A stretch of 42,768 bases of DNA from Acetobacteraceae bacterium (GTDB taxonomy: Bacteria; Pseudomonadota; Alphaproteobacteria; Acetobacterales; Acetobacteraceae). A program made the translations under genes and the position numbers. Shown here in pieces: positions 1-42,768 of this stretch (position 1 is the first letter of the stretch; each line of letters opens with the position of its first letter). The notes beneath the pieces were generated by a model. The model searched no databases. It was not told the origin of the DNA and saw only the letters and a program-made list of their open reading frames with translations. The stretch is taken from the NCBI GenBank assembly GCA_030037175.1, contig JASHRV010000290.1:1-42768 (forward strand). The letters run 5' to 3'.

Positions 1-381
1 GAAATAGGGCAGCAGATCCGCGAACCGCCATCCTTCCGGCCAGCGATCGTACGCGGCCGGGTGCCCCCGGTGATAGGCGAGCGCGTTGATCGTGCCCGAC
101 CCGCCCACCACCTTGCCGCGCGGGCAGGCGATCACCCGCCCGCCGAGCCCCGGCTGCGGCACCGTCGCGTAGCGCCAATCCACCGCGCTTCCCTGAAGCG
201 CCGGCCAGTCCGGCGGACTCGCGATCTCGGGCAGACCGCCCTTCCCCCCGGCCTCGATCAGCAGCACGCGCCGCCCCGCGCGCCCCAGCCTGTGCGCCAG
301 CACGCACCCGGCCGAACCCGCGCCGACGATCACATGCTCATACTCGTCCCGAACCTGCTCAACCGAAGCGAGGCTCCGCAT
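1..381 (-). CDS. GMC-family oxidoreductase (choline/alcohol dehydrogenase type), N-terminal part
   Basis: The first 127 codons of a flavoprotein that runs off the left edge. Residues about 15-31 (HVIVGAGSAGCVLAHRL) are the GxGxxG dinucleotide fold that binds FAD ADP in the glucose-methanol-choline oxidoreductase family, followed by the acidic end of the second strand (LLIEAGG). The stretch around RGKVVGGSGTINALAY is the GMC signature 1 near residue 90. Family members oxidise alcohols, choline or sugars with FAD; the substrate cannot be read from this fragment because the catalytic His region lies outside the window. I chose the ATG at 381, which leaves about 14 residues before the FAD-binding strand. 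It is the last gene of a leftward block and is separated from the gene upstream by repeat copy A. Confidence 0.9.
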   Translation of the reverse strand, partial: MRSLASVEQVRDEYEHVIVGAGSAGCVLAHRLGRAGRRVLLIEAGGKGGLPEIASPPDWPALQGSAVDWRYATVPQPGLGGRVIACPRGKVVGGSGTINALAYHRGHPAAYDRWPEGWRFADLLPYF

Positions 382-415
382 GCCCGCCGCTCTCGCCGCC
401 TGCCAAAGGAAGGTT

Positions 416-477
416 GTTCTTTCCCGAAAGAACCTTTTTCCGTTTTCCGGACCCGGCGCCACCCCGGGACTCCGAAC
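416..477 (-). repeat. Composite hairpin repeat, copy A
   Basis: An 8-bp stem (GTTCTTTC at 416-423, GAAAGAAC at 426-433) sits next to a T-rich tract and a conserved tail that begins CCGTTTTCCGG at 440-450 and ends with GGGACTCCGAAC at 477. The same tail recurs at 1767-1804, at 3141-3175 and, inverted, at 3186-3221. It lies between the doxDA stop and the GMC gene start, so in the sense of transcription the tail comes first and the hairpin second. A transcription terminator or RNA-end role is plausible. Coding is unlikely because the three frames differ between copies. Confidence 0.75.
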
Positions 478-511
478 GATAGGACGAAGTCTCCCGCCGG
501 CGCCCGCCCGG

Positions 512-1612
512 TCAGCCCCCCACCCGCACCGGCGCCTTGAACAGATGATTGTCGATCGTCTGCAGCTCGATCTCCGAGCCCGGCGCCACCACCTCGCCCG
601 CAACCGCCGGCAGCGTGATCCGCGCCCGCGCGCCCATCCCCGCCGCCAGGCTCATCAGCGCCGGCCTGAACCTGTTGTAGGCATAGTCGTTCACGATCGC
701 GGATTGCGGCAGCCCCGCAAGCTGGCCCGGCCCCCACACCGCCTCGGGCTTGTTCGCGGCATCGAGCAGCCGCACCCGCACCACATGCGCCGGCACGTCC
801 GCCGTCCCGCCATCGAGATAGACGGTGAACGCAATCGCCCCGCCCGGCTCGGCCACCGCGTCGGAAACGCTGAGATGATGCACCGAAGGGCTCGTCGGGT
901 CGCCATGGAACGGCGTCAGGATCGAGCCGCGATAATAATTGTAGGTCAGCATCACGAACGCCACCGCCACCAGGGCGAGCGCCGGCGCGAGCCTGCGGAA
1001 GATGCTCATCGGCAGCGGACCGCTCGCGATCCATGGGTACCACCCCTTCGCCGCAAGCCCGGGCCGCCGCGCCGCAATCACCGCATCGAGCGAAAAAGCC
1101 GAGCTTCCGGCAAGGAAAAGCGCGATGCCCATGCCGAAATTGGCCGCCGCCATCGTCCACTCATCGATGCAGGTGGCACCCTGCCAGCCATAAAGCAGCA
1201 TCAGCACGAATGAGAGCCCGATCGTCGCCAGCGCCGAAAGCCGCGTCAGCAGACCTATAATCAAGAATAGCCCGAAAACCAGCTCCACCAGGCTGAAGAC
1301 GATGATGCTCGCATAGAGAAGAACGAAGTGCCGGAGCAGGAAATCGACGACATATCCCGTCCACAGAATCGCCCCCGGCATCGCCGCCTGGAACTTGTTC
1401 GCCATCCAGCTCGCCGCATGGGGATCGAGCTTCGAGGGCGCATAGATGAACCGGCGCGAGCCGCCGCCCCAATAGATGAATCCCTGCACGAAACGCACGG
1501 CCAGCATCGCATAGGCCGCAAGCCTCCACGCGGAAAGCGCGCTCTCGTCGGCGCCCGCCGCGGCAACACGCGATGTCAGGCCCGCAACCTGCATCGTTCC
1601 CGCATTTGCCAT
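512..1612 (-). CDS. doxDA: Fused DoxD-DoxA, thiosulfate:quinone oxidoreductase-like membrane protein
   Basis: 366 residues. The N-terminal half, about residues 25-190, is a DoxX/DoxD-like membrane domain with roughly four hydrophobic helices and the family stretch RFVQGFIYWGGGSRRF. After a further membrane helix near residues 215-235, the C-terminal 130 residues match DoxA: RGSILTPFHGDP, then a beta-rich domain containing GGAIAFTVYLDGG and QLAGLPQSAIVNDYAYNRF. In Acidianus, DoxD and DoxA are two subunits of an enzyme that oxidises thiosulfate to tetrathionate and passes electrons to quinone. Here both are one polypeptide, an arrangement known from bacterial genomes. Start ATG 1612 is preceded by a weak GGGA. 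A longer frame upstream is open but runs through the regulatory region and repeat copy B, so I rejected it. Substrate is inferred from family only. Confidence 0.82.
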   Translation of the reverse strand: MANAGTMQVAGLTSRVAAAGADESALSAWRLAAYAMLAVRFVQGFIYWGGGSRRFIYAPSKLDPHAASWMANKFQAAMPGAILWTGYVVDFLLRHFVLLYASIIVFSLVELVFGLFLIIGLLTRLSALATIGLSFVLMLLYGWQGATCIDEWTMAAANFGMGIALFLAGSSAFSLDAVIAARRPGLAAKGWYPWIASGPLPMSIFRRLAPALALVAVAFVMLTYNYYRGSILTPFHGDPTSPSVHHLSVSDAVAEPGGAIAFTVYLDGGTADVPAHVVRVRLLDAANKPEAVWGPGQLAGLPQSAIVNDYAYNRFRPALMSLAAGMGARARITLPAVAGEVVAPGSEIELQTIDNHLFKAPVRVGG

Positions 1613-1669
1613 GACACGTCCCACTCGAAAAAACGTCGCGACATCCTGTCCAGGCTCCCGGTCGCGCCA

Positions 1670-1683
1670 TTGATCTGCGTCAA
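1670..1683 (-). promoter_or_regulatory. FNR/FixK-type binding site upstream of doxDA
   Basis: TTGATCTGCGTCAA matches the FNR/FixK/Anr consensus TTGAT-N4-ATCAA at 9 of 10 defined positions. It lies 57 bp upstream of the doxDA start, the usual distance for an activator site. The inference is oxygen- or redox-linked expression of the thiosulfate:quinone oxidoreductase. Confidence 0.6.
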
Positions 1684-1742
1684 GAAAAAAGCCCTGCCCC
1701 AACGGGCATTTTGTCCAACGCCGCCCGCCCGAAGGGAAGACC

Positions 1743-1804
1743 GTTCTTTCTTGAAAGAATTTTTTTCCGTTTTCCGGACCCGGCGCCACCTCGGGACTCC
1801 GAAC
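1743..1804 (-). repeat. Composite hairpin repeat, copy B
   Basis: The stem TTCTTTC/GAAAGAA (1744-1759) with a TT loop is followed by a run of seven T and the conserved tail CCGTTTTCCGG (1767-1777) through GGGACTCCGAAC (1804). The tail is nearly identical to copy A. It lies between the SnoaL-like gene and the doxDA promoter, in the same orientation as copies A and C, and may end transcription of the SnoaL-like gene. Confidence 0.75.
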
Positions 1805-1839
1805 GGGAAAGGGAGAACAAGAAGACTCCTCGAACGTAT

Positions 1840-2265
1840 CTACTTCGGAAATGGCGGGTCGAACACGCCGATCTGCTGGAACAGCCCGGCCCAGTCCTCG
1901 ATCGCCCATTGCTCCGCGATCCTGCCGCCATCGATGCGGTAGAAGATGTTGGCTTCCCACCGCACCGCGCGTCCGGTGGGCGCAATGCCCCAGAGCTCGC
2001 CGCGATGCGTGCCCTGAACGACATAGCGGATCGCGACGAGATCGCCCGCCTCCACATAGCCCTGCTCGCTCGCGTGCAGATCGGGAAGCCCCTTCGTCAG
2101 CTTCGCGACCCCCTCCGCATAGGGCTTCACACCGTTGCGCACACCAAGGCTGCCCGCATGAAACACGTAATCCGCGGTGCAGAACCGCTCCGCCGCCGCG
2201 GGATCATGCCCGTTGAAGAATTCGCGGATGAAGGCGCGCACCACCTCGATGTTCGAGCCCGCCAC
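1840..2265 (-). CDS. SnoaL-like polyketide cyclase/ester cyclase family protein
   Basis: 141 residues, a single NTF2-like alpha+beta cone domain. Motifs typical of the SnoaL/ester-cyclase group are visible: an N-terminal helix (VVRAFIREFFNGHD), RFCTADYVFHAG, GLPDLHASEQGYVEAGDLVAIRYVVQGTHRGEL, GIAPTGRAVRWEANIFYRIDGGRIAEQWAIEDWAGLFQQIG. Characterised relatives include cyclases of polyketide pathways, but most single-gene members have no assigned reaction, so the function here is open. GTG at 2265 is the start because a GAGGAGA ribosome site lies 7 nt upstream; the frame is open further upstream but has no initiation signal. Downstream is repeat copy B; upstream is the HAD gene, 134 bp away. Confidence 0.75.
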   Translation of the reverse strand: MAGSNIEVVRAFIREFFNGHDPAAAERFCTADYVFHAGSLGVRNGVKPYAEGVAKLTKGLPDLHASEQGYVEAGDLVAIRYVVQGTHRGELWGIAPTGRAVRWEANIFYRIDGGRIAEQWAIEDWAGLFQQIGVFDPPFPK

Positions 2266-2399
2266 CCCGCTTCTCCTCGTCCCCCCGCCAACGAAGCTCA
2301 GCCTGCCCGCCCCGTCCCCACCTGTCCAGGCCGCGCGCCATGCCCGCTTCCAGGGCGGGGACGAGGCCCGACGCTTCGCACGAAAAATGCGATCGTCGA

Positions 2400-3029
2400 T
2401 CACCCGAGCACAAACCCCGCCAATTCCTCCAGCCCGCGCGTGTGCCTGAGCGGCTCCGGCGCGTCCGCCGGCTTCTCCATCCCGATCCGGTCGTGCCACC
2501 AGACGCCGAGCCCGACGCGCGAGGCGCCGATCAGGTCATAGGCCGAGCCGGCGACGAACAGGCAACGATCCGTCGCCGCGCCGAGCTCCGTCACCGCCAG
2601 CCGGTACGGATGCGGGTCGGGCTTGTAGAATCCCGCACGCTCCGCGGTGAGAACCACATCGAACCTCACGCCCACGCACGAAGCGGCCACGCGCCCCAGC
2701 GCTTCCGAGCAATTGGTGACGATGCCGAGCTTCACGCCCGCGTCCGCCAGCGGCGCCAGCGCCGCCGCAACGCCGGACCACGGGCGAAGCTCGCCATAGC
2801 GCGCCGCAAGCACATCCGCGAGACCGGCACCGAGGCCCGCCTCTCTCGCCGCCTCGGCCACCAGCGCCTCGTACGGACGATAGGCGCCGGCCGCGTAGGT
2901 GCGCTTCAGATAAACGGCGCGCCAGCGCCGCCCCGACGCTTCATCGCCGGCAACCTTGTTCCACAAGGTCCAGCTGTCCAGAAGCCCGGTCAGCAGATCG
3001 AACAACACGGCATCATAGCGACGCGTCAC
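2400..3029 (-). CDS. HAD-family hydrolase, 2-haloacid dehalogenase-like
   Basis: 209 residues with the four HAD motifs in order. Motif I is LFDLLTGLLDS near residue 10; the nucleophile Asp is present and the second Asp of DxD is replaced, as in haloacid dehalogenase-type members. Motif II is IVTN near residue 103, motif III the Lys in AGFYKPDPHPYR, and motif IV FVAGSAYDLIGA. The helical cap lies between motifs I and II, so this is subfamily IA. The family hydrolyses C-halogen or phosphoester bonds; loss of the +2 Asp favours a dehalogenase-type mechanism but does not prove it. It starts with GTG at 3029 behind a GAGGGGGG ribosome site. Confidence 0.8.
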   Translation of the reverse strand: MTRRYDAVLFDLLTGLLDSWTLWNKVAGDEASGRRWRAVYLKRTYAAGAYRPYEALVAEAAREAGLGAGLADVLAARYGELRPWSGVAAALAPLADAGVKLGIVTNCSEALGRVAASCVGVRFDVVLTAERAGFYKPDPHPYRLAVTELGAATDRCLFVAGSAYDLIGASRVGLGVWWHDRIGMEKPADAPEPLRHTRGLEELAGFVLG

Positions 3030-3104
3030 GAGAAGCCCCCCTCAGAGCACGCGCCGCCCTGCACCCAAGCGTAACCCCGAAAAACCCATTGAGTCATTAA
3101 AGTT

Positions 3105-3175
3105 GTTCTCTTTTGAAAAAGAGAACCAGAAAACTTTTCCCCGTTTTCCGGACCCGGCGCCATCTCGGGACTCCG
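3105..3175 (-). repeat. Composite hairpin repeat, copy C (left half of an inverted pair)
   Basis: The stem GTTCTCTTTT/AAAAGAGAAC (3105-3126) is a 10-bp perfect match. The tail CCGTTTTCCGG (3141-3151) to CGGGACTCCG (3166-3175) follows. The stem sequence differs from copies A and B but pairing is kept, which suggests the fold is what matters. Confidence 0.75.
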
Positions 3176-3185
3176 ACCGTCCGTC

Positions 3186-3260
3186 CGGAGTCCCCGGCCG
3201 CCGCCCACCCCCGGAAAACGGATAAAAGTCTTTTTGCTTCTTTTTCTTCAGAAAAAGAAG
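3186..3260 (+). repeat. Composite hairpin repeat, copy D (inverted, facing copy C)
   Basis: CGGAGTCCCCG (3186-3196) and CCGGAAAACGG (3211-3221) are the conserved tail in reverse orientation. They are followed by the hairpin CTTCTTTTTC-TTCA-GAAAAAGAAG (3237-3260, 10-bp perfect stem) and a T6 run on the plus strand. Copies C and D together form a head-to-head inverted repeat in the gap between mqo and the HAD gene. It probably works as a terminator for mqo as well. Confidence 0.7.
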
Positions 3261-3301
3261 ATTTTTTCCTTCCTCAAATTCCTCTTCACCCCTTCCTCAA
3301 A

Positions 3302-4801
3302 TCACACATTCTCCAGCCCGAGCACCTTCGCCGTCTCGGCCCGGACTGTCCGCGTCGTTTCCGCGTCCTCGATCAGGTTCACGCCGTAGGAGGGGATGAT
3401 TTCCTTGAGCTTCGGCAGCCAGGCGTTCGGCGTCAGCTCGCCCGCGAAATATGTCTCCAGCACGCTGATCGCGATGAAGGCCGCGGTCGAGGCGCCCGGC
3501 GAGGCGCCCAGCAGTGCGACCAGGGAGTGGTCTTCGGCCCCCACGAGCTCGGTCCCGAATTCCAGGAATCCCCCGCGCTTCGCATCGGGCTTGATGATCT
3601 CGACCCGCTGCCCGGCGACCTGGAGCCGCCAGTCGTCCGTTTGCGCCTGCGGGTAATATTCGTCGAGCGCGGCGAGCCGGTGGCTTTCGGACTGGAGCAC
3701 CTGGCCCACGAGATATTCGGTGAGGTCGAAATTGTCCCGCGCCACCGAGAGCAGCGGCTCGACATTCGCCGGCCGCACGGATTCGAGAAGATCGAGCAGC
3801 GATCCGTGCTTGAGGAACTTGCTGGAGAATCCGGCATAGGGCCCGAACAGCAGGGAGCGCTTGCCCCCGATCACGCGCGTATCCAGGTGCGGCACGGACA
3901 TCGGCGGCGAGCCCACCGGCGCCTTGCCGTAAACCTTGGCATGGTGCCGGTCCACCACCTTGGGGTCGTCGCAGCGGAGCCAGAGCCCGCTCACCGGGAA
4001 CCCGCCATAGCCGCGCCCCTCGGGAATGCCCGATTCCTGCAACAGCGGCAGCGCCCCGCCGCCCGCCCCGATGAACACGAACTTCGCCGTGGCCGAGCGC
4101 TCCTCCCCGCTCGCGCGGTCGCGCATCTTCACCCGCCACCGCCCGCCCTCCTCGCGCGCGAAGCCCGTGACATGGTGCCGGTAATGAAGCGCGAATCCGG
4201 GCTGGGATTGCAGATAATGGACGAGCAGGTGCGTCAGCGCCCCGTAATCCACATCGGCGCCGGTCACGATCCGCGTCGCCGCGACCGGCTCGTCCTCGGC
4301 TCGCCCTTCCATCACCAGCGGCACCCAGCCGGCGAGCACCTTGCGGTCCTCGGTATATTCCATGCCGTGATAGCAATGATGCGCGGACATCGCCGCGAAT
4401 CGCCGTTTCAAAAAATCGACGTTCGCGGCACTCCACACGAAGCTCATATGCGGCACGGGGTGGATGAAGCCGCGCGGGTCGGCGATCGCGCCCTTCCTGA
4501 CGAGGTGGGACCAGAACTGCCGGGAGAGGTCGAACTCGACGTTCACCGTGAGCGCCCTCGAGATATCGACGCTCCCGTCCTTCCGCTCGGGCGTGTAGTT
4601 CAGCTCGCAATTGGCGGCATGTCCCGTGCCGGCATTGTTCCAGGCCTCGGAGCTTTCGAGCGCGCAGTCCTCGAGCGTCTCGAACATCGCGATCGAGAGC
4701 GAAGGGGCGAGCTCGCGCAGGAACACGCCCAGCGTCGCGCTCATGATCCCGGCCCCGATCAGGATCACGTCCGGGCTTTCGTCCGCAACCGTCGCGCTCA
4801 T
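3302..4801 (-). CDS. mqo: Malate:quinone oxidoreductase
   Basis: 499 residues, usual length for this FAD-dependent peripheral membrane enzyme that oxidises L-malate to oxaloacetate and reduces quinone in the TCA cycle. The N-terminal FAD motif is VILIGAGIMSATLG at about residues 12-25. Family blocks follow: SSEAWNNAGTGHAANCELNYTP, RGFIHPVPHMSFVW, FIGAGGGALPLLQESGIPEGRGYGGFPVSG, LLFGPYAGFSSKFLK and LLGASPGASTAAFIAISVLE. Start ATG 4801 is set by a GGGAGGA ribosome site; an upstream in-frame ATG at 4855 would overlap the cupin gene and has no such site. It is the last gene of a three-gene minus-strand run (small protein, cupin, mqo; gaps 12 and 22 bp). Confidence 0.95.
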   Translation of the reverse strand: MSATVADESPDVILIGAGIMSATLGVFLRELAPSLSIAMFETLEDCALESSEAWNNAGTGHAANCELNYTPERKDGSVDISRALTVNVEFDLSRQFWSHLVRKGAIADPRGFIHPVPHMSFVWSAANVDFLKRRFAAMSAHHCYHGMEYTEDRKVLAGWVPLVMEGRAEDEPVAATRIVTGADVDYGALTHLLVHYLQSQPGFALHYRHHVTGFAREEGGRWRVKMRDRASGEERSATAKFVFIGAGGGALPLLQESGIPEGRGYGGFPVSGLWLRCDDPKVVDRHHAKVYGKAPVGSPPMSVPHLDTRVIGGKRSLLFGPYAGFSSKFLKHGSLLDLLESVRPANVEPLLSVARDNFDLTEYLVGQVLQSESHRLAALDEYYPQAQTDDWRLQVAGQRVEIIKPDAKRGGFLEFGTELVGAEDHSLVALLGASPGASTAAFIAISVLETYFAGELTPNAWLPKLKEIIPSYGVNLIEDAETTRTVRAETAKVLGLENV

Positions 4802-4823
4802 GACTGTCCTCCCGCGCCTCGGA

Positions 4824-5210
4824 TCAGGCGCCCGGCTTGAACGGAACCGCGGCATCCGGGGCGAGGATCACATAGGCCCGCCGCCAGGGCTGCTCGTCGA
4901 TCAGCTTCCAGCGATGCCCGGTGCCGGCGGTGTCCTCGGCATAGAGCACGTCGCCCGGATGGAGGGTGAAATGCTTGCCCTCGCGGGTCTGGAAATCGAG
5001 CGTGCCGGAGAGCGTGATCACGAACTGCCGGGCGGGCGCGGTGTGCCAGGCGAAGGCCCCGCCCGATTCCGTCTCCTGGAACGAGATGCTCGCGGCCCCC
5101 ATCGTCCCGCTCAGCAGGTCCCCGCGCGCGCCTTCCTCGAGATGAAGCTTTCCCTCCTCGAAATGGGAATTGCCCTCATCCCCGGCCCAGAGCCGCACGC
5201 ATCGGATCAT
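4824..5210 (-). CDS. Cupin-domain protein
   Basis: 128 residues, one cupin barrel. The second half shows the usual pattern of a glycine-bounded hairpin (ITLSGTLDFQTREGKHFTLHPGDVLYAEDTAGTGHRW) with a terminal His; the first metal-binding motif is reduced to AFAWHTAPARQFVITLSG. Cupins bind a metal and act as small-molecule enzymes or sensors; no substrate can be assigned. The ribosome site GAGGGGG overlaps the stop codon of the upstream small gene, and the stop lies 22 bp before mqo, so it is co-transcribed with mqo and may be translationally coupled to the upstream gene. Confidence 0.75.
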   Translation of the reverse strand: MIRCVRLWAGDEGNSHFEEGKLHLEEGARGDLLSGTMGAASISFQETESGGAFAWHTAPARQFVITLSGTLDFQTREGKHFTLHPGDVLYAEDTAGTGHRWKLIDEQPWRRAYVILAPDAAVPFKPGA

Positions 5211-5222
5211 CGGTTCGCCCCC

Positions 5223-5492
5223 TCACGCCAGCGCGGCCCTCACCCGCTCGAACGCCGCGTCCGAAACGCTAGCATCTCCGTCGGCGAGCGTATCCCAGCA
5301 GAATTTCAGCGCCCGCCGCTCGGCGGGGCTGAGCGCGATCTCGACCATGGCCCCGCCTTTGGCGATGGCCTCTCTCACCGCGGCCAGGCCGGCGCGCGCG
5401 GGCTCGCGATGGATCGCCGCGCCCGGATCGTCGATCGCCTTCTCGGCGAGCTCGGCCAGAAGCTCGGCGTCGTGACGGGTGAAGCTCGGCAT
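5223..5492 (-). CDS. Small conserved-looking helical protein, function unknown
   Basis: 89 residues, no signal peptide and no membrane segment. It is predicted to be mostly helical (FTRHDAELLAELAEKAIDD..., PAERRALKFCWDTLADGDAS). I do not recognise a family. ATG at 5492 has AAGGG five bases upstream. It is first in the run leading to cupin and mqo and divergent from the nuclease-helicase gene. The tight 12-bp gap to the cupin gene and the ribosome site shared with its stop codon support it being a real gene. Confidence 0.6.
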   Translation of the reverse strand: MPSFTRHDAELLAELAEKAIDDPGAAIHREPARAGLAAVREAIAKGGAMVEIALSPAERRALKFCWDTLADGDASVSDAAFERVRAALA

Positions 5493-5755
5493 GTACCCTT
5501 TACTATAGGGATTCTGCGGCGCCGGGCGAGCCGGGCCATTCCCGCCCGCGCAAGTCATTGTTTTCGCTCGCCTTTCATCCAAACCCTCGCTTTCCCTTCC
5601 GCTTATCCCTTTGATTCTGAACAACAATCCCCCTCCACCATGCCCCCTGTACGTCCAATCCGTCCAACCCGATTTTTCCCGATCCCCCAATTCCCAAGCA
5701 ACTCCAAAACGTTTCATCCTAAACCTGCAACATGCTTCATTCCCCGCCCTGAAAC
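5493..5755. other. Divergent promoter region, no gene seen
   Basis: 263 bp between the divergent small-protein and nuclease-helicase genes. It is less GC-rich and strongly pyrimidine-biased on the plus strand. Promoters for both directions must lie here, but no -35/-10 pair stands out, and no ribosome site precedes the ATG at 5756. Confidence 0.4.
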
Positions 5756-7771
5756 ATGTCGGCCCACGAATCAGCCATCGTCGCCACCTTTCTGGCCGAC
5801 GACCCCGCCGCCATCGCCGCGCGCCTCGCCGCGGCACAGCTCCGCCATTTTCGCCTGACCGAGCCGGCTGCCCTCGCCGCCTGGGACATCACAATCACCG
5901 TTCTGCGTTCGGCGCTCGCGGCAATTCCCGCCGCACGCAACTGGCGGCTCCTGCTCGAATATCCGCTGCTCCGACTTGGCCGCCGGATCGACGCCGTTCT
6001 GATTGCTCCGCAGATGGTTCTGGTGCTCGAGTTCAAGGCGAGAGCCACCGAATTCGCCTCCGCTCACCTCCGCCAGGTCGAGGACTATGCGATCGACCTC
6101 CGCGATTTCCACGCGCGAAGCCGCGCGATCCCGATCGTGCCGATCCTGATCGCAACCGAGGCCGACCCACCCATGTCCGAGTGGCCGCTCGCCCTGAACG
6201 ATGTCCATTCTCCATTGTGCGCCTCGGCCGCCTCGCTCGGTCCCCTGCTCGCCAAGCTCGATCGTCACTTCCCGCCGCTCACCCTCCCCATCGACGGGCT
6301 GGCCTGGGAGCGAGCTTCCTACCGGCCGGTGCCGGGCATCATCGACGCGGCAAGAATGCTTTACGCGCGGCACGATGTATCCGAGATCGCGACCGCCCGT
6401 GCGGGCGCGGCCGAGCTCGGGCGGACAACAACGGCGATTATGGAAGCGGTGCGGCTGGCCGAGGCGGAACGGCGCCATCTCGTGCTGTTCGTCACCGGGG
6501 TGCCCGGCTCCGGGAAAACGCTTGTTGGATTGAACTCGGTATTCGGAGCCGGGCGGGAGCTTGGCGCCGCCTATCTTACCGGCAACCCCACGCTCGTTCA
6601 TGTGCTGCGGGAGGCGCTCGTCCGCGACGCGGCACAGGGGCGAAGGAATAGGCTCCGTTTCGCACGGCACAAGGTGAAGGCCAAAATCCAGCCTCTGCCG
6701 GAGTTCCGGGATCGGTACGTCGTCAACCCGCATGAAGTGCCTGCCGAACGCGTCATCGTGATCGACGAAGCGCAACGCTGTTGGTCGCGCGACTATGCCG
6801 TGCGGAAAAGCCAGGACCGTCGCGCCAAGCTCACCGATTCGGAGCCCGCGCACCTGCTCGAGATCATGGGTCGTCACAATGATTGGGCCGCGATTGTGTG
6901 CCTGGTCGGCAACGGTCAGGAAATCCATATCGGCGAAGGTGGCTTGGCCGAATGGGGCGTGGCGCTCCACAAGCGCCCTCTTTGGGTAAGCGAAGCCGCC
7001 GGGGCAACCCGTGACGCCACCGACCCCCGCCAATGCCTCCCATCTCTTCCCAACTTCACCGAAAACTCAGCGCTCGCGCTGACGGTACCGATGCGCGCGA
7101 TCCGCAACGAAGCCGCGCCGCGTTGGGTCGATGCCATCCTGGCAAATGCACCCACGGAGGCGCGGCATATCGCCGACAAGGAAGGCGGTGTGCCGTTCCG
7201 GATGACGCGTGATCCGGCGGCAATGCGGCGGGCGCTCCGCGCCCTCGCGGCGGACGGATGCCATGCTGGCCTTGTTGCCAGTTCCGGAGCACGTCGCTTA
7301 CGCCCCGAGGGCTTTGGCGTCGAACTACCGCATATGGATGTCGCCGCCGTGACGCGCTGGTTTCTCGACCGCTGGCCGGATGTGCGCGCCGCCGACGCGC
7401 TCGAGGTCCCGGCCACCGAGTTCTGCTGTCAGGGGCTGGAGCTCGACTATGTGGGCCTCTGTTGGGGCGGGGACCTCATCCGCCAAAGCGGCGCTTGGCA
7501 AGTACGTGCCTTCCGCGGCGACCGCTGGACGCTCGCGCGCGTTGCTGAGGCTGTCGCCAATGCGATGAACACGTACCGAGTGCTTCTGACCCGCGCCCGC
7601 TACGACACGATTCTCTGGGTGCCCCAAGGCAGCGCCGAGGATCGGACCCGCCCGCCTGAACTCTATGATAAAATCGCTTCCTTCCTCCTCGACTGTGGCG
7701 TGCATCCATTGGATGACTCACAGCCTCCGCATTCCATTCCCTCACCTCATCTCACTCTCGTCCCACGATGA
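5756..7771 (+). CDS. PD-(D/E)XK-like nuclease fused to DUF2075/Schlafen-group-3-like helicase
   Basis: 671 residues. The first 130 residues carry a nuclease-like core: E68, D79 in GRRIDAVL, then LVLEFKA with E92 and K94, i.e. the D-x(n)-ExK pattern of restriction-endonuclease folds. A P-loop ATPase follows: Walker A GVPGSGKT (248-255), Walker B VIVIDEAQ (333-340), and NTYRVLLTRAR near residue 606, matching motif VI of superfamily 1 helicases. This layout fits DUF2075 (COG3410, Schlafen group 3-like DNA/RNA helicase). The role is probably nucleic-acid processing, possibly phage or plasmid defence, but no experiment on this subfamily is known to me. Its stop overlaps the start of the next gene (ATGA at 7768). 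Codon choice looks less biased than in its neighbours, which hints at acquisition. Confidence 0.8.
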   Translation: MSAHESAIVATFLADDPAAIAARLAAAQLRHFRLTEPAALAAWDITITVLRSALAAIPAARNWRLLLEYPLLRLGRRIDAVLIAPQMVLVLEFKARATEFASAHLRQVEDYAIDLRDFHARSRAIPIVPILIATEADPPMSEWPLALNDVHSPLCASAASLGPLLAKLDRHFPPLTLPIDGLAWERASYRPVPGIIDAARMLYARHDVSEIATARAGAAELGRTTTAIMEAVRLAEAERRHLVLFVTGVPGSGKTLVGLNSVFGAGRELGAAYLTGNPTLVHVLREALVRDAAQGRRNRLRFARHKVKAKIQPLPEFRDRYVVNPHEVPAERVIVIDEAQRCWSRDYAVRKSQDRRAKLTDSEPAHLLEIMGRHNDWAAIVCLVGNGQEIHIGEGGLAEWGVALHKRPLWVSEAAGATRDATDPRQCLPSLPNFTENSALALTVPMRAIRNEAAPRWVDAILANAPTEARHIADKEGGVPFRMTRDPAAMRRALRALAADGCHAGLVASSGARRLRPEGFGVELPHMDVAAVTRWFLDRWPDVRAADALEVPATEFCCQGLELDYVGLCWGGDLIRQSGAWQVRAFRGDRWTLARVAEAVANAMNTYRVLLTRARYDTILWVPQGSAEDRTRPPELYDKIASFLLDCGVHPLDDSQPPHSIPSPHLTLVPR

Positions 7772-8640
7772 CCCGCCGCCTCGTTCTCCTCCTCGTCCTG
7801 CTGCTCTCCCTCCCCGCCGCCGCCCTCGCCGCCACGCTGAAGGTCGCGACCTGGAACATGGAGTGGTTCACGCTCCGCCCCGCCGGCGATCCCTCGCTGC
7901 CCCCCTCGGTCAGGCCGAAGCGCCCTGAGGACATCGCGCGCCTGCGCGCCTATGCCGACATCCTGAACGCCGACGTCGTCGCCATGGAGGAGGTCGATGG
8001 CCCCGTCCCCGCCGCCGAGGTCTTCACCCCCGACCGCTACGTGCTCCACTTCACCGCCGATCACGTGGTCCAGCGGGTCGGGCTCGCCATCCGCCGCTCC
8101 ATCCCGTTCACCGCCAACCCGGACGTCACCGCGCTCGATCCCTATTCGCCCGACGCGCCCGAGCAGCTCCGCAGCGGCGCCGACGTCACGCTTCATCTCG
8201 GCGGGGCAAATCTCCGCATCCTCGCCGTTCATCTGAAGACCGGCTGCTGGGAAGTCCCGCTCGACTCGTCCCGCCCCGCCTGCGCGGTTCTCCGCGAGCA
8301 GCTTCCGGTCATCGAAAGCTGGATCGCGGCCCGCCGCGCTGCCGGCACGCCTTTCCTCGTCCTCGGCGATTTCAACCGCGTCCTCGGCCCGGACGATTCC
8401 TTCCTCGCCGGCCTCGATCACGTCACCCCGCTCGCCGTCGCCACCGCAGGCGTGCGCAATCCCTGCTGGGGCGGCCGCTATTCCACCTTCATCGACCAGA
8501 TCCTCGCCGGCGATGCCGCCCGCGCCTGGATGGACCCGGAGAGCTTCCGTGTGCTCGTCTATCGCGAGACCGCCCCCATCTGGAAAGAGCGGCTCTCCGA
8601 CCATTGCCCCGTGATGGTGGATTTCAACCTGCCCGGCTAA
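7768..8640 (+). CDS. Secreted endonuclease/exonuclease/phosphatase-family protein
   Basis: 290 residues. Residues 1-21 form a Sec signal peptide (MTRRLVLLLVLLLSLPAAALA). The EEP fold motifs are in order: ATWNMEW (N30, E32), MEEVD with the metal-binding Glu, GDFNR (D201, N203) and SDHCPV with the general-base His at 279. The family cleaves phosphodiester or phosphate ester bonds in DNA, lipids or inositol phosphates using Mg2+; which one applies is not visible. Export means it works in the periplasm or outside the cell. It overlaps the nuclease-helicase gene by 4 nt (ATGA), so the two are translated together, and ydfG begins 8 bp after its stop. Confidence 0.85.
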   Translation: MTRRLVLLLVLLLSLPAAALAATLKVATWNMEWFTLRPAGDPSLPPSVRPKRPEDIARLRAYADILNADVVAMEEVDGPVPAAEVFTPDRYVLHFTADHVVQRVGLAIRRSIPFTANPDVTALDPYSPDAPEQLRSGADVTLHLGGANLRILAVHLKTGCWEVPLDSSRPACAVLREQLPVIESWIAARRAAGTPFLVLGDFNRVLGPDDSFLAGLDHVTPLAVATAGVRNPCWGGRYSTFIDQILAGDAARAWMDPESFRVLVYRETAPIWKERLSDHCPVMVDFNLPG

Positions 8641-8648
8641 GGACTCTC

Positions 8649-9404
8649 ATGCCCCATACTCTTTTCGTCTCCGGCGCCTCCGCCGGCTTCGGCGCCGCCA
8701 TCGCCCGCCGCTTCATCGCCGACGGCCATCGCGTCATCGCCGCCGCCCGCCGCGGCGACCGGCTCGCCGCGCTCGGGCAGGAGCTTGGCGAGCGCCTGCT
8801 ACCCTTCACCCTCGACGTCACCGACGCCGAGGCGGTCGCCGCGCTGCCCGGCTCCCTTCCCGCCGGCTGGCAGGAGGTGGACGTGCTCGTGAACAACGCG
8901 GGCCTCGCCCTCGGCCTCGATCCCGCCCAGCGCGCCAAACTCTCGGACTGGGACCAGATGGTCGCGACCAACGTCACCGGCCTTATCCACCTCACCCACG
9001 CCTTTCTGCCCGGTATGGCCGCGCGCGATCGCGGCCATATCGTCAATCTCGGCAGCACCGCCGCCCACTATCCCTATCCGGGCGGACACGTGTACGGCGC
9101 CTCGAAGGCGTTCGTCGCTCAGTTCAGCCTCAACCTGCGCGCCGATCTCGTCGGCACCAATGTCCGCGTCAGCGACCTCGATCCCGGCCTCGTCGGCGGC
9201 ACCGAGTTCAGCACGGTCCGTTTCGGCGATCCGGCCCGCGCGGCCGCGATCTATGCCGGCACCACGCCGCTCACGCCGGAGGACATCGCGGAGGCCGTCG
9301 CGTGGGTCGTCGGCCTGCCGCCGCACTTCAACGTCAACCGCATGGAGATCATGCCCACCTGCCAGGCGCCCGGGCCGCTTGCGATCAAACGGCGGGGGGG
9401 CTGA
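8649..9404 (+). CDS. ydfG: Short-chain dehydrogenase, YdfG-type 3-hydroxy acid/malonic semialdehyde reductase
   Basis: 251 residues, co-linear with E. coli YdfG. The NADP-binding motif SGASAGFG is at residues 8-15, the NNAG motif near 83-86 (VLVNNAGLALG), and the catalytic Ser-Tyr-Lys set appears as NLGSTAAHYPYPGGHVYGASK. LDPGLVGGTEFS and the C-terminal EIMPTCQA block are specific to the YdfG group. The E. coli enzyme reduces malonic semialdehyde and oxidises serine or 3-hydroxy acids with NADP. ATG 8649 follows the preceding stop by 8 bp. The 3' end overlaps the convergent inositol-phosphatase-family gene by 20 nt. Confidence 0.88.
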   Translation: MPHTLFVSGASAGFGAAIARRFIADGHRVIAAARRGDRLAALGQELGERLLPFTLDVTDAEAVAALPGSLPAGWQEVDVLVNNAGLALGLDPAQRAKLSDWDQMVATNVTGLIHLTHAFLPGMAARDRGHIVNLGSTAAHYPYPGGHVYGASKAFVAQFSLNLRADLVGTNVRVSDLDPGLVGGTEFSTVRFGDPARAAAIYAGTTPLTPEDIAEAVAWVVGLPPHFNVNRMEIMPTCQAPGPLAIKRRGG

Positions 9405-10191
9405 GCGCGATCCCGGCGATCTCCGCCATCGCCGCCGCGATCCCCGGTGCCGCGGCGAGCACCGGCCCTCCGCGCTCGAGCCCGTCCGCGGCGAGGAACG
9501 GGTTGATCCGCCCGCCTGCCTCCCGCACCAGCAGCAGGCCGGCGAGGCAGTCCCAGGCATTGATGTGCAGCTCGGCATAGGCGTCCGTCCGTGCGTCCGC
9601 GACATAGGCGAGCCCGAGCGCGCCCGAGCCGCCGCGCCGCACCGATGCCCCCGCCGCCATGACTTTTCCGAGCAGATCGATATAGCGCGCAGCCTCGACC
9701 CGCGCGGACCAGCCGATCTCGACCATCGCCTCGCCCATCGCGTCCGTCTGCGCAGCTTCGATCCGCTCGCCGTTCCGCGTCGCACCCCGCCCGGCCCTGG
9801 CGAAATAGAGCTCGCCCAGCACCGGATCGAGGATCGCGCCGAGCGTCATCTCGCCCTCGGCGAGGAAGGCGGCCGAGATGCAGAAATGGGGCAGGCCGCG
9901 CACGAAGTTCGCCGTGCCATCGATCGGATCGACGACCCAGAGTCCCCCGCCCCTCGATTCCCCGCCGCCCGTCTCCTCGCCGAGAAAGCCATCCTGGGGA
10001 AAAGCGCCGAGCAGAAGCCCGCGAAAGAGCCGCTCCACCGCCCCGTCTGCGGCGCTCACGAAATCCTGCGGCCCCTTGCGCCCAACCTCCAGCCGTGCCG
10101 GCGCGGCGAGATAGGAGAGCGCTTCCGCGCCCGCCGCCTTCATTGCCTCCCGCAAAACCGTCTCGCGGGAATCGATCTCCTCGTCCCTCAC
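9385..10191 (-). CDS. Inositol monophosphatase-family protein
   Basis: 268 residues, usual length. Metal-binding motifs of the Li+-sensitive phosphatase superfamily are present: LGEET (E72, E73), DPIDGTANF (D88, D91) and INAWDCLAG near residue 215. The family removes phosphate from inositol phosphates, histidinol phosphate or 3'-phosphoadenosine phosphate. Position after lacI with an ATGA overlap (10188-10191) and next to iolD argues for an inositol-related substrate, by inference. It converges on ydfG with a 20-nt overlap. Confidence 0.88.
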   Translation of the reverse strand: MRDEEIDSRETVLREAMKAAGAEALSYLAAPARLEVGRKGPQDFVSAADGAVERLFRGLLLGAFPQDGFLGEETGGGESRGGGLWVVDPIDGTANFVRGLPHFCISAAFLAEGEMTLGAILDPVLGELYFARAGRGATRNGERIEAAQTDAMGEAMVEIGWSARVEAARYIDLLGKVMAAGASVRRGGSGALGLAYVADARTDAYAELHINAWDCLAGLLLVREAGGRINPFLAADGLERGGPVLAAAPGIAAAMAEIAGIALSPPAV

Positions 10192-11234
10192 TGCCGCACG
10201 CTTCCGCGTTCGACCAACGCCACCGGCAGCATGACCGGCGGGGTTCCTGGCGGGGGCTCCTCCTCATCCGCCAACGCCGCCATCACTGCATCGACCAGCC
10301 GTGGCATGGACTGGCAGAGCGTCGTCAGCCGGTAGCCGAGCCAGGCGGCCTGCGGGATATCGTCGAAGCCGATCACCGAGACTTCCTCCGGAATGCCCCA
10401 GCCGAGCTCGTGCCGCGCCCCGTCCATGAAACCCATGGCGATCAGGTCGGTGACGCAGAAGGCACCGTCGATTTCGGGCCCTGCTTGCTCCATGCCGCCC
10501 TGCCGCGCGCCGAGCAGCCCGCGCACAGCGCGCAGGCCCGTCTCATAGCCGGTCGGCCCTTGGGACCAGACCACGGAGGAAAGCCCGCGCGCGGCGATAT
10601 AAGCCGAAAACGCGTCGATCCGCCGCGTGATGCTTGCCGTGCCGCTGGCGCTGCCGATCACCGCGAGCCGCCGGCAGCCGGCCGCCAGCAGCCGCTCCGC
10701 CGCAAGCCTGGCGCCGGCCGCATCGTCGCAGAGGATGGTGTGCGCGGCGAGCTCGGGCAGCGGCTTATTGATCAGGATGACCCGGAGGCCCGAGCGGCGG
10801 CACTCCTCGACGATTGTGGTCGGCGGCGTGCCGGAGAGGATCACCACGGCGCGGGCGCGGAACTCGAGCAGTGTCTCGATCAGCGGGGCAACATCCGACC
10901 CGCTTCTATCGGCGTTCAGCAGCAGGCACTGCATGTCCGCGGCAAGGAGCGCCTCGCTCAAGGCCGCGACCTGGCTGCCATGAAACGGTGTGGCGAGATT
11001 GGAGCCGACCAGCCCGACAAGGCGCGAGCGTGCCTGGATCAGGCTCTGGGCCAACCGGTTGACTCGGTAGCCCATCGCCGCCGCCACTTTCATCACCCGG
11101 CTCCGCGCTTCCGGCGAGACGCTGGCCCCAGGCGTGAAGGCGCGGCTCACGGTTGAGCGCGAGACCTGCGCTGCGCGTGCGACAGCGTCGGCCGTGACGA
11201 AATGCCGCGAAGAGGGATCAGCCTGTCGGTTCAT
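10188..11234 (-). CDS. LacI-family transcriptional regulator
   Basis: 348 residues. The helix-turn-helix at about residues 12-35 (VTADAVARAAQVSRSTVSRAF) contains the VSRxTVSR recognition helix, and the hinge region MGYRVNRLAQSL is typical of the family. A periplasmic-binding-protein-like effector domain follows (LVGLVGSNLATPFHG, SVIGFDDIPQAAWLGYRLTT). Effectors are usually sugars or polyols. It is transcribed with the inositol-phosphatase-family gene (4-nt overlap), and iolD upstream on the same strand ends 79 bp before it. That gap holds a strong palindrome, so autoregulation and control by inositol or a derivative are likely. Confidence 0.92.
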   Translation of the reverse strand: MNRQADPSSRHFVTADAVARAAQVSRSTVSRAFTPGASVSPEARSRVMKVAAAMGYRVNRLAQSLIQARSRLVGLVGSNLATPFHGSQVAALSEALLAADMQCLLLNADRSGSDVAPLIETLLEFRARAVVILSGTPPTTIVEECRRSGLRVILINKPLPELAAHTILCDDAAGARLAAERLLAAGCRRLAVIGSASGTASITRRIDAFSAYIAARGLSSVVWSQGPTGYETGLRAVRGLLGARQGGMEQAGPEIDGAFCVTDLIAMGFMDGARHELGWGIPEEVSVIGFDDIPQAAWLGYRLTTLCQSMPRLVDAVMAALADEEEPPPGTPPVMLPVALVERGSVRQ

Positions 11235-11260
11235 CAGGCGACCCCCTCCCTTCCGAAGTT

Positions 11261-11288
11261 ATCGGCAACCGATTGCACGCGCGTGCAA
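11261..11288. promoter_or_regulatory. LacI-type operator candidate (overlapping dyads)
   Basis: TTGCACGCGCGTGCAA at 11273-11288 is a perfect 16-bp palindrome with the central CG usual for LacI-family sites. A second dyad, ATCGG-CAA-CCGAT (11261-11273), abuts it. They sit 27-54 bp upstream of the lacI start. A shorter related dyad, TTGCGCGGCAA, is at 13199-13209 ahead of iolD. Confidence 0.6.
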
Positions 11289-11313
11289 AACCTGCGGCGG
11301 CAACCTGCCCCTG

Positions 11314-13152
11314 TCAATCGCCGCGTGCGGCAAGATGCTGCTCATAGGCGGTGCGGGCGGCGCGCACCTCCGCCCGTGTCGAGACCTCCGGCACGCCCAC
11401 GTCCCACCAGGCACCGCCTTGCTCGGTGGTCGCGGCCGGATCCGTCTCGATCACAATGACAAAGGTACGTGGGGCTTCCCGCGCCCGCTCGAGCGCCTGC
11501 TCGAGCTCGGGGATGGAGCTCACCTGCTCGGCAATCGCGCCCAGGCTCGCCGCATGGGCAGCGAAATCGATCCGCGGCAGCATGTCATGGCGGGCATCGG
11601 CGAGAAGATTGTTGAACGAGGCGCCACCCGTGGCACGCTGCAGCCGGTCGATGCAGCCGAAACCGCCATTGTCCAGGACGACGATGACGAGCTTGAGCCC
11701 GAGCATGACGGAGGTTGCGATCTCGGAGTTCAGCATCAGGTAGCTGCCGTCGCCGAGCAGCGCATAGACCATGGCATCGGGCCGCGCGAGCGCGACACCC
11801 AGGGCGCCCGCGATCTCATAGCCCATGCAGGAATAGCCGTATTCGAGGTGGTAATCTCCCGGAACGCGGCTTCGCCAGAGCTTATGAAGCTCGCCCGGAA
11901 GCCCGCCAGCGGCGGCGGCGATGATCCCCTTGGGCCCGACTGCGCGCCGGACGGCGCCGATTACCTCGGCATCAGAGGGCCGAATGCGGTTGGAGGGTGC
12001 CGTGGCCCGGGCAACGACGCCCTGCCAGGCCTCGATCCCGGTGCGGGCCCTTGCCTCCCAGGCGGCTGGCGCGCGGTGGCCGGCAAGTGCCGCGCCCAGC
12101 GCCGTGAGGCCTGCCTCCGCGTCGGCAACCAGCGGCAGGGAGAAATGCTTGGCGGCGTCGAAGGGCTGGATATTGAGGCCGATCAGCTGGCACCCGGGAG
12201 AAAAGAGAGCCCGCGAGCCGGTGGTGAAATCCCCGAGCCTTGCGCCCACGGCGAGGATGACATCGGCGTCTCGCGCGAGCGCGTTCGCCGCCGCCGTGCC
12301 GGTGACGCCGATCGCGCCGAGGTTGAGCGGATGATCCGCAGCGAGCGCACCCTTGCCCGCCTGGGTCTCGGCGAAAGGGATCGCGTGCGTTTGGCAGAAA
12401 CGGCCAAGGGTGGCGGCCGCGCCGCTATAGATCACCCCGCCGCCGGCGATGACGAGTGGCGCCTTGGCTGCCCGCAATGCCGCCGCCGCGCCGGCGAGCT
12501 CTGCCGGATCGGGCGATGGGCGACGGATGCGCCAGACGCGCGGCGCAAAGAATGCGCGCGGGAAGTCAGCGGCCTCCGCCTGCACGTCCTGGCAAAGGGA
12601 AAGCGTCACCGGTCCGCAAGCGGCCGGGTCGGTCAGCACCGACATCGCTCGGGGCAAGGCCACGAGGATCTGTTCCGGGCGGAGGATGCGGTCGAAATAG
12701 CGCGAGACCGGGCGGAAGCAGTCATTGGCGGAGACCGTGCCGTCGGCGAAATCCTCCACCTGTTGCAGCACAGGATCAGGCCGGCGGGAGGCGAAGACGT
12801 CGCCCGGCAGCAGGAGCACCGGCAGGCGGTTGACATGCGCGAGCGCCGCGGCCGTCACCATGTTCGTGGCCCCCGGCCCGATCGAGGTCGTGCAGGCCAT
12901 CATCCGTCTCCGCGACGACGCCTTGGCGAAGGCGATCGCGGCATGGGCCATCGCCTGCTCATTGTGGGATCGGAATGTCGGCAGCGTATCGGCGGCGGCC
13001 GCCAGCGCCTCCCCGAGTCCCGCGACGTTGCCGTGGCCGAAGATCGCCCAGATGCCGGCGAAAAGCGGCAGCTCGGCGCCATCGACTTCGGTGCGCTGGG
13101 CAGCGAGATAGCGCACCAGCGCCTGGGCCGTGGTCAGACGGATCGCGTCCAT
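11314..13152 (-). CDS. iolD: 3D-(3,5/4)-trihydroxycyclohexane-1,2-dione acylhydrolase (inositol catabolism)
   Basis: 612 residues, thiamine-diphosphate enzyme of the acetolactate-synthase fold. IolD opens the ring of the diketo-inositol intermediate in myo-inositol degradation. The catalytic Glu is E65 in RSHNEQAMAHAA; GPGATNMVTAAALAHVNRLPVLLLPGD is characteristic of IolD. The ThDP/Mg motif runs from GDGSYL (467-469) to N495 in VVLDNGGFG. The start ATG 13152 is placed by GGAGGAAAG eight bases upstream. The rest of the inositol pathway (iolB, C, E, G) is absent from the window; only lacI and an inositol-phosphatase-family gene follow. A 0.6-kb gene-free region lies upstream. Confidence 0.9.
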   Translation of the reverse strand: MDAIRLTTAQALVRYLAAQRTEVDGAELPLFAGIWAIFGHGNVAGLGEALAAAADTLPTFRSHNEQAMAHAAIAFAKASSRRRMMACTTSIGPGATNMVTAAALAHVNRLPVLLLPGDVFASRRPDPVLQQVEDFADGTVSANDCFRPVSRYFDRILRPEQILVALPRAMSVLTDPAACGPVTLSLCQDVQAEAADFPRAFFAPRVWRIRRPSPDPAELAGAAAALRAAKAPLVIAGGGVIYSGAAATLGRFCQTHAIPFAETQAGKGALAADHPLNLGAIGVTGTAAANALARDADVILAVGARLGDFTTGSRALFSPGCQLIGLNIQPFDAAKHFSLPLVADAEAGLTALGAALAGHRAPAAWEARARTGIEAWQGVVARATAPSNRIRPSDAEVIGAVRRAVGPKGIIAAAAGGLPGELHKLWRSRVPGDYHLEYGYSCMGYEIAGALGVALARPDAMVYALLGDGSYLMLNSEIATSVMLGLKLVIVVLDNGGFGCIDRLQRATGGASFNNLLADARHDMLPRIDFAAHAASLGAIAEQVSSIPELEQALERAREAPRTFVIVIETDPAATTEQGGAWWDVGVPEVSTRAEVRAARTAYEQHLAARGD

Positions 13153-13622
13153 GGATCGTTCTTTCCTCCCCGGCAGCACCAGGTTTGATTTGATATGTTT
13201 GCGCGGCAAGCGTGGATATTTCGCCGTGCACAGCTTCCACCATTGCGGGCCGAGGGCAAGACGGCGATACCCCGTGGCCTTGGCGAGCCGCAATCGTCAC
13301 GTTTCGGCCTTGATCCGGTGATCTATGGACCAGCCTGTTCAGGTCGCTTGGCGATTCAGGAACAGGTGCAGGAAAAGCGACAATACTATTTTTCTGAGTA
13401 GGGGCGGGAGAGAAGTCTATTTTATATTTGGCCGGAACAATGCGACGTGAATTGCGGGCGCGAATAAGTTCCGTATTCTGGAGCATTCGAATGGAAATGC
13501 ATGCGATTGTCGGCTCCCGGAGGCAGCCATAGAGACAGCGCTGCGATGGCGCCTCGCACTTTTTGCGGTCGTGCCCATTGCACAGGCCGGGTCCGCGCCG
13601 TTGCCGCCGACCATGCGTCGGC

Positions 13623-13695
13623 GAGTGGTCCGATCCGCCATTTTGATGGTACCATCAGCAGAGATGCTACCATGCCGTGCATGACCGGACCACTC
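13623..13695. repeat. Nested inverted repeats
   Basis: GAGTGGTCCG (13623-13632) and CGGACCACTC (13686-13695) are perfect 10-bp inverted arms, 13 bp with one mismatch, around a 53-nt spacer. Inside are the palindromes GATGGTACCATC (13645-13656) and CATGC-CGT-GCATG (about 13671-13683). The role is unknown; operator or small structured RNA are options. Confidence 0.55.
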
Positions 13696-13715
13696 GTGCT
13701 GTCAGGCTCCCGTAA

Positions 13716-13748
13716 ATTGGGGAGGAACAGTAATCCTCCATCCCCAAT
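13716..13748 (-). terminator. Hairpin downstream of the HU gene
   Basis: ATTGGGGA (13716-13723) pairs with TCCCCAAT (13741-13748), a perfect 8-bp stem with further GGAGG/CCTCC pairing possible inside. It starts 18 nt past the HU stop. There is no strong U tract, so termination is inferred from position and stem. Confidence 0.5.
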
Positions 13749-13765
13749 CCTGTGCCCTGGCGTCG

Positions 13766-14035
13766 TCAGACCGCTTTCTTGAGCGAGGGCGACGCCTTGA
13801 AACGCACGGTCTTGCCGGCCTTGACGCGAATTGCCTCGCCGGTCCGCGGATTGAGGCCCTTACGCGCCTTCGTCTTGCGCACGGTGAACGTCCCGAAGCT
13901 CGGCAGCTTGAACTTGCCGGTCTTCTTGAGTTCCTTGACGATCGCTCCCATCAGTTCGCCAGCGGCACGATTGGCCGCGACCCCAGAAAGGTCAGCGGAT
14001 TCCTGGAGCACCTGAGCTATGAACGCTTTCGACAT
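13766..14035 (-). CDS. HU-family nucleoid DNA-binding protein
   Basis: 89 residues, standard length for HU/IHF. The helical dimerisation half (SKAFIAQVLQESADLSGVAANRAAGELMGAIVKEL) is followed by the beta-arm region with LPSFGTFTVRKTKARKGLNPRTGEAIRVKAGKTVRFKAS, the HU signature GFGTF..R...RKGxNPxTGE in slightly varied form (SFGTF). It bends DNA and organises the nucleoid as homo- or heterodimer. The start at 14035 has GAGGG nearby. It is divergent from murQ, with 150 bp between them. Confidence 0.93.
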   Translation of the reverse strand: MSKAFIAQVLQESADLSGVAANRAAGELMGAIVKELKKTGKFKLPSFGTFTVRKTKARKGLNPRTGEAIRVKAGKTVRFKASPSLKKAV

Positions 14036-14185
14036 CGTACCCTCATTGTTTGCGCAGCTTCACGCCTCAGCGCGTGTGTTGCCGCCTTTTCGTTGGAGAG
14101 AAACGGCGCCTTCCCAAATTCCGCGCCGGACGCGCCTTTTAGAGTAAGAGAGCAGATTCGACCAGACCTTTTGCAGAAAAATCCC

Positions 14186-15106
14186 ATGCCCGCGAATCTT
14201 GTCCATCCTGCCACTGAATCCGCTGACGCGCGTTTCGCCGATCTCGATGCTTGGCCGCCAGAAGCCGTGCTCGAAACACTATGGGAATCCCAGCTTGCGG
14301 CAGTCGCTGCCGTACGATCCGCGCTCAACCAGCTCGCCTCTGCCTGTCGCGCCGCCGCCGCGCGCCTCGCCGAAGGCGGCCGAATTGTCTACACTGGTGC
14401 CGGTACCTCGGGCCGTATCGCAGCGCAGGACGGCGCAGAGCTTGGCCCGACTTTTGGCTGGCCTGCCGAGCGCATATTGCTGCTGCCCGCAGGTGGCGCC
14501 GAGGCGCTGGTCCGTGCCATCGAAAATGCCGAGGATAACAGCGAAGCCGCGGAAAAAGCGGTAAAGGAGCACGCGATCGGCGCGCGGGATGTTGTGCTTG
14601 CCATCGCGGCCAGCGGAACGACACCGTATACGGTAACATTCGTCGCGCTCGCGCGGCAAGCCGGCGCACTTACGATCGGTATTGCGAACAGTCCCGGAAC
14701 GAAATTGCTCTCCGAAGCCGAATTTCCCATCCTGATTGAAACCGGCGCGGAGGCCATAGCCGGATCAACCCGTCTCAAAGCTGGCACAGCGCAAAAGGTG
14801 GCAATTAATCTATTCTCAAGCCTCGTCATGATCCTTCTCAACCATGTCTATCATGGCCGCATGGTCGATCTCGAAATCACCAATGCCAAGCTCGCCCAGC
14901 GCGCAGTCCGCACTCTTGCGGAATTAACCGGCACCAGCGAAGACTCTGCAGCACCTCTGCTCGCGCGCGCCGAGGGAAACGTCAAGCGGGCGCTCCTGCT
15001 CGCACACGGCCTGACGCCGGAGCAAGCGAACCAGATGCTTGCGCAACATCGTGGAAACCTGCGCGCTGCCCTTGCTTCTCTCGATCCTCGATCGCCCGGC
15101 GCTTAG
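14186..15106 (+). CDS. murQ: N-acetylmuramic acid 6-phosphate etherase
   Basis: 306 residues. The SIS domain contains YTGAGTSGRIAAQDGAELGPTFGW (about 69-92), with the catalytic Glu at 85 and a second acidic site in AIENAEDN near 113. The C-terminal helical part (RALLLAHGLTPEQANQMLAQHRGNLRAAL) is also typical. The enzyme splits the lactyl ether of MurNAc-6-P to give GlcNAc-6-P in cell-wall recycling. The downstream nagA, 5 bp away, uses that product. Start ATG 14186 matches the family N-terminus; the upstream ATG at 14093 is possible but would add 31 unlike residues. No strong ribosome site is seen at either. Confidence 0.93.
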   Translation: MPANLVHPATESADARFADLDAWPPEAVLETLWESQLAAVAAVRSALNQLASACRAAAARLAEGGRIVYTGAGTSGRIAAQDGAELGPTFGWPAERILLLPAGGAEALVRAIENAEDNSEAAEKAVKEHAIGARDVVLAIAASGTTPYTVTFVALARQAGALTIGIANSPGTKLLSEAEFPILIETGAEAIAGSTRLKAGTAQKVAINLFSSLVMILLNHVYHGRMVDLEITNAKLAQRAVRTLAELTGTSEDSAAPLLARAEGNVKRALLLAHGLTPEQANQMLAQHRGNLRAALASLDPRSPGA

Positions 15107-15111
15107 GGACC

Positions 15112-16281
15112 ATGACGCGGCAAGCGATTCTCGCCCCTTTCCTTTTCGACGGCACGAAGCTTCGTGCCGAACAGGCGGTGATCATCGAGGATGATCGCAT
15201 CCTCGCCATCATTTCGCCATCGGAGGTTCCTGCATCGTGCCGTATTGTCCAAACCGCAGGCACCGTCTATGTCGCACCCGGTCTGATCGATCTACAGGTG
15301 AACGGAGGGGGCGGAACTCTCTTCAACGATGCGCTGACGCCTGACGGCATCGCACGCATCGTTGCCGCGCATCGCACGCTCGGAACGTCGTATCTGCTGC
15401 CGACGATCATGAGCGGTTCGACACGGGGAATCGGCGCCGCTCTCGATGCCACGCGCTCGGCGATGGCGCGCGCCATGCCCGGCGTCCTTGGCCTGCATGT
15501 CGAAGGCCCATTCTTCAATCTTCGCCGCCGCGGCATTCATCCTGCTGGGGCGATCCGGCCGATGAACGCTGACGACCTCGCGCTTCTGACCGCGCCTTTC
15601 CCCGGCTGCCTGATACTGACGCTTGCGCCCGAGACCGTGTCCGAGGCGACGCTGCGCCGACTCGCTTCCGCCGGCGTGGTTCTGCTTGCCGGCCATACCG
15701 AGGCCAGTTCCGAGGAGGTCGTGCGGGCGCGTGGCGCCGGCCTTGTCGGCTTCACCCACCTCTTCAACGCCATGCCACCAATCGCCGGACGTATCCCTGG
15801 CCCTGCCGGGGCCGCGCTCGCCGACCGAGAGAGCTTTGCCTCGGTGATCATCGATGGCCTCCATCTGCACGCGGATACCGCCCGTCTCGCCATCGCTGCG
15901 AAAGGCACAGACCGGCTCTTTCTTGTCTCCGACGCCATGCCGACGGTCGGTTCCACTCTCGATTCGTTCCGGATTGGCGAAACCCTGATTCGCCTTCGCG
16001 AAGGAAGGTTGGTCGACGAGGCGGGAACGCTTGGCGGCGCGCATCTCTCGCTTGCCGAGGCTGTGCGCAACGCTCACCTTCATCTCGGTCTCGCCCCGGA
16101 GGAGGCGCTCAGGATGGCAACCGCAACGCCCGCCGCGTGCCTCGGCCTTGGTGAGCGGGTCGGTGCGATTCTGCCCGGTGCGCGCGCCGATCTCGCTCTT
16201 TTCGATGCCTCGCTCGGTCTGATCGGCACCTGGGACGGCGGCGTCTTTGTGCCGAACAAGAGGGGAATGTTGCAGAAATAG
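15112..16281 (+). CDS. nagA: N-acetylglucosamine-6-phosphate deacetylase
   Basis: 389 residues, amidohydrolase superfamily. NagA motifs are all present: PGLIDLQVNGGGG, LHVEGPFFN with the metal-binding Glu, LLAGHTEAS (His), THLFNAMPP (His), IIDGLHLH and the catalytic Asp in LVSDAMPTVG. It removes acetate from GlcNAc-6-P to give glucosamine-6-P. The ribosome site AGGGA overlaps the murQ stop (TAG at 15104-15106), so murQ-nagA is a coupled two-gene operon for peptidoglycan amino-sugar salvage. No glucosamine-6-P deaminase gene follows; instead the decayed nickel locus begins. Confidence 0.94.
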   Translation: MTRQAILAPFLFDGTKLRAEQAVIIEDDRILAIISPSEVPASCRIVQTAGTVYVAPGLIDLQVNGGGGTLFNDALTPDGIARIVAAHRTLGTSYLLPTIMSGSTRGIGAALDATRSAMARAMPGVLGLHVEGPFFNLRRRGIHPAGAIRPMNADDLALLTAPFPGCLILTLAPETVSEATLRRLASAGVVLLAGHTEASSEEVVRARGAGLVGFTHLFNAMPPIAGRIPGPAGAALADRESFASVIIDGLHLHADTARLAIAAKGTDRLFLVSDAMPTVGSTLDSFRIGETLIRLREGRLVDEAGTLGGAHLSLAEAVRNAHLHLGLAPEEALRMATATPAACLGLGERVGAILPGARADLALFDASLGLIGTWDGGVFVPNKRGMLQK

Positions 16282-16287
16282 GGTTTG

Positions 16288-16300
16288 GAGGCTTTGCCTC
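16288..16300 (+). terminator. Short hairpin after nagA
   Basis: GAGGC-TTT-GCCTC lies 7 nt downstream of the nagA stop. The stem is only 5 bp and no U run follows, so it is a weak terminator candidate. Confidence 0.3.
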
Positions 16301-16387
16301 TGTCATGACAAACCGCCGATACCTGCTTATTCCCGTCGAGCGTGAATCTGAGCATGCGGCGTGCTGCCAGTGCCGGGATCGTGTCGC

Positions 16388-16824
16388 TCATCCGATTCCT
16401 GCACTGGTACTAGATGAAGGCTGGCAGACACCGCGTTTCACCGTCATCGCATCGGCGAACGCGCGCGCGGCAGCGAGCGATCCCCTCAAAACCGAGGCCT
16501 CAAGCCCGTTCGCACGGTCGATTGCCACGCGCGTGACGGAAACGACAAAATCGTGATGCTCGCTTAGTTCTCGATTCAGTCATTGCGCCAGTTTTTGCGT
16601 CTTGTATTCGAACACCTAGGCGGCACGGCGACGCAGAGTGTCTTTCCCTCGGCGACCACCTCGTGCACGCCCATGTCACGGATCATGTCACGGATCACGT
16701 CGCGGACAGTTGCCAAGCGGCCGGCATAGCCGCGACGCTGCATCAACGCGTCCACTGTCTGCTGCGGATCATCGTCGATTGTGATGATGATCCGTTCTAT
16801 GGCCGACCATTCCCTGTGCCGCAC
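16388..16824 (-). pseudogene. nikR: nikR remnant (nickel-responsive ribbon-helix-helix regulator)
   Basis: The intact-looking N-terminus (ERIIITIDDDPQQTVDALM then QRRGYAGRLATVRDVIRDM) is the ribbon-helix-helix DNA-binding domain of NikR, and LCVAV corresponds to the start of its regulatory domain. At about 16617-16625 the frame breaks: an apparent one-base loss is followed by an in-frame TAG and then TGA at 16580-16582. In the shifted frame the C-terminal domain is still readable: VFEYKTQKLAQ, ELSEHHDFVVSVTRVA, GLEASVLRGSLAAARAFADAM. The Ni-ligand positions of NikR (His-x-His and Cys before the VLRG block) are lost, giving VTRVAIDRANGLEASVLRG. NikR normally represses nickel uptake genes; its divergent neighbour is a broken nickel permease. 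Confidence 0.8.
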
Positions 16825-16955
16825 GTACCGGCCCTGCGATCTCTGGCTTCAACGGAGACTGATAATAGAATGTTTCTTGAAAGTGACATGACTTTTGCAA
16901 ATGTTTTTGGATAACCACCTGCTGTCCGATTTTCTTTGGGCCGTGTCTAGCGAAC

Positions 16956-17869
16956 GTGCTCCAGGGCATCTTTGACGACCAGGGCGACGTCATTTTTTTC
17001 AAGCTGGCTGGCATCTGCGCCATCCTGATCGCGGCCAATCTTCTCGGCCGGGCATGGGCTTTCATCTCGTTCCAGCATTATCCATTGCTGCTCGGCGCCG
17101 CCCTTCCCGCCCGCGGCTTTAGCCTCCGCCACACGGTGGAGGCCGAACCACATCGCCGCCATCGACAACGTCACCCGCGAATTGATGCAGGAGGGCAAGC
17201 GGGCGGTCATCGCCGGCGTCTCTTTGCTTTTCCCGCTCGTGATCGCGGCGATGAATCTCGTCATCTCCGCCGGAGCGTACGGGACGTTCCGCCACGTCAC
17301 CGAAGGCGGACGTTATATGGAGAAGGATCTCGACGCGCTGCTTGCCGGGCACGGCGTACTGGCTCGCATCCTTCGGCCGCTATTCTGGCTGGCTGGGAGA
17401 CGTGCATGGCTCGGGATTCCCTTCGACCCAGGCTTCGATAGGGCGAGCGAGGTCGGGCTGCTCGGCATCTCCGCAGTTGAAGCCGTGAATGGCATGTCGG
17501 TCTGGTCGATCCTCGCTTTTTCCACGCTCTTCACCGCCGGCATCGCGCTCATCGAAGCGACCGGCAATATCCTGGTTCTCGGGCGCCTACGACTGGGCTT
17601 TCATAAAGCCGATGCGCAAGATTCATTGCAATCTGCTGATCATTTTCATTTCGGCGGTGGTCGCTCTCGCCATCGGCGGCATCGAAGCGCTCGGCCTCGT
17701 TGGCGGCCAACTCGGCTTGCGAAAATGGCTTTGGCGAAAACTATACGCATTCAAAGACAATTTCGGCACGATCGGCTACGTGACCGTCGGCGTGTTCGCA
17801 TTGATCTGGACGGCGGCCGCGGTGACCGATCGCATCCGCGGCTGTGACCGGCTGGAGCTAAAGAACTGA
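16956..17869 (+). pseudogene. NiCoT nickel/cobalt permease remnant (HoxN/NixA family)
   Basis: The N-terminal helix (GICAILIAANLLGRAWAFIS) and GFSLRHTVEA match the start of HoxN/NixA-type permeases up to the HxxxDH motif in helix II. A frameshift near 17140-17150 then moves the reading to NHIAAIDNVTRELMQEGKRAV. About 45 codons covering the next transmembrane segment are missing, because the sequence jumps to VSLLFPLVIAAMNLVIS. TFRHVTEGG, DLDALLAGHGVLARILRPLF, ASEVGLLGISA and FTAGIALIEATGNILVLG follow. A second frameshift near 17580 leads to WAFIKPMRKIHCNLLIIF, VVALAIGGIEALGLVGGQLG and DNFGTIGY. The gene is therefore broken by at least two frameshifts and an internal deletion. It is divergent from the nikR remnant. 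Confidence 0.85.
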
Positions 17870-17914
17870 AAGAAGACGGGCCGGGCGGGAGCATTCCCGC
17901 CCGCACCCATCCTC

Positions 17915-19348
17915 TTAGGCGCTCGCCTGCGAGACGAACTTGGTGACGAGGTAGGCCTCGATCGCTTCGAGTCCGCCTTCCGAACCATAGCCCGAATCCT
18001 TGACTCCGCCGAACGGCACCTCCGGCAGTGCGAGGCCGTGATGATTGATCGAGATCATCCCCGACTCCACGGCGCCCGCGATTGCGTTCGCGGTTTTCGC
18101 GGAGCGCGTATAGGCATAGGATGCGAGCCCGTAATCGAGCCGGTTCGCTTCCTTGACCGCATCGTCGAACTCGCGGAAGGGCGAGATCATCGCCACAGGG
18201 CCGAACGGCTCCTCGTTCATCATCCGCGCCGTCTTCGGCACGTTCGTCAGCACGGTCGGCTCGAAGAAATAACCCTTGTTGCCGATGCGCTTGCCGCCCG
18301 CCACCAACTCCGCGCCCTTCTGCACGGCGTCGGTGATGAAGCCTTCCATCGCCGCGACGCGGCGCTCATGGGCGAGCGGCCCCATCTGGGTCTGAGGATC
18401 GAGCCCATCCCCCACCTTCAGCCCCTTGGCGACCGTGACGAAGCGGTCGACGAAATCGTCATAGACCTTCTCCTGCACCAGGAAGCGCGTCGGCGCGATG
18501 CAGACCTGGCCGGCGTTACGGAACTTGTTGGCGGAGAGAATCTTCGTCGCCGCCTCGACATCCGCGTCCTCGAAGACGATCGCCGGCGCATGGCCGCCGA
18601 GCTCCATCGTCACCCGCTTCATGTGCGCCCCGGCCAGTGCTGCGAGCTGCTTGCCTACGGCCGTCGAGCCGGTGAAGGAGATCTTCCGCACGAGCGGGTG
18701 CGCGATCAGGTAGCTCGAAATATCACCAGGCACGCCGAAGACAAGGTTGATCACGCCTTCAGGCACGCCGGCATCGGCGTAGGCGCGCACCAGTTCCGCG
18801 CAGGAGCCCGGCGTCTCCTCGGGCCCCTTGATGACGATCGAGCAGCCAGCAGCAAGGGCGGCGGAAATCTTGCGTACCGCCTGGTTGATCGGGAAGTTCC
18901 ACGGCGTGAACGCGGCGGCGACACCGACCGGCTCCTTGACGACGAGTTGATAGATCCCGGGCGCCCGCGCCGGCACCACGCGCCCATAAGCCCGTCGCGC
19001 CTCCTCGGCGAACCATTCAATGACATCGCCGGCGAGCGCAGTTTCGGTCCTTGCTTCGGCGAGCGGCTTGCCTTGCTCGGTCGTCATCACGCGGGCGATC
19101 TCCTCGACCCGCTCGCGCATCAGGCTGCCTGCCTTGCGCATGATCTTCGCGCGCTCATAGGCGGACATTTTCCGCCAGGTCTCGAACCCCTTGGCGGCGG
19201 CGGCAAGCGCGCGGTCGAGATCGGCCTGCTCGGCATGCGCGACCTTCCCGATCGCCTCGCCAGTAGCGGGGTTCAGGACCGCGATGGTCTTGCCGGCGGC
19301 GCTTCCGCTCCAGCTTCCGTCGATGAACAGGGAGACATCGGAATACAT
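17915..19348 (-). CDS. gabD: NAD(P)-dependent aldehyde dehydrogenase, succinate-semialdehyde dehydrogenase type
   Basis: 477 residues, usual length. N151 ([10 protein letters not shown]), E249 (TMELGGHAP) and the nucleophile C283 ([11 protein letters not shown]) are the aldehyde dehydrogenase active-site residues; [11 protein letters not shown] is the cofactor-binding stretch and [11 protein letters not shown] the late family block. Overall wording is closest to succinate-semialdehyde and 2-oxoglutarate-semialdehyde dehydrogenases; the gene name is a best guess between these. GPEETPGS replaces the usual AEETP/SEETP. It is transcribed leftward and is separate from phoB by a 118-bp gap with two hairpins. 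Confidence 0.85.
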
Positions 19349-19368
19349 GGGCTCTGCTCCTCCGTCAG

Positions 19369-19449
19369 CACGCGCAGGCGCGTGTGCGCCGCCAAATGCA
19401 GCGCATCATGCGCCGCCACGCGCGCGCGGTCGAGAGCGCCTCAGCGCTC
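19369..19449 (-). terminator. Two hairpins between phoB and the aldehyde dehydrogenase
   Basis: GAGCGC-CTCA-GCGCTC (19434-19449) begins 18 nt past the phoB stop, and CACGCGC-AG-GCGCGTG (19369-19384) lies nearer the next gene. Both are perfect GC-rich stems without a U tract. The first is the likely end of the pstB-phoU-phoB transcript. Confidence 0.45.
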
Positions 19450-19466
19450 GCTGCTCCAGACGGGAT

Positions 19467-20186
19467 CTAGACGGGTTCGGTATCGAGCGCGTAGCCGGCC
19501 GCGCGAACGGTGCGCACCACGTCGAGCTCGCCCGGGCCGTTGAGCGCCCGGCGCAGCCGCCGGATATGGACATCCACCGTCCTGGGCTCGACATGAATGT
19601 CCGGGCCCCAGACGGAGTCCAGGAGCTCCTCCCGGGAAAACACCCGGCAGGGGTGCTGCATCAGGAACTCGAGCAGGCGGAATTCGGTCGGGCCGAGATG
19701 CACTGCCCTCCCATTACGGCTGGTGCGATGCTGCGCGAGATCGAGCGTGATATCGTGGAAGCGGAGCTGGCCCTTGGCCGGCACCGCGCCGGATCGGCGC
19801 AACAGCGCCCGCATGCGGGCGAGCAGCGCATCGACGCTGAACGGTTTGGTGATGTAATCATCGGCGCCGATATTCAGCCCGCGCACCGCGTCCTGATCCT
19901 CGCTCCGTGCCGTCACCATGATCACCGGCAGGTCGCGTGTTGTGGGCCGGCGCCGAAGCTGGCGGCACACCTCGATCCCCGACATCACCGGGAGCATCCA
20001 GTCGAGCAGCACGAGGTCTGGTTTGGCCTCGGAGATGCGCATCAACGCCTCCTCGCCATCGCCCGCTTCCTCGACCCGGAATCCCTGCTTCTCGAGATTG
20101 TAGCGCAGCATTGTCGCCAGCGCGGCCTCATCCTCTACCACGAGCACGAGGGGCTTGCCGACCCCGAGCAATGCCTCTCCCATCAA
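19467..20186 (-). CDS. phoB: Phosphate regulon response regulator PhoB
   Basis: 239 residues. The receiver domain (about 12-130) has the acidic pocket VVEDE, the phosphorylated Asp D62 in LVLLDWMLPVMSG, the Thr in VTARSE and the conserved Lys in YITKPFS. An OmpR/PhoB winged-helix DNA-binding domain follows (LGPTEFRLLEFLMQHPCRVFSREELLDSVWG, RTVDVHIRRLRRAL, VRAAGYALD). PhoB activates phosphate-starvation genes. It is the third gene of a leftward pstB-phoU-phoB run (gaps about 10 bp). The cognate kinase phoR is not next to it. Confidence 0.92.
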   Translation of the reverse strand: MMGEALLGVGKPLVLVVEDEAALATMLRYNLEKQGFRVEEAGDGEEALMRISEAKPDLVLLDWMLPVMSGIEVCRQLRRRPTTRDLPVIMVTARSEDQDAVRGLNIGADDYITKPFSVDALLARMRALLRRSGAVPAKGQLRFHDITLDLAQHRTSRNGRAVHLGPTEFRLLEFLMQHPCRVFSREELLDSVWGPDIHVEPRTVDVHIRRLRRALNGPGELDVVRTVRAAGYALDTEPV

Positions 20187-20196
20187 ACTGTTCCCC

Positions 20197-20916
20197 TCAT
20201 TCCTCCGGGCGCTCGATGGCGAAGGCGGAGCTCAAACCCTTGGGCCGCTCGTCGGGCAGGACCTCGCCGGTCGCGGCAAAATGCACAGTCTCTGCGATAT
20301 TGGTCGCATGGTCACCGATTCGCTCAAGATTCTTCGCGATAAACAAAAGATGCGTGCAAGGGGTGATGTTGCGCGGATCCTCCATCATGTAGGTGATCAG
20401 CTCGCGGAAGATCGCGGTATAGAGATCATCGATCAGCCGGTCTGACCGCCAAACCTCGATCGCTTTCTCCGGATCGTTCTCGCTTGCCGCGTCGATCACC
20501 GTCTTCAGGTTCTGCTGCACCATCCGCGCCATCGAGGCGATGGGGGTCAGGCTGAAGGAAAGCGGGAAGTGGGAAAGCACCATGCTTCGCTTGGCAGCAT
20601 TGACCGCGTAGTCGCCGATGCGTTCGAGCCCGGCAGTGATCTTGATCGCCGCGACGATGCGGCGCAGGTCGCTCGCCACCGGCTGGCGCAGAGCGAGCAT
20701 ACGAATGGCGAATTGCTCGACCTCGCGCTCGAGCGCGTCCACCTGGGGATCCGTCTCCACTGCGCGCGTCGCCGCGGTCGCGTCCTGATCCACCACGGCC
20801 TCGGCCGCCAGCGCCACCTCGCTTTCGACCAAACCACCCATGCGAGCGATCAGGTCGCCGAGACGTGCAAGCTCCTGTTCGAAGCTCTTGACGATGTGCT
20901 CCGCCGGTTCCGACAT
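20197..20916 (-). CDS. phoU: Phosphate signalling protein PhoU
   Basis: 239 residues, two PhoU three-helix repeats. Each carries the metal-binding E/DxxxD-type motif: ALRQPVASDLRRIVAAIKITAGLERIGDYAVNAAKR in the first and CTHLLFIAKNLERIGDHATNIAE in the second. PhoU mediates inhibition of PhoR/PhoB signalling by the Pst transporter when phosphate is plentiful. Start ATG 20916 matches the family N-terminus (EHIVKSFEQELARL). It lies between pstB (11 bp upstream) and phoB (10 bp downstream). Confidence 0.93.
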   Translation of the reverse strand: MSEPAEHIVKSFEQELARLGDLIARMGGLVESEVALAAEAVVDQDATAATRAVETDPQVDALEREVEQFAIRMLALRQPVASDLRRIVAAIKITAGLERIGDYAVNAAKRSMVLSHFPLSFSLTPIASMARMVQQNLKTVIDAASENDPEKAIEVWRSDRLIDDLYTAIFRELITYMMEDPRNITPCTHLLFIAKNLERIGDHATNIAETVHFAATGEVLPDERPKGLSSAFAIERPEE

Positions 20917-20927
20917 CGCCCGAATCC

Positions 20928-21779
20928 TTAGCCAAACCGCCCGGTGATGTATTCCTGGGTGCGCTTCTCGCGCGGCGCGGTGAACATCGCCGCCGCCGGC
21001 CCCACTTCCACCAGCTCGCCCAGATAGAAGAAGGCCACCTGATCGGCGCACCGCGCCGCCTGCTGCATGTTGTGGGTCACCAAGGCGATGGTGAAATCCC
21101 GTTTCAACTCGTCCACCAACTCTTCGACCTTGAGCGTGCTGATCGGGTCGAGCGCGCTGGTGGGCTCATCGAGCAGAATCACCTGAGGCCGAACCGCGAT
21201 CGTCCGGGCGATGCAGAGCCGCTGTTGCTGCCCGCCCGAGAGCCCGGCTGCCGGGCTCCCCAGCCGGTCCTTCACCTCGTCCCAGAGGGCGGCGCGCGAG
21301 AGCGACCATTCCACCCGCTCACGCATCTCGCCACGGCCGAGCCTCTCGTGCAGCCTGACGCCGAAGGCGATGTTGTCGAAGATCGACATCGCGAAAGGCG
21401 TCGGCTTCTGGAACACCATCCCGATCCTGGCCCGGAGCACGGTGAGGTCCATGTCCGGATCGAGGATGTTCTTCCCGTCGAGCAGCACCTCCCCGGTCGC
21501 ACGCTGGCCGGGATAGAGGTCGTACATCCGGTTCAGGACCCGGAGCAAAGTCGATTTGCCACAGCCGGAGGGGCCGATCATGCCGGTCACCCGCCGCTCC
21601 GGCAGGTCGAGGTTCACGTGCTTGAGTGCCTGCGTCCCGCCATAGAAGAACTCGAGGTTCCGGATTGAGACCCGCACCTCCGCCGGCGCCGCGCTCTCGG
21701 AGCCGGCCTTGGTGGCTGTAGGCATACCCGCTGGCACGTCCACTGGCGCCCTCATTGGCTGACCCGAAGCATCGTTCAT
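20928..21779 (-). CDS. pstB: Phosphate ABC transporter ATP-binding protein PstB
   Basis: 283 residues. After about 35 variable residues come the ATPase motifs: Walker [11 protein letters not shown]-loop [19 protein letters not shown] (the KPTPFAMS wording is specific to PstB), signature [12 protein letters not shown], Walker [14 protein letters not shown] and the switch His in VTHNM. PstB powers high-affinity phosphate import together with PstA/PstC and PstS, none of which is in the window. Start ATG 21779 is preferred to ATG 21812; neither has a good ribosome site. A Pho-box-like sequence lies about 46 bp upstream. Confidence 0.92.
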
Positions 21780-21824
21780 GAAATTGACCCTAGGGGGAGG
21801 TGGCGACGCCATTATTGCAGATCA

Positions 21825-21842
21825 GTGAAGCTTTGATGACAG
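21825..21842 (-). promoter_or_regulatory. Candidate Pho box upstream of pstB
   Basis: Read on the minus strand, CTGTCATCAAAGCTTCAC has one perfect 7-bp half-site (CTGTCAT) followed, in the expected 11-bp register, by a degenerate second half. It ends 46 bp upstream of the pstB ATG. Position and register fit PhoB control; the second half is weak. Confidence 0.4.
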
Positions 21843-21880
21843 CCCATCTGCTGACTGTCTCTATCCTTCCGATTCGCGCG

Positions 21881-22368
21881 CTATTCTGTGGCTTTGTGAG
21901 GCGCTCTGGGTAGATCGACCATCCGGAGATAAGCTTGAGCGTTTTCCAGCCCCGCGGGAACCGGATTTTGGCGTCTGCGCCCGCAAGGCTCGGCGCGATG
22001 ATCACCGGCTTGCCCGGCCCCCCCAGTTGTCCGGGGGTCGAGACCTTCTCCTTGTCGGTGAGCTGAAGGCTATACACCGCCCGCAGGATTGCCTGGAAGT
22101 TGCGCCCCGCGTTCGGCGGATAGGTCATGATCAGCCGCACCTCCTTGGCTGGATCGACCGAAAGCCCGATCATCCTGACGTTGCGCTTCACCCACTCCGG
22201 CTTGAGCCGCGCAACCTCGTCGAGCTCTGTCGTGCACACAGGCGTATAATCCTTCGGATCGCTGAACAGGATACTCTAGGAAGCACCGAGCCATTTGCGA
22301 AAGCTGATCCGGCCTTCGGCGCTCTCCTGCTCGAAATTTGGCGCGATCTGCCCGAGCTGGATCGCCAT
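21881..22368 (-). pseudogene. 1-Cys peroxiredoxin (Prx6 type) remnant
   Basis: The start (MAIQLGQIAPNFEQESAEG, ISFRKWLGAS) and the peroxidatic Cys block DYTPVCTTELDEVARLKPEW are those of Prx6-type peroxiredoxins. A TAG at 22276-22278 replaces the Trp codon 31. After GLSVDP the sequence jumps straight to AKEVRLIMTYPPNAGRNFQ, an in-frame loss of roughly 60 codons that joins two DP-containing sites. Near 21935 a frameshift moves the C-terminus to AYLRMVDLPRAPHKATE, ending at the TAG 21881-21883. The active-site Cys is kept but the protein cannot be made full length. It lies just upstream of pstB and may once have been in the same run. Confidence 0.85.
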
Positions 22369-22533
22369 CGTCCGCTCCTCTCTCGATTGCGATTGTCATG
22401 GCGGGCGGATAAGCCCGGCGCTCTGCCCATATAGTAAGTGGCCACCGACATCCCTGCCAGCGTGAGCGGGTTTCTCTCTAGCCGTCTGCTTCGGCAGTTC
22501 CTACCATCCCCTTGCGGTCCCCGGGAGAAGACA

Positions 22534-24054
22534 TTGATCCGCCCCCTCATCCCCCTCGTTCTTATTCTTACGTGCCTTTCGTTCCTGCCCCCCTCGCTTG
22601 CCCGCGCCGCCGGCACGCTCACCTACGGAATGCAGGATGATCCGGACGCGCTCGATCCCGCGCAGAGCGGCACTTACTCCGGACGCGTCGTCTTCGCCGC
22701 GATGTGCGACAAGCTGATCGATACCAACGCCGCGATGCAGTTCGTGCCCCAGCTTGCAACCAGCTGGAGCTGGAGTCCCGACAGCCTTTCCCTCACCCTG
22801 AAGCTACGGCCGAACGTGCGCTTTCAGGACGGAAGCCCGCTTGATGCTGCAGCCGTCAAGACCAATCTCGAGCGCTATCTCGACGCCCCCTATTCTTTCC
22901 GCAAGGCAGAACTCGGGCCGCTCACCGCGATCATAGTGATCGATCCGCTCACCGTCCGCCTCACCCTCGCCCACCCCTATGCGCCCCTCATCGCCGTGCT
23001 GGCCGACCGTGCCGGCATGATGCTCTCGCCCGCCGCCCTCGCCCGCGCAGGAAAGAACATCGCGCTCCATCCGGTCTGCGCAGGACCATTCCAGTTCGTG
23101 AACCGCGTCGCCGAGGACCACATCACGCTCGAGCGTTTCGGCGGCTACTGGAACGCCAACGCGATCCATCTCGATCGCATCATCTACCGCATGATCCCGA
23201 ACGCCGCCGTGCGGCTAGAGGATCTGGAGGCTGGCTCGCTCGATGTCGCCGAGCAAATCCCGCCGCCGGACATCGCCGGGATGCTGCAGCATCGCAGCCT
23301 CAAGCTGATCTCCTCGCCCGCGCTTGCCTACAAAACCATCTCCTTCAACCTTGCCAACGGTCCGGCAGCGAACACGCCGCTTGGGCAGGATCCGCGCGTG
23401 CGCCGCGCACTCGCGCTCGCCATCGACCGCAACGCGCTCAACCAGGTCGTGTTCAGCGGCCAGTTCATCCCCAACAACCAGACTCAGGTGCCGCACAGCA
23501 CGTACTGGGACCCGGATTTCCCCGTCCAGCCGGCCGATGCGGAAGCGGCACGAAAGCTCCTCGCCGCCGCCGGCCATCCGAGCGTGTCCTTCACGCTCAT
23601 CACCGACAACACACCGACGGACCAGGAGGTCGGCCAAGTCATCCAGTCTATGGCGGGCGCGGCCGGTTTCCACATCACGCTGCGCCCGATGGACGCAAAC
23701 GCCCAGGTTGCGGCAGCGCGTGCCGGCGATTATCAGGCTGCGCTCGTTTTCTGGAGCGGCCGTTCGGACCCGGACTTCAACCTCTCCATCTGGCTCGCCA
23801 GCAACGGCTTCGAAAACTGGGGCCATTACCGCAGCAAATCGTTCAATGAGCTGCTCACCGAAGCCCGCACGAGCACCAACACCGCTACCCGCCAGGCGCT
23901 CTACCGCAAGATTGTCGCGAGCTACCTCCAGGACGTTCCCCATCTCTTCCTTTACAACTGGCGCTGGCTCTGGGGCGCGACCACGCGCCTCCAAGGGTAC
24001 ACGCCGCAGCCGGACGGTCTCTTCCGCCCGGAAGGCATCACGCTCTCGCAATGA
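22534..24054 (+). CDS. ABC transporter substrate-binding protein, family 5 (peptide/nickel/opine type)
   Basis: 506 residues. A signal peptide covers about the first 25 residues (PLIPLVLILTCLSFLPPSLARA). The SBP_bac_5 fold follows: TLTYGMQDDPDALDPAQSG, LATSWSWSPDSLSLTLKLRPNVRFQDGSPLDA, VCAGPFQFVN, DPRVRRALALAIDRNALNQVVFSG. Ligands of the family include di/oligopeptides, amines, opines and Ni. I chose TTG 22534 because GGGAGAAG lies just upstream and it puts the signal peptide at the N-terminus; an in-frame ATG at 22438 would add 32 residues in front of it. No family-5 permease or ATPase genes are in the window. Its stop overlaps the next gene by 4 nt. Confidence 0.87.
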   Translation: MIRPLIPLVLILTCLSFLPPSLARAAGTLTYGMQDDPDALDPAQSGTYSGRVVFAAMCDKLIDTNAAMQFVPQLATSWSWSPDSLSLTLKLRPNVRFQDGSPLDAAAVKTNLERYLDAPYSFRKAELGPLTAIIVIDPLTVRLTLAHPYAPLIAVLADRAGMMLSPAALARAGKNIALHPVCAGPFQFVNRVAEDHITLERFGGYWNANAIHLDRIIYRMIPNAAVRLEDLEAGSLDVAEQIPPPDIAGMLQHRSLKLISSPALAYKTISFNLANGPAANTPLGQDPRVRRALALAIDRNALNQVVFSGQFIPNNQTQVPHSTYWDPDFPVQPADAEAARKLLAAAGHPSVSFTLITDNTPTDQEVGQVIQSMAGAAGFHITLRPMDANAQVAAARAGDYQAALVFWSGRSDPDFNLSIWLASNGFENWGHYRSKSFNELLTEARTSTNTATRQALYRKIVASYLQDVPHLFLYNWRWLWGATTRLQGYTPQPDGLFRPEGITLSQ

Positions 24055-25280
24055 TGGAAGCTGCCATCGCGGGCTTTCTCGCCCGTGAACGCTCTCGGCA
24101 GGACGAATTTCTTGCCGCGCTGGTCACACACCCATCTGACAATCCGCCTGGCGACTGCGCCCCCCATGCTGAGAGCGCCGCCGTGTTGCTCGAAGCGCTC
24201 GGCTTCGCCGTCGAGCGCTACCCCGTCCCGCTCGATCTCGTGCGCGCCAATGGCATGAAAAGTGCTACCAATCTTGTCGTGCGCCACAGCTTTGCGCCGG
24301 GCGGCCCCGTAATTGCCCTCAACGCCCATGGCGATGTGGTGCCGCCCGGCGAAGGCTGGATCCGCGATCCCTACGGCGCCGACATCGTCGATGGGTGGAT
24401 GTACGGCCGCGGTGTTGCCGTCTCTAAATCGGATTTCGCAACTTATAGCTTCGCCCTGCTGGCGGTCAAAACTCTTGAGTTGCCGCTACGCGGATCGGTC
24501 GAATTGCATTTCACTTACGATGAAGAGGTGGGTGGCGAGATCGGCCCCGCATTCCTGTTGCGCGAAGGCATCTCCCGCCCCGACTTCGCAATCGGTGCGG
24601 GCTTCTCCTACGCGGTTGTGACCGCCCACAATGGCTGCCTTCATATCGAGGTGACAGTGCACGGTAAGTCGGCGCACGCTGCCCTTCCCGCCACCGGCGT
24701 CGATGCGCTCGAAGCCACAATCGAAATCCTCGCTTCACTCTATCGCAGCCGCGTCGACCTTGCCGCGCGCGCCTCCGCCATTCCTGGCATCGGTAGCCCG
24801 CAGCTTACGATCGGCCTCATCGAAGGGGGCATCAACACCAACGTGGTGCCGGACCGCGTCAGTTTTCGCCTCGACCGGCGCATCCTCCCCGAGGAGGATC
24901 CCACTCGGGTGGAAGCCGATCTACGCGCGCAAATCGCCCAGGCCGCGTTTGCTTTTCCCCGCGCCCGTGTCGAGATCCGCCGGATTCTTCTTGCCGTCCC
25001 TCTCGTTCCCTTGTCGGGAAGCGCGCGCCTCGCCGAAATCCTCTGCACCCATGCGACGCGCGTGATGGGCGAGCCGGTCGCAACGACAGGTGTGCCCCTC
25101 TATACCGATGCGCGCCACTATGCCGCGGCCGGCGTGCCGGTCGTGCTTTACGGTGCTGGCCCTCGCACGATAGAGGAGGCGAATGCGCACCGCGCGGACG
25201 AGCGCCTACCGCTCGCCGATCTCCACAAAGCGACACAAATCGTCGCCCTCAGTCTCGCCACCCTCCTCACCGCCCAATAG
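24051..25280 (+). CDS. M20-family metallohydrolase (ArgE/DapE-like deacylase) with altered metal motif
   Basis: 409 residues. M20 landmarks: NAHGDVVPPGEGW (H93, D95), YDEEVGG (E158 general base, E159 ligand), the lid-domain block GCLHIEVTVHGKSAHAALPATGVDALE, and a C-terminal His in ANAHRADERLPL. The motif GRGxxDxKG that normally supplies the Asp bridging the two metals reads GRGVAVSKSDF, with Val at position 124. The family removes acyl or carbamoyl groups from amino acids or hydrolyses ureides. Here it starts inside the end of the solute-binding-protein gene (ATGA overlap at 24051) and is followed 18 bp later by a PuuE-type allantoinase, so a ureide or N-acyl amine substrate is likely by context. 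Confidence 0.82.
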   Translation: MMEAAIAGFLARERSRQDEFLAALVTHPSDNPPGDCAPHAESAAVLLEALGFAVERYPVPLDLVRANGMKSATNLVVRHSFAPGGPVIALNAHGDVVPPGEGWIRDPYGADIVDGWMYGRGVAVSKSDFATYSFALLAVKTLELPLRGSVELHFTYDEEVGGEIGPAFLLREGISRPDFAIGAGFSYAVVTAHNGCLHIEVTVHGKSAHAALPATGVDALEATIEILASLYRSRVDLAARASAIPGIGSPQLTIGLIEGGINTNVVPDRVSFRLDRRILPEEDPTRVEADLRAQIAQAAFAFPRARVEIRRILLAVPLVPLSGSARLAEILCTHATRVMGEPVATTGVPLYTDARHYAAAGVPVVLYGAGPRTIEEANAHRADERLPLADLHKATQIVALSLATLLTAQ

Positions 25281-25298
25281 CGCACTGGAGGCACTCCC

Positions 25299-26210
25299 AT
25301 GACCGCCTATCCCCGCGACATGACCGGGTACGGTCGCCATACGCCCGATCCCGCCTGGCCCGGTGGAGCGCGCATCTGTGTCCAGTTCGTTATCAACTAT
25401 GAGGAGGGCGGAGAGAACAACATCCTCCACGGCGACCCGCACTCAGAAGCCTTCCTCTCCGAAATCATGGGTGCTGCCAACTGGCCTGGCCAGCGCCACT
25501 GGAACATGGAATCGATCTACGAATATGGTGCCCGTGTCGGCTTCTGGCGGCTCTGGCGGCTCTTCACTGAGCGGCGCATCCCCATTACCGTCTTCGGCGT
25601 CGCTACCGCGCTCATGCGCGGGCGCGAGCAGGTCGCGGCGATGCACGAGGGCGGCTGGGAAATCGCCTCGCACGGGTTGAAATGGATCGAGTACAAGGAC
25701 ATACCCCGCGAAATCGAGCGCGAGCATCTCCGCCAGGCAACCGCCCTGCACGAGGAAGTCACCGGCGAACCCCCGCTTGGCTTCTATCTCGGGCGTTGCT
25801 CGATGAACACGCTTGGCCTCGTCCTGGAGCATGGCGGCTTCCTCTATTCGTCAGATAGCTACGCCGACGAGTTGCCGTACTGGGTTGAGGGGGGCGAGCG
25901 CCCGCATCTCGTCATTCCCTACACGTTGGATGCGAACGACATGCGCTTCGCAACAGCCCAGGGCTTCAATTCCGGCGAGCAGTTCTTTACCTATCTCAAA
26001 GACTCATTCGACACGCTTTGGCGGGAAGGCGGCGACGGCCAAGCAAAGATGCTGAGCGTCGGGCTCCACTGCCGCCTTGCTGGTCGGCCCGGACGTGCCG
26101 CCGCAGTAGCACGCTTCGCCGATTATATCCTCGCCCGACCCGGTGTCTGGATCGCCCGCCGTATCGACATCGCACGCCACTGGCATGAGAATCATCCGCC
26201 GGAAGTTTAG
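25299..26210 (+). CDS. puuE: Cofactor-independent allantoinase (PuuE type, polysaccharide-deacetylase fold)
   Basis: 303 residues, collinear with Pseudomonas PuuE: YPRDMTGYGRHTPDPAWPGGARI, FVINYEEGGENNILHGD, SEAFLSEIM, MESIYEYGARVGFWRLWRLF, EIASHGLKWIEY, SSDSYADELPYWV, HLVIPYTLDANDMRFATAQGF, LSVGLHCRLAGRPGR and IARHWHENHP. PuuE hydrolyses allantoin to allantoate without the binuclear metal of classic allantoinases. GGAGG lies 8 nt before the ATG. It is third in the SBP-M20-puuE run; a GntR regulator and a racemase of the allantoin/hydantoin type follow, which supports a ureide pathway. Confidence 0.88.
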   Translation: MTAYPRDMTGYGRHTPDPAWPGGARICVQFVINYEEGGENNILHGDPHSEAFLSEIMGAANWPGQRHWNMESIYEYGARVGFWRLWRLFTERRIPITVFGVATALMRGREQVAAMHEGGWEIASHGLKWIEYKDIPREIEREHLRQATALHEEVTGEPPLGFYLGRCSMNTLGLVLEHGGFLYSSDSYADELPYWVEGGERPHLVIPYTLDANDMRFATAQGFNSGEQFFTYLKDSFDTLWREGGDGQAKMLSVGLHCRLAGRPGRAAAVARFADYILARPGVWIARRIDIARHWHENHPPEV

Positions 26211-26499
26211 GGAAAAGGGAAAGGCCAGATCGCCGGCTTCGCCCCTTGGCAAGCGACTCCACTGCTTGAGGGGTCTCCCTCGCGCAAGCGCGATGGGCAT
26301 CCCGGCGAAGGCGGAGCCTTTGCAATCCATACCCTATAATAAATAATAAGCGGATGGGGGCCTCGGGCCTCGCGGCTCAGCGGGGTCCATGGGAAGAGCC
26401 CCTTGCCACGGGAGTTCTTTTGCCGGGGACAAAGCCCCTTGGCCTATCCTCATCGATCTTGATCTATAACGCCCTCCGCACGAACAACGGGCAGGGCGC
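26211..26499. repeat. Intergenic cluster of short palindromes
   Basis: 289 bp without a gene. It contains CGCGC-AA-GCGCG (26281-26292), AAGGC-GGA-GCCTT (26308-26320) and GGGG-ACAAAG-CCCC (26425-26438), plus repeated CCCCTTGG words. An AT-rich island holds a perfect TATAAT at 26335-26340, but no -35 box at normal spacing. Transcript-end hairpins of the puuE operon and the gntR promoter are both likely here. Confidence 0.5.
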
Positions 26500-27300
26500 A
26501 TGGTGGCACGAAACGGTGAACAGAGATCGGGCGGGGTCGCCACGTCTAAATCCATCCCCAAAGTGGAGCGCGGCGCAGCCGATCGTGCCATATATCGCGC
26601 GATCCTCGCCGCGATCACCGATCATCGCCTTGCACCCGGCACACGCCTGCCCGAAGATCGTTTGGCCGCCGCTTTCGGTTGCAGTCGCACGGTCGTCCGC
26701 CAGGCGCTACAGCTCCTGGTGCACGACCGGTTGCTCGAGCAGCTTCCAAACCGTACCGCAGCTGTGGCCCGGCCCGGCTTCGACGAGGTACGCGAGCTCT
26801 TTGCCGCCCGCGCAACGATCGAGGGCCCGCTCGTCGCCGCCGCTGCGCGCCGCGCGGGTGCGGCAGATATCGCTGCCCTCAAGCGTAACATCGAGGAAGA
26901 GGAAGCCGCGACCGCCGCCAGCGATCGGCAGGGCGAGCTCCGTCTTACCGGCGAATTCCACCGCTTGATCGCGACCATCGCCGGCAATCGCACGCTCGCC
27001 GGCTTCGTCGGCCAACTCGTCTCACGCACAGCCCTGGTCCTCGCCCTCTATGAAAGCGGCGGTGCACCTTCCTGTTCCAAGCACGACCACGCCGCCCTGC
27101 TCGCCGCCATTGCCGCCGGGAAGGAACGCGAAGCGCAGAACCTAATGGCGGCCCATCTTGCCCGACTCGAAGCCGGCCTCAAGCCGCGTCCGGCCCCGCG
27201 AGAGCTCGATCTTGCGGCGCTCTTTTTCCCCCGCCGCGGCCGGCCGCCGCATCCTCGGCATCCGGCGCCATATGGGCGAGCAAGCCGCGATAGGGCTTGA
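26500..27300 (+). CDS. GntR-family regulator (FadR/FCD subfamily)
   Basis: 266 residues. The winged helix at about residues 28-92 contains AIYRAILAAITDHRLAPGTRLPEDRLAAAFGCSRTVVRQALQLL, the GntR signature. An all-helical FCD ligand domain follows (RELFAARATIEGPLVAAAARR, EFHRLIATIAGNRTL, DHAALLAAIAAGKEREAQNLMAAHLARLE). Members sense small organic acids or ureides. The usual end would be near residue 245; the last 25 residues are Arg/Pro-rich and are encoded opposite the racemase gene, so the gene may have lost its original stop. It converges on and overlaps the racemase gene by 122 nt. Confidence 0.87.
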   Translation: MVARNGEQRSGGVATSKSIPKVERGAADRAIYRAILAAITDHRLAPGTRLPEDRLAAAFGCSRTVVRQALQLLVHDRLLEQLPNRTAAVARPGFDEVRELFAARATIEGPLVAAAARRAGAADIAALKRNIEEEEAATAASDRQGELRLTGEFHRLIATIAGNRTLAGFVGQLVSRTALVLALYESGGAPSCSKHDHAALLAAIAAGKEREAQNLMAAHLARLEAGLKPRPAPRELDLAALFFPRRGRPPHPRHPAPYGRASRDRA

Positions 27301-27991
27301 CATTCGGCGGAGCGAGATCGCCCAGCTTGCTCGTGGCAAGGCCGAGCCCGACAAGCGCCTCGGCGAGCTTCACCGCCGCGCCGACGCCATCGATCACTGG
27401 CACGCCAAGCTTGGCTGAGAGGTCGGTGGCAAGATCGGCCATGCCTGCGCAGCCAAGCACGATCGCGCCTGTCCCGTCTTCAGCGAGCGCGCGTCGGCAC
27501 TCGGCCGCGATCACGCCAGCGGCATCGCTACCGGGGTCGGCGAGCCCGAGTACTGGCAGGTCAGTCGCCCGCACGCGCCGACAATGCCGTTCCATACCGT
27601 ACGCCACCACCAGGTGCTCGGTGATAATGCGGGTGCGCGCGAGGGTCGTAACCACCGAGAATCCTGTGGCGACCAGGCTCGCCAAATGCATCGCCGCCTC
27701 GGCAATGCCGATCACCGGCGCCCGCGCAATCTCGCGCGCCGCGAGCAGGCCGGGATCTCCGAAACAGGCGATCACGTGCGCCGCCGCGCCCTCCCCCTCC
27801 CCCGCCCGGACCGCCTCGAGCACGGCAATTGCGGCGACCGCCTCCTCATAGTGCCCCTCGATCGACACCGGACCCGTTGCGGCGGTGACCGGCGAAATCG
27901 TTGTTCCGGGCGCAGCCGCCATACGCGCTGCCGCAGCGATCGTCCCGGTCATGCTTTCGGTGGTGTTGGGGTTGATGACCCGGATCTGCAT
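27179..27991 (-). CDS. Hydantoin/allantoin racemase (Asp/Glu racemase family)
   Basis: 270 residues. The N-terminus VINPNTTESMTGTIAAAA is the typical start of hydantoin racemases. Two catalytic Cys are in place: C76 in VIACFGDPG and C181 in VLGCAGM, the same spacing as in characterised rhizobial hydantoin racemases. GVPVIDGVGAAVKLAE closes the fold. The related HpxA racemises allantoin ahead of a stereospecific allantoinase, and a PuuE allantoinase is encoded 1 kb away, so allantoin is the favoured substrate by context. The normal end would be near residue 240; about 30 extra residues run into the 3' end of gntR. Start ATG 27991. Confidence 0.85.
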   Translation of the reverse strand: MQIRVINPNTTESMTGTIAAAARMAAAPGTTISPVTAATGPVSIEGHYEEAVAAIAVLEAVRAGEGEGAAAHVIACFGDPGLLAAREIARAPVIGIAEAAMHLASLVATGFSVVTTLARTRIITEHLVVAYGMERHCRRVRATDLPVLGLADPGSDAAGVIAAECRRALAEDGTGAIVLGCAGMADLATDLSAKLGVPVIDGVGAAVKLAEALVGLGLATSKLGDLAPPNVKPYRGLLAHMAPDAEDAAAGRGGGKRAPQDRALAGPDAA

Positions 27992-28026
27992 CGCCGTTTC
28001 TTTCCCCGCCGCTGCCGCAGGGCACA

Positions 28027-28061
28027 TGGATATACAATTTTAGTATTAACTTGCATACAAT
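28027..28061. promoter_or_regulatory. Candidate GntR/FCD operator pair
   Basis: ATACAAT occurs at 28032-28038 and 28055-28061, 23 bp apart. The second sits in CTTGCATACAAT, which matches the FCD-type operator ATTGTATACAAT at 10 of 12 positions; the first matches at 8 of 12. The block is AT-rich in GC-rich surroundings and lies in the divergent gap between the racemase gene and livK, so the local GntR could control both directions. Confidence 0.4.
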
Positions 28062-28180
28062 AATTGCGTTTCCGTTCAGCACAGTGCTAGCCTTCCCGTA
28101 ACGACGGGGACGGCGAAGTCCTCGCCATCATAAAGAGAGTGCGGGAGGAACGGCCTTCTGCCTGGGAAGGGGAGGCACTG

Positions 28181-29392
28181 ATGAAGCGTGCAGCAGCAGT
28201 GAAACGACGTCATGTTCTTGCCGCCGCGGGTGGGCTCGCGGCTGTTGCAGCGGGGCTCGGCCGCCCAGCGATCGCGGCGATGAAGACATTTCGCGTCGGC
28301 GTGCTCGGGGTGATGAGCGGACCTGACGCCGCCTGGGGCCTGCACAACAAGTTCTGCGCGATCGCCACAGCGAACATGTACAACGCCGTTGGCGGCTTCG
28401 AAATCGGCGGCGAAAAGTATGGCATCGAGGTGTCGGCGATGGATGACCAGCTCGACCCGAAGATCGCCGTTGCCGGGGCCGAGAAGCTCACCCAGGAAGA
28501 CGGGCTGCGCTACGTGATTGGCCCGAACGTCGATACAACGGCGCTCTCGATCAAGCCGGTGATGGAGCGCAACAAGGCGATTTACATCCCTTACGCCTTC
28601 AACAAGACGCTCTACACACCGCCGGCGGAGAACGCAATCCTCGGCATGATCGCCTCTTACGAGGCTGGGCCGATCATCTACGAGTACCTGATAAAAACGA
28701 GGGGCATCAAGACGATCGCCTTTCTCGCGGCCAACGAGCCCGATCCGCTCAACCAGCAGCAGGCGGGGGTTGCGGCGGCGGAAAAGCTTGGCCTCGACGT
28801 GTTGGTCAAGGATGCGACCTACCAGGCCAGCGCCACCGACTTCTTCCCGGTGGTTTCGCCGATCGTTAAAAAGAAGCCCGATCTGCTCGTTCTTTCCGGT
28901 GTTGCGCCGGCGACCGCGCCGCTGCTCATCAAGGCAGCCCGCGAGCTCGGTTACAAGGGGCTCCTTTCGACCGAGACCGCGCAGGACATCAAGATTCTCA
29001 CCGAAGGTGCAGGAAAATACGCTGAGGGCTTCATTTCGGTAGGCGGCGCGTCAACACCGGAGATTCGCTCCGCCTACATGGAAAGCTTCGTCAAGGAATA
29101 TGCGAAGGCCGCTGGTCAGTGGGACGACGAGGCTGGAACCAAGGTCTATGCCCTCGAAATGGTCCTGCATACCATCGCCAAGGCCGGGCCGCAGGCAATC
29201 GATGATACCAGCGTTTACAAGGCCGCAATCGACAGTTTCACGATGCCGAATCCCTTCCTCAAATCGGCAAGCACGCTGCAATATGTCGGCCAAGCCTATT
29301 TCGGCCAGAAGCGGCAAATCGGCGTGCCCATGGTGGTGAACGAAGTGAAGGACGGTAGCTTCCAGACTCTCTTCGTCGGCAGCGTCGCCTGA
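28181..29392 (+). CDS. livK: ABC transporter substrate-binding protein, branched-chain amino acid type
   Basis: 403 residues, receptor family ANF/LivK fold. The N-terminus VKRRHVLAAAGGLAAVAAG resembles a twin-arginine leader ending near AIAA, so export through Tat is possible. The mature part starts FRVGVLGVMSGPDAAWG and includes YVIGPNVDTTALSIKPVMERN and PDLLVLSGVAPATAPLLIKAARELGYKG. Family proteins bind amino acids, amides or urea in the periplasm; here the genetic setting suggests a ureide or related nitrogen compound. The ATG 28181 is preceded by GGGAGG. It heads the complete livKHMGF run. Confidence 0.85.
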   Translation: MKRAAAVKRRHVLAAAGGLAAVAAGLGRPAIAAMKTFRVGVLGVMSGPDAAWGLHNKFCAIATANMYNAVGGFEIGGEKYGIEVSAMDDQLDPKIAVAGAEKLTQEDGLRYVIGPNVDTTALSIKPVMERNKAIYIPYAFNKTLYTPPAENAILGMIASYEAGPIIYEYLIKTRGIKTIAFLAANEPDPLNQQQAGVAAAEKLGLDVLVKDATYQASATDFFPVVSPIVKKKPDLLVLSGVAPATAPLLIKAARELGYKGLLSTETAQDIKILTEGAGKYAEGFISVGGASTPEIRSAYMESFVKEYAKAAGQWDDEAGTKVYALEMVLHTIAKAGPQAIDDTSVYKAAIDSFTMPNPFLKSASTLQYVGQAYFGQKRQIGVPMVVNEVKDGSFQTLFVGSVA

Positions 29393-29453
29393 TATCTCGA
29401 GAAAAGGTGGCGCCATCGCACCTCAGCGGCGTTGGCGCGCGCGGTGAGGCTGG

Positions 29454-30314
29454 ATGGCGCAGATCCTGATCGACGGCTCCGTACTTTCGGCAAGCTACGC
29501 GCTGATTGCGCTGGGCATTACGCTTATCTTCTCGATCATGAGGCTGCTCAACTTCGCCCATGGCGAGCTCTTCATGATCGGCGCCTTCATGGTCTACTAC
29601 GTCTATGGCGCTTGGCACTTGCCGTTCGTTTTGGGCCTCCTCATCGCAGCTCTTGTGCCTGCGCTGATCGGCGCCTGCTTCGAGAAATTCCTTTTCCGTC
29701 GCGTAATGCGCGTGGCCACGCGGGAAGAGAACTCGATGCTGCTTGCCGTCGGCACCGCGATCCTGCTCGACAACGTCGCTCTCTTCCTCTTCGGCGAGGA
29801 GCAGCACGGCGTTCCGGAGACGATCTCCGGCGTGCTTCAGATCGCCGGGGGCTTCCTCCCGTATCAGCGGCTCGTCGTTGTCGTCATGTCACTGGCGCTG
29901 ATCGCGTTGCTCCTTGGCTTCGTGCAATTCTCCCGCCCCGGCCGGGCGATGCGCGCGCTCGCCCAGGATCGCGACGCCGCCCTGCTGATGGGCGTCGATG
30001 TCGATCGCACCTCGATGCTCGGTTTTGCGATCGGCGCTGGCCTTGCCGGGCTCGCTGGCGGCCTTCTGGTGACGATCCAGGGCGTGAACGCCGGCATCGG
30101 CGTCGATATCTCCATCAAGGCTTTCATCATGATCATGATTGGCGGCGCCGGCGTGGTGAGCGGCGCGCTGCTGGGAGCGCTCGTGCTTGGATTCGCCGAA
30201 TCCATCGGCTACTCGGCTCTTCCGGGATCAGAGACTTACCTGCTCATCTTCGTCGCTCTCGTACTCTTTCTGATCATCCGCCCACAGGGCATCATGGGCC
30301 ACCCTTGGGGATGA
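29454..30314 (+). CDS. livH: ABC transporter permease LivH
   Basis: 286 residues, eight or so hydrophobic segments. LivH landmarks: SASYALIALGITLIFSIMRLLNFAHGELFMIGAF at the start, the EAA-like loop SRPGRAMRALAQDRDAALLMGVDVDR near residue 165 that contacts the ATPases, and a C-terminal FLIIRPQGIMG. It forms the inner-membrane channel with LivM. It follows livK by 61 bp and precedes livM by 10 bp. Confidence 0.92.
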   Translation: MAQILIDGSVLSASYALIALGITLIFSIMRLLNFAHGELFMIGAFMVYYVYGAWHLPFVLGLLIAALVPALIGACFEKFLFRRVMRVATREENSMLLAVGTAILLDNVALFLFGEEQHGVPETISGVLQIAGGFLPYQRLVVVVMSLALIALLLGFVQFSRPGRAMRALAQDRDAALLMGVDVDRTSMLGFAIGAGLAGLAGGLLVTIQGVNAGIGVDISIKAFIMIMIGGAGVVSGALLGALVLGFAESIGYSALPGSETYLLIFVALVLFLIIRPQGIMGHPWG

Positions 30315-30324
30315 GCGGTGGCTG

Positions 30325-31281
30325 ATGCGGCGCTTTTCTGCCCTCATCGGCTTCGCCCTCTTCGCCGCAGTGATGCTCATTGCCGTCCCGCTCGCCCTCG
30401 CGGGCCAGGGCTACTGGCTCACGGTCCTCACAACCGCCGCCCTCCTTGCCTTCGGTAGCCTCGGCGTCTGGCTCACTTTCTCGATCGGCCGCATCAACAT
30501 CGCCCAAGGCGCCTTCGCCCTGATAGGCGGCTATGTCGTCGCGATTCTCGGCACGCGCTACCATGTTTCGTTCTGGCTCTCGCTCCCGCTCGCCGTGCTG
30601 ATTGCGGCAGCGGTCGCGAGGCTGGTTGGATGGCCGATTCTTCGGCTGCGCGGCGTCTATTTCGCGATGATCACGCTCAGCCTCACGGAAGTGGCGAGCC
30701 TTGCCTTTCTCAACGGCGGCAGCTTCACCGCTGGCGCCTCCGGCATCACCTCCATCCCCCGTCCTGCTCTTCTTTCCTCCTCGCTCTCAATCTACCTCGC
30801 CTCCGCCCTGCTGCTGCTCATCGGAATCGCACTCGCCTGGCGCTTCGCCGCCTCGCCCACTGGTGCCGTCTTCCGCTCGCTTCGCCAGGGCGAAGAGCTC
30901 GCCGCCTCCCTTGGCATCGACGTCGCCCGCTACCGCCTCCTCGCTTTCGTCGTATCCTCAGGCATGGGCGGTGCCGCCGGGGCAATGTTCGCCGCCTTTC
31001 AGCAGAACATCTTTCCCACCAGCTATACAGTGAACGACAGCGTCAACTTCATGCTTTATTGCTTTCTGGGCGGCCTGCAATCGGTCGCGGGCCCTGTCGT
31101 CGGCGCCTTTCTGCTGGTGATTGCCTTCCAGCTCCTTTCCGTGATCCAGCGCTTTCAGGCACTGCTCTACGGAATATTCATGATTGCCGCGATGCTCTTC
31201 CTCCCCAACGGGTTGATGAGTCTGCCGCAAGTTCTCGCTGCGCGACGCCATGAGCGCGACGCTGTGGTGCCACCGCGATGA
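30325..31281 (+). CDS. livM: ABC transporter permease LivM
   Basis: 318 residues, multi-span membrane protein. Landmarks: FGSLGVWLTFSIGRINIAQGAFALIGGY, RLRGVYFAMITLSLTEVA, the coupling loop SPTGAVFRSLRQGEELAASLGIDVARYRLLAF, and LGGLQSVAGPVVGAFLL; the C-terminus LFLPNGLMSLP is the typical ending. It pairs with LivH. The stop overlaps the livG start (31278-31281). Confidence 0.92.
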   Translation: MRRFSALIGFALFAAVMLIAVPLALAGQGYWLTVLTTAALLAFGSLGVWLTFSIGRINIAQGAFALIGGYVVAILGTRYHVSFWLSLPLAVLIAAAVARLVGWPILRLRGVYFAMITLSLTEVASLAFLNGGSFTAGASGITSIPRPALLSSSLSIYLASALLLLIGIALAWRFAASPTGAVFRSLRQGEELAASLGIDVARYRLLAFVVSSGMGGAAGAMFAAFQQNIFPTSYTVNDSVNFMLYCFLGGLQSVAGPVVGAFLLVIAFQLLSVIQRFQALLYGIFMIAAMLFLPNGLMSLPQVLAARRHERDAVVPPR

Positions 31282-32054
31282 GCCTGCTCGAAATCGAAGG
31301 TGTGAGCCGCCGTTTCGGCGGCCTCCTCGCCGTCAACGACGTAAGCTTCGCTGTCGAGACAGGCGAGATTCTTTCGGTCATCGGCCCGAACGGCGCCGGA
31401 AAGTCCACGCTCTTCAAACTGATCGCCGGCTTCCTTAAGCCAAGTGCCGGCCGCATCCTGCTCGACGGCAAACGCATCGATGGCCTCCGACCGCACACGA
31501 TCGCCGCGCGCGGCCTTGTGCGCACTTTCCAGGAAACGACGGTCTTCCGAGAGATGACTGCGCTCGAGAACGTCGTCGTCGCCCACCATCTCCGCCGCCG
31601 TGGCTCGATCCTCGCCGAGTTGCTCGCAACCCCTGGCGTGCAGAACGAGCAGGAGAATTTTGTTGCCAACGCGAAGGAAATTCTCGCGCACCTCGGCCTC
31701 TCCGGATTCGAGGATGAAAGTGCCCGCAACCTGCCACACGGTCATCTGCGTGCGCTCGGAATCGCCATGACCCTTGCCGTCAGGCCGCGAGTCATCCTTC
31801 TCGACGAGCCCTTCGCCGGCATGAACTCCGAGGAGACTGCGCGCGCTGTCCAGATCGTGCGGGGCATCCGAGCGAGCGGCATCACCGTCGTGCTGGTGGA
31901 ACACGACATGGGCGCAGTGATGCGCATCAGCGACCGCATCATCGTCCTCAATTTCGGCACGCTCATCGCCTCCGGCTCGCCTGCGGCTATCCAGCAGGAC
32001 GAGACAGTCATCGACGCCTATCTCGGCCGCGCCGACGAGACCGCCGCCCTATGA
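31278..32054 (+). CDS. livG: ABC transporter ATP-binding protein LivG
   Basis: 258 residues. Walker A GPNGAGKST, Q-loop VRTFQETTVF, Walker B VILLDEPFAGMNSEE and switch EHDMG are canonical. The ABC signature reads LPHGHLRALGIA instead of LSYGQQRRLEIA, a variant I have seen in other proteobacterial LivG-like proteins rather than a damaged motif. It hydrolyses ATP as a heterodimer with LivF. ATGA overlaps join it to livM upstream and livF downstream. Confidence 0.92.
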   Translation: MSLLEIEGVSRRFGGLLAVNDVSFAVETGEILSVIGPNGAGKSTLFKLIAGFLKPSAGRILLDGKRIDGLRPHTIAARGLVRTFQETTVFREMTALENVVVAHHLRRRGSILAELLATPGVQNEQENFVANAKEILAHLGLSGFEDESARNLPHGHLRALGIAMTLAVRPRVILLDEPFAGMNSEETARAVQIVRGIRASGITVVLVEHDMGAVMRISDRIIVLNFGTLIASGSPAAIQQDETVIDAYLGRADETAAL

Positions 32055-32785
32055 CCGAAACGAACGAGCCCTTCTTCTCCGTCCATGATCTCGTTGTTCG
32101 CTATGACCGCGTTCTCGCTGTGCGCGAGGTTTCGCTCGCCTGCCCCGCCGGCAGTGCGATCGCGCTGATCGGCGCCAACGGCGCCGGCAAAACCTCAACA
32201 CTGCGCGCGATCACCGGCCTCGTCCGTCCTGCGGGCGGCGAAATCCGGCTCGAAGGCACCCGCATCGATGGGCTGGCGCCAGCTGCCATCGCCGCTTGCG
32301 GCATCACCATGGTGCCCGAGGGCCGCCACGTCTTCCCGCTGATGACCGTACGCGACAACTTGATGATGGGCGCCTATCTCCGCCGCGATGCACCGGCTAT
32401 ACGCGCCGATCTCGCCCGCTTGCTCGATCGCTTCCCCCGCCTCGCCGAGCGCATCAATCAACAGGCAGGCACGCTCTCCGGTGGAGAACAGGAAATGGTG
32501 GTGGTGGCACGGGCGTTGATGGCCCGCCCGCGCCTCCTTCTGCTTGATGAGCCCTCACTTGGCCTTGCCCCAAAAATCGTTGCCGACATCGCCGGCCTCA
32601 TTCTCTCGATCATCCGCGATGACAAGGTCAGCGTCGTTCTGGTCGAGCAGAACTCGCGCATGGCGCTCCGCCTCTCCCATCATGCCTATGTGTTGGAGAC
32701 CGGCCGTATCGCTCTCTCCGGGCCCTCTGCGCTACTCGCCGAAGACGATCACGTTCGCCGCCTCTATCTCGGAGCGATGGAGTAG
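32051..32785 (+). CDS. livF: ABC transporter ATP-binding protein LivF
   Basis: 244 residues. Walker A GANGAGKTS, MVPEGRHVFPLMTVRDNLMMGAY (specific to LivF), signature LSGGEQEMVVVARAL, Walker B LLLLDEPSLGLAP and VLVEQNSRMAL are all intact. It is the last gene of the livKHMGF run. The convergent ilvD stop lies 83 bp downstream with a hairpin between. Confidence 0.93.
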   Translation: MTETNEPFFSVHDLVVRYDRVLAVREVSLACPAGSAIALIGANGAGKTSTLRAITGLVRPAGGEIRLEGTRIDGLAPAAIAACGITMVPEGRHVFPLMTVRDNLMMGAYLRRDAPAIRADLARLLDRFPRLAERINQQAGTLSGGEQEMVVVARALMARPRLLLLDEPSLGLAPKIVADIAGLILSIIRDDKVSVVLVEQNSRMALRLSHHAYVLETGRIALSGPSALLAEDDHVRRLYLGAME

Positions 32786-32848
32786 CGGCCAGGAGACGCC
32801 GCCACCGCCGAATGGACGAAGGCCTGAGTCTGAGAAGGCCCGGTGAGA

Positions 32849-32870
32849 GATGGAGGGGACAGACCCCATC
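32849..32870. terminator. Hairpin between convergent livF and ilvD
   Basis: GATGGAGGGG-ACAGA-CCCCATC can fold with a GGGG/CCCC core and outer GATG/CATC pairing around a small bulge. It reaches into the ilvD stop codon (32869-32871). It could end transcription from either side. There is no clear U tract. Confidence 0.35.
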
Positions 32871-34593
32871 ATATATCCGCGTAGCAATGCGTCTCCGCCG
32901 TCGCGCCCGGGTGCGTCACTGCGCCGAAGCAGGCGGGCCCGACGAGTTCCGCGTATTTCCAGAGCGCTCCGCTCTGGTAGTCGGTCTTGCGCGGCCGCCA
33001 TGCCGCGCGGCGGGCTGCGAGTTCCGCCTCCGAAAGTGCGACATCGATGCTTCCCTTCTCGGCATCGATGATGATTCGGTCGCCGTTCTTCAGCAATGCG
33101 ATCGGCCCGCCGACCGCCGCCTCAGGTCCGATATGACCGACGCAGAACCCGCGCGTGCCGCCCGAGAAGCGACCATCCGTGATCAACGCCACCTGTTCGC
33201 CCATGCCTTGGCCGTAGATCGCGCTCGTGGTCGAGAGCATCTCGCGCATGCCGGGGCCACCCTTTGGCCCTTCGTAGCGGATTACGATCACGTCGCCTGC
33301 CTTGTAGGCGCGCTCCTGCACGGCGCGGAACGCGTCTTCTTCGCAATCGAAGCAGAGGGCCGTGCCCTCGAAGCGCAGATGCTTGAGCCCAGCGATCTTC
33401 ACGATCGCGCCCTCGGTTGCGAGATTGCCCTTGAGCCCAACCACGCCGCCCGTCTTCGAGATCGCGCGGGAGACCGGATAGACGACATCCTGGTCGGTCG
33501 GAAACACGACATCCTTCAGGTTCTCCGCTAGCGTCCGTCCGCTGACGGTGAGGCAATCGCCGTAAAGCAGCCCGGCATCGAGCAGAGCCTTCAGGATCAC
33601 CGGGATGCCGCCGATGCGGAACACGTCGAGTGCCACATATTTTCCGCCCGGCTTGAGGTCCGCGATGTAGGGCGTGCGCCGCATGATCTCGACCACATCG
33701 TCGAGCGTGAAGCGGATGCCCGCCTCGTGCGCAATTGCAGGCAAATGAAGCCCGGCATTGGTCGAGCCCCCCGTGGCGCCCACCACCACTGCCGCGTTCT
33801 CGAGCGCGCGTCGCGTCACGATGTCGCGCGGTCGGATGTTGCTCTCGAGAAGCTGCATCACAGCGCGCCCCGATTCGACGGCAAACCGGTCGCGATCCTC
33901 GTAAGGAGCCGGCGCACCGGCCGAGCCCGGCAGTGCAAGCCCGATCGTTTCGCTCACCGTCGCCATCGTATTGGCGGTGAACTGTCCGCCGCAGGCGCCG
34001 GCAGACGGGCAAGCCACACATTCCAGCGCATGCAACTCTGCGTCATCCATCTTTCCCGCCGCGTGCTGGCCCACCGCCTCGAACACATCGACCACCGTCA
34101 CATCGCGGTCATGGAAGCGGCCGGGTAGGATCGAGCCGCCGTACATGAAGACGCTTGGCACGTTGAGCCTCAGCATCGCCATCATCATCCCGGGCAGCGA
34201 CTTGTCACAGCCGGCAAGTCCGACGAGCGCGTCATAGCAGTGCCCGCGCATGGTGAGTTCGATCGAGTCGGCAATGAGATCGCGCGAGACCAGCGAAGAT
34301 TTCATCCCCTGGTGACCCATCGCGATGCCGTCGGTGACGGTGATGGTGGTAAACTCGCGCGGGGATCCACCCGACTCTGCGACCCCTTTCTTCGCCGACT
34401 GCGCCTGGCGCGAAAGCGCAATGTTGCAGGGTGCGGCCTCGTTCCAGCAGGTTGCGACGCCGACCAACGGCTGGTGAATCTCGTCCTCTGTCATTCCCAT
34501 CGCGTAATAGTAACTGCGATGCGGTGCGCGGTCCGGCCCTTCGGTGACATGGCGCGAGGGCAGCCGAGACTTGTCCCAGCGTTTCTGCAGCAT
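32869..34593 (-). CDS. ilvD: Dihydroxy-acid dehydratase
   Basis: 574 residues, typical length of the IlvD/Edd family. It converts 2,3-dihydroxy-isovalerate and -methylvalerate to the oxo-acids of valine, leucine and isoleucine synthesis. Fe-S ligand Cys lie at 56 (EAAPCN), 129 (AGCDKSLPG) and 201 (CPSAGACGG); the carbamylatable Lys is K131. TDGIAMGHQGMKSSLVSRDLIADSIE and TDGRFSGGTRGFCVGHIGPEAAVGGPIALL are family blocks. Some members act on sugar acids; close wording throughout favours IlvD. It lies 47 bp downstream of valS on the same strand and is probably co-transcribed. Confidence 0.9.
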   Translation of the reverse strand: MLQKRWDKSRLPSRHVTEGPDRAPHRSYYYAMGMTEDEIHQPLVGVATCWNEAAPCNIALSRQAQSAKKGVAESGGSPREFTTITVTDGIAMGHQGMKSSLVSRDLIADSIELTMRGHCYDALVGLAGCDKSLPGMMMAMLRLNVPSVFMYGGSILPGRFHDRDVTVVDVFEAVGQHAAGKMDDAELHALECVACPSAGACGGQFTANTMATVSETIGLALPGSAGAPAPYEDRDRFAVESGRAVMQLLESNIRPRDIVTRRALENAAVVVGATGGSTNAGLHLPAIAHEAGIRFTLDDVVEIMRRTPYIADLKPGGKYVALDVFRIGGIPVILKALLDAGLLYGDCLTVSGRTLAENLKDVVFPTDQDVVYPVSRAISKTGGVVGLKGNLATEGAIVKIAGLKHLRFEGTALCFDCEEDAFRAVQERAYKAGDVIVIRYEGPKGGPGMREMLSTTSAIYGQGMGEQVALITDGRFSGGTRGFCVGHIGPEAAVGGPIALLKNGDRIIIDAEKGSIDVALSEAELAARRAAWRPRKTDYQSGALWKYAELVGPACFGAVTHPGATAETHCYADI

Positions 34594-34640
34594 CGGCGGT
34601 TTCCTCCTTTATCGGCAGCGATGATAAGCGGTGCTGAAGC

Positions 34641-37331
34641 TCAGGCGATGCGGCGCAAGGCGGCCTCGAGGCGGGCAAGCTCCGCCTCGGCCGCGGCGAG
34701 CCGCTCGCGATTCTCCTCGACGACTTCTTCGGGTGCGCGGCTAACGAAGGCCTGATCGGCAAGCTTCTGCTTGAGCCGTTCCGCCTCGCGCCCGACCTTG
34801 CCGCGCTCGCGGTCGAGCCGTGCCCGCTCGGCGGCAAGATCGACGATCTCGGCGAGCGGCAAAATCACGGTCGCTTCATCAACAACCGCCTGTGCCACGC
34901 CGCGCGGCGGTGCGCCCACGAGCGCACGGATCTCCGAAACTCGCGCCAGCCTTCCGATCGCCTCGCGCCAACGTTCGGCCCGCAGGAGTGTCGTGGGCAT
35001 CGCGTCCTTGAGCAGGATCGGCGTAGGCGTTGCCGGTGGCACGTTCATCTCCGCGCGCACTGTCCGAACTTCCCCGATCAACCGCACCACCCAGTCGAGT
35101 TCCGCCCGGGCAGAATCCGCATCCGCAACTGCGACCGGCTCGGGCCATCGCGTGCGGATTAGGCTGCCCGAAGGGCCGTAGCCCAGCTGTTCCCAGAGTT
35201 CCTCGCTTGCGAAGGGTGTTGCTGGATGCAGAAGACGGAGCAACGTGCCCAGCACCTGCGCGGCCGCTGCACGCACCTCCGCTGCCCCCGCCCCACCCGC
35301 AGCGAGTTCAGGTTTTGCGAACTCGAGGAACCAATCGCAGAACACGTGCCACGCGAAGCGGTAGCAGGCGGCGGCATATTCATCGAAGCGGTACGCCGCG
35401 AGCGCCGCCGTCGCCTCGCCGATTGCGCGGTTGGCGGCATCCAGCACCCATCGGCAGAGCGGCAGCGTCGCCGCCTCGGGCCGGAATTCCGGATCGGGGC
35501 GGATCCCGTTCATCTCGCAAAAGCGCGCGGCATTCCAGATCTTGGTGACGAAGCTCCGCGCGGTTTCCACGCGCGCCGGCCCAAGCTTGATGTCCCGCCC
35601 CGGCCCGGTGAGCTGGACGATCGCGAACCGAAGTGCGTCGGCTCCGTAACGATCGATCAGTTCGAGGGGATCGACGATGTTCCCTTTCGATTTCGACATC
35701 TTCTGCCCGTGCTGATCGCGCACGAGCCCGTGGATGTATACCGCGCGGAAAGGCACGTCGTGCATGAAATGGTGGCCCATCATCATCATCCGGGCGACCC
35801 AGAAGAAGATGATGTCGAATCCCGTCACCAGCACGTCGGTCGGGTAGTAGCGCTTGAGCTCCCTGGTCTCTTCAGGCCAGCCAAGGGTCGAGAAGGGCCA
35901 CAGCGCGGAGCTGAACCAGGTGTCGAGCACGTCCTCGTCCTGGCGAAGCTCCACGGGTCTGCCGTAGCTTTTCGCCGCCAACGCCGCCGCCTCCTCGGCA
36001 GTGTCGGCGACGAAGATCTTTTCATCCGGCCCATACCAGGCCGGGATCCGATGACCCCACCACAGCTGACGGCTGATGCACCAGGGTTCGAGGTTGCGCA
36101 TCCAGGCGAAGAATGTGTTCTCCCACTGCTTCGGCACGAATTCCGTTCGCCCAGTTTCCACTGCGGCGATCGCCGGTTTCGCGAGTTCGACGGCGTTGCA
36201 GAACCACTGCCATGTGAGCAGCGGCTCGATCGGCACGCCGGAACGGTCCCCGTGCGGGACCTGATGCAATTGCGGCTCGGATTTCTCCAAAAGCCCGAGC
36301 TCGCTGAGCTTCTGCACAATTGCTTCGCGCGCGGCGAAGCGGTCCTGCCCGGCAAGGCTTTCGAGGAATTCCTGGTCCGCGACGCCCGCGAGCGGGGAAA
36401 AATTCTCTCGGATCTCATCGAGCCGGATCCGCGCTTCGCGGTCCAGCACCGAAGGCATCGGCAGCCCGTGCCGCTCGCCCACCTTGAAGTCGTTGAAGTC
36501 GTGCGCCGGGGTGATCTTCACCGCTCCGCTGCCCTTCTCGGGATCGGAGTATTCATCGGCGATAACCGGGATTCGCCGCCCGACGAGCGGCAGAATCGCC
36601 GATCGCCCGATAAGCCCGCGATAGCGCACATCCGCGGGATGAACAGCGACCGCGACGTCACCAAGCAGGGTCTCGGGCCGTGTCGTCGCAACGATGATGA
36701 ATTTTCCCTCCTCTCCGGCCATCGGATAACGGATGTGCCAGAGCGTGCCCTTGATCGCACGGCTTTCGACCTCGAGGTCAGAGATTGCCGACTGGAATTT
36801 CGGATCCCAGTTCACCAGCCTCCGCGCGCGGTGGATCAACCCCTCCCGATGGAGCGTGACGAACACGCGCCGCACCGCTTCCGAAAGTCCCGCATCCATG
36901 GTGAAGCGCTCTCGCGGCCAGTCGAGCGAAGCGCCCAGCCGCCGCAATTGGCGGGTAATCGTCCCGCCCGATTCTTCTCGCCAGCGCCACACACGCTCGA
37001 CGAAGGCCTCACGACCGATCGCGCGGCGGCTGGTTTGCGTCTCCGCAAGCAGTCGTTCCACCACCATCTGGGTGGCAATTCCAGCGTGGTCGGTGCCCGG
37101 CTGCCAGAGCACATCCCGTCCCTGCATCCGCCGCCAGCGGATCAGCGTGTCCTGGATGGTGAAGGTCAGCGCATGGCCCATATGCAGGCTGCCGGTGACG
37201 TTCGGCGGCGGGATCATGATCGTGAACGTCCGGGCGCTGCTGTCCGGCCGGGCGGCGAAGGCACCGCTCTCCTCCCACTCGGCATAGCGGCGTCCCTCGA
37301 TCGCCGCCGGGTCATAGGTCTTCTCGAGCAT
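34641..37331 (-). CDS. valS: Valyl-tRNA synthetase
   Basis: 896 residues. Class I signatures are present: the HIGH motif in PPPNVTGSLHMGHAL (about residues 41-55) and KMSKSKGNIVDP for KMSKS. The editing domain contains TTRPETLLGDVAVAVHP, and the C-terminal coiled coil (ARLDRERGKVGREAERLKQKL, ENRERLAAAEAELARLEAAL) is typical of ValS. Start ATG 37331 gives the usual MLEKTYDPAAIE; an in-frame ATG 45 nt upstream has no better signal. It follows popZ by 48 bp, an order common in alphaproteobacteria. Confidence 0.96.
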   Translation of the reverse strand: MLEKTYDPAAIEGRRYAEWEESGAFAARPDSSARTFTIMIPPPNVTGSLHMGHALTFTIQDTLIRWRRMQGRDVLWQPGTDHAGIATQMVVERLLAETQTSRRAIGREAFVERVWRWREESGGTITRQLRRLGASLDWPRERFTMDAGLSEAVRRVFVTLHREGLIHRARRLVNWDPKFQSAISDLEVESRAIKGTLWHIRYPMAGEEGKFIIVATTRPETLLGDVAVAVHPADVRYRGLIGRSAILPLVGRRIPVIADEYSDPEKGSGAVKITPAHDFNDFKVGERHGLPMPSVLDREARIRLDEIRENFSPLAGVADQEFLESLAGQDRFAAREAIVQKLSELGLLEKSEPQLHQVPHGDRSGVPIEPLLTWQWFCNAVELAKPAIAAVETGRTEFVPKQWENTFFAWMRNLEPWCISRQLWWGHRIPAWYGPDEKIFVADTAEEAAALAAKSYGRPVELRQDEDVLDTWFSSALWPFSTLGWPEETRELKRYYPTDVLVTGFDIIFFWVARMMMMGHHFMHDVPFRAVYIHGLVRDQHGQKMSKSKGNIVDPLELIDRYGADALRFAIVQLTGPGRDIKLGPARVETARSFVTKIWNAARFCEMNGIRPDPEFRPEAATLPLCRWVLDAANRAIGEATAALAAYRFDEYAAACYRFAWHVFCDWFLEFAKPELAAGGAGAAEVRAAAAQVLGTLLRLLHPATPFASEELWEQLGYGPSGSLIRTRWPEPVAVADADSARAELDWVVRLIGEVRTVRAEMNVPPATPTPILLKDAMPTTLLRAERWREAIGRLARVSEIRALVGAPPRGVAQAVVDEATVILPLAEIVDLAAERARLDRERGKVGREAERLKQKLADQAFVSRAPEEVVEENRERLAAAEAELARLEAALRRIA

Positions 37332-37379
37332 GACGGGTGCTTTGGCTCGCCCTGCGCTCCGGCGCAAGTGCAACAACAG

Positions 37380-37979
37380 CTACGGAGCGATGCGCCCGAG
37401 CACGCGCTCGATCTCCGCCCGCACCAGCCGTTCGACCAGGCCCGGCAGGTGCGCGTCCAGCCAGGCCTTGAGCAGCGGGCGGAGCTCCTCCCGCACCAGA
37501 TCCTCGATCGTCGGGCCCCCACGATGGACGATGGCGCCGCGCTCGCTCTGAAGCCGCTTGACGAGGCCGCTGACTGCCGCCGCCGCCGCAGCAGCGGCTG
37601 CCGCCTCAACCTCGGGCGCCGTCAACCGCATCTCGGCGGCCGCCGGCTCTCCCTCCATCGCCGCTTCCTCATCCGCCGCGCCGGCGGCCGGCACCTCGGC
37701 GTCATCCTGCCCCGGGGCCTGAAGCGAGGGAAGCTCAGCCTTCGTGAGGTCAGCTTTCGATGGTTCGGACCTGGCTTGCCCCCCCACCATCATTGAGCTG
37801 TCGAGGACCAGCACATCTTCCGGCCGCGGCGTCGGCGAAGCCGGTTGCTGGGTCATGCCCGGCGCTGATTCATCCTCGTTCAGGATGCGTCGGATCGAGG
37901 CGAGAATATCCTCCATGGAAGGCTCGGCGGGCGGCGCCCGGCGCTCAGCTTTGTCCGGCGGGTCGTGATTACCGCTCAC
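37380..37979 (-). CDS. popZ: PopZ-type polar organising protein (DUF2497)
   Basis: 199 residues. The N-terminal helix PSMEDILASIRRILNEDE and the C-terminal helices PTIEDLVREELRPLLKAWLDAHLPGLVERLVRAEIERV are the two conserved blocks of PopZ; between them is a low-complexity, acidic and Ala/Pro-rich linker with a run of nine or more Ala. In Caulobacter PopZ forms a cell-pole matrix that anchors the chromosome origin through ParB. Position between tolC and valS is the standard alphaproteobacterial context, which makes it a useful lineage marker. 20 bp separate it from tolC. Confidence 0.9.
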   Translation of the reverse strand: MSGNHDPPDKAERRAPPAEPSMEDILASIRRILNEDESAPGMTQQPASPTPRPEDVLVLDSSMMVGGQARSEPSKADLTKAELPSLQAPGQDDAEVPAAGAADEEAAMEGEPAAAEMRLTAPEVEAAAAAAAAAAVSGLVKRLQSERGAIVHRGGPTIEDLVREELRPLLKAWLDAHLPGLVERLVRAEIERVLGRIAP

Positions 37980-37999
37980 TCGCGTCTTTCTCCCCGCCC

Positions 38000-39517
38000 T
38001 CAGTGCTGCGGCGTGCCGGACGCAGGAGACGCGGCTGGCACGACCGGTGGGGAATAGTCTCCGGGATCAGCCGGGCCACCGGTGCCGAAGAGCGCATCGC
38101 GCACCGAACTGTAGTAGGCATCCTCATTGTAATAGGACACCGGAAGCTTGAGGTCGCGCGCTGTAAGCCGGCCGATCGCCTGCGCCACGCCATAGGACGC
38201 TGTCACCAGGCTGGCAAGGTTCTGCACCAGCGTCGTCTCCGCAGTCAGCAGATCCTGCTGCACTTGCAAGACGTCGAGCGTGGTCGCCGTGCCGACAATG
38301 GCCTCACGCTCGGTGCCCTCGAGCGCGATCCGGTTGGCCCGCACCGCCGCTCGGCTCGACACGATGGCTGCCTGCGCCGCGACCAGCGTCTCCCATGCCT
38401 GGGATGCGGACTGCACCGCCGAACGACGCTCGTAGTCCAGGGTCTGCACCGCCCTGTCCTGGTTCTGTTTGGCCTGGCGAATGGTCGCATACTCACCACC
38501 GCCCTGATAGAGCGGCACCGCCAGGTTCGCCGTCACCGACCAGCCCGTGAACTGGGTATCCGGGTTCTGGGGATTCGTCTGAAGGAAGGTGCTAGCCTGC
38601 ACATTTACGGTCGGCATCAGCGCAGAGAATGCGAGCGAGACGCCGTTCTTCGCCGCCGCAAGATTGAAGAGCGAGTTGATCACCGTCGGATTGTTCGCAG
38701 CCGCGAGATTATCGGCCGTCGTCTCCGAATTCACCGGCAATACCAGAGGTTGAGGGTCACCGAGTTTCGCGGCGGCCGGCTCACCTACCTGTTGCAGATA
38801 GGTTGCAAGTGCCGTCTGCAGATTGCCCCGCGCGGTTTCGAGCTGAGACTGGCCCTGAGCCAACCCTGCCTCGGACTGCGCCACGTCCGTCTGCGTCAGC
38901 TCACCAACCCGGAAACGGTCCTGAGTCGATTGCAACTGCTCCTGCAGCACCTGGACGTTGTTCTCGTTGACTGCCACCAGCGCACGGTTTTCGATCACGC
39001 CGACATAGGCGCTGATCACGTTGAAGAACACCGATTCCTCGGTGGCGACCAGCTGCGCCCGCTCCGCCCGCACCAAGTTCTCGGCCTGAAAGACGCTGGC
39101 GCGAGTCTTGCCGCCCTGGAAAATCGGCTGCGTAAGGGTGGCCGCGGCGGTTGCGGTGTCGCGGTTGAGATCCGTGTTGATGGTGCCGCCGGGCCCGAAG
39201 AGCGTCGGCCCGACCTGCGTGCGCTCATTCTCCCCCGTGTATCCGCCGCTTCCGCTCAGCTCCACCGTCGGGCGCCATCCGCCGAGCGCCTTGGGCACGT
39301 TCTCGTCCACCGAGCGCAGGTTGGCCCGCTCCGCAAGCAGCTGCGGGTTTGTGTCGTAGGCCTCCACCAGCGCCTGCTCGAGCGTCACCGGAATCGCCTG
39401 CGCCTGCGCCAAGTGGGAACCGAGTGCGATCGCAAGGGCGATAGCCACGCCACCCAGAGCTCCGCAGCGAACTCTGCTGCCCCGGGCTTCGCGGCAACGT
39501 ACGACCGTGCTTCGCAT
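38000..39517 (-). CDS. tolC: TolC-family outer membrane efflux/secretion channel
   Basis: 505 residues. A signal peptide ends near LAQAQA (residues 1-41), followed by the outer-membrane-factor repeat: VTLEQALVEAYDTNPQLLAERANLRSVDE at the start of repeat 1 and a second set of long helices in the second half (NRIALEGTEREAIVGTATTLDVLQVQQDLLTAE). The GTATTLDVLQ block matches the TolC proteins used by type I secretion systems. It trimerises into an outer-membrane channel with a periplasmic tunnel. Start 39517 has AGAGGGGG upstream; two earlier in-frame ATGs do not. It lies between pcm and popZ. Confidence 0.9.
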   Translation of the reverse strand: MRSTVVRCREARGSRVRCGALGGVAIALAIALGSHLAQAQAIPVTLEQALVEAYDTNPQLLAERANLRSVDENVPKALGGWRPTVELSGSGGYTGENERTQVGPTLFGPGGTINTDLNRDTATAAATLTQPIFQGGKTRASVFQAENLVRAERAQLVATEESVFFNVISAYVGVIENRALVAVNENNVQVLQEQLQSTQDRFRVGELTQTDVAQSEAGLAQGQSQLETARGNLQTALATYLQQVGEPAAAKLGDPQPLVLPVNSETTADNLAAANNPTVINSLFNLAAAKNGVSLAFSALMPTVNVQASTFLQTNPQNPDTQFTGWSVTANLAVPLYQGGGEYATIRQAKQNQDRAVQTLDYERRSAVQSASQAWETLVAAQAAIVSSRAAVRANRIALEGTEREAIVGTATTLDVLQVQQDLLTAETTLVQNLASLVTASYGVAQAIGRLTARDLKLPVSYYNEDAYYSSVRDALFGTGGPADPGDYSPPVVPAASPASGTPQH

Positions 39518-39636
39518 CCCCGTTGCGCCCCCTCTTGCACTCATGCTCTGCCGGAGCCCGCGGCGAGCGGGGTTATCATCTGCCACAATCGCTCCTATGG
39601 CGCCAATACCTTGCACGGCTTGTTTGGGTGGCGTGA

Positions 39637-40317
39637 TTAGAACGTGAACGCAGGCGGGGGAGCCAGCGTCGGCAGCAACGGGGTAGCGCAATCGAAGGCG
39701 TCCTGAATCGCGAGCCCGCCGACGCTTGGGCGCCCGACCACCGCCCGGCCGACCATATCGGGCTCAGCGAGCACCGTGATGACCCGCCCGCTCTCGCGCA
39801 TGAGCTGATCGCCGATCGCCGGCGGAATGCGGGGCACGGCCCCCTCGATCAGCACGATGTGCCAGGGTCCGCCCGCCGGCCAGCCTTCGGCCAGCTTCCC
39901 TTCAACGATCTGCACAGCAGGGGCGAACACCGGCAGCACGGCGCGAGCGGTCGCCAGCAGCCGCGCGTCCTCTTCGAGCGCGGTCACGCTCGGCCCGCAG
40001 GCCGCCAGCACGGCTGCGCCTAGGCCAGTGCCCGCGCCCACCACGAGCGCCCGCTCGCCGGCTCGCGGTTCGGCCAGCTGCACGAGCCGCGCCAATGCCA
40101 TCGGCTCCATCAGCACCCGGCCGGCACCGAGCGGGACGTCGTCGTCTACGTAGGCGAAAGCCGCCAGGCTCTCCGGCAGAAACCGCTCGCGCGGCAGGCT
40201 CAGCATCGCGGCAAGCACGCGCGGATCGCTGACCCGGTTCGGGCGGAGCTGGCTTTCGACCATGTGCGTACGCGCGGCGACGAAGTCGGTCTCTGTCTCT
40301 GGCACGATCTGTTCCAT
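39637..40317 (-). CDS. pcm: Protein-L-isoaspartate O-methyltransferase
   Basis: 226 residues. MVESQLRPNRVSDPRVLAAMLSLPRERFLPESL is the N-terminal block of alphaproteobacterial PCMT proteins, and the SAM-binding motif I is LVVGAGTGLGAAVLA. VTALEEDARLLATARAVL is motif post-I. The enzyme methylates isoaspartyl residues for protein repair, though this short alphaproteobacterial group, always near tolC, is less certain in activity. ATG at 40317 is chosen because it fits the family N-terminus. It is the first gene of the leftward block. Confidence 0.88.
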   Translation of the reverse strand: MEQIVPETETDFVAARTHMVESQLRPNRVSDPRVLAAMLSLPRERFLPESLAAFAYVDDDVPLGAGRVLMEPMALARLVQLAEPRAGERALVVGAGTGLGAAVLAACGPSVTALEEDARLLATARAVLPVFAPAVQIVEGKLAEGWPAGGPWHIVLIEGAVPRIPPAIGDQLMRESGRVITVLAEPDMVGRAVVGRPSVGGLAIQDAFDCATPLLPTLAPPPAFTF

Positions 40318-40408
40318 GGAACCCCGGCGCAAGCGGCGGAAGGAAGACTGCCCGGGTCTCATAGCCTGTACCAAGCGCATCCCGCCACCCCGGAGAAGCG
40401 CCGCGGCC

Positions 40409-40440
40409 TTGACCATTTCTTCTCTCGCGCCCGATATAGG
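40409..40440 (+). promoter_or_regulatory. Probable tRNA-Cys promoter
   Basis: A -35 like TTGACC (40409-40414) is followed after 18 bp by GATATA (40433-40438), overlapping TATAGG. The tRNA begins at 40451, which puts the expected start of transcription a few bases upstream of it. Confidence 0.5.
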
Positions 40441-40450
40441 CCCTGCCTCG

Positions 40451-40521
40451 GGTCCGGTGGCAGAGTGGTCATGCAGCGGACTGCAAATCCGCGTACGTCG
40501 GTTCGATTCCGGCCCGGACCT
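40451..40521 (+). tRNA. tRNA-Cys (anticodon GCA)
   Basis: 71 nt before CCA. The acceptor GGTCCGG pairs with CCGGACC at 40514-40520, the discriminator is U, the anticodon loop has GCA between GGACT and AATCC, and the T loop reads GGTTCGATTCC. It aligns position by position with E. coli tRNA-Cys. CCA is not encoded. It is the only RNA gene seen in the window. Confidence 0.95.
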
Positions 40522-40602
40522 TGAAGGCCCCGCGTCCAGGGAGCGAAAAACGTGAACCGGGCCAACGGCCCACGCGCCGCCGATCTGCTCTAGGCTCGGC
40601 TG

Positions 40603-42438
40603 GTGCACAGGTTCGTCCGTCCCTCGGCAGCCATCATCCTCGTCCTCGTCGGCTCCAGCGTGCCCGCGGCCGCTCCCCAGCCATACCGCGTGACGCTCGC
40701 CCCCACAGGCAACGCCGCCCTCGACGCCGCGCTCGCCGCGAGTTCGACCCTCATCAGCCTGCGCACCAGCGCCCCGGTCGGACCCTTCGCTCTCATCGGC
40801 CGCGCCCGCAACGACGCGTCCCGCTTCCTCCTCGCTCTCGACAGCTTCGGCTACTACGACGGCACGGTGGATATCCGCATCGCGGGCCACGAGCTCTCTG
40901 ATCCCGACCTTCCCGCCATCCTCGGCGCGGCGCCCGCTTCCCCGCCGGTCGATGTCGCTGTCAGCTTCACGCTCGGCCCGCTCTTTCACCTTGGGCAGGT
41001 CGCGATCAAGGGCAGCGTGCCGGAGAAAGCCCGCGCCGCGCTTCGGCTCTCACCCGGCCAGCCCGCCCGCGCCGCCGATGTGCTCGCCGCCCGCACTCGT
41101 CTTCTCGCCGCCCTGCAGGGCGAGGGCTACGCGCTCGCCAAAGTGAGCGAGCCGCTCGCAATCCTCCACCCGACGAGCCGCACGCTCGACATCACCTACA
41201 CCGTCACCACCGGTCCGCGTGTCGATCTCGGTCCGATCCGGATCACCGGCCTGAAAACCATCAACGAAACCTTCATCCGCCGCCGCCTCACCGTCCATCA
41301 GGGCGAGCAGTTCGATCCGGCGAAACTTTCGGCCGCTCGGCAGAACTTGACAGCTCTCCCCATCGTCTCGGCCGTCAGCATTCAGCCTGCCACCGCGACC
41401 AATGCGGGAGGTCAGCTTCCCATCACGGTCAACATCACCGAGCGGCCGCTGCACGTGGTGAGCCTCGGCGCCAACTACTCCACCGATCTCGGCATCGGCC
41501 TCACCGGCTCCTGGGAAGACCGCAACCTCTTCGGCAATGCGGAGGACCTGAAACTCTCCGCCGGCACCACCCTCGGCGGCACGGCGGTGACCGGTCTCGG
41601 CTACACGCTCGGCGCCACCTTCACCAAGCCCGACTTCCTGGCTCGCGACCAGACGCTCACCGTCAACCTCACGACCCTCGATCAGGACCTCACGCCCTAC
41701 GACCAGATCGCAGTCACCGGCAGCGTCGGCCTCTCCCGTCCGCTGGCCCCGCATCTGACCGGCAGCATCGCCCTCGCGGCCGAGCAGGAGTCGATCACCC
41801 AGAACAGCACCACCAACAACTATACGCTCTTCGGCGTGCCCATCGGCCTCACCTACGATTCCACCAACAGCCTGCTCGCGCCCACGCGCGGTCTGCGCGC
41901 GAGCATCACCGTCACGCCCACCTATTCCTTCGGCCCGGTCTCCGCGCAGTTCGTCACCACGCAGGTCGGCGCCTCGACCTATCTCGATTTCTCCAAATTT
42001 GCAGGCGAGACGCCCGGACAGAGCGTGCTCGCGCTGCGCGGCCTCATCGGCTCGGACATCGGTGCGAGCCTCGACGCCATTCCGGCCGACAAGCGCTTCT
42101 ATGCCGGCGGCAGCGGAACGATCCGCGGCTACAAATATCTTTCGATCGCGCCCACCTTTCCGGGCGGGGCGATCGAGGGCGGCGCCTCGATCGACACCGG
42201 AACGATCGAGCTCCGCCAACGCGTCTGGGGCAATATCGGGATCGCAAGCTTCGTCGACGCGGGCCAGGTCAGCGCTCGAAGCGCGCCCTTCACCGCCCCG
42301 CTCCGGGTCGGCGTCGGCGGCGGATTGCGCTACTATACGCCGATCGGCCCGCTCCGGCTGGACGTGGCCTTTCCGCTCGAACGGCTGCCCGGCAGCGATG
42401 CGTTCGAGCTCTATATCGGGCTTGGCGAGGCGTTCTGA
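40603..42438 (+). CDS. tamA: Autotransporter assembly outer membrane protein TamA (BamA/Omp85 family)
   Basis: 611 residues. A signal peptide ends near SVPAAA (about residue 24). POTRA domains follow in the first 260 residues (for instance FTLGPLFHLGQVAIKG, VTTGPRVDLGPIRITGLKTINETFIRRRL). The C-terminal half is a 16-strand barrel with the Omp85 motif RFYAGGSGTIRGY and a final strand ending in GLGEAF, whose terminal Phe is typical. With TamB it inserts proteins into the outer membrane. GTG 40603 is the start; no strong ribosome site is visible. tamB begins 3 bp past its stop. Confidence 0.92.
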   Translation: MHRFVRPSAAIILVLVGSSVPAAAPQPYRVTLAPTGNAALDAALAASSTLISLRTSAPVGPFALIGRARNDASRFLLALDSFGYYDGTVDIRIAGHELSDPDLPAILGAAPASPPVDVAVSFTLGPLFHLGQVAIKGSVPEKARAALRLSPGQPARAADVLAARTRLLAALQGEGYALAKVSEPLAILHPTSRTLDITYTVTTGPRVDLGPIRITGLKTINETFIRRRLTVHQGEQFDPAKLSAARQNLTALPIVSAVSIQPATATNAGGQLPITVNITERPLHVVSLGANYSTDLGIGLTGSWEDRNLFGNAEDLKLSAGTTLGGTAVTGLGYTLGATFTKPDFLARDQTLTVNLTTLDQDLTPYDQIAVTGSVGLSRPLAPHLTGSIALAAEQESITQNSTTNNYTLFGVPIGLTYDSTNSLLAPTRGLRASITVTPTYSFGPVSAQFVTTQVGASTYLDFSKFAGETPGQSVLALRGLIGSDIGASLDAIPADKRFYAGGSGTIRGYKYLSIAPTFPGGAIEGGASIDTGTIELRQRVWGNIGIASFVDAGQVSARSAPFTAPLRVGVGGGLRYYTPIGPLRLDVAFPLERLPGSDAFELYIGLGEAF

Positions 42439-42441
42439 GCG

Positions 42442-42768
42442 ATGCGGCGGATCGCCAAATGGACAGGGATCGGGCTCGCCGGCGCCCTCGGCCTGGTGCT
42501 GGCCCTGCTCGCCGTCATCCTCCTCGGCGCCAACACCGCCCCCGGCCGCAAGGCGCTCACCTGGCTCGTCCCGCGCCTCACCTCAGGCGAGGTCCGCGTC
42601 AGCGGGCTCTCGGGCCGGTTTCCCGCTGCGCTCCGCGTTCGCACCCTGACACTTGCCGACCCATCCGGCCCCTGGCTCACCGGGCGGAACATCGCGGTCG
42701 ATTGGCACCCGCTCCGTCTGCTCTCCGGAGAGATCGCCGTCGATCATCTCACCGCCGCCGAGATCGAC
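42442..42768 (+). CDS. tamB: Translocation and assembly module protein TamB, N-terminal part
   Basis: 109 codons before the window ends. An N-terminal transmembrane anchor (WTGIGLAGALGLVLALLAVILLG) is followed by TAPGRKALTWLVPRLTSGEVRVSGLSGRF and LTLADPSGPWLTGRNIAVDWHPLRLLSGEIAVDHL, the AsmA-like beginning of TamB. TamB bridges the inner membrane to TamA. The ATG 3 bp past the tamA stop indicates co-translation. Confidence 0.9.
   Translation, partial: MRRIAKWTGIGLAGALGLVLALLAVILLGANTAPGRKALTWLVPRLTSGEVRVSGLSGRFPAALRVRTLTLADPSGPWLTGRNIAVDWHPLRLLSGEIAVDHLTAAEID

What the first reader, a model, noticed from the sequence alone, without database searches (positions are those of the whole stretch)
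5756..8640. Nuclease-helicase fusion translationally coupled to a secreted nuclease-fold protein
A 671-residue protein carries a PD-(D/E)XK-like core (E68, D79, E92-x-K94) ahead of a Schlafen-group-3-like helicase with intact Walker A/B and a motif VI. Its last codons overlap (ATGA) an EEP-family enzyme with a signal peptide. A nuclease plus helicase layout is common in defence proteins, and pairing with an exported phosphoesterase is unusual. This is the best candidate here for an undescribed functional pair.
Basis: partly seen in the sequence, partly recalled or inferred. Interest (0 to 1): 0.62.

Follow-up and report, generated by a model that had tools for sequence, protein, structure and literature searches.

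The report
Defence-candidate nuclease-helicase beside exported phosphodiesterase
A real nuclease-helicase of a family already listed as a candidate anti-phage protein sits next to a probably exported phosphodiesterase gene, most likely because both belong to an old chromosomal gene block of these bacteria; either gene is often found without the other, so this is probably not a new two-part machine.

Summary
ORF 5756-7771 has the stated nuclease residues, Walker A/B and motif VI, and overlaps an EEP-family gene (7768-8640) by ATGA. It is a full-length member of PADLOC's candidate defence family PDC-S41 (702 bits). E68, D79, E92 and K94 are kept in 68 of 72, 72 of 73, 69 of 73 and 69 of 73 family sequences and invariant in a 19-sequence set with four members from other families. 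The 'undescribed functional pair' fares badly. The EEP gene is in 116 of 150 family genomes; 47 of those lack the helicase. Within 3 kb, the EEP gene follows the helicase in 29 of 62 assessable genomes, and an unrelated FemAB-like gene precedes it in 29 of 62. None of 36 assessable loci outside the clade has the EEP gene. In one congener the helicase is gone except for a stretch matching its last 44 residues, and the EEP gene stands. Best reading: one old acquisition, then mostly vertical inheritance and loss; the EEP enzyme works separately. Anti-phage activity is inferred, not shown.

The parts
5756..7771 (+). PDC-S41 nuclease-helicase, 671 aa
   Evidence: PADLOC PDLC05014 702 bits over aa 5-653; Pfam PF09848 234.4 bits over aa 243-623; AlphaFold2 model mean pLDDT 91.2
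5945..6109 (+). PD-(D/E)XK-like core, aa 64-118 (E68, D79, E92, K94)
   Evidence: Residue conservation; strand and helix order in the model; NERD model matched below its cut-off in 8 of 10 N-termini
6497..6520 (+). Walker A, GVPGSGKT, aa 248-255
   Evidence: K254 75 of 75; G248, P250, G251, G253, K254, T255 invariant in 65 sequences
6758..6778 (+). Walker B, VIDEAQR, aa 335-341
   Evidence: D337 75 of 76, E338 76 of 76
7574..7600 (+). helicase motif VI, YRVLLTRAR, aa 607-615
   Evidence: Y607, R608, V609, R613 and R615 invariant in 65 sequences
7768..7771 (+). ATGA stop/start overlap
   Evidence: Read; 4-base overlap also in G006, G014, G017, G080, G091, G108
7768..8640 (+). EEP-family phosphodiesterase, 290 aa, probably exported
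   Evidence: PF03372 35.4 bits; model mean pLDDT 90.2; top 50 structural rows are Z 20-23 and EEP folds; N30, E75, H155, D201, N203, D278, H279 and C160, C172, C233, C280 invariant in 16 sequences, but H244, nearly invariant, is Q in the window
7768..7833 (+). putative signal peptide, aa 1-22
   Evidence: Hydrophobic stretch ending in ALA, read by eye; helix 2-14 in the model; not tested with a predictor
8649..9404 (+). short-chain dehydrogenase next in line (ATG 8 bases after the EEP stop)
   Evidence: PF00106 167.1 bits (scanned from 8655); follows EEP also in G058 and G134

Best explanation
The 671-residue protein is a cytoplasmic, ATP-driven nucleic-acid enzyme: a PD-(D/E)XK (NERD-like) nuclease at the N-terminus working with a Schlafen-group-3-type SF1 helicase. 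It belongs to PDC-S41, and its likeliest job is to attack invading or aberrant DNA on its own, as the single-gene nuclease-helicase Nhi does. In this family (Acetobacteraceae and kin, judged from named relatives) the main lineage of the gene was acquired once, stood in an old chromosomal block (RidA, FemAB-like, helicase, EEP, PPK2 in part of the genomes) and has since been mostly inherited vertically and lost or moved many times. The EEP protein is a separate, probably periplasmic, metal-dependent phosphodiesterase; the two genes may share an operon but are not an obligate two-part system. Shown: family membership, conserved residues, modelled folds, distribution, a helicase tree, one loss. 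Inferred: the enzyme activities, defence, export, co-transcription, single acquisition.
For: PDC-S41 match; 65 of 65 relatives match it. Conserved nuclease and ATPase residues. Fold neighbours UvrD Z 18.6 (rmsd 4.1, 329 aligned) and SLFN11 Z 17.4 (3.8, 279), covering about aa 190-655. The 41 family-side named loci and the window form one clade at SH-aLRT 100 in a quick tree of 81 rows, while the other rows mix phyla (the two groups were split by rank's list, so a clean split is partly built in, but the titles agree with it except for L243). Helicase and EEP distances agree: Mantel r 0.65 over 67 genomes, 0.54 over 26 adjacent, 0.80 over 41 not adjacent, p 0.001 each. Helicase in 78 of 150 family genomes (protein query, 1e-20); PDC-S41 in 7 of 289 class genomes, one being this one (profile, 1e-30). 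Block: FemAB-like, helicase, EEP and PPK2 together in 13 of 78 genomes, 12 of them with RidA. Loss in G134, whose flanks are 94-95% identical to G058. Some neighbours outside the clade are defence genes: DpdF, BrxA, PsyrT, REase_II, PDC-S02.
Against: PDC-S41 is named in 0 papers of the library, so defence is a guess from kinship and context. In this family the neighbours are mostly housekeeping, which fits a host DNA-metabolism role as well. The 4-base overlap in 7 genomes of 6 genera, in two of the three main branches, suggests selection for co-expression. EEP adjacency is more clustered on the helicase tree than shuffles (16 changes against a mean of 22.0, 1 of 200 as low), and within 1.1 kb it is slightly commoner than FemAB adjacency (28 of 71 against 22 of 65), so some of its persistence could be functional. 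No marker-gene tree was made, so vertical descent rests on two genes. The nuclease fold was not tested by itself against solved structures.
Confidence: 0.6

Rival explanations
1. The two genes are a true two-compartment system: the exported EEP enzyme attacks incoming nucleic acid outside the inner membrane and the nuclease-helicase inside, made together by translational coupling.
For: Co-directional and within 1.1 kb in 28 of 71 assessable family genomes and in 16 of 41 family-side named loci; 4-base overlaps in 7 genomes; both proteins keep their catalytic residues.
Against: 47 of 116 EEP genomes lack the helicase; 43 of 71 assessable helicases have no adjacent EEP; 0 of 36 assessable loci outside the clade at 1e-5 and no EEP relative at 0.001 in 6 other helicase genomes (which had no positive control); FemAB-like adjacency is about as common; EEP stands after helicase loss in G134.
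Confidence: 0.1
2. The helicase is a housekeeping DNA-processing or repair enzyme of this family rather than a defence protein.
For: Mostly one match per genome and housekeeping neighbours such as FemAB-like, PPK2 and RidA; one main clade; fold nearest to UvrD by Z.
Against: Not found in 72 of 150 family genomes, 58 of the 125 that are at least 90% complete and at most 5% contaminated, G134 among them; elsewhere patchy, mixed between phyla and sometimes beside defence genes.
Confidence: 0.25
3. The helicase acts on RNA (translation shut-off or RNA decay), as animal Schlafens do.
For: SLFN11/SLFN14 are among the best fold matches, and Foldseek ranks SLFN11, Sen1 and Upf1 at the top, though with TM-scores near 0.3.
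Against: The N-terminus carries PD-(D/E)XK/NERD-type residues and no Schlafen core model was matched; such nucleases mostly cut DNA (general knowledge).
Confidence: 0.1

Closest known systems
PDC-S41 (PADLOC-DB 2.0.0 candidate)
   Same: Full-length profile match, 702 bits, aa 5-653; 65 of 65 relatives match
   Different: The 6 other class members found score 853-963 bits, so this family is an off-centre branch; common in its family rather than rare
Nhi (SERP2475), a single-gene nuclease-helicase
   Same: One-protein nuclease plus helicase; described as DNA nicking and unwinding, with phage SSB variation linked to escape (passages of PMC12904381; of PMC11811056)
   Different: Window protein matches the PADLOC Nhi model only at E 0.045; 2 of 65 relatives match it at 1e-5 or better
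Animal Schlafens SLFN11/SLFN14
   Same: Helicase half: Z 17.4 over 279 residues (7zep) and 16.2 over 270 (9nyy)
   Different: N-terminal nuclease is of PD-(D/E)XK type by its residues; no Schlafen core model was matched
EEP family (DNase I, Tdp2, exonuclease III type)
   Same: Whole fold, Z 20-23 in the top 50 rows; catalytic residues conserved
   Different: Four conserved cysteines and a likely signal peptide; substrate unknown

Membership tests
PDC-S41 | Full-length match to PADLOC PDLC05014 | tested here: met
   702 bits, aa 5-653 of 671, profile 6-654 of 657
PDC-S41 | Anti-phage activity | not testable with these tools
   PDC-S41 named in 0 papers of the library
SLFN-g3_helicase (PF09848) | Score over the curated cut-off | tested here: met
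   234.4 bits against 24
SLFN-g3_helicase (PF09848) | Intact Walker A and B | tested here: met
   K254 75 of 75, D337 75 of 76, E338 76 of 76
PD-(D/E)XK superfamily | Conserved E, D, E-x-K residues | tested here: met
PD-(D/E)XK superfamily | Core fold | tested here: inconclusive
   Secondary-structure order fits; the fold-comparison rows covered mainly aa 191-655
NERD (PF08378) | Score over the curated cut-off | tested here: not met
   Window N-terminus 13.4 bits against 22.1; best of 10 N-termini 20.7
Nhi | Match to the PADLOC Nhi model | tested here: not met
   E 0.045 for the window protein; 2 of 65 relatives at 1e-5 or better
EEP family (PF03372) | Score over cut-off and conserved catalytic residues | tested here: met
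   35.4 bits against 24.5; N30, E75, H155, D201, N203, D278, H279 invariant in 16 (their catalytic role is recalled)
Exported EEP enzymes | Cleavable signal peptide | tested here: inconclusive
   Hydrophobic N-terminus read by eye; no predictor on hand
Two-gene defence system (helicase + EEP) | Genes kept together across lineages | tested here: not met
   28 of 71 in the family; 0 of 36 assessable outside the clade; 47 of 116 EEP genomes without the helicase

The most novel reading that the evidence does not exclude
In part of this family the nuclease-helicase and the exported phosphodiesterase have become a coupled two-compartment barrier against foreign DNA, kept by stop-start overlap in two of the three main branches, while other lineages lost or separated the parts.
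Probability: 0.08. Interest if true: 0.6.

Novelty: new member of a known kind. Interest (0 to 1): 0.27.

Why it matters
It shows a candidate defence family that is rare in the sampled class but common, and probably long resident, in one bacterial family with culturable members (for instance Gluconobacter and Roseomonas strains), which could be used to test whether PDC-S41 defends against phage at all. It also warns that stop-start overlap and recurrence across genera can come from old gene order alone.

Tried and rejected
A defence island around the window: nearby genes are malate:quinone oxidoreductase, a cupin, a short-chain dehydrogenase, inositol monophosphatase, a LacI regulator and a TPP enzyme; of the window only the helicase and EEP proteins were scanned against PADLOC.

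Recent insertion of the helicase into the EEP operon: disfavoured, because the difference between two congeners is a loss with a remnant and the helicase clade is spread over the family.

Mobile carriage: the helicase matched 2 of 72,556 plasmid records at 1e-30 (both Persicobacter, 34.6%) and 1 of 50,697 phage records at 1e-10. The EEP protein has relatives (26-38% in the listed rows) in 22 plasmid records at 1e-10, so it is not confined to this family.

A sequence relative of the helicase in the PDB: best E 0.0019, short stretches round the ATPase region; the EEP alignment's two PDB hits are fatty acid O-methyltransferases and look like chance. Sigma-70-like promoters in 5200-9500: none found, 0.5 expected.

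Literature: PDC-S41 as an exact word, 0 papers. The listings (up to 25 titles each, abstracts' beginnings seen) showed no paper on PDC-S41 or on a helicase-EEP pair; no search was made for the pair as such after one search failed. Absence from print is not shown; bioRxiv is not held as a library. The paper that defined the PDC names is reference 15 of PMC12988326 and was not read. Only passages were seen of PMC12988326, PMC12839542, PMC10952713, PMC11811056 and PMC12904381.

Other counts of adjacency: gap -10 to 212 gives 26 of 69 genomes with both genes, 4 more nearby, 9 on one contig but far, 30 on different contigs. The 28 of 71 allows 1.1 kb and leaves out 7 helicases cut off by contig ends; the FemAB count used 3 kb, so recounted both with equal limits.

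A longer helicase in relatives: in 25 of 78 genomes, not this one, the reading frame stays open for 120 to 557 codons upstream of the start I took; these stretches are alike only in short pieces (30 pairs at 1e-5) and may be shadows of another gene. Not resolved.

Full report
What is there. The coordinates and residues in the finding are correct. The 671-residue protein has Pfam SLFN-g3_helicase over residues 243-623 and is a full-length member of PADLOC's candidate family PDC-S41, 702 bits. Its N-terminus carries E68, D79 and E92-x-K94. Among 78 family sequences these are kept in 68 of 72, 72 of 73, 69 of 73 and 69 of 73, gaps left out; in 19 chosen sequences, four of them from other families of the class at 35-40% identity, all four are invariant. 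The AlphaFold2 model (65-row alignment, mean pLDDT 91.2) places them on consecutive strands followed by a long helix, as in PD-(D/E)XK nucleases. Pfam's NERD model is matched below its cut-off in 8 of 10 N-termini tried. The helicase half resembles UvrD (Z 18.6) and SLFN11 (Z 17.4). The downstream protein is an EEP enzyme by profile, fold (Z 20-23 in the top 50 rows) and residues, with one oddity, Q244 where its relatives nearly all have H.

Who has which gene. In 150 genomes of the window's family the helicase is found in 78 and the EEP gene in 116, the own genome counted in both; 69 have both and 9 the helicase only, so 47 EEP genomes lack the helicase. Some absences may be gaps in assemblies; among the 125 genomes that are at least 90% complete and at most 5% contaminated the figures are 67 and 101. 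In a sample of 289 genomes of the class, PDC-S41 rang in 7 at 1e-30, one being the window's own (another query and threshold). So the helicase is common in this family and rare around it, and the EEP gene is widespread in the family.

The pair. With contig ends allowed for, 28 of 71 assessable helicases have the EEP gene downstream on the same strand within 1.1 kb, and in 7 genomes including this one the two overlap by four bases (30 genomes, and the window). Among the 80 best relatives in genome contigs, 16 of 41 on the family's side have an EEP gene behind the helicase, and 0 of 39 others do, of which 36 have at least 1.1 kb of downstream sequence. But the helicase has a second neighbour of like durability: a FemAB-like gene upstream on the same strand. 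Within 1.1 kb the counts are 28 of 71 (EEP) and 22 of 65 (FemAB-like); within 3 kb they are 29 of 62 for each. PPK2 follows within 5 kb in 19 of 37 assessable genomes and RidA precedes within 5 kb in 23 of 47; FemAB-like, helicase, EEP and PPK2 stand together in 13 genomes, 12 of them with RidA. EEP adjacency takes 16 changes on the helicase tree (shuffle mean 22.0, 1 of 200 as low) and FemAB adjacency 12 (20.8, 0 of 200). Both look like an old gene order eroding, though selection on the helicase-EEP order is not excluded.

Descent. The 41 family-side named loci and the window form one clade at SH-aLRT 100 in a quick tree of 81 rows. I split the two sides by rank in the list, so the clean split is partly built in; the titles agree with it, the only named Acetobacteraceae on the other side being L243 (some family-side titles say no more than Rhodospirillales or Proteobacteria). 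The tree carries warnings on letter make-up for 43 rows. Other helicases mix phyla. Helicase and EEP distances correlate over 67 genomes (r 0.65), over 26 adjacent (0.54) and over 41 not adjacent (0.80), p 0.001 each; that the link is not stronger where the genes are adjacent fits shared vertical descent rather than travel as a pair. Two other genomes of the window's genus, 94-95% identical over the flanks, differ by the helicase: G134 keeps only a stretch that matches its last 44 residues (79.5%) just before the EEP gene. Loss, not insertion, made that difference, and the EEP gene persisted. Of 16 helicase-less loci searched, G134 alone showed a convincing remnant. G149 and Acetobacter garciniae carry a distant lineage of the helicase outside the family clade (in one search G149 is a long branch of unsure place).

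Context elsewhere. Up to two neighbours on each side of the 39 outside helicases (140 proteins) matched 56 PADLOC families at 1e-10, among them strong matches to DpdF, BrxA, PsyrT, REase_II and PDC-S02; 139 neighbours of the 41 family-side helicases matched 22, the best being SoFic at 1.4e-115 and SspH at 1.2e-58, the rest at 4e-39 or weaker. Only 25 of the 56 families were shown, several models can match one protein, helicase models match helicases in general, and gene calls were my own, so this is a tendency and no count of defence islands. Outside neighbours also include plain housekeeping genes. Pfam on the family-side neighbours gave FemAB-like in 16 of 139, PPK2 in 6 and other housekeeping families (25 of 93 families shown).

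Mechanism. [quoted passage not shown] NERD listed for Nhi-like and Mokosh type I systems, passage of PMC10952713). It is not a member of Nhi by the PADLOC model. PDC families come from a guilt-by-embedding screen and most are untested (passages of PMC12988326). The EEP enzyme, if exported as its N-terminus suggests, works in another compartment, which further argues against a direct partnership.

Verdict. A sound observation, a known kind of protein, and a pairing best explained by old gene order. Worth a place in a test panel for PDC-S41; unlikely to be a new two-part system.

Noticed in passing
window 443-475, 1770-1802, 3144-3176 (+): Dispersed repeat, three copies within 2.8 kb: 62 places (32 forward, 30 reverse) in the own genome at up to 2 mismatches, 0 for the reversed-pattern control, and 0 in 8 family relatives including both congeners sampled. 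Looks like a recently expanded, lineage-specific element.
   Followed up: partly
L215 and L237: PDC-S41 helicases of a planctomycete bin and Salinicola are nearly identical (end branches about 0.03), so either a recent transfer or a misbinned contig.
   Followed up: no
L183, L186, L199: In three Gluconobacter genomes the helicase lies behind what are probably the two glycyl-tRNA synthetase genes (read from gene lengths and the counts); no EEP gene within the fetched flanks.
   Followed up: no
L243; G149:C1:1884059-1885939: A distant lineage of the helicase in Acetobacter garciniae and G149, outside the family clade.
   Followed up: partly
window 5756-7771: Third-position G+C of the helicase gene is 0.75 against 0.85-0.89 in its close neighbours 3302-5210 and 7768-11234, although genes further along the window (14-38 kb) also range from 0.62 to 0.86.
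   Followed up: no
L108-L113, L115, L116, L121: In 9 of the 20 loci the EEP gene sits in another fixed place, behind alanyl-tRNA synthetase and a carbonic anhydrase (order, sequences; labels by eye).
   Followed up: no
upstream of the helicase in 25 of 78 family genomes (e.g. G107, G024, G063): The helicase reading frame stays open for 120-557 codons upstream, with short alike pieces between genomes: an N-terminal extension, a further gene, or a shadow frame.
   Followed up: partly
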